From: Flavobacteriales bacterium
GTDB taxonomy: Bacteria > Bacteroidota > Bacteroidia > NS11-12g > UBA955
Assembly (NCBI GenBank): GCA_947463125.1
Contig: CANHQZ010000013.1
Span: 1-49,123, forward strand
Length of the DNA stretch: 49,123 nucleotides
Direction of reading: 5' to 3'
Under the pieces are notes generated by a model. The model searched no databases. It was not told the DNA's origin and was given only the letters and a program-made list of their open reading frames with translations. Both the position numbers and the translations under genes were made by a program. Position 1 is the stretch's first letter. Every line of letters begins with the position of its first letter. Shown here piece by piece: positions 1 through 49,123 of the stretch.

Positions 1-2
1 AA

Positions 3-10
3 TAACTTTG
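3..10 (+). promoter_or_regulatory. Bacteroidota -7 promoter element (TAACTTTG)
   Basis: The octamer matches the Bacteroidota primary-sigma -7 consensus TAnnTTTG and ends 10 nt before the methyltransferase start at 21. The -33 region lies outside the window. Confidence 0.6.
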
Positions 11-20
11 CGCTTCCATT

Positions 21-758
21 ATGCTGAACTACCGCAACACCCTCTACGCCAATTACCACAGCACCCAGAGCGGCCGGGCCTCACTTACCGATGCGCGCTC
101 CCTGTTTGAGCGCGAGAAGCGGCAGTTTGCCCGCGAAATATTACCCTTGCTCAGCGTGCCCAAAGATGCTGCCATCTTCGATATGGGTTGCGGATCGGGC
201 AGTTTGCTGAAAGCCCTGCAGGAAGCGGGTTTTGCCCATGCCATCGGTATGGATATTAGCGAAGAACAGGTGAATGTGGCGGCTCAAATGGGGGTGGATA
301 AGGTAACCCTCGGCGATGCCCTGCAACACGTGAAAACTACCAATGCGGCCTACGATGTAATCCTTGGCGCCGATATCATTGAGCATTTTACCAAAGACGA
401 ACTCACCGAATTGCTGCAAGGCATCCACCGCGCCCTGAAACCCGGTGGGATAGCGGTTTTTCGCACACCCAACCTGGATGCACCCATCAGCAGTGCGTTT
501 GCCAACGGCGACTTTACCCACGAAAACTACCTCAATGCCAGCAGCGCCCAGCAAGTAATGATGGCCTGCGGATTCAGTAAAGTAGATGTGAAGCCATCTG
601 TGATGTTCATCGAAAATCCGCTGAAAGAAATGCTGAGAAAAGTGCTGTGGGCCGCCCTAAAACTGAAGCTGAAGCTGACCCTGTTTGCTACTGCACGTAG
701 CAGCCGCGGCATTGTACTTACTCCCAATATACTGATTTTTGCGCAGAAAAACAAATGA
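21..758 (+). CDS. Class I SAM-dependent methyltransferase
   Basis: A 245-residue protein with a class I (Rossmann-like) methyltransferase fold. The SAM-binding glycine loop DMGCGSGSLL is at about residues 54-63, followed by the acidic ribose-binding end of strand 2 (GMDIS) and the post-strand-4 motif ADIIEHF at about 116-122. The pattern is that of Methyltransf_11/12/23 small-molecule or lipid methyltransferases, but the substrate cannot be read from the sequence. The start at 21 follows a -7 promoter element by 10 nt, and no upstream in-frame alternative is visible in the window. Its last four bases (ATGA) overlap the start of the SDR gene, so the two are translationally coupled. The C-terminus has a basic, Leu/Lys-rich segment (about residues 200-222) that could be amphipathic and membrane-facing; that is inference. 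Confidence 0.85.
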   Translation: MLNYRNTLYANYHSTQSGRASLTDARSLFEREKRQFAREILPLLSVPKDAAIFDMGCGSGSLLKALQEAGFAHAIGMDISEEQVNVAAQMGVDKVTLGDALQHVKTTNAAYDVILGADIIEHFTKDELTELLQGIHRALKPGGIAVFRTPNLDAPISSAFANGDFTHENYLNASSAQQVMMACGFSKVDVKPSVMFIENPLKEMLRKVLWAALKLKLKLTLFATARSSRGIVLTPNILIFAQKNK

Positions 759-1507
759 AAAAGACCGCATTGATTACCGGCGCTTCCAGTGGCATTGGCC
801 TTGCCTGTGCCGAACTGCTGGCTGCTCAGGGATATGATTTGATACTCACTGCACGCAGGCAGGAAAGGCTGAAAGAAATTGAGTCCAAACTGACGGCATC
901 ACACAACATTTCTGTCCAAACCCTTTGCCTGGATGTGCGCGACAAAGCGCAAGTAAACGAAATCCTCGGGAAAATGGATGCGCCCCATGTGCTCATCAAC
1001 AATGCCGGGTTGGCACTCGGACTCTCGCATTTCTACGCCGGCGATACCGATCAGTGGGATACCATGATTGACACCAACATCAAAGGTTTGCTGTATGTGA
1101 GCCGCACCGTGGCTGAGAAAATGATTGCGCGCGGCACCGGACACATTGTGAACATTGGCTCCATAGCCGGCAAAGAAGTGTACGAAAACGGCAATGTATA
1201 CTGTGCCTCCAAGCACGCCGTGGATGCACTAACCCGGGGCATGCGCATTGAACTCGCCTCCAAAGGCATCAAGGTTACAGGCATTCATCCCGGTGCCGTG
1301 GAAACGGAATTCAGCATTGTGCGCTTTAGTGGCGATGCGGAGCGGGCCAAAAAAGTGTATGAGGGTTTTGAAAACCTGGTGGCCGCCGATATTGCCGATG
1401 CAGTGGTATGGGCCGTTACCCGGCCCGAGCATGTAAACATCAACGACATTATCATCATGCCCAAGGCGCAGCCTGCCGCGGGAGTCATTCACCGCAAAAC
1501 CAACTGA
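755..1507 (+). CDS. SDR family NAD(P)-dependent oxidoreductase (YdfG-like)
   Basis: A 250-residue classical short-chain dehydrogenase, the usual family length. The N-terminal cofactor motif is TGASSGIG (residues 8-15), the central motif is NNAG, and the catalytic Ser...Tyr-x3-Lys is seen as NIGSIAG followed by YCASK. The architecture resembles the YdfG/serine 3-dehydrogenase group, which oxidises beta-hydroxy acids such as allo-threonine with NADP, but the exact substrate is not determinable. It starts inside the end of the methyltransferase gene (ATGA overlap) and its TGA stop shares a base with the next ATG, so three genes form one coupled unit. The product should be cytosolic, with no signal peptide. 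Confidence 0.88.
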   Translation: MKKTALITGASSGIGLACAELLAAQGYDLILTARRQERLKEIESKLTASHNISVQTLCLDVRDKAQVNEILGKMDAPHVLINNAGLALGLSHFYAGDTDQWDTMIDTNIKGLLYVSRTVAEKMIARGTGHIVNIGSIAGKEVYENGNVYCASKHAVDALTRGMRIELASKGIKVTGIHPGAVETEFSIVRFSGDAERAKKVYEGFENLVAADIADAVVWAVTRPEHVNINDIIIMPKAQPAAGVIHRKTN

Positions 1508-1833
1508 TGAGCAACAAAAACAAGCATAAAGACGGTATCGTATATAGTACCGACCCTAATTTTCGCTACCAAAGCGAAGATGAGGAGCGCGATACCCTGC
1601 CACCGGCACAGCAGTGTTTGTATCTGCGACGTGAGGTGCGTAACGGCAAACCCACCATCGTTATAAAGGAGTTTGTGGGTAAGACGGATGATTTAAAAGC
1701 CCTCGAAAAACAGCTCAAAAATCATTGCGGTGTGGGTGGTAGCAGCAAAGATGGCGATATCCTCATACAGGGCGATTTACGCGATAAAATCAAGGCTTTT
1801 CTGGAAAAGCAGGGCTACAAAACCAAAGGTTGA
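1507..1833 (+). CDS. eIF1/SUI1-like translation factor (YciH family)
   Basis: A 108-residue protein of the bacterial SUI1/YciH family, homologous to eukaryotic eIF1. The C-terminal alpha-beta domain carries the family pattern: a KPTIVIKEF strand, a helix (DDLKALEKQLKNHCG), then the glycine-rich loop GVGGSSKDGDILIQGD and a final helix. I chose the ATG at 1507 because it overlaps the SDR stop (TGATG) and gives the normal family length; a longer frame starting at 1408 only reads the SDR gene out of frame. Bacterial members are thought to influence initiation fidelity, but their role outside E. coli is poorly defined. Its stop lies 1 nt from the convergent ruvB stop, with no room for a terminator. 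Confidence 0.88.
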   Translation: MSNKNKHKDGIVYSTDPNFRYQSEDEERDTLPPAQQCLYLRREVRNGKPTIVIKEFVGKTDDLKALEKQLKNHCGVGGSSKDGDILIQGDLRDKIKAFLEKQGYKTKG

Positions 1834-1834
1834 A

Positions 1835-2860
1835 TTAGAAAAGGGAAGGGTTGTTGCCCTTGTGCTGCATGCGTCCCAGGTGCTGATAGGCGAGGTGTGT
1901 AGCTTCGCGGCCACGCGCGGTGCGCATGAGGTAACCTTCCTGAATCAAAAACGGCTCGTAGACTTCCTCAATGGTTCCGGCATCTTCGCCCACTGCTGTG
2001 GCAATGGTATTCAGGCCCACAGGGCCACCCTTAAATTTATCGATGATGGTGGCCAGGATGCGGTTGTCCATGTCATCCAGCCCATGCGCATCCACATTCA
2101 GAGCGTTCAATGCCACACGGGCTATTTCCAGGGTGATGGTTCCGTTTCCTTTTATCTGGGCAAAATCCCGTGTACGGCGCAGCAGGGCATTGGCAATACG
2201 CGGGGTACCACGGCTGCGACGGGCAATTTCATAGGCCGCCTGATCTTCAATGGGCATGTTCAGGATGGCCGAACTGCGTTTGATAATGCCGCTCAGTACT
2301 TCGGCATTGTAGTATTCCAGCCTGAAATTGATACCAAAACGGGCGCGAAGCGGGGAAGTGAGCAAACCGCTGCGGGTGGTGGCGCCTACCAGTGTAAACG
2401 GACTTAAATTAATCTGCACGCTGCGTGCATTTGGGCCCGTATCAATCATAATATCGATGCGGTAGTCTTCCATGGCGCTGTAGAGGTATTCTTCCACCAC
2501 AGGACTTAAACGGTGTATTTCGTCGATAAACAATACATCGCCTTCTTCCAATCCGGTTAGCAGGCCTGCCAGGTCTCCTGGTTTTTCCAGCACTGGGCCG
2601 CTGGTAATTTTCATGCTGCTGCCGAGTTCGTTGGCCACAATGTGGCTGAGAGTTGTTTTTCCGAGTCCGGGAGGACCGTGCAGCAGCACATGGTCCAGTG
2701 CTTCGCCGCGCATGCGCGCGGCCTGCACAAATACCTGCAGGTTTTCCAGAATCTGGGGCTGTCCGGCAAAATCCTCAAACGACTGGGGCCGCAATACTTT
2801 TTCGATTTCGCGGTCTGCTTTGTTGAGGTGGTCTCTTTCCGGATCCAGGTTGGGATTCAT
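1835..2860 (-). CDS. ruvB: Holliday junction branch migration helicase RuvB
   Basis: A 341-residue RuvB, the typical family length. RuvB is the hexameric AAA+ motor that, with RuvA, drives branch migration of Holliday junctions. Visible motifs are Walker A GPPGLGKT (about 64-71), Walker B LFIDEIHR (about 109-116), sensor 1 GATTR (about 160-164) and the arginine-rich sensor 2 region (RSRGTPRIA). The C-terminal winged-helix DNA-binding domain ([23 protein letters not shown] and onward) ends in the conserved GRxAT element, here GREAT. It lies 25 nt downstream of dapA and is probably the last gene of the DUF6913-dapA-ruvB unit. ruvA and ruvC are not in the window. Confidence 0.97.
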
Positions 2861-2885
2861 GGGTTTACTGCAATATACGAAAAAA

Positions 2886-3755
2886 TCAGCGGATTACCAA
2901 ATTTCTGAGTCGTTTTTCAACGGCATCACTCACGGGCCAAAGGGGCTGACGTACCACGTTTTCGCACAGGCCCATTTCATTTAGCATTACCTTGATGCCA
3001 CCCGGACTTCCGTCGGCAAAAATTGCCAGGGCGCCTTCCAGAATCTGGTTGTGCAGTTTGCGTCCTTCATCCCAGTTGCCCGACAGTGAAGCCTTTACCA
3101 TTCCACTAAACTGGGAGGGATACGCATGGTTGATTACTGAGATAACCCCGGATGCACCGCATGCCAGCATGGGGAAGGTGAGGGCATCATCACCGCTGAT
3201 AACCAGGAAATAATCCGGTTTGCGGGACATCAGCTGCATTACCTGTTCCATGTTTCCGCTGGCTTCTTTTGTGGCAACCATGAGGGGCAGCTCGGCAATG
3301 CGGCACTGTGTTTCCCAGGTCATGTTGCTGCCGGTTCGGCCGGGTACATTATAAATGATTACAGGCAACGGTGCCACATCTGAAATGGCTTTGTAGTGGT
3401 GGTATATGCCTTCCTGATTGGGTTTGTTGTAGTAAGGTGATACGCTCAAAATGGCGCTGAAGCCGCGCAGGTTTGTATCCTGCATTTTCCCACAAACAGC
3501 GGCTGTGTTATTGCCGCCAATGCCCAGCACCAGTGGTAAACGCCCGTTATTGGCTTCGCGGATGGTATCAATAACTGTTTGTTTTTCGGCCTCCGACAAA
3601 GTAGCACTTTCGCCGGTGGTGCCGAGCACTACGAAATAATCGGTTCCGTGGGCAATCTGGTGCTCCACGATGGCTGCGAGGGCTTCGGTATCTACGCTGT
3701 AGTCCTTTTTAAACGGTGTAATTAGCGCTGTGCCGGTTCCTGTTATTTCGTTCAT
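2886..3755 (-). CDS. dapA: 4-hydroxy-tetrahydrodipicolinate synthase
   Basis: A 289-residue class I aldolase-type TIM barrel condensing pyruvate with L-aspartate semialdehyde in the lysine/meso-diaminopimelate pathway. The signature LGTTGES (about 44-50), the Tyr of [10 protein letters not shown] (about 135) and the Schiff-base lysine in VATKEASGN (about 163) are present. The gene sits between DUF6913 (11 nt upstream) and ruvB (25 nt downstream). Its product feeds peptidoglycan synthesis, for which mpl and the NagZ fusion elsewhere in the window act on recycling. The start has the usual N-terminus G-T-G-T-A-L-I-T-P. Confidence 0.96.
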
Positions 3756-3766
3756 GAGTTAGGTGT

Positions 3767-4306
3767 TTAACCGATTTTATGCAAATAATGTTTCAAATCG
3801 GCGATATATGCTTCTATGCTTTCTGAAGCAGGATTTCCGAGCAGGATGTCGTAAAAAGGGAGGGATTTTTCGCGGTGAAAACCAATACGGCAGGTAGCGT
3901 TGGTGAGGCCTGCAATACTTTTCAGTGCGAGCCTTCCGTCAAGGTTCAGGTTGATGAAATAATCAAACCGTTTGGCAAGCAGTTTTTTTACCTGAGCGGT
4001 CTTGGGCAAGCCAAAGGTATTAAAATCGTTCTTCAGCAGGTGAATGTGTGTGTCCATTTCAAACAAACGTCCTTTTTCACGTTTGTTGGCATGATGATAG
4101 ACCACGGTTTCTACGTTTTTGCCTTCCTTTTTAAGAAAGTCAAGAAACTCGTTGATGTATCGTGCGTCCGTTTCCCATTGGGAATCGTCCCAGCTTATGA
4201 GAATGTCAGAGGCTTTCTCGAATGAACTTATCAGGCGGATTCGTTCTTTCTCGCGACTGCGCTTGCTCAGCAGCCTCACTCCGATGGTGGTTTTAACGCC
4301 CGACAT
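3767..4306 (-). CDS. DUF6913 family protein
   Basis: A 179-residue cytosolic protein without signal peptide or membrane segment. I recognise it as the Bacteroidota-restricted DUF6913 family, commonly found beside ligA, dapA or ruvB. The N-terminal part is basic (VRLLSKRSREKERIR), followed by an alternating alpha/beta pattern (ILISWDD, VETVVYHH, FDYFINLNL, CRIGFH) that suggests a small Rossmann-like domain. The INLNLDGRLALKSIAGLTNATCRIGFH stretch resembles glycosyltransferase-9-like folds only loosely, and no function is established. It is the first gene of the DUF6913-dapA-ruvB unit, and a good promoter match (TTG, 18 nt, TAGATTTG) lies 9 nt before its start. Confidence 0.8.
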   Translation of the reverse strand: MSGVKTTIGVRLLSKRSREKERIRLISSFEKASDILISWDDSQWETDARYINEFLDFLKKEGKNVETVVYHHANKREKGRLFEMDTHIHLLKNDFNTFGLPKTAQVKKLLAKRFDYFINLNLDGRLALKSIAGLTNATCRIGFHREKSLPFYDILLGNPASESIEAYIADLKHYLHKIG

Positions 4307-4315
4307 AAGTTAATG

Positions 4316-4344
4316 CAAATCTAACAAAAAGGAAAACCAAACAA
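4316..4344 (-). promoter_or_regulatory. Promoter of DUF6913-dapA-ruvB
   Basis: On the minus strand TTG (4344-4342), an 18-nt spacer and TAGATTTG (4323-4316) match the Bacteroidota -33/-7 arrangement. The -7 element ends 9 nt before the DUF6913 ATG. Confidence 0.6.
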
Positions 4345-4361
4345 TCGACGCTTTATCCCCA

Positions 4362-6440
<2,079 letters not shown>

Positions 6441-6441
6441 T

Positions 6442-6449
6442 CAAAAATA
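6442..6449 (-). promoter_or_regulatory. -7 promoter element of ligA (TATTTTTG)
   Basis: A perfect TAnnTTTG match on the minus strand, ending 7 nt before the ligA ATG. No clear -33 TTG is visible at the expected distance. Confidence 0.5.
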
Positions 6450-6516
6450 CGTATTAATGAGCCGATTTTGAGGCGGCTTTAGCGGTAATGTGGAATATTT
6501 TACCCAAGTTTGCAGC

Positions 6517-7014
6517 ATGAAAATCTCCCCTGATACCGTGGTGAGTGTTACCTACACCCTCACCCTCGATAATGGTGCCATTGCCGATGAGGCAGATGCC
6601 CAACAGCCTTTTATGTTCATTCATGGCATAGGCCAGACCTTGCCTGCATTTGATGATGCCCTCAATGGCTTAGCCGCAGGTGATGCATTTCAGTTTTCGC
6701 TCACTGCCGATCAGGCCTATGGAAACCCCAATGCAGACTGGCTGATTAGCATTCCCCGTTCGGTTTTTTCCGGTGAGGATGTGCCCGCCGATATCTTACA
6801 TGTGGGTGCAATTCTTCCCATGCAGGATCAAAACGGCAATCCCATGGACGGCAAAGTGGTAGAGATAACAGACGAGAACGTTAAGATGGATTTTAACCAT
6901 CCGTTGGCCGGCGAAGCCTTGCATTTTAAAGGAACGGTGGTTGAAGTGCGCGCTGCCAGTGCCGAAGAACTTGACCATGGCCATGTGCATGGGCCAGGCG
7001 GGCATCATCACTAA
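6517..7014 (+). CDS. FKBP-type peptidyl-prolyl isomerase, SlyD-like
   Basis: A 165-residue SlyD/FkpA-like PPIase. The FKBP half starts with VSVTYTLTLDNGAIADEA, then PFMFIHGIGQTLPAFDDALNGLAAGD, where the IGQ..PAFDDALNG element is the SlyD hallmark. The insert-in-flap chaperone domain follows, and the C-terminus is a short His-rich tail (HGHVHGPGGHHH, last 12 residues) able to bind nickel or other metals. I place the start at the ATG at 6517: the longer frame begins at a GTG at 6490, which lies in a sequence resembling a promoter (CAAGTTTG, ending 4 nt before the ATG). Likely roles are folding and metal handling in the cytosol. Confidence 0.9.
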   Translation: MKISPDTVVSVTYTLTLDNGAIADEADAQQPFMFIHGIGQTLPAFDDALNGLAAGDAFQFSLTADQAYGNPNADWLISIPRSVFSGEDVPADILHVGAILPMQDQNGNPMDGKVVEITDENVKMDFNHPLAGEALHFKGTVVEVRAASAEELDHGHVHGPGGHHH

Positions 7015-7017
7015 GGT

Positions 7018-8256
7018 TTAGAAGTTCATTTGTGCCTGTATGCGCAGCAGTTGTCCTTTTTGACGATTGTCCTGAAGTGCGTAATCTTCAAAGCGGCGGT
7101 CTGATATAGTATACATAACCACCAGTTCAAAGTTTTTGCCTGGCTGCCATTCTGCACCCACTTCAAATTCTTTTAAACGGTAGCTTCTGGCATCTATTTC
7201 ATGCTTTTTACCTCCATCGTAAGTCTGGTATCTAACAAATGGAATCAGGGTTTGATGTTTGCCTTTGAGCATATATGACAATGTCACGTAGCCGCCTTTT
7301 AGTCTGCGGTTTTCAACAGAATCAGTAATTTTGTTGAACTCCGGGCCTGTTCCCACATTGTATTCTGCTGTTATGCCGAATGGCTTTGGGTACAGAATAA
7401 ACGACGCTGCTGAACGCTGATCAAGATATTCACTGCTGGCCACCTTCTTTGTTTTTGAATTGGTGGAAAGCAGAACGAACTTTCCGGTATAAGCCTGAAT
7501 ACCCGGCTCTATAATTTGGTTTCCAATACTAATAGGGTAGGATAGACGACCAACAATGTGGGGACTGTTGTTTCTTTCTGTTTGGTTGGCGGTTTGGCCA
7601 TTGTAAGCTCCAAATGCAAATACACCATAGTCTCCTGAGCCTTTATATCCATCGCGAACCAGGTCCGAAAATACTTTGCGGGTTTTTGACGGTGCCCAGT
7701 AGAAAAAAGCCCCAAGGTCACGCTCGTTGGAAACAGCGCTGTTCAGTGCATCATTACGGTCGAGGGCTAGGCGGTTTTGGCTGGATTGCATGTTTTCAAA
7801 GCCAAATGGAACTTTACTTTGTCCAATCCTCAAGCGGAATTCATTCTCTTTGTCAAATCCAACATCAAAATAAGCATCGCGCAACTGAGCTACATGGCCT
7901 GTAGTTCCGGCAGATGATGCAAAATCGGGTTGAACGTAAAAATATACCTGTTTGGATAGTTGACCGAAAAATATGATACGCATCCGCCTGATGAAAAAGC
8001 CACCATCTTTACCCCATGAGCGATCACACTGTTCGCATTTTAACTGACCGTTGGTTTCCAGCAGACGGTTGTATCGAACCTGCATGTATCCGCGGATACT
8101 TACCTTGTCAGCCCAGTTGCTGGTTTTAGTAGGTGTTTTGAGCAAGTTACCGGTGTCTTTTGTTGTTTTGTCTGTTTGTGCAGATACGTTTGCAGTGGCC
8201 ATCAAACCTGCGGCTATTAAGCAAACATTGAATATATATTTATTTAATGTTAACAC
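7018..8256 (-). CDS. Porin of the OprO/OprP (phosphate-selective) family
   Basis: A 412-residue outer-membrane protein. The N-terminus is a signal peptide (hydrophobic core from about residue 8, ending ANVSAQ near 27). The mature chain has the porin O/P pattern: an early RGYMQVRYN strand, FFIRRMRIIFFGQLSKQVYFYVQPDF, alternating beta strands, an aromatic-rich body, and a terminal strand ending MNF, as expected for BAM recognition. The start is a GTG at 8256; no better ATG gives the signal peptide. Anion or phosphate selectivity is inferred from the family only. Upstream lies a short AT-rich region with repeated GTTAA/TTAAC words. Its stop is 3 nt from the convergent SlyD-like stop. Confidence 0.88.
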   Translation of the reverse strand: MLTLNKYIFNVCLIAAGLMATANVSAQTDKTTKDTGNLLKTPTKTSNWADKVSIRGYMQVRYNRLLETNGQLKCEQCDRSWGKDGGFFIRRMRIIFFGQLSKQVYFYVQPDFASSAGTTGHVAQLRDAYFDVGFDKENEFRLRIGQSKVPFGFENMQSSQNRLALDRNDALNSAVSNERDLGAFFYWAPSKTRKVFSDLVRDGYKGSGDYGVFAFGAYNGQTANQTERNNSPHIVGRLSYPISIGNQIIEPGIQAYTGKFVLLSTNSKTKKVASSEYLDQRSAASFILYPKPFGITAEYNVGTGPEFNKITDSVENRRLKGGYVTLSYMLKGKHQTLIPFVRYQTYDGGKKHEIDARSYRLKEFEVGAEWQPGKNFELVVMYTISDRRFEDYALQDNRQKGQLLRIQAQMNF

Positions 8257-8378
8257 AAGCGCAAAGAAATGTTTGGTATATGTTAACGAGTGTTAAGATA
8301 ACATTAACATTAAATTATTGATGTGTAAACATGGAGCGCTTGATAGTGTTAAAATGTCTTAACCGAGTTGTTTTTGTC

Positions 8379-11300
8379 TTATTCATACCTCGGGTCGGGC
8401 AGATAGGGGAGTTTTTCCATGTGCGAAACCGCGATGCTGTAAACCCCAAAATCATCCGTAACAATGCCGGTAAGCCGGTAAATGCCCCTGCCTTTGAAGG
8501 GGAATCGCCTGAGCACATCCGGAAAGTGGAGCGTGTCGAAGAAATGCCCGGAAGCATCCAGCCAGGTGCCAAAGTTCATTTCCTGCCCTTTAATGGTGCG
8601 TGTGGGCTTAATCGTAACCAGGTATCCGAAAATCTTCACCATCTTTTCCTGCATGCCCGGCAGGTGTTTGCTCAGAATGGGTTTTTCGGGCAGGGTGCAG
8701 GGTGGCAGCATGGCAAATGGGCTGCAGAGCGGGAATCCCAGCAGCTCTATCTGTTCGTAGGCATCTTCGAGCGTGCTGTGGGATAATTCAGGCAATACAA
8801 AGTCTTTGGGTGTTTCCCTGAAAAGCTTTTCGGTAACCGGTGCCGGCTTTTTTCGGTTGGTTAGCCAGTGGGCTTCCCACATCAGCGCTTTGCGGCTTTT
8901 GCCGGTAAATCGCAGCGCCCCGATACGGATGAGGATTTTCAGCTGCTCAAGACCGGGTTCCACACGTTCCTTGAAGTCATTCAGGCTCAGATACGGGCCG
9001 TTTATATTTCGCTCCGCCACCATGCGCTCTGCCAGCTTTTGCTCGAGTGAGGCTATATGCACAAATCCCAGGTACATCTTACGGCCGTTGATGTTGGTGA
9101 GGTAATCGCTGTGGTTGACACAGGGCGGCTGTATGTCGGCCCCGCACATGCGGGCCCCGTGCAGGTAAAATTCGGTGCGGTAAAAACCGCCGAAATTGTT
9201 GATGACACCCACATAAAACTCCAGTGGATGGTAAGCCTTCAGATACAAGCTCTGGTAACTTTCCACGGCATAGCTGGCGCTGTGGCCCTTGGCGAAACTG
9301 TAGCCGGCAAAACTCTCAATCTGGTGCCATACTTCAGCCGATAATTTTTCGGGGTGTCCTTTCTCTTTGCACAGCGTAAAAAATCGGTCTTTTACTTTCT
9401 GAAACTCCTCGCGGCTGCGAAACTTGCCACTCATGCCGCGCCGCAGCACGTCACTTTCAGCCAGGCCCAGCCCGGCGAAATGGTGTGCCACTTTTATCAC
9501 ATCTTCCTGATACACCATAATGCCGTAGGTGTCGGGCATAATCTGCTGCAAAACAGGATGAGCTTCTTTCCGTTTTTCGGGATTGATGTGCCGTTCGATG
9601 AAGCTGCGCATCATGCCGCTGCGGGCCACACCTGGACGAATTACGCTGCTGGCGGCCACCAGGGTTAGGTAGTCGCTACATTTGAGTTTGCGCAGCAGTT
9701 GCCGCATAGCAGGACTTTCCACATAAAAACAGCCCATGGTGTGCCCGCTGCCGATAATCCGTTTGATTCTTTCATCGGCCTTGAATTCCTGTATGCGGTG
9801 AATGTCGATGTCTTCGCCCTTATTCTCCTTTACCAGCCTCACGGCATCCTTGATATGTCCGAGCCCGCGCTGGCTGAGGATGTCGAATTTGGCCAGTCCC
9901 AGATCTTCAGCTTCCAGCATGCTCCACTGCACGGTAGGAAATCCTTTGGGCGGCATGTCCAGCGCGGAGTAGTGGTAAATGCTTTTTTCGCTGATGAGAA
10001 TGCCGCCTGCGTGAATGCTGCGGTAATTGGGCAGTTCGTGCAGACGCAGTGCATGTCGCATGATTTGTCCGGCCAGGGTGTCGCGCTGCTGTGGCCTCAC
10101 CGATTTGGAAAGTGTTGCCCTTTCACCAATACCGGGTGAGACATACACCGCCTTGCCGTCGCGGATTTTATGTCCGGCCTGCTCTTCCAGCATGGAAGGA
10201 GAGAAGTAGGTGGGTTTTTCCATCAGGTGGTCGATTTCTTCTTTGGGCAACCCAAATACTTTGCCCAGCTCGCGCACCACGGCATTCGACTGAAAGGTGT
10301 TGTAGGTGGCCAGCAGGGCGGTGTGTTCGCGCCCGTGTTTTTGAAAGATATAATCGGTCACGGCATCGCGGTCCTGCCAGCTGAAATCCAGGTCGAAATC
10401 GGGCGGCGATGTGCGGTAGGGATTGATGAAGCGCTCGAAGTAAAGGTCCAGGTCTATGGGATCCACATCCGTAATGCGCAGGCAATAGGCCACCATGCTG
10501 TTGGCGCCGCTGCCCCGACCCACATAGAAAAAACCCTGTTCGCGTGCAAAGCGGCAAATATCCCAGCTGATGAGGAAGTAGGCGGTAAATCCCAGCTCGT
10601 AGATGAGTTTCATTTCGCTTTCCAGCCGCTGCTTGGTGGCATAGGTGTATTTCGGGTAGCGATACCGCAGTCCGTCCATGGCCAGGTCGGTCATTAGCCT
10701 GAAATCCTCATCGGCATTGCCGGTAAAGATTTTCTTATTTTGGTTGCCGCCAAAAACAGATCGGAATGTGCACCGCTGCATAAGGCGCAGGGTGTTTTCC
10801 ACCAAAAAAGGGGCATCGGCATATTGGCGCAGCCATGCATCGGTGTTTGTCAAGCAGTCTTTTGGATGTCCGGTTTCGCCGGGGAGCAGTTTACTCAGCA
10901 GGCAATTGCCTGCAATGCAGCGCAGCAGGCGGTGGCTTTCAAAATCATCCGCATGGCGGAATGTCATCGGCTGCATGGCCAGCAGTTTGGAGGTGTGTTT
11001 CTGCCACAGCGATAAGCGCAGTTTGCCCAGCATTTCGGGCCGCACCCCAATCCATTGGTTTTCGCTGGGTTTTGCAGGAAATCCTTTTTCCTGTGTGCGC
11101 TCAAAAGGGAAAATAAAATGTACGTTTTCCAGCTCCGGAGGCCATGCAGGCAGTTTTTTGCCCGCCAGCCGGTATTGAGACAGGAATCGGTTCATTTCGG
11201 CAAAGCCGGTTTCGTTTTCGGCTATTCCTACATACAGGCATTTGCCTCCGGTTTCGCCGTCCCTGAAATCGATGCCTGCGCAGGGTTGTAGCTGTGGGTA

Positions 11301-11477
11301 TTGTGCGGCTTCGCGAAAAAAATCGGGGATGCCGCTTACGTTGTTGATGTCGGTAAGGCAAACGGGACAAGGTTTCGGACTTGTTTTACCCAGCGATGCA
11401 GCCATCTGCAGCAACAGGTCTTTGGGCGAGAGTATTCCATACCGCAAACTGAAGTAAGAATGGCATTGCAAAAACAT
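8379..11477 (-). CDS. DNA polymerase III alpha subunit, DnaE2-like
   Basis: A 1032-residue C-family polymerase, shorter than replicative DnaE1 proteins and within the DnaE2/ImuC size range. From the N-terminus: a PHP domain, the polymerase core with GRGSGANSMVAY and the catalytic aspartates in PDFDLDF, the FAKGHSASYAVESYQ thumb/finger motif, helix-hairpin-helix elements (LKILIRIGALRFTG), and an OB fold at the end. The PHP start LQCHSYFSLRYG differs from the replicative L-H-V-H-x-x-[YF]-S-L-L-D-G form: the first His is Gln and the Asp is Tyr, so metal-dependent proofreading there is probably lost. The usual partners imuA/imuB are not adjacent. Probable role: damage-tolerant synthesis. Confidence 0.9.
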   Translation of the reverse strand: MFLQCHSYFSLRYGILSPKDLLLQMAASLGKTSPKPCPVCLTDINNVSGIPDFFREAAQYPQLQPCAGIDFRDGETGGKCLYVGIAENETGFAEMNRFLSQYRLAGKKLPAWPPELENVHFIFPFERTQEKGFPAKPSENQWIGVRPEMLGKLRLSLWQKHTSKLLAMQPMTFRHADDFESHRLLRCIAGNCLLSKLLPGETGHPKDCLTNTDAWLRQYADAPFLVENTLRLMQRCTFRSVFGGNQNKKIFTGNADEDFRLMTDLAMDGLRYRYPKYTYATKQRLESEMKLIYELGFTAYFLISWDICRFAREQGFFYVGRGSGANSMVAYCLRITDVDPIDLDLYFERFINPYRTSPPDFDLDFSWQDRDAVTDYIFQKHGREHTALLATYNTFQSNAVVRELGKVFGLPKEEIDHLMEKPTYFSPSMLEEQAGHKIRDGKAVYVSPGIGERATLSKSVRPQQRDTLAGQIMRHALRLHELPNYRSIHAGGILISEKSIYHYSALDMPPKGFPTVQWSMLEAEDLGLAKFDILSQRGLGHIKDAVRLVKENKGEDIDIHRIQEFKADERIKRIIGSGHTMGCFYVESPAMRQLLRKLKCSDYLTLVAASSVIRPGVARSGMMRSFIERHINPEKRKEAHPVLQQIMPDTYGIMVYQEDVIKVAHHFAGLGLAESDVLRRGMSGKFRSREEFQKVKDRFFTLCKEKGHPEKLSAEVWHQIESFAGYSFAKGHSASYAVESYQSLYLKAYHPLEFYVGVINNFGGFYRTEFYLHGARMCGADIQPPCVNHSDYLTNINGRKMYLGFVHIASLEQKLAERMVAERNINGPYLSLNDFKERVEPGLEQLKILIRIGALRFTGKSRKALMWEAHWLTNRKKPAPVTEKLFRETPKDFVLPELSHSTLEDAYEQIELLGFPLCSPFAMLPPCTLPEKPILSKHLPGMQEKMVKIFGYLVTIKPTRTIKGQEMNFGTWLDASGHFFDTLHFPDVLRRFPFKGRGIYRLTGIVTDDFGVYSIAVSHMEKLPYLPDPRYE

Positions 11478-11580
11478 ATGATAAAAAAATTAACAATAAA
11501 AAGTCATTAAATATAGCAAAAAAGAATGATCTTTTAATAATATATCCCAAGGAAATGGGGTATAGCGGATTCTGATTTCT

Positions 11581-11588
11581 TACTTTTG
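11581..11588 (+). promoter_or_regulatory. -7 promoter element of the MORN-FISUMP gene (TACTTTTG)
   Basis: A perfect TAnnTTTG match ending 15 nt before the chosen ATG at 11604. The upstream 100 bases are AT-rich; no convincing -33 TTG is visible. Confidence 0.5.
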
Positions 11589-11603
11589 CTGACCAATACA
11601 ATA

Positions 11604-14228
11604 ATGAAGCGTTGTTCTTTAATAATCTTGACACTGACTCTGTTGCTGAGTAAACGGTTGCATGCCCAAACAAGCCGCTATGATTTGCGCTTTTATCACA
11701 AGGATAAGAAGGGTGCATTTTATATGTATTCTGATACCACTCTTGTTAAAATTAGCGATGATGGCAGTGAAATTAAAAAATCCACCGAAGAGAAGCTCCC
11801 CATATTCTTTAGTTTGAATGGGGGGGGAATTGTTTCCGGATTTTATACAGGTGAAGTTACCAAAATCAAAACAGAAGAGGGCAAATTTCAAATTCCCCAT
11901 GGCGCAGGTAGTTTGACAGAATCCAATTTGGTTGCTGCCATTACATACAATGGTAGTTTCTACAAAGGGGTTTTTCACGGAAAAGGCAAATTGGTGACCC
12001 AAAATTTTACCTATGAGGGAGATTTTGCAGCCGGGCAGAAAAACGGGAAAGGCAAAATGTTATATGCCAATCCAAAAGAAGAATATAACGGAGACTGGAG
12101 TGATGATAAACGTCACGGAACCGGTACTATGTGGTATAAGGATATATCACGTTATAGCGGTGCTTGGCAGAATGATAAAAGACATGGCATTGGAAGACTT
12201 GAATTTCCTCCCGGATTCGAATTGCCAATTTGTGAGTATGGTTCACTTAGGGCTAAATCTCTTGAAAGTACTTGGATAAATGACACGATCAATGGAGAGG
12301 GGGTTTTAACCTATGATGAGGTAAGGCCTGAAAGGAAATTGAGTAGGCAGGAAGAGCAAAATGCGATTAACCCTCAGAAAGGAGACTATGTGGAAGAAAA
12401 AATAATTCCGAGAGAGGGATCAAATAAAAAAATAATATGGAATGGATTAAATCCTACCGGTGAATTTAAAGTAGTTTTCACCAACGGAAATCAATATAAC
12501 GGTAAAATGACGAAAGGTAAGCTGGATGGTAAGGGAGAGCTGTATTTTAAGGTAAAAGGAGCTGAGGAGCAGGGCTACAAAAATGGAGTATGGGAGAATG
12601 GATTGTTTACGGGCAAGGCTACCTTACCTTTAGTTCCTAAAGGATATTACAAAGGTAAATTAGTTAAAGACCAAAAACAGGGGGAGGGTGAGATTAAGTA
12701 TGACGATGGAACTGTTTATTTGGGCAATTGGGAGAATGACTTGCGCGCAGGAAAAGGTAAATATACTTGGCCCAGCGGTAGTTACTATGATGGAGAATGG
12801 AAAAACAACCAGATTAATGGATTTGGAACTAAGGTTATTAAAGGATACAGTATCTGGAAATGCAATTGGAAAGATGAGATTCCTTCCGATACGGGTGAGG
12901 TTACCTTTGCCACTGGTGCCAAGTATGTCGGAGGTGTAAGCGGAAAGAAAGATGGCAACATAATACGTTATTTTTTTCATGGATTTGGCCGTTTTTACCA
13001 AAGTTTCCCATCGGAAGATACCAGTATGCGCAATGATTCGTCCTATGTAGGTAACTTCAAGGAAGGGTTGCCACATGGAAAGGGAAGACTGGAGAGGAAT
13101 TATGTGAATCAAGAAGATAATTTAATACAATTGATTTACGATGGTAATTGGGTTAATGGATTGAAGCAAGGCTATGGAAAGCAGGAAATGCATTTCATGA
13201 TGGGCTTTGAATCTTTTGATGGCGAATGGCAAGGTGGTTTAAAACACGGAAAAGGTAAAATGTTCGTAACCGGAGAAATGACAGAAACCACCTACACTGG
13301 AACTTGGAACAACGATAAAATGTCAGGTTATGGGGAATCATATACAGAATTCAGTAATCCGGAAAATAATGCAATCGAGAAGGTTACATACAAAGGACAG
13401 TTTGCGGAGGACATGAAAAATCGTCAGGGAACTGAAATTTCCGATGAAGGTACCTACACCGGCGAATGGAAAAATGATGTCATAAATGGTATGGGTAAAA
13501 TGATCTATAAAAATGGACGGATTTATGAAGGTCAATGGGCAAAAGGGTTGCCAAATGGAGAAGGTAAAATGCGTTTTGCAAACGGAACTATTAAACAAGG
13601 TAAATTTATTGATGGTGATTTTGGCATGTTGACAGATATTGATGGCAATGTATATAACACAATAAAAGTAGGTACACAGTTATGGATGGCTGATAACTTA
13701 AAAGTAACACGCTATCAAAATGGTGACCCAATTTCAACTACCAATCCTATTAAGAAGGATATTGCATATGATAAAAACCAACCCAATAAATATCAGTGGG
13801 TCTACTCAGGTGATGTTGAAGGCAGCCAAAAGTTTGGCCGTTATTATACTTGGTTTGCAGTTACTGATGCAAGAAATGTTTGTCCTGCTGGCTGGCGAAT
13901 GCCTACAATTCAAGAATGGTGGACATTGGAAAGGGGTTTGATTCAAAATGGAGGAGCATCCGATTTTAATATTCAATTGGCTGGATACAGGTCTGCCTAC
14001 GGTGATTTTGTTGATGCCGGAAGTAAGGCTCGCTGGTGGTCGTCCACAGATTATAGCAACTATGGAGAAGTTTGGAACATACATACAAAAAAGGATAGCT
14101 CGCCTGATGTGAATTTTAGTCATAACAGTAGTGAATTGTTTTGGGAGACATTTAATTCTTATACAGGTATGACTTTTTGGGGTGCTACGAAAACTACAGG
14201 CCTATCTGTAAGGTGTATTAAGAAGTAA
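11604..14228 (+). CDS. Secreted MORN-repeat protein with C-terminal FISUMP domain
   Basis: An 874-residue protein. A signal peptide (MKRCSLIILTLTLLLSKRLHAQ) is followed by a region with roughly fifteen MORN-type repeats of the Y-x-G-x-[WF]-x-x-x-x-x-x-G-x-G-x-[ML] form, for example YEGDFAAGQKNGKGKM, YNGDWSDDKRHGTGTM, YDGEWKNNQINGFGT and YEGQWAKGLPNGEGKM. From about residue 680 the chain becomes a FISUMP domain (Fibrobacter succinogenes major paralogous domain) with the diagnostic order: VYNTIKVGTQLWMADNLK, RYYTWFAVTDARNVCPAGWRMPT, WWSSTDY and a closing GLSVRCIK. Both modules are common in Bacteroidota surface proteins, but the combination is notable. I prefer ATG 11604 over an upstream TTG-type start because it begins the signal peptide. 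The gene looks visibly more AT-rich than neighbouring dnaE. Confidence 0.88.
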   Translation: MKRCSLIILTLTLLLSKRLHAQTSRYDLRFYHKDKKGAFYMYSDTTLVKISDDGSEIKKSTEEKLPIFFSLNGGGIVSGFYTGEVTKIKTEEGKFQIPHGAGSLTESNLVAAITYNGSFYKGVFHGKGKLVTQNFTYEGDFAAGQKNGKGKMLYANPKEEYNGDWSDDKRHGTGTMWYKDISRYSGAWQNDKRHGIGRLEFPPGFELPICEYGSLRAKSLESTWINDTINGEGVLTYDEVRPERKLSRQEEQNAINPQKGDYVEEKIIPREGSNKKIIWNGLNPTGEFKVVFTNGNQYNGKMTKGKLDGKGELYFKVKGAEEQGYKNGVWENGLFTGKATLPLVPKGYYKGKLVKDQKQGEGEIKYDDGTVYLGNWENDLRAGKGKYTWPSGSYYDGEWKNNQINGFGTKVIKGYSIWKCNWKDEIPSDTGEVTFATGAKYVGGVSGKKDGNIIRYFFHGFGRFYQSFPSEDTSMRNDSSYVGNFKEGLPHGKGRLERNYVNQEDNLIQLIYDGNWVNGLKQGYGKQEMHFMMGFESFDGEWQGGLKHGKGKMFVTGEMTETTYTGTWNNDKMSGYGESYTEFSNPENNAIEKVTYKGQFAEDMKNRQGTEISDEGTYTGEWKNDVINGMGKMIYKNGRIYEGQWAKGLPNGEGKMRFANGTIKQGKFIDGDFGMLTDIDGNVYNTIKVGTQLWMADNLKVTRYQNGDPISTTNPIKKDIAYDKNQPNKYQWVYSGDVEGSQKFGRYYTWFAVTDARNVCPAGWRMPTIQEWWTLERGLIQNGGASDFNIQLAGYRSAYGDFVDAGSKARWWSSTDYSNYGEVWNIHTKKDSSPDVNFSHNSSELFWETFNSYTGMTFWGATKTTGLSVRCIKK

Positions 14229-14270
14229 TTGATTATGCACTAATTGGTTTTGTGAACTTGTCACAATGAT

Positions 14271-14911
14271 ATGCTGTTTTTTCGTAAAATCTTCTACCGG
14301 CTGAAAGTGCTGCTATCCATGTTTTCGGCGCCTCTGTACGGAATTCGCAGGGTTATCTGCACCGCAAAGCAGTTACGCTGTTCAGCGATGAAGGCAACGC
14401 GGATGAATACCAGAAAGAAGTGTATGCATTTGCACGCAGCCTCTACGATGAAAAAAAACTAAGCGGTGTTCTGGATATCGGCTGTGGTTCGGCATTCAAA
14501 CTGCTGGCGAATTTTCAAAATGCACCCAAGGCCGGTGCAGAACTCAATACAGACTGGCTCAAACAACAATATCCCAACGAAACCTGGTTCGCGTTTTCAG
14601 ATTCTTCATGGAAAGCATTTCCGGCACAGTTGATGATCTGTGCGGATGTAATTGAGCACGTTCCCAATCCGGATGCATTTGTTGAGGATTTGCTGGAACA
14701 CAGGGAATCAAAATATTTTGTTTTCAGCACACCCGACCGAAACCTGGATACATCACCCTGGAAGTTTGGTCCACCCAATAACGAGGCGCATTACCGAGAG
14801 TGGACGTTTGAGGAATTTGAAGGATTTTTGTCGCGTTATTTTAGGGTGGTTCACCATTCCATTAGCAACCATGAGCAAAGAACGCAGATGCTTGTTGCGG
14901 AGCGCAAATAA
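14271..14911 (+). pseudogene. SAM-dependent methyltransferase, frameshifted near 14342
   Basis: Two frames join into one methyltransferase. Frame 1 starts at ATG 14271 (MLFFRKIFYRLKVLLSM...PLYG). At about 14342 the reading continues in another frame as NSQGYLHRKAVTLFSDEG, EYQKEVYAFARSLYDEKKL, then the SAM motif DIGCGSAFKLL, the ADVIEHVPNP motif and a terminal EQRTQMLVAERK. The frame-2 sequence is open back to a stop at 14285, well before its first plausible start, and the residues before the GTG at 14420 look like genuine protein. The whole span is 641 nt; restoring one base (for example an extra A in GGAATTC at 14340-14346) gives 214 codons. This is either a real inactivating frameshift or a sequence error. 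The intact C-terminal part alone could start at GTG 14420. Confidence 0.75.
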
Positions 14912-14926
14912 ACCCCGGTAATTTTG
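14895..14926 (+). promoter_or_regulatory. Promoter of the alpha/beta hydrolase gene
   Basis: TTG (14895-14897), a 21-nt spacer and TAATTTTG (14919-14926) match the Bacteroidota consensus. The -33 part lies in the end of the preceding methyltransferase; the ATG at 14964 is 37 nt downstream. Confidence 0.6.
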
Positions 14927-14963
14927 GTATTCAACGGGTGTTATCGTAACATTGAAATCCAAA

Positions 14964-16145
14964 ATGATTAACATATTGAAATTTATTGCGTTGATGCTTT
15001 TAACTGCCGCCTTACAGTTAAAAGCACAGCCCTTTGCTGTAGGCCACACCACCCTTAGTTTATCCGATGCATCTCGGGGCAACCGCAGTATTCCGGTGGA
15101 GGTTTACTACCCGGCAGCATCAGCGGGTGATAATGTTCCGGTATCCGGAAGTCGTAAATTTCCTGTAATAGCTTTCGGCCATGGCTTTGTAATGACCTGG
15201 GATGCGTATAAAAATGTTTGGAACGCCCTGGTTCCCGAAGGCTTTATTATCGCTTTTCCCAAAACAGAAGGCACAACATCACCATCCCATTCGGAGTTTG
15301 GCAAAGACCTGGCTTTTGTGCTGACTGCAATGGATTTGCAGGGTAAAAACAGTTCTTCGCTTTTCTATAACAAAGTAGATACCATGAATTGTGTAATGGG
15401 GCACAGCATGGGCGGGGGAGCGGCCTTTATTGCCACCTCGGTTTCTTCCAGGATAAAACACATAGCCACCCTGGCTGCAGCAGAGACCAATCCGTCGGCA
15501 ATAAAAGCGGCATCAACGCTGAAAATTCCATCGCTGGTACTGGCGGGCGGCAACGACTGTGTGACACCACCTGCGGCACATCAGGTCCCTATGTATGACT
15601 CGCTGAAGAGCACCTGCAAGGCCTATGTCAGCATCAAAGGAGGTAGCCATTGCCAAATGGCAGAAGATAATTTTCTGTGCAATTTTGGTGAAGCCACCTG
15701 CAACCCTAAACCCACCATTTCAAGATCAGTGCAGCATCAGACATTATTTCGGTTTCTCATCCCATGGCTCAGATTTCATTTGCTGAAGGATTGTCAATCC
15801 GGACAAACCTTTGATTCGCTTGCCTCTATAGAAGTATCGGTTAGCGTGCGGAAAAATTGTATGCTTTGCCCTGTAAATAAAGTATCAGAATTACTGCCCG
15901 AGAGTATTTCCATATATCCCGTACCAGTGGAGGAAACCCTCACAATCCATGTTTCAGATGCTGTTAAAATTTCAGGTTGCGATCTGTTTTCGCCGGAAGG
16001 CAGACAGTTATTTCACTGGAATATAAATGTCTCCGATACAAGAAATGTTACGTTGAAATTGCCTGCGGAAATCAATTCGGGCGTTTATTTGCTGCGTGTC
16101 AGCAACGGTGCAGAACAGCGGACAATTCGAATTTTGAAGCGCTGA
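14964..16145 (+). CDS. Secreted alpha/beta hydrolase with T9SS sorting domain
   Basis: A 393-residue secreted hydrolase. The signal peptide (MINILKFIALMLLTAALQLKAQ) is followed by an alpha/beta-hydrolase domain resembling chlorophyllase/PET-hydrolase-like and dienelactone-type esterases. The oxyanion region is FPVIAFGHGF, the nucleophile elbow is GHSMGGG (Ser about residue 150), an acidic residue follows in LAGGNDCVTPP, and the catalytic His is in KGGSHCQM. Several cysteines suggest disulfides. The last ~80 residues are a type A T9SS C-terminal domain: ISIYPVPVEETLTI, a central strand, and SGVYLLRVSNG ending in RILKR. ATG 14964 is chosen over TTG 14952. The substrate is unknown. The stop abuts the convergent adaptor gene with no gap. 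Confidence 0.85.
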   Translation: MINILKFIALMLLTAALQLKAQPFAVGHTTLSLSDASRGNRSIPVEVYYPAASAGDNVPVSGSRKFPVIAFGHGFVMTWDAYKNVWNALVPEGFIIAFPKTEGTTSPSHSEFGKDLAFVLTAMDLQGKNSSSLFYNKVDTMNCVMGHSMGGGAAFIATSVSSRIKHIATLAAAETNPSAIKAASTLKIPSLVLAGGNDCVTPPAAHQVPMYDSLKSTCKAYVSIKGGSHCQMAEDNFLCNFGEATCNPKPTISRSVQHQTLFRFLIPWLRFHLLKDCQSGQTFDSLASIEVSVSVRKNCMLCPVNKVSELLPESISIYPVPVEETLTIHVSDAVKISGCDLFSPEGRQLFHWNINVSDTRNVTLKLPAEINSGVYLLRVSNGAEQRTIRILKR

Positions 16146-17465
16146 CTACTTTTTCTCGTAAACCTTGTCCTTATCGGTTTTTACCACCTTATCGCCGTCG
16201 TACAGTGTTTTGGCAATGGCAATGCCGGGTGCTGAAACCACTTCATCCCCGGGTTTCAATCCTTCGGTGATTTCAAAGTAGTCCAAATCCTGCAAACCGG
16301 TTTTTACCTTAACTGATTTCAAAATGCCATTGTTATACAGCAATACCCAAGTGCCTTTGTCTTCTTTTTTGGGTTCCTCTGTCTGGCTTTTACCATTTTT
16401 GGCTCCCACATCCGATTTTTTGGCAGGGTTGCGGGTAGTAACGGCTGATATGGGCACGCATAGAACGTTATTTTTTGAAATGGTCTTGATGTCTACCGTT
16501 GCTGTCATTCCCGGCCTGAAAGGCTGATTTCTTCCCATTCCCAGGTCGGCGTAGCTCTCAGGAAGGATGCGCACCTTTACCACAAAATTGGTTACCTGGT
16601 CGGTCAATAACTGCGTGCTGTTGAATTTGGCACTGTTGGCAATCTGGGTCACAATTCCTTTGAAAACCCTGTCAGGATAGGCATCAACCTTGATATCGGC
16701 ACTGTCGCCGTTTTTGATGCGCACAATGTCGTTTTCATTCACATTCACTTCCACTTCCATCACATTCAAATTGCTGATGCGCATGATTTCAGTGCCTGCC
16801 ATCTGCGCGGTTCCTACCACACGTTCGCCTTTTTCGCTGTTCATTTGGGTAACAATGCCGCTGGCAGGGGCAAAGATGGATGTTCTGCCCAGGTTGCGTC
16901 TGCCTTCTTCCAGCCTGGCAGCAGCACTGGCGGTGGTGTATTTGGCGGCAAGGGCATTCTTTTCGGCAGAAATGGCGTCTGCCTTAGCCACCTCATACTG
17001 CACGCGGGCCTGATCCCATTCCTGTTCGCTGATGACCTTTTGCTCGTGGAGCTGTTTTTGTCTTTTGTAATTGGCTTCAGCCTGAATCAATGAAGCCGCA
17101 GCTCTTACTTTCTGAGCCTCACTGCCGGCCATGCCTGCCCGGGCATTGTCCAGATTAGCACTCAGCTGGCTGATGGTGGTTTCATACAGTTCAGGATTGA
17201 TGCGCAAAAGCAACTGCCCCTGTCTTACGCTGTCACCCTCCATTACAGCCATTTCAATGATTTCTCCGCTCACATCCGCACTGATTTTTACTTCGCTTTC
17301 GGGTTGTATTTTCCCGCTCACACTCACAATTTCAGTGATGGTTCTGGTTACAGCCTTGTCCGTACTTACGCGTATTTCGGATTTGCCGCCCCGGAATATG
17401 GCTATCAGTAGCAACAGCAGCACAACAGAACCAATGGAAATCCAAACGATTTTTTTCTTTTTCAT
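16146..17465 (-). CDS. Periplasmic adaptor (membrane fusion protein), MacA/RND type
   Basis: A 439-residue HlyD/MacA-type adaptor that links an inner-membrane pump to TolC. It has a single N-terminal membrane anchor (about residues 5-24), then the lipoyl half-motif (VSGKIQPESEVKISADVSGEI, VMEGDSVRQGQLLLRI), a long coiled-coil hairpin (about 95-190), the second lipoyl half (IFAPASGIVTQMNSEKGERV), a beta-barrel domain, and a membrane-proximal domain ending in GLKPGDEVVSAPG. It starts 1 nt after the TolC stop, so the two form an operon. No permease or ABC pump follows: the stop is immediately adjacent to the convergent hydrolase. Its inner-membrane partner must be encoded elsewhere. Confidence 0.92.
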   Translation of the reverse strand: MKKKKIVWISIGSVVLLLLLIAIFRGGKSEIRVSTDKAVTRTITEIVSVSGKIQPESEVKISADVSGEIIEMAVMEGDSVRQGQLLLRINPELYETTISQLSANLDNARAGMAGSEAQKVRAAASLIQAEANYKRQKQLHEQKVISEQEWDQARVQYEVAKADAISAEKNALAAKYTTASAAARLEEGRRNLGRTSIFAPASGIVTQMNSEKGERVVGTAQMAGTEIMRISNLNVMEVEVNVNENDIVRIKNGDSADIKVDAYPDRVFKGIVTQIANSAKFNSTQLLTDQVTNFVVKVRILPESYADLGMGRNQPFRPGMTATVDIKTISKNNVLCVPISAVTTRNPAKKSDVGAKNGKSQTEEPKKEDKGTWVLLYNNGILKSVKVKTGLQDLDYFEITEGLKPGDEVVSAPGIAIAKTLYDGDKVVKTDKDKVYEKK

Positions 17466-17466
17466 T

Positions 17467-18885
17467 TTACAGTGTTAAAGGTTTGCCCAGGTAAAAATCC
17501 AGTACCATTTTTCTGAACATATATTCATACCGAACCGAGGTTAGGTTGTTTCGTGCGGTTGTTTCGTTGGTTTGCGCCAGCTGTAGCTCAAATACATTGG
17601 ATTGTCCCGCATCAAACCGTTTTTTCACAAACTCCATGTTTCTTTTTTGTGCATCCATGGCCCTAATGGCAGCCTGATAGCGTTCCATAGCCGAAGTAAA
17701 GTTGTTATAAGCTGAAACAACTTCGCTGTAAAGGTTTTGTACGGCTCTTTCAGCACTGAGTTTGGCTCTTGTTTCGTCCAGCGATGCACGCTGAGCGGTG
17801 TTTCTTGCCTGCAATTTACCATACACCGGCACAGACAAGTTGAAGCCCAATGACTGTCCAAAATTGTCTTTGATCTGCCGGTTAAAATCAATGGTTTGCA
17901 AGGTGTATTGAATGTTTGGTGCTTCTACAATATCGTTGGTGCCCTGCACGCGGCCTATAGGTTCAAAACCGGAAATGGTCATGGCTGAAACAGATTTTGC
18001 ATTACTTGAATACACCGTGCTGAGGTTTCCTCCAACAGAAAGCACAGGCATCATGCCGCCCCTGGCGGATTTGCGGGCGTATGTGGCAGCTTTGTGTCTG
18101 AAAATGGCAGCCTGCACATCCGGTCTTCTTTTCATGGCACTGTCAAAAAGTTCCTGTTGGCCAGCCGGATAGGATTCCGGCTTATATAAGCTTACGGAAG
18201 GACGGATTATGTCGAAGTTGCTCTCCACGGGCAGTCTCAGTACCATTTTTAGGTTGGTAAGCGCAAGAATCTCCTGGTTCGCAGCATTGGTCAGTGCGGT
18301 TTGGTCGTTTGCCTTCTGTGCCTCAAGGTTGAGTATCTGCCCTTCATTCACCACGCCGGCCTCAAACAGTCTACGGGTTCTTTGCAGCTGCGATTCTGTG
18401 TTTTTTAGCGTTTCTTCTGCGCTGGATTTCAGTTCTTTGGCCTGAATAATCTGCAAAAACAGGTTGGCTACATTTAGTGCCGTATTTTGTTCCATGCTTT
18501 TGAGATCGCTTTCGCCTGCAAGCCAAAGGTATTTGCTTTGCTGAATTCCATTGCGGATTTGTCCGCCTGCGTATAGCAGCACACTGCTTTGCAATTGTAA
18601 ATTGTTGCTGCTAACCGTGGTTTGAACAAACTGGTTCGTAAAGCGGTCAATACTTCTGCCTGACTGAAAAAATTGTCCTGCATTGATATTTGCATCCGGA
18701 GTGGCCGCAGCCATGCTGTTTTTCCAGTTTTGTGCTGCCTGCTTTGCAGAAATCTCCGCAAGCTGTACGTCGATATTGCTTTTCAGCGCCTGCTCAATGC
18801 ATTGTTCCAAAGTCCAGGTTCCGGACTGGGCAGTCGCTGCCAGAGGCGCTACCATTCCCAACATCCAGATCACAGCGATACGCAT
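17467..18885 (-). CDS. TolC-family outer membrane efflux protein
   Basis: A 472-residue TolC homolog with a signal peptide (MRIAVIWMLGMVAPLAATAQ) and two repeated OEP domains: QCIEQALKSNIDVQLAEISAKQAAQNWKNS near the N-terminus and the second half beginning near PDVQAAIFRHKAA. Long alpha-helical barrel segments are evident. I use the ATG at 18885; a frame extending to 18933 adds residues without signal-peptide character. A TATTTTTG promoter element ends just 4 nt before this ATG. The gene is divergent from the cobalamin riboswitch operon and co-transcribed with the downstream adaptor. Confidence 0.92.
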   Translation of the reverse strand: MRIAVIWMLGMVAPLAATAQSGTWTLEQCIEQALKSNIDVQLAEISAKQAAQNWKNSMAAATPDANINAGQFFQSGRSIDRFTNQFVQTTVSSNNLQLQSSVLLYAGGQIRNGIQQSKYLWLAGESDLKSMEQNTALNVANLFLQIIQAKELKSSAEETLKNTESQLQRTRRLFEAGVVNEGQILNLEAQKANDQTALTNAANQEILALTNLKMVLRLPVESNFDIIRPSVSLYKPESYPAGQQELFDSAMKRRPDVQAAIFRHKAATYARKSARGGMMPVLSVGGNLSTVYSSNAKSVSAMTISGFEPIGRVQGTNDIVEAPNIQYTLQTIDFNRQIKDNFGQSLGFNLSVPVYGKLQARNTAQRASLDETRAKLSAERAVQNLYSEVVSAYNNFTSAMERYQAAIRAMDAQKRNMEFVKKRFDAGQSNVFELQLAQTNETTARNNLTSVRYEYMFRKMVLDFYLGKPLTL

Positions 18886-18889
18886 ACCG

Positions 18890-18897
18890 CAAAAATA
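18890..18897 (-). promoter_or_regulatory. -7 promoter element of the TolC gene (TATTTTTG)
   Basis: A perfect TAnnTTTG match on the minus strand, only 4 nt (CGGT) before the chosen ATG. If used, the transcript would be leaderless. No clear -33 TTG. Confidence 0.5.
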
Positions 18898-19014
18898 CTG
18901 ATATCGGCGCCATGAAGCTATGTTTTCAGCCATATTATCGTGGAACGGCCAAATTCAGTGGATAAAAGGTGTGTAATTATGAATTTTTGGCAAAAAATAT
19001 TTACACAAATGGGG

Positions 19015-19022
19015 TATTTTTG
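19015..19022 (+). promoter_or_regulatory. -7 promoter element of the B12 riboswitch operon (TATTTTTG)
   Basis: A perfect TAnnTTTG match placing transcription initiation just ahead of the first riboswitch helix. A TTTTTG run lies at 18984-18989, a slightly long 25 nt away, so the -33 assignment is uncertain. Confidence 0.6.
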
Positions 19023-19028
19023 CGGTGC

Positions 19029-19208
19029 ATCTGGTTCTCTGTTGCACACTCGTTCAATGGAGATGAAAAGGGAACTCCGGTGAAAAACCGGGACTGTACC
19101 CGCAGCTGTAACCCCGGCCCGCAAGGGCTTCGGCATTCTTAGCCACTGTTGAAGATACCAATGGGAAGGCGCCGAAATTAACAGGGGAAGTCAGAAGACC
19201 TGCCAGGC
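19029..19208 (+). promoter_or_regulatory. Cobalamin (B12) riboswitch
   Basis: All core signatures of the cobalamin aptamer are present in order: AAAAGGGAACTCCGGTGAAA (from 19067), CCGGGACTGTACCCGCAGCTGTAA, GCCACTG (19142-19148), GGGAAGGC (19163-19170) and the B12 box AAGTCAGAAGACCTGCC (19188-19204). CTGG at the 5' end (19031-19034) can pair with the CCAG closing the box, giving P1. Downstream, CGCTTT (19223-19228) pairs with AAAGCG (19237-19242), but no T-run follows, so translational rather than terminator control is more likely (inference). It precedes the TonB-dependent receptor and should repress the three-gene uptake operon when adenosylcobalamin or a related form is abundant. Confidence 0.95.
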
Positions 19209-19299
19209 GCAAAACAAAGGCTCGCTTTCGGGAAGAAAAGCGCACTGTATTGGGGAAACCCGGTCTATTGCATTTTTCATTTTCGGGCGGCATAGCACC

Positions 19300-21123
19300 A
19301 TGACTGGCATTTTATGCTGCATATCGCTTCTGCTTTCGGCTCCGGATACATTTCCGGCCTCAGATACTGCTGTTATCCACGGCAAGCGCCATCAGGTGGC
19401 ATCGGTAGGAAAGAATGTAATCCATATTGAATCCGGTTCCGGCAATTTGCTCAATCAGGATCTCGCATCAGCGGGACTTAGTATCAGGCAGTATGGCCCT
19501 TCAGGAATTGGTACCCTGAGTCGCCGTGGCGCCGATCCCGCCCAGCTGCAAATTCTTTGGAATGGGATCGTGCTGAATAATCCCATGCTTGGTATGACGG
19601 ATTTGAGTTTGTTGCAAAATGATGCCTCCACCCGAATATCGCTTACCGAAGGCAGCAGCGGATCTCTTTATGGCAGTGGCAGTGTAGGCGGCACACTGGC
19701 GCTTCAGCACGCCCATCCCGTAAAAATGGGAGAGCACGTTTCCGCATCTATTCTTACCGGCAGCTTCGGCAGGATGCAGGCGCATGGCGATTTTGGCATT
19801 CGCAAACGAAGATCTTATCTTGTCTGGGACAATCAATGGTTTCAAATTAACAATGACTTCCCGTATAAAATAGGTAACGAAAATGCCGGCAAGATGCAGT
19901 TTGCTGTCAGAGATCAGCTTAGGAGCCGCATTTCAGCCGGTTTTCATCTCAAAAAATGGGACTTTGGAGCACATGCTGAATGGCAAAATGGGAGTCGTGG
20001 TCTCGGCACATCGGCCGGTGGAACAACGTCTCTGGGAAACCAGGATGACGAAAACCGACGTCTCGCTTTGCATGCGATCTATCATACAAACAAAATTAAA
20101 TGGGTGCAGCGATTCGGTGTGATTGATGACAGAATCATTTTTCAGATGCCGGGCAATGGGACACCGGACAGCAGCCGTTCTCAAAGCGTGCAGCTACAGC
20201 AGGAATTGCATTTTCACATCGGCAAGTGGAATGCCATCGCCGGTGCCGATCTTTGGCGTGTCACCGGCAATACGCGGCAATATGCCCGCAGTATCGAACA
20301 AGTGTTTCCGGCGCAATTTGTGGCGTTGTACAGGCAAAGCCGTAATTACCGCATTGCCGCAAGCAGTCGCTGGGAATGGCATGAACGAATTGCTGTGAAT
20401 TCTTTGTCGGCCGAATATGCTATAAATAAAGCGCTGACTGCAAAAGCTGCTATCAGCAATAGTTTCAGGCGCCCTACCCTGAATGATCAATACTGGAGTT
20501 TCGGTGGCAATCCTAATCTCAGGCCGGAAAGCGGAGGAAATGCCGAAGCCGGCGTGGTTGCAGGTTATTCAACAGAACACGTAAATTGGGATTTTTCTGC
20601 AACATTCTGGATCAGATACCTTGACAATCCCATTGTTTGGCTGCCTGAAAACAACATTTGGTCTGCCCGAAACATGCAGCGTGGGGATTATCATGGATTT
20701 CAGTTTTCAACCCGGGCTACGGGTGAGCTGGGAAAGGTTCGCTGGCTATGGCAAACCGGGGTGGAATGGTGCAAGACAAGCATGCTCAATAACAATCATC
20801 GTTTTCATGCACTTTTTGTTCCGCGGCTATCCGGTGCCACATCCTTAAAACTAAGCAGAAAACGGTGGTTTTTTCACGCCTCCGGACAGTGGCAAAGCAG
20901 GCGCTATACCAGCACAGATAATTTGAGTTCACTTCCCGGATACGGCTTGCTATCCATGCAAACAGGCCACAATCTGGCATACCGGCATCACGCAATGGTG
21001 TTTTCGGCCGGTGCAGACAATATTCTCAACCAGGACTATGAGGTAATGCCTGGCAGGCCAATGCCGCTGCGCAGTTTTTGGTTAAAAGTCAATATGCAAA
21101 TCAATAAAAACAACGAAAAATGA
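19300..21123 (+). CDS. TonB-dependent receptor, BtuB-like (cobalamin uptake)
   Basis: A 607-residue outer-membrane receptor, close to E. coli BtuB in length. A signal peptide (MTGILCCISLLLSAPD) precedes a plug domain with IRQYGPSGIGTLSRRGADPAQLQILWNGIVLNNPMLG and EGSSGSLYGSGSVGGTLAL, followed by a 22-strand type barrel with the conserved FRRPTLNDQYW and NPNLRPESG signatures. Unlike many SusC-type receptors, there is no N-terminal carboxypeptidase-like domain. The cobalamin substrate is inferred from the riboswitch directly upstream and the BtuG-like gene downstream. The C-terminus runs past the last barrel strand as a short hydrophilic tail (INKNNEK) overlapping the start of the next gene by 4 nt. 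Confidence 0.92.
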   Translation: MTGILCCISLLLSAPDTFPASDTAVIHGKRHQVASVGKNVIHIESGSGNLLNQDLASAGLSIRQYGPSGIGTLSRRGADPAQLQILWNGIVLNNPMLGMTDLSLLQNDASTRISLTEGSSGSLYGSGSVGGTLALQHAHPVKMGEHVSASILTGSFGRMQAHGDFGIRKRRSYLVWDNQWFQINNDFPYKIGNENAGKMQFAVRDQLRSRISAGFHLKKWDFGAHAEWQNGSRGLGTSAGGTTSLGNQDDENRRLALHAIYHTNKIKWVQRFGVIDDRIIFQMPGNGTPDSSRSQSVQLQQELHFHIGKWNAIAGADLWRVTGNTRQYARSIEQVFPAQFVALYRQSRNYRIAASSRWEWHERIAVNSLSAEYAINKALTAKAAISNSFRRPTLNDQYWSFGGNPNLRPESGGNAEAGVVAGYSTEHVNWDFSATFWIRYLDNPIVWLPENNIWSARNMQRGDYHGFQFSTRATGELGKVRWLWQTGVEWCKTSMLNNNHRFHALFVPRLSGATSLKLSRKRWFFHASGQWQSRRYTSTDNLSSLPGYGLLSMQTGHNLAYRHHAMVFSAGADNILNQDYEVMPGRPMPLRSFWLKVNMQINKNNEK

Positions 21124-22103
21124 ATATGGTAAAAACAATCTCTATTGCAATGCTGTGCAGTCTGGCATTGTCAGTTAATGCCCAGGTTGCTGAGGGCTTT
21201 GAAAATGCTTTGCCCGACACGGTAAATGTGCTCAATGGGAGCAATGGAAGCAAGTTTCATTATTTCAATACCGGTGAAATGACTTTTCCGGTAAAGTGGG
21301 ATACTGCCTTTAAATACTGGGCGAGCGGCTGGGCTATGTCAAAAACTAAATACAACACCGTAGAAGCACCGGATTATGTAAAACATCTTTATGGGGCAGC
21401 TCCCGGTTCAGGAGTGGAAAATGCAAACGCAAAGTCTTTCATGGTGGGGCAAAGCGGAAGTTTCTTTTTTCTGCAGAGAAGAAATGCAAATGATTTTCCG
21501 CTGAAGGGGTTTTACGTGAGCAATTCAACCTATGCATACAACAGCATGAAGTTTGGCGATATGTTTGCCAAAAAATTTGGGGGTGCAAGCGGCAATGACC
21601 AGGATTCCTTTGTTCTCATCATTTACTGTTACAAAAAAAGCAAGCCGGTAGACAGCCAGCGGGTTGTGCTGGCCGATTTTCGTTTCTCCGATTCCAATAA
21701 AGATTTTATCCTGAATCAGTGGAAGTTTGTGGCCCTGAAAGATGCCTATACTGACAGCATTGCATTTGATCTGGTGAGTTCGGATAACGGGCAGTTCGGT
21801 ATGAATACCCCTGCATTCTTTGTACTGGATGGGGTGGAGTTTTATGGTTTTAATTCCGTGAAAACCAAGCAGCAGTCATATAGGATTTTTCCCGTTCCTG
21901 CTACCGATATGCTAAATGTTAAATCAGAATCTGAGTTGATTTCTGCTACTGTTTGGGATTATTCAGGTAAAGCCCTGATCGGTGCAGTTGTGGCAGGTAA
22001 CAGCGCTCAGATTCCGGTTGCTAAATTGCCGAATGGCACTTACGTGCTGCAGGTTGTAACCCGATCCGGCGCATTTACCGAAACTATACAGGTAGTGAGA
22101 TAA
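21120..22103 (+). CDS. DUF4465 protein with T9SS sorting domain, B12 locus
   Basis: A 327-residue secreted protein. The signal peptide ends SLALSVNAQ; the core (about 25-240) is DUF4465, recognised from F-E-N...G...F.N....WASGWAMS, followed by a long beta-rich jelly-roll-like region with VLADFRFSD and FFVLDGVEFY. The last ~75 residues form a type A T9SS domain: YRIFPVPATDMLNV, then LPNGTYVLQV and a terminal QVVR. DUF4465 proteins recur beside TonB receptors under B12 riboswitches in Bacteroidota; a surface B12-binding role, like BtuH of gut species, is a plausible inference but not proven by sequence. It overlaps the receptor stop by ATGA and the next gene by 1 nt. Starts at 21120 or 21126 are both possible. 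Confidence 0.85.
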   Translation: MNMVKTISIAMLCSLALSVNAQVAEGFENALPDTVNVLNGSNGSKFHYFNTGEMTFPVKWDTAFKYWASGWAMSKTKYNTVEAPDYVKHLYGAAPGSGVENANAKSFMVGQSGSFFFLQRRNANDFPLKGFYVSNSTYAYNSMKFGDMFAKKFGGASGNDQDSFVLIIYCYKKSKPVDSQRVVLADFRFSDSNKDFILNQWKFVALKDAYTDSIAFDLVSSDNGQFGMNTPAFFVLDGVEFYGFNSVKTKQQSYRIFPVPATDMLNVKSESELISATVWDYSGKALIGAVVAGNSAQIPVAKLPNGTYVLQVVTRSGAFTETIQVVR

Positions 22104-23107
22104 TGAGGATTTTGTCAGGCATCTTGGTTCTTACGGTTTTTCTTTTCGCATGCCGGAAAGAAAAACCGTTGCCTGAAAAAGTAAATGCCGGCTCAGGAAC
22201 TGTACTGGTGCTGAACGAGGGAAATTTTATGTGGGCCAATGCCGGTGTGGATGTATATAACCTTGATTCGGCAACACTGCAGTCCAATGTGTATCAGAAA
22301 GTAAACGGAAAACCACTGGGTGATGTACTTCAAAGCGGTAGCATCATTAACGGCGATGTATGGCTGGTAGTTAATAATTCAGGAAAAATTGTGGTGCTGG
22401 ACAGCCAAACACTGAAAGAAAAATACAGCATCACCGGACTGGGATCGCCGAGATATGCCGTAAAAGCCGGCAATCACGTTTGGATTTCTGACTTGTATTC
22501 TGGCAAAATACAGGTGCGCGATGCAACGGGAAAACAGCTAATTCAACAGATACCTGCGGGTGTATGGACCGAGCAAATGGTGGCAGTAGGGGAAAATGTG
22601 TGGGTGGCCTGCTATGATGGCTGGTTGAGGAAATATCATGCGGCTGATTTCAATATCATTGACAGCAGCTATGTGGGAAAAGGTCTTCGCTGGATCAGCA
22701 AGGATAAAAACAATTGCGTTTGGGCACTGGCATCTTTCAATGACAGCGGATACAGCCGTCTGCAGCAATGGTCTGAAAATGGCAGCAAGCTAAAAGCCTT
22801 TACCATGCCACTATCCGGCTATGCATCATCGCTTTGTATGAACGCAAAGCGTGATAGTTTGTATTATTTGGCCAATGGCCTGTATTGCATGGGAACAGAG
22901 ACAGTGCAACTGCCCTTAAAACCCGTATTTACAAGGGCCGGGAGCAATTTTTATAACATATCTCACCACCCTCGCAGGAATCTGTTGTTACTCTGTGATG
23001 CCGCCGATTATGTGTCTAAAGGGAAGGTGTATCTGTTGGATGCATCCGGAAATGAAATTAGGTCTTTTACGGCAGGTATCATTCCCTCCGGCTTCGTGTT
23101 TTATTGA
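22103..23107 (+). CDS. BtuG-like beta-propeller lipoprotein (cobalamin capture)
   Basis: A 334-residue lipoprotein. The signal peptide ends in lipobox LFAC (Cys17) followed by charged residues RKEK. The mature chain is a run of short YncE/DUF5074-type propeller blades: TVLVLNEGNF, VDVYNLDSATL, SGSIINGDVWLVVNNSGKIVVLDSQTL, GSPRYAVKAGNHVWISDLYSGKIQV and VYLLDASGNEI. This is the organisation of BtuG, the surface lipoprotein that passes cobalamin to BtuB in gut Bacteroides (established knowledge); assignment here rests on fold pattern and locus. The ATG overlaps the stop of the DUF4465 gene. It is the last gene of the riboswitch operon. Confidence 0.85.
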   Translation: MRILSGILVLTVFLFACRKEKPLPEKVNAGSGTVLVLNEGNFMWANAGVDVYNLDSATLQSNVYQKVNGKPLGDVLQSGSIINGDVWLVVNNSGKIVVLDSQTLKEKYSITGLGSPRYAVKAGNHVWISDLYSGKIQVRDATGKQLIQQIPAGVWTEQMVAVGENVWVACYDGWLRKYHAADFNIIDSSYVGKGLRWISKDKNNCVWALASFNDSGYSRLQQWSENGSKLKAFTMPLSGYASSLCMNAKRDSLYYLANGLYCMGTETVQLPLKPVFTRAGSNFYNISHHPRRNLLLLCDAADYVSKGKVYLLDASGNEIRSFTAGIIPSGFVFY

Positions 23108-23135
23108 TGCAGCCGCATACTCGGCACGAAATATG

Positions 23136-23143
23136 TAACTTTG
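23136..23143 (+). promoter_or_regulatory. -7 promoter element of the LptF/G gene (TAACTTTG)
   Basis: A perfect TAnnTTTG match in the short gap after the B12 operon, 31 nt before the ATG at 23175. The -33 element is not clear. Confidence 0.5.
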
Positions 23144-23174
23144 AAGCCGTCTCCGATTGAAGCCGGAACTGTTT

Positions 23175-24713
23175 ATGTCGGTTAAAAGAACCCTGATAAA
23201 GCGTGTTGACCTCCTGGTCCTTAGGTCCTACATAGGTCCGTTTATGGTCACATTCGTGCTCAGCATGTTTCTTTTTCTGATGCAGTTTCTCTGGAAATAC
23301 ATTGATGAGCTGGTAGGCAAAGGAATAGAGCCGCTCATATTGATGAAACTGATTTTTTACTCTCTGGCCGACCTGGTTCCCATGGCTTTGCCACTCACAG
23401 TTATGGTGGCAGGGTTGATGACGTTTGGCAATCTGAGTGAAAGTTTTGAGCTGGTGGCGCTCAAAGCGAACGGAATTTCTCTTTTCAGAATTCTTAGGCC
23501 GGTTTTTTTACTGATGCTCGGTCTGGCCATGCTCAATTTCTTTTTCATGAATATTGTGATTCCCAAGGCCAATCTGGAGGCCAAGGCTTTGCTGTGGGAT
23601 CTTAGGCAGAAGAAGCCTGCCTTTAACATACAGGAGGGTGTTTTTTATCAGCAGATTGAAGGTTTTTCCATGCGCATCGGCAAAAAGCTCGCCGATAACG
23701 AGAGTGTGGAAGATGTTCTCATTTATGAATACAAAGGCGATGAAAGCAAGCGACTTAACGTTATCAGAGCTGAAAAGGGAAGTATGGTGCTTTCACCCGA
23801 TAAGCGCACCTTGTTTTTTACGCTATACAACGGTGTGCGCTACGATGAAATGACCAAGAATCCGGATTATTCCCGCACAGCGCCTTTCAACCAGATGCGT
23901 TTTGAGAAACAAAAGATGATTATCGATCTCAGCAGCCTGGATTTAAAGTTTACGGAACGCGATGCCTACAAAGGCGATTACAGGCTTATGAATATTCGTG
24001 AACTGAACCGTGAGTTGGATACTGCGGATCTAAGAATCCAAAAGCAAAAGTCCGATAATGCTGGGTTTTTGGCTAGATACCTTCATTTACCCGGCGTACT
24101 TGGGAATAAACCTAAGCCGGAATTAAACAAAAACACCCCTTCAAAGTTGCGGTTCATCATGCCGAGGCATCAATCAGGTCAGGAGCAAGAACAGATGAAT
24201 ATTATTGCCGGTGCCATTAATAATGCAAGGGGATTTAAAGGAACCCTGGATGGTCTGATAACCGGGCTGAAATACGAAGAGGAACAGCTTGCACCTTACA
24301 AAGTAGAATGGCACAAGAAGTTTACTTTGTCGGTTTTGCTCATTATGCTGTTCTTGATTTCCGCGCCGCTGGGAGCCATAATAAGAAAGGGTGGCATAGG
24401 TATGCCGCTCGTAATTAGTGTATTACTCTTTGTGCTGTTTTATGCCATTAATCTGGTTGGTGAGAAAATAGGGAAGGAAGGAGTGCTGCCCATCTGGGCC
24501 GGTATGTGGATGAGCAGTGCCATTTTGTTGCCGGTAGGAATCTACATTACCGTCAAAGCGGCTTCAGACAGCGCCATACTTAGCCTTGAAGCCTATCAAA
24601 AGTTCTTTAACCGACTGTTTTGGGTAACGATTAAGAATGAAAACGGGGAAACGGATGCATCTGCCAAGAAAGAACTCCGTCTGCTCGCCCTGCTCAAAAG
24701 AAACAAATCATGA
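23175..24713 (+). CDS. LptF/LptG family LPS export permease
   Basis: A 512-residue YjgP/YjgQ-type permease. In the Lpt system two such subunits with LptB extract LPS from the inner membrane. The N-terminal membrane half has several hydrophobic helices (about residues 20-125), including the DELVGKGIE loop and MALPLTVMVAGLMTFG. A periplasmic beta-jellyroll follows (about 140-290), then a C-terminal membrane half starting KKFTLSVLLIMLFLISAPLGAIIRKGGIG, the family signature. At over 500 residues it is longer than the E. coli proteins (about 360) owing to the linker near 270-370, usual in Bacteroidota. I use ATG 23175 rather than TTG 23157. It overlaps the glycosyltransferase by ATGA. Confidence 0.92.
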   Translation: MSVKRTLIKRVDLLVLRSYIGPFMVTFVLSMFLFLMQFLWKYIDELVGKGIEPLILMKLIFYSLADLVPMALPLTVMVAGLMTFGNLSESFELVALKANGISLFRILRPVFLLMLGLAMLNFFFMNIVIPKANLEAKALLWDLRQKKPAFNIQEGVFYQQIEGFSMRIGKKLADNESVEDVLIYEYKGDESKRLNVIRAEKGSMVLSPDKRTLFFTLYNGVRYDEMTKNPDYSRTAPFNQMRFEKQKMIIDLSSLDLKFTERDAYKGDYRLMNIRELNRELDTADLRIQKQKSDNAGFLARYLHLPGVLGNKPKPELNKNTPSKLRFIMPRHQSGQEQEQMNIIAGAINNARGFKGTLDGLITGLKYEEEQLAPYKVEWHKKFTLSVLLIMLFLISAPLGAIIRKGGIGMPLVISVLLFVLFYAINLVGEKIGKEGVLPIWAGMWMSSAILLPVGIYITVKAASDSAILSLEAYQKFFNRLFWVTIKNENGETDASAKKELRLLALLKRNKS

Positions 24714-25915
24714 AAATTTTGGTGGTGGGCAGTCGCATTCCCTGGCCATTGCACGACGGTGGCGCCATTGCAACCTATCAGCTGCTAAAAGGTCTATCAG
24801 ACCAAGGTGCGGAGGTGGTGTATTTTAGTTTCAATACGCGCAAACATTTTGTTGACCGTGAGCAGATTGAAAGGCATTTCCCATTTTGCAAAGTGGTGGA
24901 TATACCGCTGGACGCGAATCCAACAATTACAGGGGCGCTCCTGGCCCTTTTGCAGGGTAAGAATTACAATATTTCACGTTTTGAGAATGAAACAGCAAAA
25001 CGCCGGTTTGCTGATTTGCTGAGCAGCGAAACGTTTGATCTGGTGCAGCTGGAAGGGTTGTATGCAAGTCCCTTTCTTGATGTTGTCACTGAAGCAGGAA
25101 TCCCTGTTGTATTGCGTCAGCATAATGCGGAGTTCCAAATTTGGGAACGCCTGGCAAAAAAAGAACGAAACCCACTGAAAAGCCTGTATTACAGAATATT
25201 GTCCGCTCAGTTGAAAACCTATGAGACAGGCATACTCAGACGCGTTCAGGCAATCGTGCCTATATCGCCGGCCGACCGGGATTTGTTTACCGCTCTTGCA
25301 CCCGGAAAACCCATGTATCTGCTTCCGGTGGGACTCACTGAAGCGATAACTGACAGACCTGCGTTTCGGCCGGAGACTTTTTTTCACCTTGGCAGCATGG
25401 AATGGATTCCAAATGTAGAAGCAGTTAAGTGGCTGGTACATGAGGTATGGCCGTTGGTGAGATCTGCATTGCCCGAGGCTAAACTTCATCTGGCGGGTAA
25501 AGGCCTGCAAAAACAGGATAATCGCTTTAGCGGACCTGGCATTACAGTAGAAGGGGAAATTGATAATGCGCAGCACTTTATGCAATCTCACGGTGTGATG
25601 CTGGTACCTGTATTCGTAGCCGGCGGTATACGTGTGAAAATACTGGAAGCCTTTAATTTGGGAGTGCCTGTTGTTAGCACGGATATTGGTGTGCAGGGAA
25701 TACACGCCGCAAATGAAAAAGAATTGCTGCTGGCAAACACAGCACGGGAATTTGCCACCGCCATGATTCGTATGCAACAGGAACCTGCACGGAGAGAATC
25801 TATGGTTGCAAATTCCCGCAGTTTGATTGATAGGGAATATCAAGTCGGTAAACTGATTTCAGGATTGTTGGATTTTTACCGCCAAATTCTCGATAGTACT
25901 CAGTTTAAGGACTGA
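24710..25915 (+). CDS. Glycosyltransferase family 4 protein
   Basis: A 401-residue GT-B glycosyltransferase. The N-terminal domain begins with the acceptor-side ILVVGSRIPWPLHDGGAI loop, then LLKGLSDQGAEVVYFSF. The C-terminal nucleotide-sugar domain includes FHLGSMEWIPNVEAVKWL, LAGKG, and the retaining GT4 E-x7-E region seen as RVKILEAFNLGVPVVSTDIGVQGI. The N-terminus lacks a signal peptide, so it acts at the cytosolic membrane face. The start overlaps the LptF/G gene (ATGA), which suggests a role in LPS or other envelope glycan assembly. The acceptor and sugar are not determinable. Confidence 0.9.
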   Translation: MKILVVGSRIPWPLHDGGAIATYQLLKGLSDQGAEVVYFSFNTRKHFVDREQIERHFPFCKVVDIPLDANPTITGALLALLQGKNYNISRFENETAKRRFADLLSSETFDLVQLEGLYASPFLDVVTEAGIPVVLRQHNAEFQIWERLAKKERNPLKSLYYRILSAQLKTYETGILRRVQAIVPISPADRDLFTALAPGKPMYLLPVGLTEAITDRPAFRPETFFHLGSMEWIPNVEAVKWLVHEVWPLVRSALPEAKLHLAGKGLQKQDNRFSGPGITVEGEIDNAQHFMQSHGVMLVPVFVAGGIRVKILEAFNLGVPVVSTDIGVQGIHAANEKELLLANTAREFATAMIRMQQEPARRESMVANSRSLIDREYQVGKLISGLLDFYRQILDSTQFKD

Positions 25916-25964
25916 AAAGGCTAATTGAAAGTTTGATATTTTTGTTCCTGAGTTTTTCTGTGTT

Positions 25965-25993
25965 TTGATTGCGAATCAAAAGCTGTAAATTTG
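25965..25993 (+). promoter_or_regulatory. Promoter of the ABC exporter
   Basis: TTG (25965-25967), an 18-nt spacer and TAAATTTG (25986-25993) match the consensus. Because it lies inside the longest possible frame (from TTG 25969), it argues for the later TTG start at 26005. Confidence 0.6.
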
Positions 25994-26004
25994 TTGAAAC
26001 GAAT

Positions 26005-27747
26005 TTGAAGTTATTGTTCACCTATATCCGTCCCCAATCGGGAACCGTTTTGCTTGCATTGTTTCTGGCCTCGGTCTCTCAGATTTTTTCCATGCTCGAC
26101 CCCTGGGTGGGCAGAAACATCATAGATCAGTACTTGCTGAAACACACTGCGTATTCGGGATCGGATTTTGCTTCAGGGGTTATTGGCTGGCTGCTTCTGG
26201 GTATTTCATTTGCGATGGTCAGTCGCATTGCCAAAAACCTGCAGGACTATTTTATTAATGTTGCGATGCAGCAGGTGGGTGCAAATCTTTTCATGGACGG
26301 GATAAAACATACCATGGAGCTTCCGTTTGAGGTCTTCGAAGACCGCCGAAGTGGTGAAACCCTGAATGTGCTGCAAAAGGTGAGAACAGATACGGAAAAG
26401 CTGATGACGATGGCTGTGGGTTTACTTTACGCCAGTGTGGTGGGAGTTTGTGTGGTTTTTGTGGCGAGCTTTATGGTTCACTGGTTGATTGCGCCTGCTT
26501 TTCTCACGGCGATGCTGGTGGTAGGCATTTCCAGTTCTTTTCTTAGCAGAAAAATTAAATCGGTTCAAAAAAATATCGTTGCAGAGACAGGTGCGCTTGC
26601 CGGAACCACCACCGAAAGTTTGCGCAACATTGAGCTGGTAAAAAGTCTTGGGCTTATTGGTCAGGAAATACGACGTATTCGGATAAATACGTTAAAAATA
26701 CTGGGTCTGGAACTAATCAAGGTAAAGAAAATAAGAACACTGGGTTTTGTGCAGGGCACAACGGTAAACCTGATGCGCAATTTACTGCTGCTGTTTTTGA
26801 GCTGGATGGTTTTTACAGGCAGGATAACACCGGGTATGTATATTCAGTTTTTGTTCTACACCTTCTTTATTTTCAATCCCCTTCAGGAATTGGGAACCTT
26901 CATTCAGGTTTGGCGCGAAGCGCAGGTAAGCCTTTCGCGCTACAGGGAGTTGCTGGATACCCCGAGGGAGCCTGAGCCTGCAGAGCCGATGGCTCTTGGC
27001 AAAGTGGAAAAAATTGCTTTCACTGATGTTTCCTTTCGTCATCGCTCATCCACACGATTGGCACTTCAGCATATCAACATTACTTTGAAAAAAGGCGAAA
27101 CCGCAGCAGTTGTGGGGCCCAGTGGCAGCGGTAAAAGTACTTTGGTGAAGCTGTTGGTGGGTCTCTACAAGCCTGAAACAGGTCAATTATATTACAACGA
27201 CATTCCTTCCGGTCAGATTCAGTTATCTGAGTTGCGGAAAAAACTGGGTGTGGTAAGCCAGGAAAGCCAGCTATTCAGCGGAACTCTGAGAGAAAATTTG
27301 CAGTTTGTGAGTCCGGATGCTACCGATGAAGATATGCAGCAAGCGCTCATAAAATCAGCAGCCCAGGGCTTGCTGAATCGCTGCGAAAACGGCCTGGACA
27401 CCACCATTGGGGAAGGGGGAATTAAAGTTTCCGGTGGGGAGAAGCAGCGAATTTCCATAGCCCGGGCATTGCTCAGAAATCCCGATGTAATGGTGTTTGA
27501 TGAAGCAACAAGTGCATTAGACAGCCTAACAGAAAGGGAAATTACGCAAACCATTCGCGAAATCAGCAATCAGAAAGACCGCATCAACGTAATGATAGCA
27601 CACAGGCTCAGCACCATTATGCATGCCGATTGTATTTATGTGTTGGAAAAAGGATTGATTACCGAACAGGGAACACACGATGAACTATTGGCATCAAAAG
27701 GGCTGTATTATGCCATGTGGCGTCAGCAAATCGGTGAATCGGATTAA
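26005..27747 (+). CDS. ABC exporter, MsbA-like (fused permease and ATPase)
   Basis: A 580-residue half-transporter. Six transmembrane helices span about residues 10-300. The nucleotide-binding domain follows with Walker A GPSGSGKST, the Q-loop VSQESQLF, signature VSGGEKQR, Walker B VMVFDEATSALD and H-loop AHRLST. This is the MsbA/lipid-exporter-like arrangement. The start is uncertain: the longest frame begins at TTG 25969, but a -33/-7 promoter lies inside that extension, so TTG at 26005, giving the family-typical MKLLFTYIRP, is preferred. It follows an LptF/G-GT pair, so lipid or LPS export is plausible. Its TAA overlaps the stop of the convergent GNAT gene by 3 bases. Confidence 0.92.
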   Translation: MKLLFTYIRPQSGTVLLALFLASVSQIFSMLDPWVGRNIIDQYLLKHTAYSGSDFASGVIGWLLLGISFAMVSRIAKNLQDYFINVAMQQVGANLFMDGIKHTMELPFEVFEDRRSGETLNVLQKVRTDTEKLMTMAVGLLYASVVGVCVVFVASFMVHWLIAPAFLTAMLVVGISSSFLSRKIKSVQKNIVAETGALAGTTTESLRNIELVKSLGLIGQEIRRIRINTLKILGLELIKVKKIRTLGFVQGTTVNLMRNLLLLFLSWMVFTGRITPGMYIQFLFYTFFIFNPLQELGTFIQVWREAQVSLSRYRELLDTPREPEPAEPMALGKVEKIAFTDVSFRHRSSTRLALQHINITLKKGETAAVVGPSGSGKSTLVKLLVGLYKPETGQLYYNDIPSGQIQLSELRKKLGVVSQESQLFSGTLRENLQFVSPDATDEDMQQALIKSAAQGLLNRCENGLDTTIGEGGIKVSGGEKQRISIARALLRNPDVMVFDEATSALDSLTEREITQTIREISNQKDRINVMIAHRLSTIMHADCIYVLEKGLITEQGTHDELLASKGLYYAMWRQQIGESD

Positions 27748-28163
27748 ACCGTTTTACTCATTTTAAAATGAGGAATCTCGCATTCCCAGAATCGCTCACC
27801 TACAGGCTCGAACCCAAATTTGGCATAAAAATCAAGGGCATGCTCCTGGGCGTGCATGTAGGCGTAGGCCCCTTTTTCAAGCCGTTGTAAACAGCCTTCA
27901 ACGAGTGCGGCTCCCACTCCCTTGCCGCGGTAAGCTGCAAGCACTGCAAATCGTTCCAGTTTGGTTCCGTTTGCTGTTTTTCGAATTCTGGCAGTTCCGC
28001 AGGGAACCCCGTTGTATCGGGCCAGCAAATGGGTGCAGGCATTTTCAAATTCATCGTATTCTTCTTCCGGATTTACCTTTTGCTCAATAACAAAAACCTG
28101 CCGGCGTATTTCAAAGGCCTGTTCCAAATCCTTTGCGGTTAAAATTGGGGATACTTCTGTCAT
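27744..28163 (-). CDS. GNAT family N-acetyltransferase
   Basis: A 139-residue GNAT protein. It begins with [21 protein letters not shown], the start typical of ElaA/YjcF-type members, followed by GTARIRKT, the acetyl-CoA P-loop [10 protein letters not shown] and the [14 protein letters not shown] end. The acceptor is unknown. I use ATG 28163; an upstream GTG-type extension to 28193 covers the promoter region. A TATTTTTG element on the minus strand is 27 nt before the ATG. It is divergent from the class I aldolase gene, and its stop codon overlaps that of the ABC exporter. Confidence 0.88.
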
Positions 28164-28177
28164 TTTGTGTATTTTTG
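28145..28177 (+). promoter_or_regulatory. Promoter of the class I aldolase gene
   Basis: TTG (28145-28147), a 22-nt spacer and TATTTTTG (28170-28177). It ends 40 nt before the ATG at 28218 and faces the minus-strand element at 28191-28198. Confidence 0.55.
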
Positions 28178-28190
28178 CCGTGATATTGTA

Positions 28191-28198
28191 CAAAAATA
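28191..28198 (-). promoter_or_regulatory. -7 promoter element of the GNAT gene (TATTTTTG)
   Basis: A perfect TAnnTTTG on the minus strand, 27 nt before the GNAT ATG. With the plus-strand element it forms an inverted repeat with 8-bp arms and a 13-nt centre. Confidence 0.45.
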
Positions 28199-28217
28199 CC
28201 GTAAAAAAGAACTACTC

Positions 28218-29276
28218 ATGGCCAATTCAAACATAATCTCTCTGCTGGGCAACGATGCCGACAGCCTGTTGAACCACACCTGCAAAACCATTTCTAAGGA
28301 AAATCTGCATCTGCCGGGCCCCGATTTTATCGACCGTGTATTTGCTCAAACAAACCGCAGTCCTCAGGTTTTGCGCAGCATTCAGCAGATTTATAATACG
28401 GGTCGCCTGGCCGGAACAGGCTACATGAGCATTTTGCCTGTGGATCAGGGAATTGAACACAGCGCCGGAGCATCTTTTGCCCCCAATCCCATTTATTTTG
28501 ATCCTGAAAACATCATCAAACTGGCCATTGAAGGCGGCTGTAATGCCGTAGCTTCGACCTTTGGTGTGTTAGCAGCAAATTCACGCAAATACGCCCACAA
28601 AATTCCTTTCATTGTGAAAATTAACCACAATGAGATTCTGAGTTATCCCAACAAATACGACCAGATTATGTATGGCAGTATTCAGGAGGCATGGAATTTG
28701 GGTGCCACAGCGGTGGGAGCCACCATCTACTTCGGCAGCGAAGAAAGTGCCCGTCAGATTCAGGAAGTTTCTGCCGCATTTGAAATGGCGCATGAGTTGG
28801 GTATGAGCACCATTCTTTGGTGTTACCTGCGCAACAACGGCTTCAAAAAAGATGGTGTGGATTACCATACCGCAGCCGATCTTACAGGCCAGGCTAATCA
28901 CCTGGGTGTGACTATTCAGGCCGATATCATCAAACAAAAGCTTCCCACCAATAATGGAGGTTACACCGCCGTTAATTTTGGAAAAACCCACGGAAAAGTA
29001 TACAGCGAACTTACCACAGACCATCCTATCGATTTGTGCCGCTACCAGGTGGCTAATTGCTACATGGGACGCGCAGGTCTTATCAACAGCGGCGGTGAAA
29101 GCAAAGGTGCAGGCGATATGGCAGAAGCGGTTAGCACAGCCATTATCAACAAGCGTGCAGGCGGTGCCGGTCTCATCAGCGGACGCAAAGCTTTCCAGAA
29201 GCCCATTGGCGAAGGTGTTGCGCTGTTGAATGCTATTCAGGATGTATATCTTGACAACAGCATCACTATTGCTTAA
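28218..29276 (+). CDS. Class I fructose-bisphosphate aldolase (FbaB/DhnA type)
   Basis: A 352-residue archaeal-type class I aldolase, cleaving fructose 1,6-bisphosphate to triose phosphates through a lysine Schiff base. Evidence includes [20 protein letters not shown] near the N-terminus, [10 protein letters not shown], the FGSEESARQ loop, [10 protein letters not shown], and the segment [10 protein letters not shown] that holds the catalytic lysine in this family. [14 protein letters not shown] is the phosphate-binding end. The ATG at 28218 is preferred; a frame from 28167 extends through the promoter region. It lies 25 nt upstream of accD and may be co-transcribed with it. Confidence 0.9.
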
Positions 29277-29301
29277 TTTTTTTGTGTAAACTTGCTCCCG
29301 C

Positions 29302-30213
29302 ATGATTGAATTCGAAGAGGATGATTACGCTACCGAGAGTACCAAATGGTATCAGCGTAGGTTATCGGGTATCCTCACCAAAACCAAGGATAAAAAAGCT
29401 ACACCGGATGGGTTGTGGGAGAAGTGTGGACGTTGCAAGGCCATTGTTCCCAGCAAAGACTGGATGAATAATTACTATGTTTGTCCTCAGTGCAATTATC
29501 ATGATCGTATAGGTTCACACGAGTATTTCGAGATGCTTTTCGACAAGGGAAAGTTCACCGAAATAGCCAAAGACCTTACCAGTGGCGATCCACTGGAATT
29601 TACCGATACGGCTCCATATAAAGACCGTATCAAAGTTGCCCGCAAAAAAACAGGTCTCAACGATGCCGTTCGCACAGCTACGGGTAAAATTAATGACCAG
29701 AAAATTGTGATTTCCTGCATGGATTTTGCCTTTATCGGCGGAAGTATGGGCAGTGTTGTGGGGGAGAAGATAGCACGCGGAATTGATTATGCCCTTGAGC
29801 ACAAGATTCCGTTTCTGATGATTTCCAAAAGCGGTGGAGCGCGCATGATGGAAGCAGCTTTCAGTTTGATGCAGATGGCCAAAACCAGTGCCAAGCTGGC
29901 CCTGCTTCACAAAGCGGGTGTTCCCTACATTTCGCTGATGACCAATCCTACCACGGGCGGCGTTACAGCCTCATTTGCCATGCTTGGTGATTTTAACATT
30001 GCCGAACCCGAGGCATTGATTGGTTTTGCCGGTCCGCGTGTAATTCGCGAAACCATAGGCCGTGATTTACCCAAAGGATTCCAGAGTTCTGAGTTTTTGC
30101 TCGAACATGGTTTCCTCGATTTTATCGTACCCAGAACGCAGCTGAAAGAAACCCTCAGCAACTTGCTGCAGTTGATATGGGATAAAAAAACAACCAAAAA
30201 AGAAACAACCTGA
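29302..30213 (+). CDS. accD: Acetyl-CoA carboxylase carboxyltransferase subunit beta
   Basis: A 303-residue AccD. It carries the N-terminal zinc ribbon ([10 protein letters not shown]...[14 protein letters not shown], about 41-70), then the crotonase-like carboxyltransferase core with [27 protein letters not shown] and [13 protein letters not shown]. With AccA it transfers carboxyl from biotin to acetyl-CoA for malonyl-CoA in fatty acid synthesis. A near-consensus TAAACTTG lies about 9-16 nt before the ATG. gcvH follows after 2 nt, so these two genes should be one transcript. Confidence 0.95.
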
Positions 30214-30215
30214 AT

Positions 30216-30596
30216 ATGAACTTTCCAGAAAATCTTAAGTACACCAAAGATCACGAGTGGATCAGCGTGGAAGGCGATGTAGCCACCGTTGGTATTACCG
30301 ATTTTGCACAGTCTGAACTGGGCGATATCGTTTTTGTAGACATTTCAACCCAGGGCGAAAGTCTGAACCAGAACGATGTGTTTGGTACCGTGGAAGCAGT
30401 AAAAACTGTCAGCGACCTGTACATGCCTGTCAGCGGTGAAATTCTGGAGGTTAACTCCGGACTTGACAGTGCTCCCGAAAGCGTAAACAGCGATGCCTAT
30501 GGCAGTGGCTGGATGGTAAAGGTAAAACTCAGCGACGCTTCTCAGATCGACGGTCTGATGTCTGCTGCTGATTACAAAGCCATGATCGGAGCGTAA
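30216..30596 (+). CDS. gcvH: Glycine cleavage system H protein
   Basis: A 126-residue H protein, the lipoylated swinging carrier shuttling the aminomethyl group between P and T proteins. The lipoyl lysine is in [11 protein letters not shown] (about Lys64), with [10 protein letters not shown] before it and the terminal [10 protein letters not shown] after. It is 2 nt downstream of accD, and P, T and L protein genes are not in the window. An intrinsic terminator follows 25 nt after its stop. Confidence 0.96.
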
Positions 30597-30621
30597 TAGA
30601 AAGAGCGAATCATTTTATGTG

Positions 30622-30656
30622 AAAAACACCCTTTTGCCGGGGTGTTTTTTCTTTTT
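30622..30656 (+). terminator. Intrinsic terminator after gcvH
   Basis: AAAAACACCC (30622-30631) pairs with GGGTGTTTTT (30640-30649) around an 8-nt loop, with a T-run (30645-30650) and further CTTTTT. A textbook hairpin plus U-tract for the aldolase-accD-gcvH direction. Confidence 0.85.
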
Positions 30657-30685
30657 GGGGCCTCTTACATCCCAAATGACTTTGT

Positions 30686-30714
30686 AAAAAAAATACTCCG
30701 CGAGGAGTATTTTT
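30686..30714 (-). terminator. Intrinsic terminator after tRNA-Cys
   Basis: AAAATACTCC (30690-30699) pairs with GGAGTATTTT (30704-30713) around GCGA, an uninterrupted 10-bp stem. A-rich on the left, it gives a U-tract on the minus strand just downstream of the tRNA; it may also act on the plus strand. Confidence 0.8.
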
Positions 30715-30719
30715 GGTTG

Positions 30720-30790
30720 AGGTCGGAACCGGATTCGAACCGGTGTAGAGGGTTTTGCAGACCCGTGCCTAGCCTCTCGGCCATCCGACC
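30720..30790 (-). tRNA. tRNA-Cys (GCA)
   Basis: A 71-nt cloverleaf can be drawn: acceptor GGTCGGA/TCCGACC, D-arm GCC...GGC, anticodon loop CTGCAAA with anticodon GCA, and T-arm ACCGG-TTCGAAT-CCGGT. The discriminator base is U, as for tRNA-Cys; the CCA end is not encoded. The anticodon stem has four good pairs and one C-U closing mismatch. It is flanked by a TATATTTG promoter element and a terminator. Confidence 0.93.
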
Positions 30791-30800
30791 TTCTATGGTG

Positions 30801-30808
30801 CAAATATA
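30801..30808 (-). promoter_or_regulatory. -7 promoter element of tRNA-Cys (TATATTTG)
   Basis: A perfect TAnnTTTG match on the minus strand ending 10 nt before the mature tRNA 5' end, which limits the distance from this element to the transcription start. Confidence 0.65.
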
Positions 30809-30858
30809 CGGAAAAAAGGCACACTTGTGCAGAAAATCAGAACATAAACCAAGATGGA

Positions 30859-31590
30859 TTATTGCGGATTTGAAAGGAAATCTGCTGCTTTTTTCAGATC
30901 TTCGGGCGTATCCACAGCCGGGCTTTGCCAATGTGTTTCAGCAACCGCTATGTGATATCCGTTTTCAAGCCAGCGCAACTGTTCGAGTTTCTCTGTAAGT
31001 TCCAGATGGGAAGGCTGAAGCTTTGTAATTTCGCTTAAAACAGAGGCCCTGTAAGCATACATGCCTATATGCCTGTAATAGGTTGTTTTTGTATCGTATT
31101 CTCTGGAAAAAGGGATTCGGCTACGGCTAAAGTACAATGCCTTATCGTGCACGTCAGTAACCACTTTTACCACGTTGGGATTGTCTGCCTCCGATTCATC
31201 CGTTATGGCTTTTTTTAAGGTGGCAATCTGTACATCGGGGCTTTCAAACATGGAAACCAGAGCCATAATTTGCTCGGCTCTGATAAAGGGTTCATCGCCC
31301 TGAATATTTACAATAATGTCCGCATCCATCCCCGATTTTTCATAGGCCTCCATGCAGCGGTCCGTGCCGCTTGGATGCTGGATTCTTGTCATGATAGCGG
31401 TACCAAATGTGTTCACATGTTCTTGGATCCGTTCATCGTCTGTGGCAACAGCAATACCACTGTGATTGACGCAGGAACTGGCCGCATTCCATACACGCTT
31501 TATCATACTCATTCCGCCTATGTCGGCAAGCGGTTTTCCGGGAAACCGGGTGCTGCCATACCTTGCGGGAATAAGAATGCAAAATTTCAT
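30859..31590 (-). CDS. kdsB: CMP-KDO synthetase (3-deoxy-manno-octulosonate cytidylyltransferase)
   Basis: A 243-residue nucleotidyltransferase activating KDO with CTP for lipid A-core assembly. Visible features are IPARYGSTRFPGKPLADIGG (CTP-binding), ATDDERI, the HPSGTDRCMEA region, NIQGDEPFI and FSRSRIPFSRE, with HIGMYAYR and terminal EQLRWLENG. Length and motif order match KdsB. It is 24 nt downstream of the alkaline phosphatase gene on the same strand and may be read through from it. With LptF/G and the MsbA-like exporter it makes LPS biogenesis a theme of the window. Confidence 0.96.
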   Translation of the reverse strand: MKFCILIPARYGSTRFPGKPLADIGGMSMIKRVWNAASSCVNHSGIAVATDDERIQEHVNTFGTAIMTRIQHPSGTDRCMEAYEKSGMDADIIVNIQGDEPFIRAEQIMALVSMFESPDVQIATLKKAITDESEADNPNVVKVVTDVHDKALYFSRSRIPFSREYDTKTTYYRHIGMYAYRASVLSEITKLQPSHLELTEKLEQLRWLENGYHIAVAETHWQSPAVDTPEDLKKAADFLSNPQ

Positions 31591-31614
31591 TTGGCGAAAA
31601 TAAGTCCATTTAGC

Positions 31615-32667
31615 TTACCGCAAGCCCAGCAGTTGCATCATTTTGTTGTAAATCTCTGTGTTTTGGTAAACCCCGCTGAACATATCGGCACCCGGCCCGT
31701 AGGCGTATACCGGAACCGGTTCTGCGGTATGATGGGTTGAACTGAAGTGCATTACCGGACGCTTGTTTACCCGATCGTATCCATGCAGCGTGAGCCCGCC
31801 GCATTCATGGTCTGCAGTGATGATAACCAGGGTTCTTTTGTCTTTTTTTGCCCATTGCAAAACTTCTCCTGCTGCCATGTCAAAGTCAATGGCTTCTGCA
31901 ATGGTGTGAGCACTGTCATTGTTGTGTGCGCCCCAGTCTATCTGGCTTCCTTCAATCATGAGAAAAAAGCCTTTCTTGTTTTTTGACAAACGTGAAATGG
32001 CATGCATGGAGCCAAGGGAGAGGGAAGGGCCTCGCTTCGGTGCAGGCGGGGGTTCTTTGAAAGTGTCTGTGAAGCAAATCTGCCTTTCTCCCGTGTTTTT
32101 TAGCATGGCTTCGATGCCAATGGAAATACTGTATCCAGCCTTTTTCAAAAAGCTGGTATCAAAGTAGGGAAGTCCGCCACCCACGAGTATGGTCGCGGCA
32201 GGATTGTTGGTAATGTCTTTTGCAATTTCGGGATACATTTTTCGGGATGGACGATGCGCATAAAAGGAAGCTGGTGTTGCATGCGGCAATTCACAGGTTA
32301 CCACGGCACCCGTACTCAGGCCTTTATCAAAGGCCGACTCTGCAATCGTTTTCAGGGAAGTACTGTCCGGCCCCATGCCAATCATGCCGTTTCTGGTCTT
32401 TTTCCCAGTGGAAAATGCGGTAGCACCGGCAGCACTGTCTGTGATAAAATCATCAAACGAAGCTGTTATGCTTAAGCCAATGGTCTTTGCGTATTCATAA
32501 ATATTGAGCTGCCCGCCTTTGGCGGTATACCCTGCATACAAATGCACGAGTCCGGTTCCGTCACCCACCATCAGTATAATGTTCTTTGGTTTTACCGGTC
32601 GGTAGACATGTGCTTTGCCATGGTAACAACAACACAAAAGCAGTAAGGCAATAGACGGAATTTTCAT
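31615..32667 (-). CDS. Alkaline phosphatase (PhoA family)
   Basis: A 350-residue secreted phosphatase. A short N-terminal signal (MKIPSIALLLLCCCYHGKAH) contains three Cys, so either a Sec signal or a lipoprotein signal is possible. Metal-site and nucleophile elements are LMVGDGTG (metal Asp), the phosphoserine region DSAAGATAFSTGKKT, and ITADHECGGLTLHG; a further His is in THHTAEPVPVYAYGPGA. It is shorter than E. coli PhoA (about 470), which is common in this family branch. A TACTTTTG promoter element ends 4 nt before its ATG. Convergent or shared phosphate control with the OprO/P porin at 7-8.3 kb is speculative. Confidence 0.9.
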   Translation of the reverse strand: MKIPSIALLLLCCCYHGKAHVYRPVKPKNIILMVGDGTGLVHLYAGYTAKGGQLNIYEYAKTIGLSITASFDDFITDSAAGATAFSTGKKTRNGMIGMGPDSTSLKTIAESAFDKGLSTGAVVTCELPHATPASFYAHRPSRKMYPEIAKDITNNPAATILVGGGLPYFDTSFLKKAGYSISIGIEAMLKNTGERQICFTDTFKEPPPAPKRGPSLSLGSMHAISRLSKNKKGFFLMIEGSQIDWGAHNNDSAHTIAEAIDFDMAAGEVLQWAKKDKRTLVIITADHECGGLTLHGYDRVNKRPVMHFSSTHHTAEPVPVYAYGPGADMFSGVYQNTEIYNKMMQLLGLR

Positions 32668-32671
32668 GCTT

Positions 32672-32679
32672 CAAAAGTA
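32672..32679 (-). promoter_or_regulatory. -7 promoter element of the alkaline phosphatase gene (TACTTTTG)
   Basis: A perfect TAnnTTTG on the minus strand, only 4 nt (AAGC) before the ATG. No clear -33. Confidence 0.5.
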
Positions 32680-32732
32680 CACCGCATAACCGGAATTTAT
32701 TCGTCTGCCTCACTTGGTAAGTCGCAGATAAT

Positions 32733-32766
32733 TTGAAAATATGCCCGTTTTTTTATCCTAAATTTG
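32733..32766 (+). promoter_or_regulatory. Promoter of the P5C dehydrogenase gene
   Basis: TTG (32733-32735), a 23-nt spacer and TAAATTTG (32759-32766) ending 11 nt before ATG 32778. It supports that start over the longer frame from 32733. Confidence 0.55.
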
Positions 32767-32777
32767 CCCTAAAGATT

Positions 32778-34406
32778 ATGAACGGATTTTTTAAGATTCC
32801 CTTTCCGGCCAATGAGCCTGTCAATGAATACGCTCCCGGATCCAAAGATAGAGCAGCCCTTAAAAGTGCCCTGAGCAATGCGAGAAGCCGCGTTGAAGAC
32901 ATACCCATGTACATCAACGGAGCCGAAATCCGCACCGGAAATACATTTGATATTTATCCGCCTCATGACCGAGCCCATAAAATTGGTTTTTTTCACCGTG
33001 GTCAAAAGCAGCATGTTGAACAGGCCATTGAAGCAGCATTGGCTGCCAAAGAATCCTGGGAGACAATGCCCTGGGAGCAGCGTGCCGCCATATTCCTGAA
33101 AGCCGCAGAATTGCTGGCCAGCCCATACCGATATGAAATCAATGCCGCCACCATGCTGGCTCAGAGCAAGAACGCCTATCAGGCCGAAATTGATGCCGCC
33201 TGTGAGATGATTGATTTTCTTCGTTTCAACGTGCACTACATGGCTGAGATTTACAGCGAACAACCCACAGCGAACAGCAAAGGAATCTGGAACCGCCTGG
33301 AATACCGCCCGCTCGAAGGTTTCGTTTTTGCGCTCACGCCGTTCAACTTTACCGCCATTGCCGGCAATTTGCCAACCAGCGCAGCCATGATGGGGAATGT
33401 GGTGGTTTGGAAACCTGCCGACACCCAGATTTACAGTGCCAACGTACTGATGAAGGTGTTTAAAGAAGCCGGATTGCCGGATGGCGTTATCAACCTGGTA
33501 TATGTCTCAGGACCCGATGCCGGAGATGTAATCTTCAATCATCCTGAATTTGCCGGTATACACTTTACGGGAAGTACCGGCGTTTTTCGCCAGATTTGGA
33601 ATACTGTCGGTCAGAATATTGCTAAATACAAAAGCTATCCGCGTATCGTGGGTGAAACCGGCGGTAAGGATTTTATACTTGCCCACAACAGCGCCGATGT
33701 GGATGTGCTTGTTGCCGCCATTGTGCGTGGTGCATTTGAGTTTCAGGGGCAGAAATGTTCAGCAGCTTCAAGGGTTTACATCCCACAAAGTATCTGGCCT
33801 GCCGTAAAAGAGAAACTGCTGAAGGAAATGGCTACGCTAAAAGTGGGTCCCACAGAGGATTTCAGCAATTTTGTAAATGCCGTAATTGATGAGAAAGCAT
33901 TTGATAAAATAAGCAGTTACATTGATCAGGCTAAAAAGGATGGGGTAGAGGTACTTTGGGGCGGAACATACGACAAATCCAAAGGGTTTTTCATTCAACC
34001 TACCATTTTGATGGCGCCTCGTCCGGATTATACCACCATGTGTGAAGAAATCTTTGGTCCGGTACTTACCATTTGGGTTTATGCCGATAGCGAATGGCCT
34101 GCTATTTTCAAAACCGTAGACCAAACCGGCGAATATGCACTCACCGGGGCGGTAATTGGTCAGGATAGACATGAAATAGCCAAAGCAACTCATGCCTTGC
34201 GCAATGCGGCAGGTAATTTTTATATAAACGATAAACCTACCGGTGCTGTCGTAGGGCAGCAGCCTTTTGGTGGTGCAAGGGGCAGCGGTACAAATGATAA
34301 AGCCGGAAGTAAAGTAAACCTGCTGCGCTGGGTAAATCAGCGTACCATCAAGGAAACGTTTGTGCCGCCCAAAGATTACCGCTATTCTTTCCTTTCTGAA
34401 GAATAA
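32778..34406 (+). CDS. pruA: L-glutamate gamma-semialdehyde (P5C) dehydrogenase
   Basis: A 542-residue aldehyde dehydrogenase oxidising glutamate semialdehyde (from proline or ornithine) to glutamate with NAD. The NAD site FALTPFNFTAIAGNLPTSAA, the general-base motif GETGGKDF, and the catalytic cysteine in FQGQKCSAASR are present. QPFGGARGSGTNDKAGS is characteristic of the P5CDH branch rather than general ALDHs. The N-terminus GFFKIPFPANEPVNEYAPGS is also typical. ATG 32778 is used because a promoter lies just upstream. Its stop overlaps the next ATG (TAATG). No prodh gene is visible nearby. Confidence 0.94.
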   Translation: MNGFFKIPFPANEPVNEYAPGSKDRAALKSALSNARSRVEDIPMYINGAEIRTGNTFDIYPPHDRAHKIGFFHRGQKQHVEQAIEAALAAKESWETMPWEQRAAIFLKAAELLASPYRYEINAATMLAQSKNAYQAEIDAACEMIDFLRFNVHYMAEIYSEQPTANSKGIWNRLEYRPLEGFVFALTPFNFTAIAGNLPTSAAMMGNVVVWKPADTQIYSANVLMKVFKEAGLPDGVINLVYVSGPDAGDVIFNHPEFAGIHFTGSTGVFRQIWNTVGQNIAKYKSYPRIVGETGGKDFILAHNSADVDVLVAAIVRGAFEFQGQKCSAASRVYIPQSIWPAVKEKLLKEMATLKVGPTEDFSNFVNAVIDEKAFDKISSYIDQAKKDGVEVLWGGTYDKSKGFFIQPTILMAPRPDYTTMCEEIFGPVLTIWVYADSEWPAIFKTVDQTGEYALTGAVIGQDRHEIAKATHALRNAAGNFYINDKPTGAVVGQQPFGGARGSGTNDKAGSKVNLLRWVNQRTIKETFVPPKDYRYSFLSEE

Positions 34407-35239
34407 TGTGTCTAAACCGGAAATATGGTTTATGCCTGGCAATAACAGCCATACTTTTCGTTTTTCCGGGTAAATTGCTATCCCAGTGGTATGGCGAAGC
34501 CGAGTATCGGTATGGTTTACAAAAAAGAGCTTTGTCGGTTCTTGAAATTGAACAAACGAATGTTACGGGTGCGGTTGCCAATCCGTACGCACTGGGTGGC
34601 TATACATTTTCTACAGGCTATACCTTTCGTACTGACAGTCTCAATATGGCTTTCTCATTGGGAATGTCTTACCTAAAGAGCCGGTCGGGCACCATTCTTT
34701 ATAATGAAACACCGAATTATCTGACCTTTTCCACGCTGAAACATGAAACGATAACCCTTGATTTGGGATTGCTGCTGGAATTTAAAATCAAAAAAAATGT
34801 GAACAGTTCCACAGGTATTTCATTGTTGCTGCCGGTTTACATGAAAGGTATGGAACTGCAGCAAACCGAAACCCAGTCGGCATTGATTGAAAAAACCCGG
34901 GAGGTAACCTATAGAAGAGGCCCCGGAATTCGTATTCAGCAGCATTTTTCTCTTTGGACAAATGGACGGACAACCTTTTTTACGGGCCTCAGCGCAGGAT
35001 GGATATCTGCGTTGCGAAAAAGCCGAAATCTGCTTACAGCAGATCATTCAGTGCCTGCTTCACTGCGGGAGATGCAGTATCTCACCGACCGGCAAATCAG
35101 TGAAAAGGGCAAAATCAATGATCCCTCACTCTCAGGATTTGATTCCAGGTTACCCATGGAAACCGAAACCTACAATGAGCCTCTGTCTTATCTTTCCTTG
35201 AAAATGGGCATCTCATTTTACCTGCACAAAAAACGGTGA
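34406..35239 (+). CDS. Hypothetical outer-membrane beta-barrel-like protein
   Basis: A 277-residue protein I do not recognise. It has a signal peptide (LCLAITAILFVFPGKLLSQ) and a beta-rich body with regularly spaced aromatic/glycine strands (GEAEYRYGLQ, GYTFSTGYTFRTDSLNMAFSLGMSYL, TTFFTGLSAGWI, SYLSLKMGISFYL) consistent with a small barrel of eight to ten strands; it ends in a short basic tail. The start overlaps the stop of the P5C dehydrogenase gene, and the end overlaps the DUF486 gene. The function is unknown. Confidence 0.65.
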   Translation: MCLNRKYGLCLAITAILFVFPGKLLSQWYGEAEYRYGLQKRALSVLEIEQTNVTGAVANPYALGGYTFSTGYTFRTDSLNMAFSLGMSYLKSRSGTILYNETPNYLTFSTLKHETITLDLGLLLEFKIKKNVNSSTGISLLLPVYMKGMELQQTETQSALIEKTREVTYRRGPGIRIQQHFSLWTNGRTTFFTGLSAGWISALRKSRNLLTADHSVPASLREMQYLTDRQISEKGKINDPSLSGFDSRLPMETETYNEPLSYLSLKMGISFYLHKKR

Positions 35240-35607
35240 GAACAATTTACACCATCATACTGCTCAGTATTTCCAATGTGTTCATGACTTTCGCCTGGTA
35301 CGGGCATTTGAAATGGAAATCTATTTCCGGTTGGGAAAGGTGGGGCCTTACCGGCGTTATTCTGTTCAGCTGGGGAATTGCATTTTTTGAGTATTTGCTG
35401 ATGATTCCTGCCAACCGGCTGGGAAGCCGCGAAACCGGAGGTTCGCTGGATATGTTTCAGTTAAGATTGCTACAGGAGGTGATATCTATGCTCATCTTTA
35501 CCCTGGTGGTCATGTTTGTGTTTAAGGGTGAAGCCTTGCATTGGCGCTATGCGCTTGCTTTTTGTCTAATGCTTGTAGCCATCTGGCTGGTCTTGGGTAA
35601 ATCCTGA
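35236..35607 (+). CDS. DMT-like DUF486 membrane protein
   Basis: A 123-residue protein of four predicted transmembrane helices, belonging to DUF486, the small drug/metabolite-transporter-like family. Motifs are ISNVFMTFAWYGHLKW, SWGIAFFEYLLMIPANRLG and QLRLLQEVISMLIFTLVVMFVFKGE, the last being strongly characteristic. The substrate is unknown. It starts with GTG overlapping the preceding stop (GTGA). The stop directly abuts that of the convergent aminotransferase gene. Confidence 0.9.
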   Translation: MRTIYTIILLSISNVFMTFAWYGHLKWKSISGWERWGLTGVILFSWGIAFFEYLLMIPANRLGSRETGGSLDMFQLRLLQEVISMLIFTLVVMFVFKGEALHWRYALAFCLMLVAIWLVLGKS

Positions 35608-36450
35608 TTACTGGCTCAAAAATGACTTGTTTAGCATATCCGATAGTTTTCTTGCCGTTGCATTTTTGTAGGTTTTGCCGCCATAGGTTTCCACCCACTG
35701 AATTCCTTTTATGGCATTGCTGATAAAAATCTCATCCGCTGCGCTCAAAGAAATAGGCGTGATTGGATTTTCCTGAACCGCGTATCCGTAAGCACCTGCA
35801 AGTTGCATCACTACTTTACGCATTACGCCATCGACGCAGTATTCGCTTAAGGGTGGGGTATTAATGAATTCCCCATTTACCGTAAAAATATTGCTTGAAA
35901 CCGTTTCGGCTATCCTGCCGCTGTCATTCATAATTACACATTCATCCCAGTTGTTTTCTTCTGCATGTATACCGGCCATCACATAGGTAAGGGCGCTGTT
36001 GGTCTTGATAGTACTGGTATAATTGGCATTTTTACTCAATTCACTGTATAAACCGAGGCTCAATCCATTCTCATTGAGCGGATAACCGCGGAATTCCGTA
36101 GCGCTGACCTCAGTGATAACTTGCGTGCTGGGATTTTTAGGTGTGTAGCGTCCTTCCCCTTCTCTGAAAAAAGTGCAACGCACAGAGGCAGATGCAATAT
36201 TTTTTGAATCCAGCACTTCTTTGATGTCGGTTTCAAGTAACTGAAGGTTGAAATCCGCCGGAATGTTCATTTTCAGCAACATGGCTGATTTGCGAATCCT
36301 TGACTCATGAAGATCCGCATATTGGATGCACCCTTGTTCAAAGCGCATGCTCTCGAAAAATCCGTCACCATATCGGTATGAACGGGAGATTAGTGGAAGT
36401 TGCGGGGCATCACCCGATACCCATAAGCCTTGATACAGGTACATGTTCAT
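35608..36450 (-). CDS. PLP-dependent aminotransferase class IV
   Basis: A 280-residue fold-type IV PLP enzyme related to branched-chain aminotransferase, D-amino acid aminotransferase and 4-amino-4-deoxychorismate lyase. RSYRYGDGFFESMRF is the N-terminal signature, the PLP lysine lies in STIKTNSALTYVMAG, and IAETVSSNIF plus CVDGVMRKVVM follow. A role in folate synthesis (PabC-like) or amino-acid transamination cannot be distinguished; a separate ilvE is at 46-47 kb. It overlaps the upstream lipoprotein gene by 4 nt and ends the etfBA operon. Confidence 0.88.
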   Translation of the reverse strand: MNMYLYQGLWVSGDAPQLPLISRSYRYGDGFFESMRFEQGCIQYADLHESRIRKSAMLLKMNIPADFNLQLLETDIKEVLDSKNIASASVRCTFFREGEGRYTPKNPSTQVITEVSATEFRGYPLNENGLSLGLYSELSKNANYTSTIKTNSALTYVMAGIHAEENNWDECVIMNDSGRIAETVSSNIFTVNGEFINTPPLSEYCVDGVMRKVVMQLAGAYGYAVQENPITPISLSAADEIFISNAIKGIQWVETYGGKTYKNATARKLSDMLNKSFLSQ

Positions 36451-36866
36451 GGTTTTTTTCTGCGGTAATGAAAAGTGGTGTTGCCTTCGCGGATAATCAG
36501 ACTATCAGACAGCAACATGATATTAAAAGTGCGAATACTCTTGTTTTGATAATGAAACTCCAGGGCTTTTTCGAAGGGAGAACTGTCTGCAGGAACCGTT
36601 TTTACTTTAAAGGTTCCGCCCAGATCTTTACGTAGGGAATTGATTTTGTAGTGAAAGCGCGACTGTCGCCGGTCAAGAACCATGGTATCTGCTTCATCAG
36701 GGGTTAAAACACTGATTCCATTTTTGTAAATAGCCCTGTATTGCCATACCCCGTAGAGTTTTTTAGTGGGAAATGAGTTAAAATGGACCAACCCTGTGCA
36801 GCAGAAAAAACTGAACAGCAGGCAGATATAAAACAGGGGGTTATTTGTTCCTTTTTTTAATTTCAT
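36447..36866 (-). CDS. Putative lipoprotein or secreted protein of unknown function
   Basis: A 139-residue protein. After a basic start (MKLKKGTNN) comes a hydrophobic stretch LFYICLLFSFFCC with a Cys pair that could be a lipobox, then KKLYGVWQYRAIYKNG, LDRRQSRFHYKIN, LGGTFKV and a final strand. The beta-rich pattern recalls small lipocalin-like (DUF4923/DUF4488-style) proteins, but I cannot assign a family. A frame extending to 37061 overlaps the nuclease gene throughout, so I start at ATG 36866, which overlaps that gene by about 26 nt. It is the fourth gene of the etfBA operon. Confidence 0.7.
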   Translation of the reverse strand: MKLKKGTNNPLFYICLLFSFFCCTGLVHFNSFPTKKLYGVWQYRAIYKNGISVLTPDEADTMVLDRRQSRFHYKINSLRKDLGGTFKVKTVPADSSPFEKALEFHYQNKSIRTFNIMLLSDSLIIREGNTTFHYRRKKP

Positions 36867-37446
36867 CCCTGATTTTGGCAGCCCGCGTGTAATCTTCATC
36901 GCGGATGGCATCTTCCAGCATGGCTTCAAGTTCATCCAGGCTGTGTTCTTCCAGCCCGGCATGAGATTTTGATCCCGGAATGAGTTCCTCATGTGCCATT
37001 CTGCCGGGGCTGTCAAGGGACTCTGCTTCAGCAGCATTATCTCCTTCGTATGCCGCCTCATCCATGATGCCGGGTTTTACAAAAATAGGACAACGGAACT
37101 TTACCGCCAGTGCAATGGCATCGCTGGTACGGCTGTCCAGTTCAAATAACTCCAATCCTTTTTTACAGCGTATTTTGGAAAAAAAGATTCCTTCCTGCAA
37201 GTCGGTAATAATTACTTCTTCCACTACAACTTCCAGTGCTTGCAAAGCCTGAACAAATAAATCGTGGGTGAGGGGACGACTGGGTTTGATGCCTTCAATT
37301 TCCATGGCAATGGCCTGAGCCTCAAAAGCACCTATAAGCACAGGCAATCTTCTGTTGCCTCCCTCTTCACCCAGTACCAGCGTATATGCTCCGTGTGAGT
37401 GTGCCGGTAAAATGGAAACAATATGGAGGGTTATTTTTGCGCTCAT
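36841..37446 (-). CDS. Bifunctional nuclease family protein with UvrB/C motif
   Basis: A 201-residue protein with an N-terminal DUF151/BFN domain (LPVLIGAFEAQAIAMEIEGIKPSRPLTHDLF, DSRTSDAIALAVKFRCPIFV) and a C-terminal UvrB/UvrC helix pair (LEAMLEDAIRDEDYTRAAKIRDEIKKR, about 170-200). BFN proteins have been described with RNase and DNase activity in plants; in bacteria their role is largely inferred. The acidic linker between the domains is likely flexible. The gene is 3 nt downstream of etfA and overlaps the next gene, an arrangement often seen in Bacteroidota. Confidence 0.9.
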   Translation of the reverse strand: MSAKITLHIVSILPAHSHGAYTLVLGEEGGNRRLPVLIGAFEAQAIAMEIEGIKPSRPLTHDLFVQALQALEVVVEEVIITDLQEGIFFSKIRCKKGLELFELDSRTSDAIALAVKFRCPIFVKPGIMDEAAYEGDNAAEAESLDSPGRMAHEELIPGSKSHAGLEEHSLDELEAMLEDAIRDEDYTRAAKIRDEIKKRNK

Positions 37447-37449
37447 GAA

Positions 37450-38412
37450 TTAGCTTGCAGCAGTAGCTTTAGCGGCCTGTATCAGCTTTGGCAAAACATC
37501 AAACGCATCTCCCACGATGCCATAATCAGCGGCTTTGAAGAAAGGCGCTTCGGGATCTTTGTTAATTACAACAATAACCTTACTGCTGCTCACACCTGCA
37601 AGATGCTGTATGGCGCCACTGATACCGATGGCAATGTACAGGTTGGGTTTAATCGTAATGCCTGTTTGGCCGACATGCTCACTATGGGGGCGCCAATGCA
37701 TATCACTAACCGGTTTAGAGCAGGCTGTAGCCGCACCAAGTGCGGTTGCCAGTTCTTCCACCATGTGCCAGTTTTCAGGGCCTTTCATACCACGACCTGC
37801 TGATACAACCACTTCGGCCTCTGTGAGGGGAACTTTTCCGCTTACTGTCTGGGTATTTTCAATACGTGTTGCAGACGAAGGCAAATCTGCCGGCTGTTGC
37901 GCCGAAACAGCTGCATTGCTGCCGTAGGTTTTAATCTCAACAGAGTTGGGGGTAATAGCGATAACCTTTGTTTCGGAATTCATATCCATAAATGCAAAGG
38001 CTTTTCCACTGAATACGCCTCGTTTAACACGGAAACCAGCTGCAGTGTCTGGATAGTCCACCACGTTGGTAGCCAGCGCAGCATTCAGCAATACGGCCAC
38101 ACGGCCTGCAAGACTCTTTCCACTGTAGGTGTTCGAGATAACGATGGTTTTTCCGCCATGTGCCTTGCAAACAGCTGCAAAACCGGCTGCGTAAACTTCC
38201 GGACTGAAAGTAGCAAATTCAGCGCCGTGGAGCGTTATTATCTCATCTGCGCCATAATTGCCCAGTATGGCAGGGTCTGAAGCGCCGCCCATACTTACGG
38301 CAATAACCTTACCGCCGGTTTTCTGAGCCACTTCTTTTCCGTAGGAAACAGCTTCAAGTGTGGACTTTTTGTATTGTTGGTCGCGGGTTTCTGCGAATAC
38401 GATAACTGACAT
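37450..38412 (-). CDS. etfA: Electron transfer flavoprotein subunit alpha
   Basis: A 320-residue EtfA carrying the FAD site. The N-terminal domain has EAVSYGKEVAQKTGG; the C-terminal FAD-binding part has VVSAGRGMKG, KPVSDMHWRPHSEHVGQTGITIKPNLYIAIGISGAIQHLAG and VVINKDPEAPFFKAADYGIVGD. With EtfB it accepts electrons from acyl-CoA dehydrogenases and passes them to the quinone pool. It is 13 nt downstream of etfB. A matching ETF-QO is not in the window. Confidence 0.96.
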   Translation of the reverse strand: MSVIVFAETRDQQYKKSTLEAVSYGKEVAQKTGGKVIAVSMGGASDPAILGNYGADEIITLHGAEFATFSPEVYAAGFAAVCKAHGGKTIVISNTYSGKSLAGRVAVLLNAALATNVVDYPDTAAGFRVKRGVFSGKAFAFMDMNSETKVIAITPNSVEIKTYGSNAAVSAQQPADLPSSATRIENTQTVSGKVPLTEAEVVVSAGRGMKGPENWHMVEELATALGAATACSKPVSDMHWRPHSEHVGQTGITIKPNLYIAIGISGAIQHLAGVSSSKVIVVINKDPEAPFFKAADYGIVGDAFDVLPKLIQAAKATAAS

Positions 38413-38425
38413 ATCTGAGTGGTTT

Positions 38426-39163
38426 TTAAATTACTTTAGCTTCGTTTCTTAACAAATGTAACAATTCTTCAGGATTGTCTGCACTGATCATTCTCACGCC
38501 CTGTTTGGGTTGTGGCAATGCAAATTTTGCATACGATACATGGGTGGAACCGGATACAGGCTCTACCACCTGCAAAGGCTTGGTTCTGGCTGCCATAATT
38601 CCGCGCATATTGGGAATGCGGGGCTCACAAAGGTCTTTTTGTGCGCTGGCCACAAAAGGCAGGCTGCAGCTTACAGTTTCTCTTCCGCCATCAATATCGC
38701 GCTCAACAGTAGCTGTGCCACCGGAAACAGTCAATTGGGTGATAACATTGATGCTGGGAATATTCAGCATGGCGCCAAGCAATCCGCATACGGCACCACC
38801 ATTGTAATCAATGCTTTCTCTTCCGGTGAGGATAAAGTCATATCCTTTATCTTTGACAAACGCAGCAATCTGCTCAGCAACGAACTGTGAATCTGTTGGA
38901 TTGGCGTTGATACGCACTGCATCCGTAGCCCCCATACTCAATGCTTTGCGGATAGCAGGTTCAGCATCGGCAAGGCCCACATGAAGTATGGTAACCGTTC
39001 CTCCGGCAGGTTCTGCTATGTCCAGCGCTTTGGTGAGTGCCAGCTCATCGTAAGGATTCATAATGAACTGTACCCCTTGTGCGTTAAAGGTTGTATCGTT
39101 GTTCGTGAAGGTGATTTTGGTGGTGGTATCAGGCACCACGCTCATGCAAACCAGAACTTTCAT
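38426..39163 (-). CDS. etfB: Electron transfer flavoprotein subunit beta
   Basis: A 245-residue EtfB, first gene of the operon. The family motifs NPYDELALTKALDI, the AMP-binding loop region ILTGRESIDYNGGAVCGLLGAML and a conserved SLPFVASAQKDLCEPRIPNMRGIMAA are all present, the last being the EtfB signature. It pairs with EtfA immediately downstream. A TACTTTTG promoter element ends 19 nt before its ATG. Confidence 0.96.
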   Translation of the reverse strand: MKVLVCMSVVPDTTTKITFTNNDTTFNAQGVQFIMNPYDELALTKALDIAEPAGGTVTILHVGLADAEPAIRKALSMGATDAVRINANPTDSQFVAEQIAAFVKDKGYDFILTGRESIDYNGGAVCGLLGAMLNIPSINVITQLTVSGGTATVERDIDGGRETVSCSLPFVASAQKDLCEPRIPNMRGIMAARTKPLQVVEPVSGSTHVSYAKFALPQPKQGVRMISADNPEELLHLLRNEAKVI

Positions 39164-39182
39164 AGATGCTTTAAAAGAAGTG

Positions 39183-39190
39183 CAAAAGTA
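39183..39190 (-). promoter_or_regulatory. -7 promoter element of the etfBA operon (TACTTTTG)
   Basis: A perfect TAnnTTTG on the minus strand, 19 nt before the etfB ATG. No -33 element at the expected spacing. Confidence 0.5.
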
Positions 39191-39232
39191 AGCAATTTAT
39201 CACGGATTTGTGATGCTTTTCAAACTGCCAGA

Positions 39233-39694
39233 TTAAAGGCTGAAACCAAGCTTGGTGTAAATAAAATTCATAATCCAGGCGGGTCCTATCAGCAGAAACT
39301 GCAGGTCTTTGAGGAATGATGGCTTTTTACCTTCAACATGATGTCCGTAAAACTGACCAATCCATGCAAGGGCAAATGTAATGAGGGCAACAGCAGAAAG
39401 CGGTAAGGCACGAGCTTCAATACTGCCGCACAAAGCAATACAAATGCCGCCCCAAATAACAAAACCGATCGAAAGAGCGGGTGACAGCCGAAAATAATAA
39501 ACCAATACAGCCAGCAATACAGGAAAGTCCAATCCATTAAGAAACGGAGAATCCACGGCGTTCCATTTTAAGCAGTGCAACAAAGCGCAAACAGACCAGA
39601 AAATGGCAGGTACACAAATGAAATGAATCCGCTTATTTAGACTATTTGTGTGGCTTTCGCCATATTCTGCAAGCAAGTTTGATAGTCGGCTCAT
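39233..39694 (-). CDS. Mpo1-like (DUF962) membrane protein
   Basis: A 153-residue membrane protein of the Mpo1/DUF962 family. It has LNKRIHFICVPAIFWSV near the N-terminus (conserved His), several hydrophobic helices, and the conserved WIGQFYGHHVEGKKPSFLKDLQFLLIGPAWI near the C-terminus. The yeast homolog Mpo1 is an iron-dependent dioxygenase acting on 2-hydroxy fatty acids; that activity is only inferred here from the conserved His residues. The start is the ATG at 39694: a longer frame to 40174 would overlap mpl by almost 400 nt. A strong promoter (TTG, 19 nt, TATTTTTG) ends 6 nt before this ATG. Confidence 0.88.
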   Translation of the reverse strand: MSRLSNLLAEYGESHTNSLNKRIHFICVPAIFWSVCALLHCLKWNAVDSPFLNGLDFPVLLAVLVYYFRLSPALSIGFVIWGGICIALCGSIEARALPLSAVALITFALAWIGQFYGHHVEGKKPSFLKDLQFLLIGPAWIMNFIYTKLGFSL

Positions 39695-39700
39695 AGCAAT

Positions 39701-39730
39701 CAAAAATAAAGTAAACCAAGCAATCATCAA
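39701..39730 (-). promoter_or_regulatory. Promoter of the Mpo1-like gene
   Basis: On the minus strand TTG (39730-39728), a 19-nt spacer and TATTTTTG (39708-39701), the best promoter match in the window. It ends 6 nt before the ATG. Confidence 0.7.
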
Positions 39731-39774
39731 CCATTGTGAATAACTCGCGTTCCCGCTTATCAACTGCATCCGTG

Positions 39775-39782
39775 TAGTTTTG
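39775..39782 (+). promoter_or_regulatory. -7 promoter element of mpl (TAGTTTTG)
   Basis: A perfect TAnnTTTG match ending 8 nt before the mpl ATG. No clear -33 TTG. Confidence 0.5.
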
Positions 39783-39790
39783 ATGTTGTT

Positions 39791-41146
39791 ATGGATGAAA
39801 AAATCCGGTCTTATCATGTAATTGCCATCGGTGGCGCCGTTATGCACAATATGGCGCTGGAGCTGCAGGCCCATGGACATAATGTATCTGGCAGTGACGA
39901 TGAAATTTTTGATCCTGCCAAAAGCAGACTGCAGGCTGCCGGTTTGCTGCCTCAAGATTTCGGCTGGTTCCCCGAAAAAGTGCATCAAAATCTTGATGCT
40001 GTTATTCTGGGTATGCATGCGCGTTCCGATAATCCTGAACTCATAAAGGCACAACAACTGGGTTTGCCAATTTATTCTTTTCCGGAATTTGTGTACAGGC
40101 ATGCCGAACATAAAAAGAGAATTGTAATTGGTGGCAGCCATGGAAAAACAACGTCCACCGCCATGCTCATGCACGTATTGAAAACGTGCGGTCTTGAATT
40201 TGACTATCTGGTGGGTTCACAGCTTCCGGGATTTGAACGTATGGTTAAGCTCAGCGATGCACCGCTCATGGTAATCGAAGGAGATGAATACCTTACATCG
40301 GCATTGCATCCGGTGCCCAAATTTCATGTTTATAAGCCTCATTTGGCCATGCTTACCGGGGTAGCATGGGATCATGTCAATGTTTTTCCTACTTTCGAAA
40401 ATTATGTATCGCAGTTTGAAATATTTCTGAAAACCTTGCAGCCCGGGGCCCGCTGGTTCTGGTATGAGGGTGATCCTGATCTTGAGAACCTTGCCCGACA
40501 AAGTGAATTCACAAATCAATCCTACAGGGAACCTACTTTCATATCAAACGTCAATGGATGTCGGGTACATGTTGAAGGCAGGGATTATCAGCTCAATATT
40601 TTTGGGCGCCATAATCTTCAAAATGCAGCCGGAGTGGCACTTTTGGCAGCAGAACTGGGCATTGACAGCCACCGCTTCTGGACCTCCATGCAATCTTTTG
40701 CAGGTACGGCCAAGCGACTGGAAAAAGTGTATGAATCAGAACAGGTGGTCGTGTACCGCGATTTTGCCCATGCTCCCAGTAAGGTAAAGGCTACTGTGCA
40801 GGCCGTTCGCGAGCAATTTCCCAATGATAATCTCATTGCGGTCTTTGAACTGCATACCTACAGCAGCCTGCAACCCAATTTTTTACCGGGATACCGAGGC
40901 ACGCTGTCGCCTGCCGACCATGCGTTTGTGCTGTATGATCCCCACGTTTTTGAATTGAAAAGAATGCCTGTTCCCGATGATGGGTTTATTACTTCTCAGA
41001 TTGGAGATTGTTTGGAATTCAGCAATCCTCACGCACTTAAGGATGTTGTGCTGGAAGCCTGGGATGAATCACGTAAAAATGTGCTACTGCTGATGAGTAG
41101 TGGTAATCTTGGTGGGCTGAAGCCTGAGGATTTTCTCAGGGCTTAA
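39791..41146 (+). CDS. mpl: Murein peptide ligase Mpl
   Basis: A 451-residue Mur-ligase family enzyme of the Mpl (UDP-MurNAc:L-Ala-gamma-D-Glu-meso-DAP ligase) type, which reattaches recycled murein tripeptide to UDP-MurNAc. Evidence: an N-terminal MurC-like domain (YHVIAIGGAVMHNMALELQAHGHNVSGSD), the P-loop GGSHGKTTSTAM, EGDEYLTSA, LTGVAWDHVNVF, and the C-terminal FAHAPSKVKATVQAVRE region, together diagnostic for Mpl rather than MurC. It is convergent with, and overlaps by 11 nt, the NagZ-type fusion gene. Mpl needs muropeptide products liberated by such hydrolases. Confidence 0.93.
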   Translation: MDEKIRSYHVIAIGGAVMHNMALELQAHGHNVSGSDDEIFDPAKSRLQAAGLLPQDFGWFPEKVHQNLDAVILGMHARSDNPELIKAQQLGLPIYSFPEFVYRHAEHKKRIVIGGSHGKTTSTAMLMHVLKTCGLEFDYLVGSQLPGFERMVKLSDAPLMVIEGDEYLTSALHPVPKFHVYKPHLAMLTGVAWDHVNVFPTFENYVSQFEIFLKTLQPGARWFWYEGDPDLENLARQSEFTNQSYREPTFISNVNGCRVHVEGRDYQLNIFGRHNLQNAAGVALLAAELGIDSHRFWTSMQSFAGTAKRLEKVYESEQVVVYRDFAHAPSKVKATVQAVREQFPNDNLIAVFELHTYSSLQPNFLPGYRGTLSPADHAFVLYDPHVFELKRMPVPDDGFITSQIGDCLEFSNPHALKDVVLEAWDESRKNVLLLMSSGNLGGLKPEDFLRA

Positions 41147-44024
41147 GCGCTGAATACACGATTTCAATAGCCTTGGTCCGAACATTTTCATGGATCAGCT
41201 TTTTATTTCTTTCATCCGGATAGGTCCGGTTGCTCAGAAAAACAAAAACCAATTGGTTTCCCGGGTCTGCCCAAGCCCAGTTGCCCGTAAAACCGCTATG
41301 ACCAAATAAAGTGCCCGGAACTTTGTCTGAAATATTGGCCTTGCTGCCCACTTGACCGTTGGGTTTGTCAAAACCCAGTCCTCGGTGTGTTCCTTTCTGA
41401 GCCGCTGCAAATAAAGCGACTGTTGTCGGTTTGAAATATCGCTTTCCGTTCAGCTGCCCGCCTGCATTCAGCATTTGCATGATTTTGCCAAGTTCGGTGG
41501 CATTGGAGAAAAGCCCGGCATGCCCGGCAATACCTCCCAGCATGGCAGCTGTTGGGTCGTGCACAAATCCCTGAATGCGCTGTCTTCGGAAATAGTTGTC
41601 TTCGGTTGTTGGAGCAATTTCCTTGTTGTAAAAGCGTTCATGAGGGCTGAACAGGGTTCGCTGCAGGCGCATGGGTTCGTAAAAATGGGTTTGTGCAAAT
41701 TGTGCAACAGTCATGCCTGAAACCCTTTCAACGATTTTTCCAAGCATGATAAATCCCAGATCGCTGTATAAAAATTCTCCCTTTGTTTTTAGTTCCGAAG
41801 CGATAATCTTCTGCCACATTGTATCGGTGTAGCTTTTACGCATCCAGATGGTATCGGCAACTTGCACTTCATGCAGGCTGTCTTTTTTACTGCTGAACAA
41901 ACCGGGAACAGCCATGGCTTCCTTGTAGAATGGGATAAATGGCTGAAGACCTGCACTGTGTGTCAAAAGCTGCCTGATGGTTAGTTTAGCTTTGTTTGTT
42001 TTGTTGAGTTCCGGCAGGTAATTGTGCAGGTGTGCATCCAGCCTTATTTGTTTAGACTCATACAATTTCATCAGGCACAGGGTAGTGGCTGCTACCTTGG
42101 TGATGGAAGCCAGGTCATACAGGTCAGATTGTTTGACCGGCTGTGTGCCATTGTATTCAAAGCTGCCAAAGGCACGGTTGTAAATGCTTTTGCCGTTTTT
42201 CATCACCAGCACCTGGCCTCCCGGTGTGGCACGGCTGCTCCGGCTGTAATAATTAAGCAGGCTGTCCAGTTCTCGGCTGAAATCAACTTTAAATCCATTT
42301 GTCAGAGGGCTTTCGGTAACGTAAGCAGCACTGTGTGGGAGGGTATGGATTCCTGTTCCGGTATTTAGTTCCGGAGGAATACTTACCGGCAAACGCCCCA
42401 GCGATTCATTTGTACCAAACAAAATGTTTGCTGCGGTTTCCTGATAGGCAGCTCCATCTTCGTAGGCAATCATGCTGCAAGGCACTTTTTGTAAATGCTG
42501 CAGTGTATAGGGATTTCCAAAAATAACCAGTACGCCCGGTTTTGCTGCCAGCGCGGCAAGGCTGAATTTTAGCGCAGGTTCCGGTATGGTGTTTCTGTTC
42601 TTGCCCCAAAGCGGCTGATCATGAATGCTGATGATAATCTGCTGGTTGTGACAAAGAATAGAATCAAGCATGCGGCTGAAATAACCATCGGAGCTATCTC
42701 TGTGCAGTATGTATGGATTTATATCCTGGTATGCCTGCAAAGCTTCTCCGAAGGGGTAGTTTCGCGATTTTCCGATGCCTATCCATGCAGTTTTGGTTTT
42801 TGTTCCGGCCGTTAGCGGCAGGTACCCATAATCGTCTTTGCAAACGGTTATGGCCTTTTCAGACGCACCCCAGGTGTTGTTCAGGGCTTCCATCAGGTTT
42901 TCTGTCTGAATTGGCTTATAAAACTGAAGGCCCGCCATGGCTTTAAATTGTAAAATTTTTAGTACCCGACGGCTCAATTCTGCGCTGTCTATCTGTCCGG
43001 TGCGCACCAAGTTCTCAATGAGATCTACCGCCAGCGGAACATTTTCCGGGAAAAGCAGAATGTCGTTTCCCGCCAATGCAGCCTTGGCTTCGGCATAACC
43101 CGGACCGTATAGGGAAGAAACGCCTTTCATATTCAGGGCGTCTGTAATAACCAATCCCTGGAAGTGCAATTTGTCTTTCAGTAAATTGGTGACAATAGGC
43201 ATGGAGAGACTGGCAGGTGTGTTGGAAGTCGTATCCAAGGCCGGAACAGCCAGATGTCCCGTCATTACGCTGCCGACGCCCGCGTTTATCAAAGCTTTAA
43301 ACGGCACAAGCTCTATGCTGTCCAGCCGACCCTTGCTCGCCTGAATGGTGGGAAGTTCCTTATGGCTGTCGGTTTCACTGTTGCCATGTCCGGGAAAATG
43401 TTTGGCGCAGGCTATAATTCCGGCATCCTGCAGTCCTTTGCTCATCAGTGCTGCATATCGACTCACTTTTTCAGGAGATTCGCCAAAGCTTCTGAAACCA
43501 ATAATGGGATTGGCCGGATTGGTATTGATGTCGGCAACCGGTGAAAAATTAATGTGTACGCCCATGCGTCTGCATTGCAGCCCCATCGCTTTTCCTGTTT
43601 TGTAAATCAAATCATCATCTCCTGCCGCACCAAGTGTCATCTGGTACGGGAATTTAGGCAGTACTTTCAGTCGCATGGCCAAACCCCATTCGGCATCCAT
43701 GGATACCAGCATGGGTATAGACGAAATCTGCTGGTAATAATTGGTTTGATATGCCTGCTTCAGCGGATGTCCCTGGAAAAAACACAATCCGCCAATTCCG
43801 TAGTTATAAACCAGATTTTCGGTTTCATCTATGTGTTCTGAGCCCTTGTTGCTCCACACAGCTACCATCATCATCTGCCCAATTTGTTTGCGTAGGGAAA
43901 GGGTTCTGAGGATGCTGTCTGCCCATGCTTTTTGTGCAACATTGGGAACAAAAAAACTGCTTTGCCCGAATGAAGCAGAAAAACAGAAACATATGGCCGC
44001 AATAATGGAAAGGTGTTTTTTCAA
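41136..44024 (-). CDS. GH3 beta-N-acetylglucosaminidase fused to a serine beta-lactamase-like domain
   Basis: A 962-residue secreted two-enzyme fusion. After a signal peptide (MKKHLSIIAAICFCFSASFG) the N-terminal ~360 residues are a NagZ-like GH3 domain with the KHFPGHGNSETDSHKELP His/Asp dyad and nucleophile region LVITDALNMKGVS. An intermediate GH3 C-terminal-type domain follows (about 390-590). The last ~360 residues are a class C beta-lactamase/penicillin-binding-like domain with the SxxK motif in ASITKVAAT, a YSD triad variant of Y-x-N, and an HSG/FTG triad. The start is TTG at 44024, 16 nt after TAAATTTG. The pairing suggests coordinated trimming of peptidoglycan glycan and peptide, in the periplasm; activity of the second domain is unproven. 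Confidence 0.92.
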   Translation of the reverse strand: MKKHLSIIAAICFCFSASFGQSSFFVPNVAQKAWADSILRTLSLRKQIGQMMMVAVWSNKGSEHIDETENLVYNYGIGGLCFFQGHPLKQAYQTNYYQQISSIPMLVSMDAEWGLAMRLKVLPKFPYQMTLGAAGDDDLIYKTGKAMGLQCRRMGVHINFSPVADINTNPANPIIGFRSFGESPEKVSRYAALMSKGLQDAGIIACAKHFPGHGNSETDSHKELPTIQASKGRLDSIELVPFKALINAGVGSVMTGHLAVPALDTTSNTPASLSMPIVTNLLKDKLHFQGLVITDALNMKGVSSLYGPGYAEAKAALAGNDILLFPENVPLAVDLIENLVRTGQIDSAELSRRVLKILQFKAMAGLQFYKPIQTENLMEALNNTWGASEKAITVCKDDYGYLPLTAGTKTKTAWIGIGKSRNYPFGEALQAYQDINPYILHRDSSDGYFSRMLDSILCHNQQIIISIHDQPLWGKNRNTIPEPALKFSLAALAAKPGVLVIFGNPYTLQHLQKVPCSMIAYEDGAAYQETAANILFGTNESLGRLPVSIPPELNTGTGIHTLPHSAAYVTESPLTNGFKVDFSRELDSLLNYYSRSSRATPGGQVLVMKNGKSIYNRAFGSFEYNGTQPVKQSDLYDLASITKVAATTLCLMKLYESKQIRLDAHLHNYLPELNKTNKAKLTIRQLLTHSAGLQPFIPFYKEAMAVPGLFSSKKDSLHEVQVADTIWMRKSYTDTMWQKIIASELKTKGEFLYSDLGFIMLGKIVERVSGMTVAQFAQTHFYEPMRLQRTLFSPHERFYNKEIAPTTEDNYFRRQRIQGFVHDPTAAMLGGIAGHAGLFSNATELGKIMQMLNAGGQLNGKRYFKPTTVALFAAAQKGTHRGLGFDKPNGQVGSKANISDKVPGTLFGHSGFTGNWAWADPGNQLVFVFLSNRTYPDERNKKLIHENVRTKAIEIVYSALKP

Positions 44025-44040
44025 TGGTGAACCAAGTATG

Positions 44041-44048
44041 CAAATTTA
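44041..44048 (-). promoter_or_regulatory. -7 promoter element of the NagZ-fusion gene (TAAATTTG)
   Basis: A perfect TAnnTTTG on the minus strand, 16 nt before the TTG start. No clear -33. Confidence 0.5.
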
Positions 44049-44188
44049 ATCCTACGGAGATACTATATTCGTTGGTAGTTCGCTAATTTTTCATATATTT
44101 AAAATAAATTTGAATCTCGGGCAGCATTTTACATTCTTCTATTGTCTTTGAATGAGGAAGGAAATGTTTACCGTCAATTATCTAGCCT

Positions 44189-44719
44189 ATGATAGAGCAG
44201 CAGTTGGTCGATGGATGTATACGGGAGGACCGGAAATGCCAGGAACAACTGTGGAATTTGTATGCAACCAAATTGCTTACGGTAAGCATTCGCTATTGTC
44301 AAAACCGCGAAGATGCCGAGGATGTACTAATGGAAGCTTTTGTTAAGATATTTGATAACATGTCTTCATTCAGAGGTCAAAGCAGCCTAGAAACATGGAT
44401 GCGTCGGATCGTGGTAAACACCAGTATTAATAAGATACGTTCACGGAAATTTACCGAATCTATCGACAATGAAACCCTTCACATTGGCTATGCCGATCAG
44501 GCCTTTGACGCTATGGATGCCAAAGCACTGATGAAGATGCTGGAAAAGCTGCCGGTGGGCTACAGAATGGTATTTAATCTTTTTGCCGTAGAAGGTTATT
44601 CGCACAAGGAAATCGCAGAATTGTTAAACATAGATGAAGGAACAAGCCGAAGCCAGCTTGCGAAAGCCAGAAAAGCACTTCAGGATATGATTGAAAAGAA
44701 AGGAGTAATTAACGCATGA
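44189..44719 (+). CDS. ECF-type RNA polymerase sigma factor
   Basis: A 176-residue group 4 sigma factor. Region 2 is seen as LWNLYATKLLTVSIRYCQNREDAEDVLMEAFVKIFDN (about 20-57) with SLETWMRRIVVNTSINKIRS. Region 4 is LPVGYRMVFNLFAVEGYSHKEIAELLNIDEGTSRSQLAKARKAL (about 126-168), a helix-turn-helix. There is no region 3. It overlaps the next gene by ATGA, the pattern expected for a sigma factor and its cognate membrane regulator. The upstream region has no clear consensus promoter; autoregulation is possible. Confidence 0.93.
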   Translation: MIEQQLVDGCIREDRKCQEQLWNLYATKLLTVSIRYCQNREDAEDVLMEAFVKIFDNMSSFRGQSSLETWMRRIVVNTSINKIRSRKFTESIDNETLHIGYADQAFDAMDAKALMKMLEKLPVGYRMVFNLFAVEGYSHKEIAELLNIDEGTSRSQLAKARKALQDMIEKKGVINA

Positions 44720-45999
44720 TGCACCCCGATCAGCTATTTAAAAACACCCTATACAATTATGAAACCCCGCTGGAAGGGAAGGCCAGTTTTCAGGGGGTAA
44801 TGCAAAAGCGTAAAAACAAGCGCAGGGTGTTTTTCTGGTTTTCACTCAGCAGCGTGCTGTTATTGTTGATTTCATTAACGGCGGCTTCTGTTTTTATATC
44901 GAAGGATGCCAATACTGCAGGTTCAACTGCATCGACAGGTGTAACTGCATCAACAATGAGCCGCGGCAGTCAACAATCTGCGGAGAACGATGCATTGGCT
45001 GATGCAAAGCATAATGACGAAAATGTAATTAATACCCCCGCAAAAGTTCAAGAAACATCGGACAACACAGCCGGTCCGGTTCGCATGTTAGTCAGGAATG
45101 ACAGTAAGAAAACGAATAAAGATATCATTAATCAAAACACATCGTTCTCAAATGAAAGCAGCAAGGAGTCAATCATTCCGAAACAAATTATCAGCGGAAT
45201 ATTGTCAAATGAGACATCGCTGACCGCTGCGAACGAGAATAATGCTGAGCAAAAGCAGATATACGGTCAGTTTTATGATTGGGTAAGATGGATTGCCGCA
45301 AAGGGAATTGCCGAAGAACTGGTTTTTGAAATCGATCCTTCCGAAGGCATCGTACTCCCTGAATTCGTACCGTACTATCCACCGCATAAGTCCCGTTTTA
45401 ATCCCATTTTCGAATTAAATGTTACCACTGCAGGCAATGGGTATAAGTATTTCAGAGAAAGTCAGGATGTAACAGTAGCAGGCAATCACAGGTTTTCACA
45501 GTACCATGGCGTGATGCTGTTTGATCTGGGCAGAGGAATTACCATGGGCGGAGGTTTAGGATATATGGAGAGCGTGGGCATTGGTAAAGCCCTGATTTCT
45601 GAATGGAATGTGGATACCAACCTAAATCCGGTAAGAATCACGAAGGCATATAATGTTTCTTATAGAATGAATAAGGTGCTGTTGCCGGTGGCGTTCAGGT
45701 ATCAGCTTGGTTTTGGCCGAAGCCTTGTTCGTATTTCTGCCACTGCAATGCCCGGTGTGGTTACCCTTGGTAGCGGAACCCTTTTTAACAGAAATGAACT
45801 GCAGTCTATGGATGCGATGAAGAAGCATTCGTTAACTCTGGATGCCCGTCTGGGTGCAGGGTTGTATTATCAGGTTGCGCCTAAAACAGCCATTTCAGCG
45901 GAACCGATGGTGCAGTACCAGTCCATTCCCGGTTCTCAATGGAAATCCTTTAGTCGTTTCGGATTTGGTTTCGGCCTGGGCGTGGTATTCAAACCCTGA
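44716..45999 (+). CDS. Putative trans-envelope regulator: inner-membrane anchor plus outer-membrane barrel-like domain
   Basis: A 427-residue protein. The N-terminus is cytosolic (HPDQLFKNTLYNYETPLEGKASFQGVMQKRKNKRR), resembling the short D-x-L-F...Y-E...W/F segment of Bacteroidota anti-sigma-like proteins. One transmembrane helix follows (FFWFSLSSVLLLLISLTAASVF, about 38-59), then a long Ser/Thr/Asn-rich low-complexity linker (about 60-190). The C-terminal ~200 residues are beta-rich with barrel-like strands (FNPIFELNVTTAG, GVMLFDLGRGITMGGGLGYM, KVLLPVAFRYQLGFG, FGFGFGLGVVF), ending in an FKP terminus. It is translationally coupled to the sigma factor, so a regulatory pairing is inferred. 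No canonical ZAS anti-sigma zinc motif is visible. Confidence 0.72.
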   Translation: MMHPDQLFKNTLYNYETPLEGKASFQGVMQKRKNKRRVFFWFSLSSVLLLLISLTAASVFISKDANTAGSTASTGVTASTMSRGSQQSAENDALADAKHNDENVINTPAKVQETSDNTAGPVRMLVRNDSKKTNKDIINQNTSFSNESSKESIIPKQIISGILSNETSLTAANENNAEQKQIYGQFYDWVRWIAAKGIAEELVFEIDPSEGIVLPEFVPYYPPHKSRFNPIFELNVTTAGNGYKYFRESQDVTVAGNHRFSQYHGVMLFDLGRGITMGGGLGYMESVGIGKALISEWNVDTNLNPVRITKAYNVSYRMNKVLLPVAFRYQLGFGRSLVRISATAMPGVVTLGSGTLFNRNELQSMDAMKKHSLTLDARLGAGLYYQVAPKTAISAEPMVQYQSIPGSQWKSFSRFGFGFGLGVVFKP

Positions 46000-46003
46000 T
46001 AAA

Positions 46004-47059
46004 TCAGAGTTTTTCAACCCAGCCGAATGGGTCGGCGCTTTTGCCGTGGCGAATGCTGTCTATTTGAGATCGAAGCAGGTCAGAAACAACGGTGTTTCCT
46101 GTTTTCATCACATCATAATACTCACCCTGATGGGCAAAACCCTCAATATTGATGAGTGTGGCGGCTGTTCCGCTAATGAAAAGTTCCTTTAAATTACCCT
46201 CTGCATGCAGTGTTTTAAGTTCGGAAATGGTTAGCGGTCTTTCTTCCGTTTGAATATTGTTGTTTTTCAAAACATGTATGACACTGTCGCGTGTAATACC
46301 CGCCAGCATGGTATCATGCAGATTCGGAGTGATTACCCCCTGATGGGTCACAGCAAAAAAGTTAGTGGTTCCGGTTTCTTCCACCAGGGTGTGGGAGACA
46401 GGGTCGGTCCACAAAACCTGGTCGAAGCCTTCTGATTGCGCCAGCCTGGTAGGATACATGGCTGCGCCATAATTGCCTGCACATTTGGTAAAACCCACAC
46501 CACCCGGAGCTGCGCGGCTGTATTTTTCCTCTACCTTGATACGCAAAGGTTTAGCATAATAAGGCCCAACCGGACAGGTAAAAATGCAAAAACAATATTT
46601 ATCCGAAGGTTTTACACCGATGAAATCATCGGTTGCAAACATGAATGGCCTTATGTACAAGGCACTGCCTGTGGAATCCGGTACCCAGTTCTTATCAAGG
46701 TTTAACAGGGTTCTCAGGCCTTCCAAGAAAAGCGCTTCCGGAACTTCGGGCATAACCATTCTTTCAGCAGAAATGTTGAGTCTGCGCCAGTTTTCCCGTG
46801 GTCTGAAAAGAAATATGTCGTTTCCTGTTCTGAACGCTTTCATGCCTTCAAAAATGGCTTGCCCGTAATGAATGGCACTCGTGGCCGGGCTTAATGACAG
46901 GTTGCCGTAGGGAACGATTCTGGAGCCGGTCCATTCTTTACCATCCCAGTCGGCCAGAAACATGTGATCGGAGAATACTTTACCAAAACCGATATTGTTG
47001 AAATCTACTTCAGAAATTCTGCTTTTTTCGGTATTTTGGATTGTAATATTGTGGGGCAT
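46004..47059 (-). CDS. ilvE: Branched-chain amino acid aminotransferase
   Basis: A 351-residue type II-like BCAT transaminating valine, leucine and isoleucine with 2-oxoglutarate. Visible: LSLSPATSAIHYGQAIFEGMKAFR, RPRENWRRLNISAERMVMP, ALYIRPFMFATD, KCAGNYGAAMYPTRLAQSEGFDQVLW (with the PLP lysine at KCAGNY), and TGTTNFFAVTH followed by MLAGITRDSVIHV. Length and motif order match the larger BCAT subfamily. A TACTTTTG element ends 8 nt before the ATG. Only 22 nt separate this start from the divergent unknown gene at 47082. Confidence 0.95.
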   Translation of the reverse strand: MPHNITIQNTEKSRISEVDFNNIGFGKVFSDHMFLADWDGKEWTGSRIVPYGNLSLSPATSAIHYGQAIFEGMKAFRTGNDIFLFRPRENWRRLNISAERMVMPEVPEALFLEGLRTLLNLDKNWVPDSTGSALYIRPFMFATDDFIGVKPSDKYCFCIFTCPVGPYYAKPLRIKVEEKYSRAAPGGVGFTKCAGNYGAAMYPTRLAQSEGFDQVLWTDPVSHTLVEETGTTNFFAVTHQGVITPNLHDTMLAGITRDSVIHVLKNNNIQTEERPLTISELKTLHAEGNLKELFISGTAATLINIEGFAHQGEYYDVMKTGNTVVSDLLRSQIDSIRHGKSADPFGWVEKL

Positions 47060-47067
47060 TTCAGAGG

Positions 47068-47075
47068 CAAAAGTA
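47068..47075 (-). promoter_or_regulatory. -7 promoter element of ilvE (TACTTTTG)
   Basis: A perfect TAnnTTTG on the minus strand, 8 nt before the ilvE ATG, inside the 22-nt divergent gap. Confidence 0.5.
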
Positions 47076-47081
47076 ATTCAA

Positions 47082-47618
47082 ATGGATCATCAAACCGAAA
47101 AATCGGGCATGCATGTGGAAAATCCGCTTGAGCTGCAAATGTTGTTCAGCGACAGTCTGCTTCTTGACCACGCGGATAAATTATCGCTTGTTGCTACTGA
47201 TGACACTCCTTTTAAAGAAGCGATTACGTTAAATCCACCTGCGACAGTACCTATTGCTTTTTTTATCGAGACAGACAAAACACACGCTGCCGGTTTTAAT
47301 GAGATTGAAACCCTTCTTGGAAGGATGCTGCTGGTTACGTCGCTGGATGGTAAAACGCCTTCCATGGAATCAGCAGAGATTTTAAACCTGGTTGCCTACG
47401 ATGAAGTCGGATTTAATGAAAAGGTGCAGCAGTACAGAAAGATTGTGGTATTTACCGATACCTGGCCATTTCAAGGGGATATGGCATCTAAATATTATGT
47501 ACACGCGGCGGGCAATACAAAGCTGCTCATCACGCCTTCTGTTCCATCTGTTATGGCAGATGTCGCAACAAAAAAGGAATTTGCGCTTCATTTGAAACAG
47601 TATTTTGCCCTAATTTGA
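47082..47618 (+). CDS. Hypothetical soluble protein
   Basis: A 178-residue protein I cannot assign. It has no signal peptide or membrane helix. It is acidic with alternating alpha/beta segments: LELQMLFSDSLLL, VPIAFFIETD, NEIETLLGRML, YRKIVVFTDTWPF, TKLLITPSVPSVMADVATKKEFALHLKQYFALI. The pattern could be a small Rossmann-like or DNA-polymerase-accessory-like domain, but that is speculation. ATG 47082 is used; the frame to 46995 only reads the ilvE start in antisense. A one-mismatch promoter element (GTATTTTG, 47031-47038) lies within ilvE. Confidence 0.65.
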   Translation: MDHQTEKSGMHVENPLELQMLFSDSLLLDHADKLSLVATDDTPFKEAITLNPPATVPIAFFIETDKTHAAGFNEIETLLGRMLLVTSLDGKTPSMESAEILNLVAYDEVGFNEKVQQYRKIVVFTDTWPFQGDMASKYYVHAAGNTKLLITPSVPSVMADVATKKEFALHLKQYFALI

Positions 47619-47704
47619 TTTAGTTTAAATAGCACAAAATCAGTCAAATACATTTTTTATTTAAAATTTATTTTTAGATTTTATTTTTTTTGAACAAAAA
47701 GATA

Positions 47705-47712
47705 TATTTTTG
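47705..47712 (+). promoter_or_regulatory. -7 promoter element of the right-edge gene (TATTTTTG)
   Basis: A perfect TAnnTTTG match ending 4 nt (TTTA) before the ATG at 47717, in an AT-rich 98-nt intergenic region that otherwise shows only T/A tracts. Confidence 0.5.
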
Positions 47713-47716
47713 TTTA

Positions 47717-49123
47717 ATGAGGCGTATTATTTGCCGTTTAATTCTTGTTGTTATTGGCGTGTTTGCCGCGCTTCCTTCGTCTAAGCTTAAGGCCGATCAC
47801 GTTATGGGTGCAGACATGGGATATCAGTGCCTGGGAAACGGTCGGTATAAATTGATAATTAAATTTTATCGCGATTGCCGCGGTGCATCTGCTCCTCCCA
47901 GCTGGAGTCTTTTGTCCTGGTATGCAGGGAATAATGGAGGTAGAGGCTCTGCCACATACAATCTAAGCCTTAACAGAATTGCCATTCGCGATATTACCCC
48001 GCGTTGTTCTCTTTCATCCAGCCCTTGCAATCCGCAGAATACAAGCTACACTGGAGAAGGCGTAGAGGAGCATATCTATGAAACCATAATTGATATTACC
48101 AAAGCTCCATTTACCTCAGTTGGCCTGGGTTCAACTTATTGCGAGCTGACATTTGCGTACAATCAATGTTGCAGAAATGCCGCCATTACTACGGGTGCCA
48201 CATGGGCAAATTTCTGGACCACGGCCACCATTAACATATGCAACCTGAACAAATCCAAAAACAAATGCAATACTACGCCTGTCTTTACGACGGTTCCGGT
48301 TGCGTTTACCTGTTGTAACCAGGCTTATTATTTCAATAACGGAGCCCTGGATAGTGTTGATTATGACTCGTTGTCATATAAAATGGTTCCTGCGCTTGCC
48401 AATGTTCCCAGTACTTCAGTTCCCTACAATATTCCATTTTCTTTCAGATATCCGGTAACACCATACTGTATTCCCATTGGCAGTGTTACCTGCACGCCCA
48501 ATCCAAATACCAATCCGCCCCGAGGTTTTTTTCTCGATACCAGTTCAGGTGATATCATATTTACGCCCACAAAATGCGATGAAGTAGCTGTTTTGGTGCT
48601 TGAAGTGGTGGAATGGAGAAAGGACAGCACCGGAAAATGGGTGTGGGTAGGTAAAACACGAAGGGATATGCAGATTGTTGTCAAAGCCGACTGCGGTTAC
48701 AACAACGCTCCAAAAATTTTAGGTCCTTCCAGTGTGAAAGTCTGCGAAGGTGACCGCATTTGCTTCAAGATTGACGGCAAGGACGAGACCTTTGTGCCTA
48801 ACCAGACCATTCCGGATACCGTGCAGTTAAAATGGAACCGCGGTATCCCGGGAGCTACTTTTACCGTGCTTAATCCAGCTGCTCGTGAGAAGACGGCAGA
48901 GTTTTGCTGGCAGACCAAAATAGGACAGGCCAGTGAAGTTTCCTATTCGTTTACCGTTACAGCTACCGACGATCACTGTCCAAAGCCTTCGCAGGCTGTC
49001 CGCGGTTTCAAGGTAAAAGTAAATCCCCGTGCTTTCAGCACCCGTAAATATACTATTTTAAAATGCGGCCGCTTTGCCTGGGATGCCAATGTGCCCCCCG
49101 GATTCAAGGGTATTCCTACCTAT
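47717..49123 (+). CDS. Large secreted gliding-type / PKD-like surface protein (5' part)
   Basis: The frame from ATG 47717 is open for 469 codons and runs off the right edge. A signal peptide (RLILVVIGVFAALPSSKLKA) precedes DHVMGADMGYQCLGNGRYKLIIKFYRDCRG, the typical N-terminus of long Bacteroidota adhesin-like proteins. Next are many Cys pairs (CSLSSSPC, NQCCRN, FTCCNQAYYF) suggesting disulfides, then APKILGPSSVKVCEGDRICF and CWQTKIGQASEVSYSFTVTATDDHCP, an Ig/PKD-type beta-sandwich. Such proteins usually end with a gliding-motility-associated T9SS type B domain, which would lie beyond the window. The gene is missed by stop-bounded ORF scans because its stop is not in the window. Confidence 0.85.
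   Translation, partial: MRRIICRLILVVIGVFAALPSSKLKADHVMGADMGYQCLGNGRYKLIIKFYRDCRGASAPPSWSLLSWYAGNNGGRGSATYNLSLNRIAIRDITPRCSLSSSPCNPQNTSYTGEGVEEHIYETIIDITKAPFTSVGLGSTYCELTFAYNQCCRNAAITTGATWANFWTTATINICNLNKSKNKCNTTPVFTTVPVAFTCCNQAYYFNNGALDSVDYDSLSYKMVPALANVPSTSVPYNIPFSFRYPVTPYCIPIGSVTCTPNPNTNPPRGFFLDTSSGDIIFTPTKCDEVAVLVLEVVEWRKDSTGKWVWVGKTRRDMQIVVKADCGYNNAPKILGPSSVKVCEGDRICFKIDGKDETFVPNQTIPDTVQLKWNRGIPGATFTVLNPAAREKTAEFCWQTKIGQASEVSYSFTVTATDDHCPKPSQAVRGFKVKVNPRAFSTRKYTILKCGRFAWDANVPPGFKGIPTY

Follow-up and report, generated by a model that had tools for sequence, protein, structure and literature searches.

The question raised by this locus is whether a single polypeptide, encoded together with an ECF sigma factor, can pass a signal from the cell surface to that sigma factor without FecR/TonB components and without a ZAS motif, as was proposed in the preliminary description of the window (the whole stretch of 49,123 nucleotides analysed here, from contig CANHQZ010000013.1 of a Flavobacteriales bacterium). 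That mechanism gained support from the predicted barrel, from the recurrence of the architecture and from published anti-sigma genetics. The novelty implied for a one-piece regulator was not sustained, since the architecture has already been published for the Dma/Reo anti-sigma factors of gut Bacteroides. We read the partner as a one-chain anti-sigma factor of the Das-Dma type, in which the head would hold the sigma factor, the barrel would sit in the outer membrane and envelope stress would free the sigma factor (probability roughly 0.88). The genes and elements concerned are the following:

44105..44112, plus strand: TAAATTTG, Bacteroidota-type -7 element (TAnnTTTG), candidate promoter upstream of the sigma gene
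44189..44719, plus strand: ECF sigma factor (Das-type), 176 aa, from Pfam Sigma70_r2 and r4_2 and the sigma clade
44716..44719, plus strand: stop/start overlap ATGA of the sigma and partner genes, from the sequence
44716..45999, plus strand: partner protein, 427 aa, from the open reading frame, alignment and AlphaFold2 (AF2)

The sigma gene and the overlapping partner gene were both recovered as open reading frames at 44189–45999, as first described. The TAnnTTTG element was retained in all six aligned upstream regions of genus orthologues, so that basal expression of the operon from the primary sigma factor is plausible; no canonical -33 TTTG was found at the usual spacing from this candidate promoter. 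From its relatives, we infer that the operon may also be autoregulated. The flanking genes are convergent or divergent, none being co-directional, and comprise a GH3/beta-lactamase gene upstream (41136–44024, minus strand) and, by sequence, an IlvE-like aminotransferase gene downstream (46004–47059, minus strand). No target gene adjoins the pair in the window, and neither NigD nor DUF4943 was seen beside it.

Homologues of the partner were present in 29 of 58 related genomes, with a sigma gene directly upstream at 26 of these 29 loci, the remainder being cut or unresolved. Those genus orthologues that were recovered whole had 49–60% identity across the entire length, and the GH3 and aminotransferase neighbours were retained in most of the genus; on both grounds, the pair is not a chance association.

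Both Pfam domains of the sigma factor scored above cut-off (Sigma70_r2, 2.4e-12; Sigma70_r4_2, 3.7e-18), and it reached 98 bits against TIGR02985 (Bacteroidetes sigma-70 subfamily), below the cut-off of 126 bits. This score, together with the FecIR-like layout of a sigma and a transmembrane anti-sigma gene in one operon, is what would favour a FecR-like partner signalled by a separate TonB-dependent receptor. Such an arrangement is extremely unlikely here, as the partner contains no FecR domain of Pfam or NCBIfam, no TonB-dependent receptor gene was seen next to its gene, and it has a barrel of its own. The likeness to FecI-FecR-FecA lies in a surface-to-cytosol signal ending at an ECF sigma factor, whereas that system employs three proteins plus TonB and the window encodes one chain.

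The partner itself matched no Pfam or NCBIfam family above cut-off, its only Pfam match being the sub-threshold PF13505 OMP_b-brl (E=0.023, aa 272–421). Its domains were delimited as follows:

44716..44829, plus strand: cytosolic head (aa 1–38), predicted to bind sigma, FKxxLxxxExPLxxxxSFxxVMxxRKxKRR, from family alignments, head HMM and AF2
44827..44901, plus strand: single transmembrane helix (aa 38–62), N-in by the positive-inside rule, from hydropathy, flanking charge and AF2
44902..45240, plus strand: disordered Ser/Asn/Thr/Ala-rich periplasmic tether (aa 63–175), from pLDDT and composition
45241..45300, plus strand: predicted amphipathic helix before the barrel (aa 176–195), conserved in the genus, from alignment and AF2
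45406..45996, plus strand: C-terminal outer-membrane beta-barrel domain (aa 231–427), eight strands, from AF2, Foldseek and homologues with PF13568/PF13505

The head, of about 37 residues, is positively charged and rich in Lys/Arg near the membrane, with KRKNKRR just before the hydrophobic helix. AF2 placed one helix at aa 4–15 and a second from aa 22 that continues into the transmembrane segment. The N-in orientation was supported by positive-inside charge in 90 of 98 family proteins, and the short head with one transmembrane helix was borne out by hydropathy, charge and AF2. Because the entire partner protein lacks cysteine, it has no ZAS motif (H-x3-C-x2-C), and none was present in any of the 75 family heads; the absence of this motif noted in the preliminary description was confirmed. 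Both a FecR and a ZAS reading of the partner were rejected on domain content. By analogy, we infer that the head is the sigma-binding element.

The hydrophobic segment might instead belong to a signal peptide that has a long N-region and is cleaved off, the partner then being an ordinary small barrel that merely shares the sigma operon. PF13568 barrels of Bacteroidota usually carry cleaved signals. Towards the end of the hydrophobic segment, the genus orthologues keep small residues (S/L-T/S-A-A), and the window protein has LTAAS at this point, so that cleavage is formally possible. The head tells against this reading and makes it very unlikely: its 37 residues are conserved far beyond the needs of a signal peptide, and an HMM built from it finds distant loci behind the same sigma clade, including proteins with non-barrel C-termini. 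Published homologues, moreover, act as anti-sigma factors.

In the anti-sigma reading, the segment between the membrane helix and the barrel would be a tether across the periplasm. The AF2 model assigned pLDDT values below 50 to aa 66–175, and the tether has one aromatic or Cys residue in 113. The low complexity ascribed to this linker in the preliminary description was confirmed; the length of about 130 residues was not, the distance from the transmembrane helix to the first strand being about 168 aa. Among 23 homologues, the span from the helix to the barrel ranged from 142 to 221 aa. This spacer-like retention of length would suit a partner that crosses the envelope chiefly in the role of a structural link or tether, the sigma factor doing no more than tuning its expression. 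That possibility is highly improbable, given that the sequence of the tether is unconserved while the head (alignments A2/A3, and the distant loci recovered by the head HMM) and the pairing with sigma are conserved, that barrel-less classes occur behind the same sigma factor, and that published knockouts have regulatory phenotypes.

The full-length AF2 model of the partner, computed with a 24-sequence alignment, was of moderate quality (pTM 0.50) and contained an OmpA/OprF-like beta-barrel at aa 231–425, mostly with pLDDT >90. Its strands span residues 231–247, 252–272, 275–299, 305–333, 336–358, 373–388, 391–401 and 415–425, a count of eight that treats 305–333 as a single strand broken at Pro324. 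The loops are by turns long and short, the pattern to be expected of an outer-membrane barrel whose two ends face the periplasm. The top Foldseek matches were the outer-membrane barrels of the OprF N-domain, NspA, OmpA and OmpT/Pla (probability 1.00), and a domain-only model, in which the first strand was lost, gave a TM score of 0.66 against OmpA (1bxw), normalised by target length. PF13568 was detected in 14 of the 24 aligned homologues, and a sequence search of the PDB with the family profile returned chance matches only. The preset structure check of the barrel-like C-terminus thus yielded a predicted closed barrel and not a soluble domain.

The same sigma-anchor-barrel architecture was sought elsewhere in Bacteroidota and recurs behind the same sigma clade. 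When genome contigs were scanned with the sigma alignment, 80 loci were obtained from across the phylum, distributed over Bacteroidales, Chitinophagales, Cytophagales, Flavobacteriales, Sphingobacteriales and Saprospiraceae. A downstream open reading frame was assigned at 75 of them, nearly all beginning with the head-transmembrane segment, and the two genes overlapped or lay at most 60 nt apart in 71 of these 75 distant loci (46 overlapping). On iteration, the barrel HMM began to recruit heads and shorter proteins, and barrels were accordingly identified with the un-iterated HMM and Pfam only; with the former, 29 of the 75 downstream proteins matched at E<0.01, among them those of the Bacteroidales loci L092 (2.5e-7), L112 (4.6e-6) and L080 (2e-3). 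In the sigma tree, whose outgroup branches (other sigma factors of the window's genome) are long, the window sigma and 90 others formed one clade (support 100/97), and nearly all of these 90 precede head-transmembrane-linker proteins. The clade includes the sigma factors of NigD-linked Bacteroidales pairs: in Parabacteroides (L080) and Tannerella (L098 and L105), the order is sigma, anchor-barrel and then a NigD lipoprotein (PF22221). Alignment of the barrel region with the NigD-linked set by hhalign gave a probability of only 63% (E 7e-5). The barrel HMM and hhalign matches support a distant homology of the partner to the Bacteroidales barrel partners.

Members of the Dma family of B. thetaiotaomicron consist of an anti-sigma domain, a transmembrane helix, a disordered tether and a barrel, and their genes adjoin those of ECF21 sigma factors named Das; the dma2 phenotype depends on das2 (PMC13088901). 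In P. vulgatus, disrupting a barrel-bearing anti-sigma factor switches on the sigma regulon, which is also induced by an envelope-damaging toxin (PMC9308784). Anti-sigma action of proteins of this architecture has been shown genetically in independent work (PMC9308784, PMC13088901). Das-Dma and the window pair share the N-terminal anti-sigma domain (predicted for the window protein), the single transmembrane helix, the long disordered tether, the C-terminal barrel, the adjacent cognate ECF sigma gene and the restriction to Bacteroidota. Unlike Das-Dma, the window pair has no adjoining nigD/DUF4943 and shows low sequence identity, and its host apparently lies outside Bacteroidales. EcfO-Reo/M0N98_03761-03760, described in B. 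fragilis and P. vulgatus (PMC9308784, PMC13114119), likewise has a sigma gene upstream of an anti-sigma factor that is predicted to reach from cytoplasm to surface, ends in a C-terminal barrel and is proposed to sense outer-membrane stress; its signals are oxygen and antibacterial toxins, and it has a NigD regulon. NigD genes are published targets of Das1/EcfO, and NigD after the L080, L098 and L105 pairs is a marker of that branch. As Dma2 does not induce nigD1 (PMC13088901), NigD marks this one branch and not the whole Dma/Reo family. On the strength of the shared sigma clade and the distant partner homology (barrel HMM, hhalign), we file the window pair as a putative Das-Dma-type member outside Bacteroidales, of known design and itself new.

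By analogy with these published relatives, the partner probably acts as an anti-sigma factor, spans both membranes and receives an outer-membrane stress signal. The short cytosolic head would keep the sigma factor bound at the inner membrane, where the transmembrane helix would anchor the chain; the disordered tether would cross the periplasm, and the eight-stranded barrel would be seated in the outer membrane. If the outer membrane or the assembly of the barrel were disturbed, or a surface ligand were bound, the tension on the single chain, or its proteolysis, would change and the sigma factor would be freed; release by regulated proteolysis and release by pulling are both possible. Once free, the sigma factor would activate the operon that encodes it and, at other sites in the genome, an envelope regulon.

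Several related loci have further genes after the pair; paralogues in the window genome were read from its individual contigs. Contig C20 of the window genome encodes another sigma/anchor-barrel pair (L015:253-4457). The gene immediately downstream has a beta-propeller-like product that carries a T9SS type-A tail, and third genes of similar appearance come after the pairs of L044, L046 and L048. A secreted-looking gene (~490 aa where complete) lies immediately after the pair in L026, L028, L029, L037, L038, L045 and L047, these genes being candidate targets; that of L026, the one scanned, had no Pfam match. The window genome also has a split version on contig C10 (L019:1553-3787), with sigma, transmembrane anti-sigma and a separate PF13568 barrel in consecutive genes, and contig C2 (L012:3130-4632) encodes sigma, a small transmembrane anti-sigma and a small secreted helical protein, an arrangement that recalls the cirYZ-spy operon of P. 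vulgatus (PMC13114119). In L061, L063, L065, L070 and L121, the anti-sigma proteins have at least two tandem N-terminal head motifs before the transmembrane helix.

Three C-terminal classes were found behind the one sigma clade, namely the barrel, short tails and a T9SS type-B sorting domain. Short tails, without a recognised outer-membrane module, account for ~18 of the 75 loci; short anti-sigma proteins of about 215–330 aa are encoded at L064, L075, L104, L108, L122 and L125, for instance. The type-B sorting domain (PF13585/TIGR04131), usually with PKD repeats, occurs at eight of the 75 loci (L067, L085, L093, L094, L106, L110, L119 and L120) and on contig C6 of the window genome, the class count deriving from a CTD HMM built in this analysis alongside the CHU_C/TIGR04131 matches seen. 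The hosts are Flavobacteriales, Crocinitomicaceae, Vicingaceae and others. On the sigma tree this class requires three changes; given the starred branches, it may have a single origin. The C6 locus of the window genome (G000; 33361–40457, L130:362-7458) comprises a paralogous sigma factor and a head-transmembrane-tether protein in which PKD and a T9SS type-B sorting domain replace the barrel, followed 20 bp downstream by a gene for an 1823-aa PKD/CHU_C (type-B T9SS) adhesin. The six other genomes of the genus all encode full-length orthologues of the C6 protein, as do members of further genera, and at each of the 12 loci read the sigma gene lies directly upstream. The window genome contains 28 CHU_C matches and three PorP/SprF genes.

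No report of an anti-sigma factor with a T9SS sorting domain was found in the literature searched, the nearest case being PorA. In the PorA-PorXY-SigP system of Porphyromonas gingivalis, an ECF sigma factor receives input from a T9SS CTD protein, a likeness confined to the T9SS-CTD variant; unlike this variant, PorA works via a two-component system and has no fused sigma-binding head (PMC7712824). We tentatively suggest, at somewhat less than even odds, that the outer-membrane module is swapped on one head-transmembrane-tether chassis and that the C-terminus of the T9SS-CTD anti-sigma protein is handed to the T9SS or held at the surface. The T9SS-CTD variant is a more novel lead than the barrel pair of the window.

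With the window pair, the Dma/Reo design of gut Bacteroidales would extend to a distant, small-genome lineage of Bacteroidota that has several paralogous sigma/anti-sigma pairs. The sigma-binding chassis appears to be modular, with a barrel, a T9SS-CTD or short tails behind one sigma clade. One can then ask what condition of the outer membrane is reported by each module, and whether the signal really passes along one chain from the cell surface to the sigma factor. If the suggestion for the T9SS-CTD anti-sigma proteins is true, they would couple T9SS activity or events at the surface directly to transcription in the cell.
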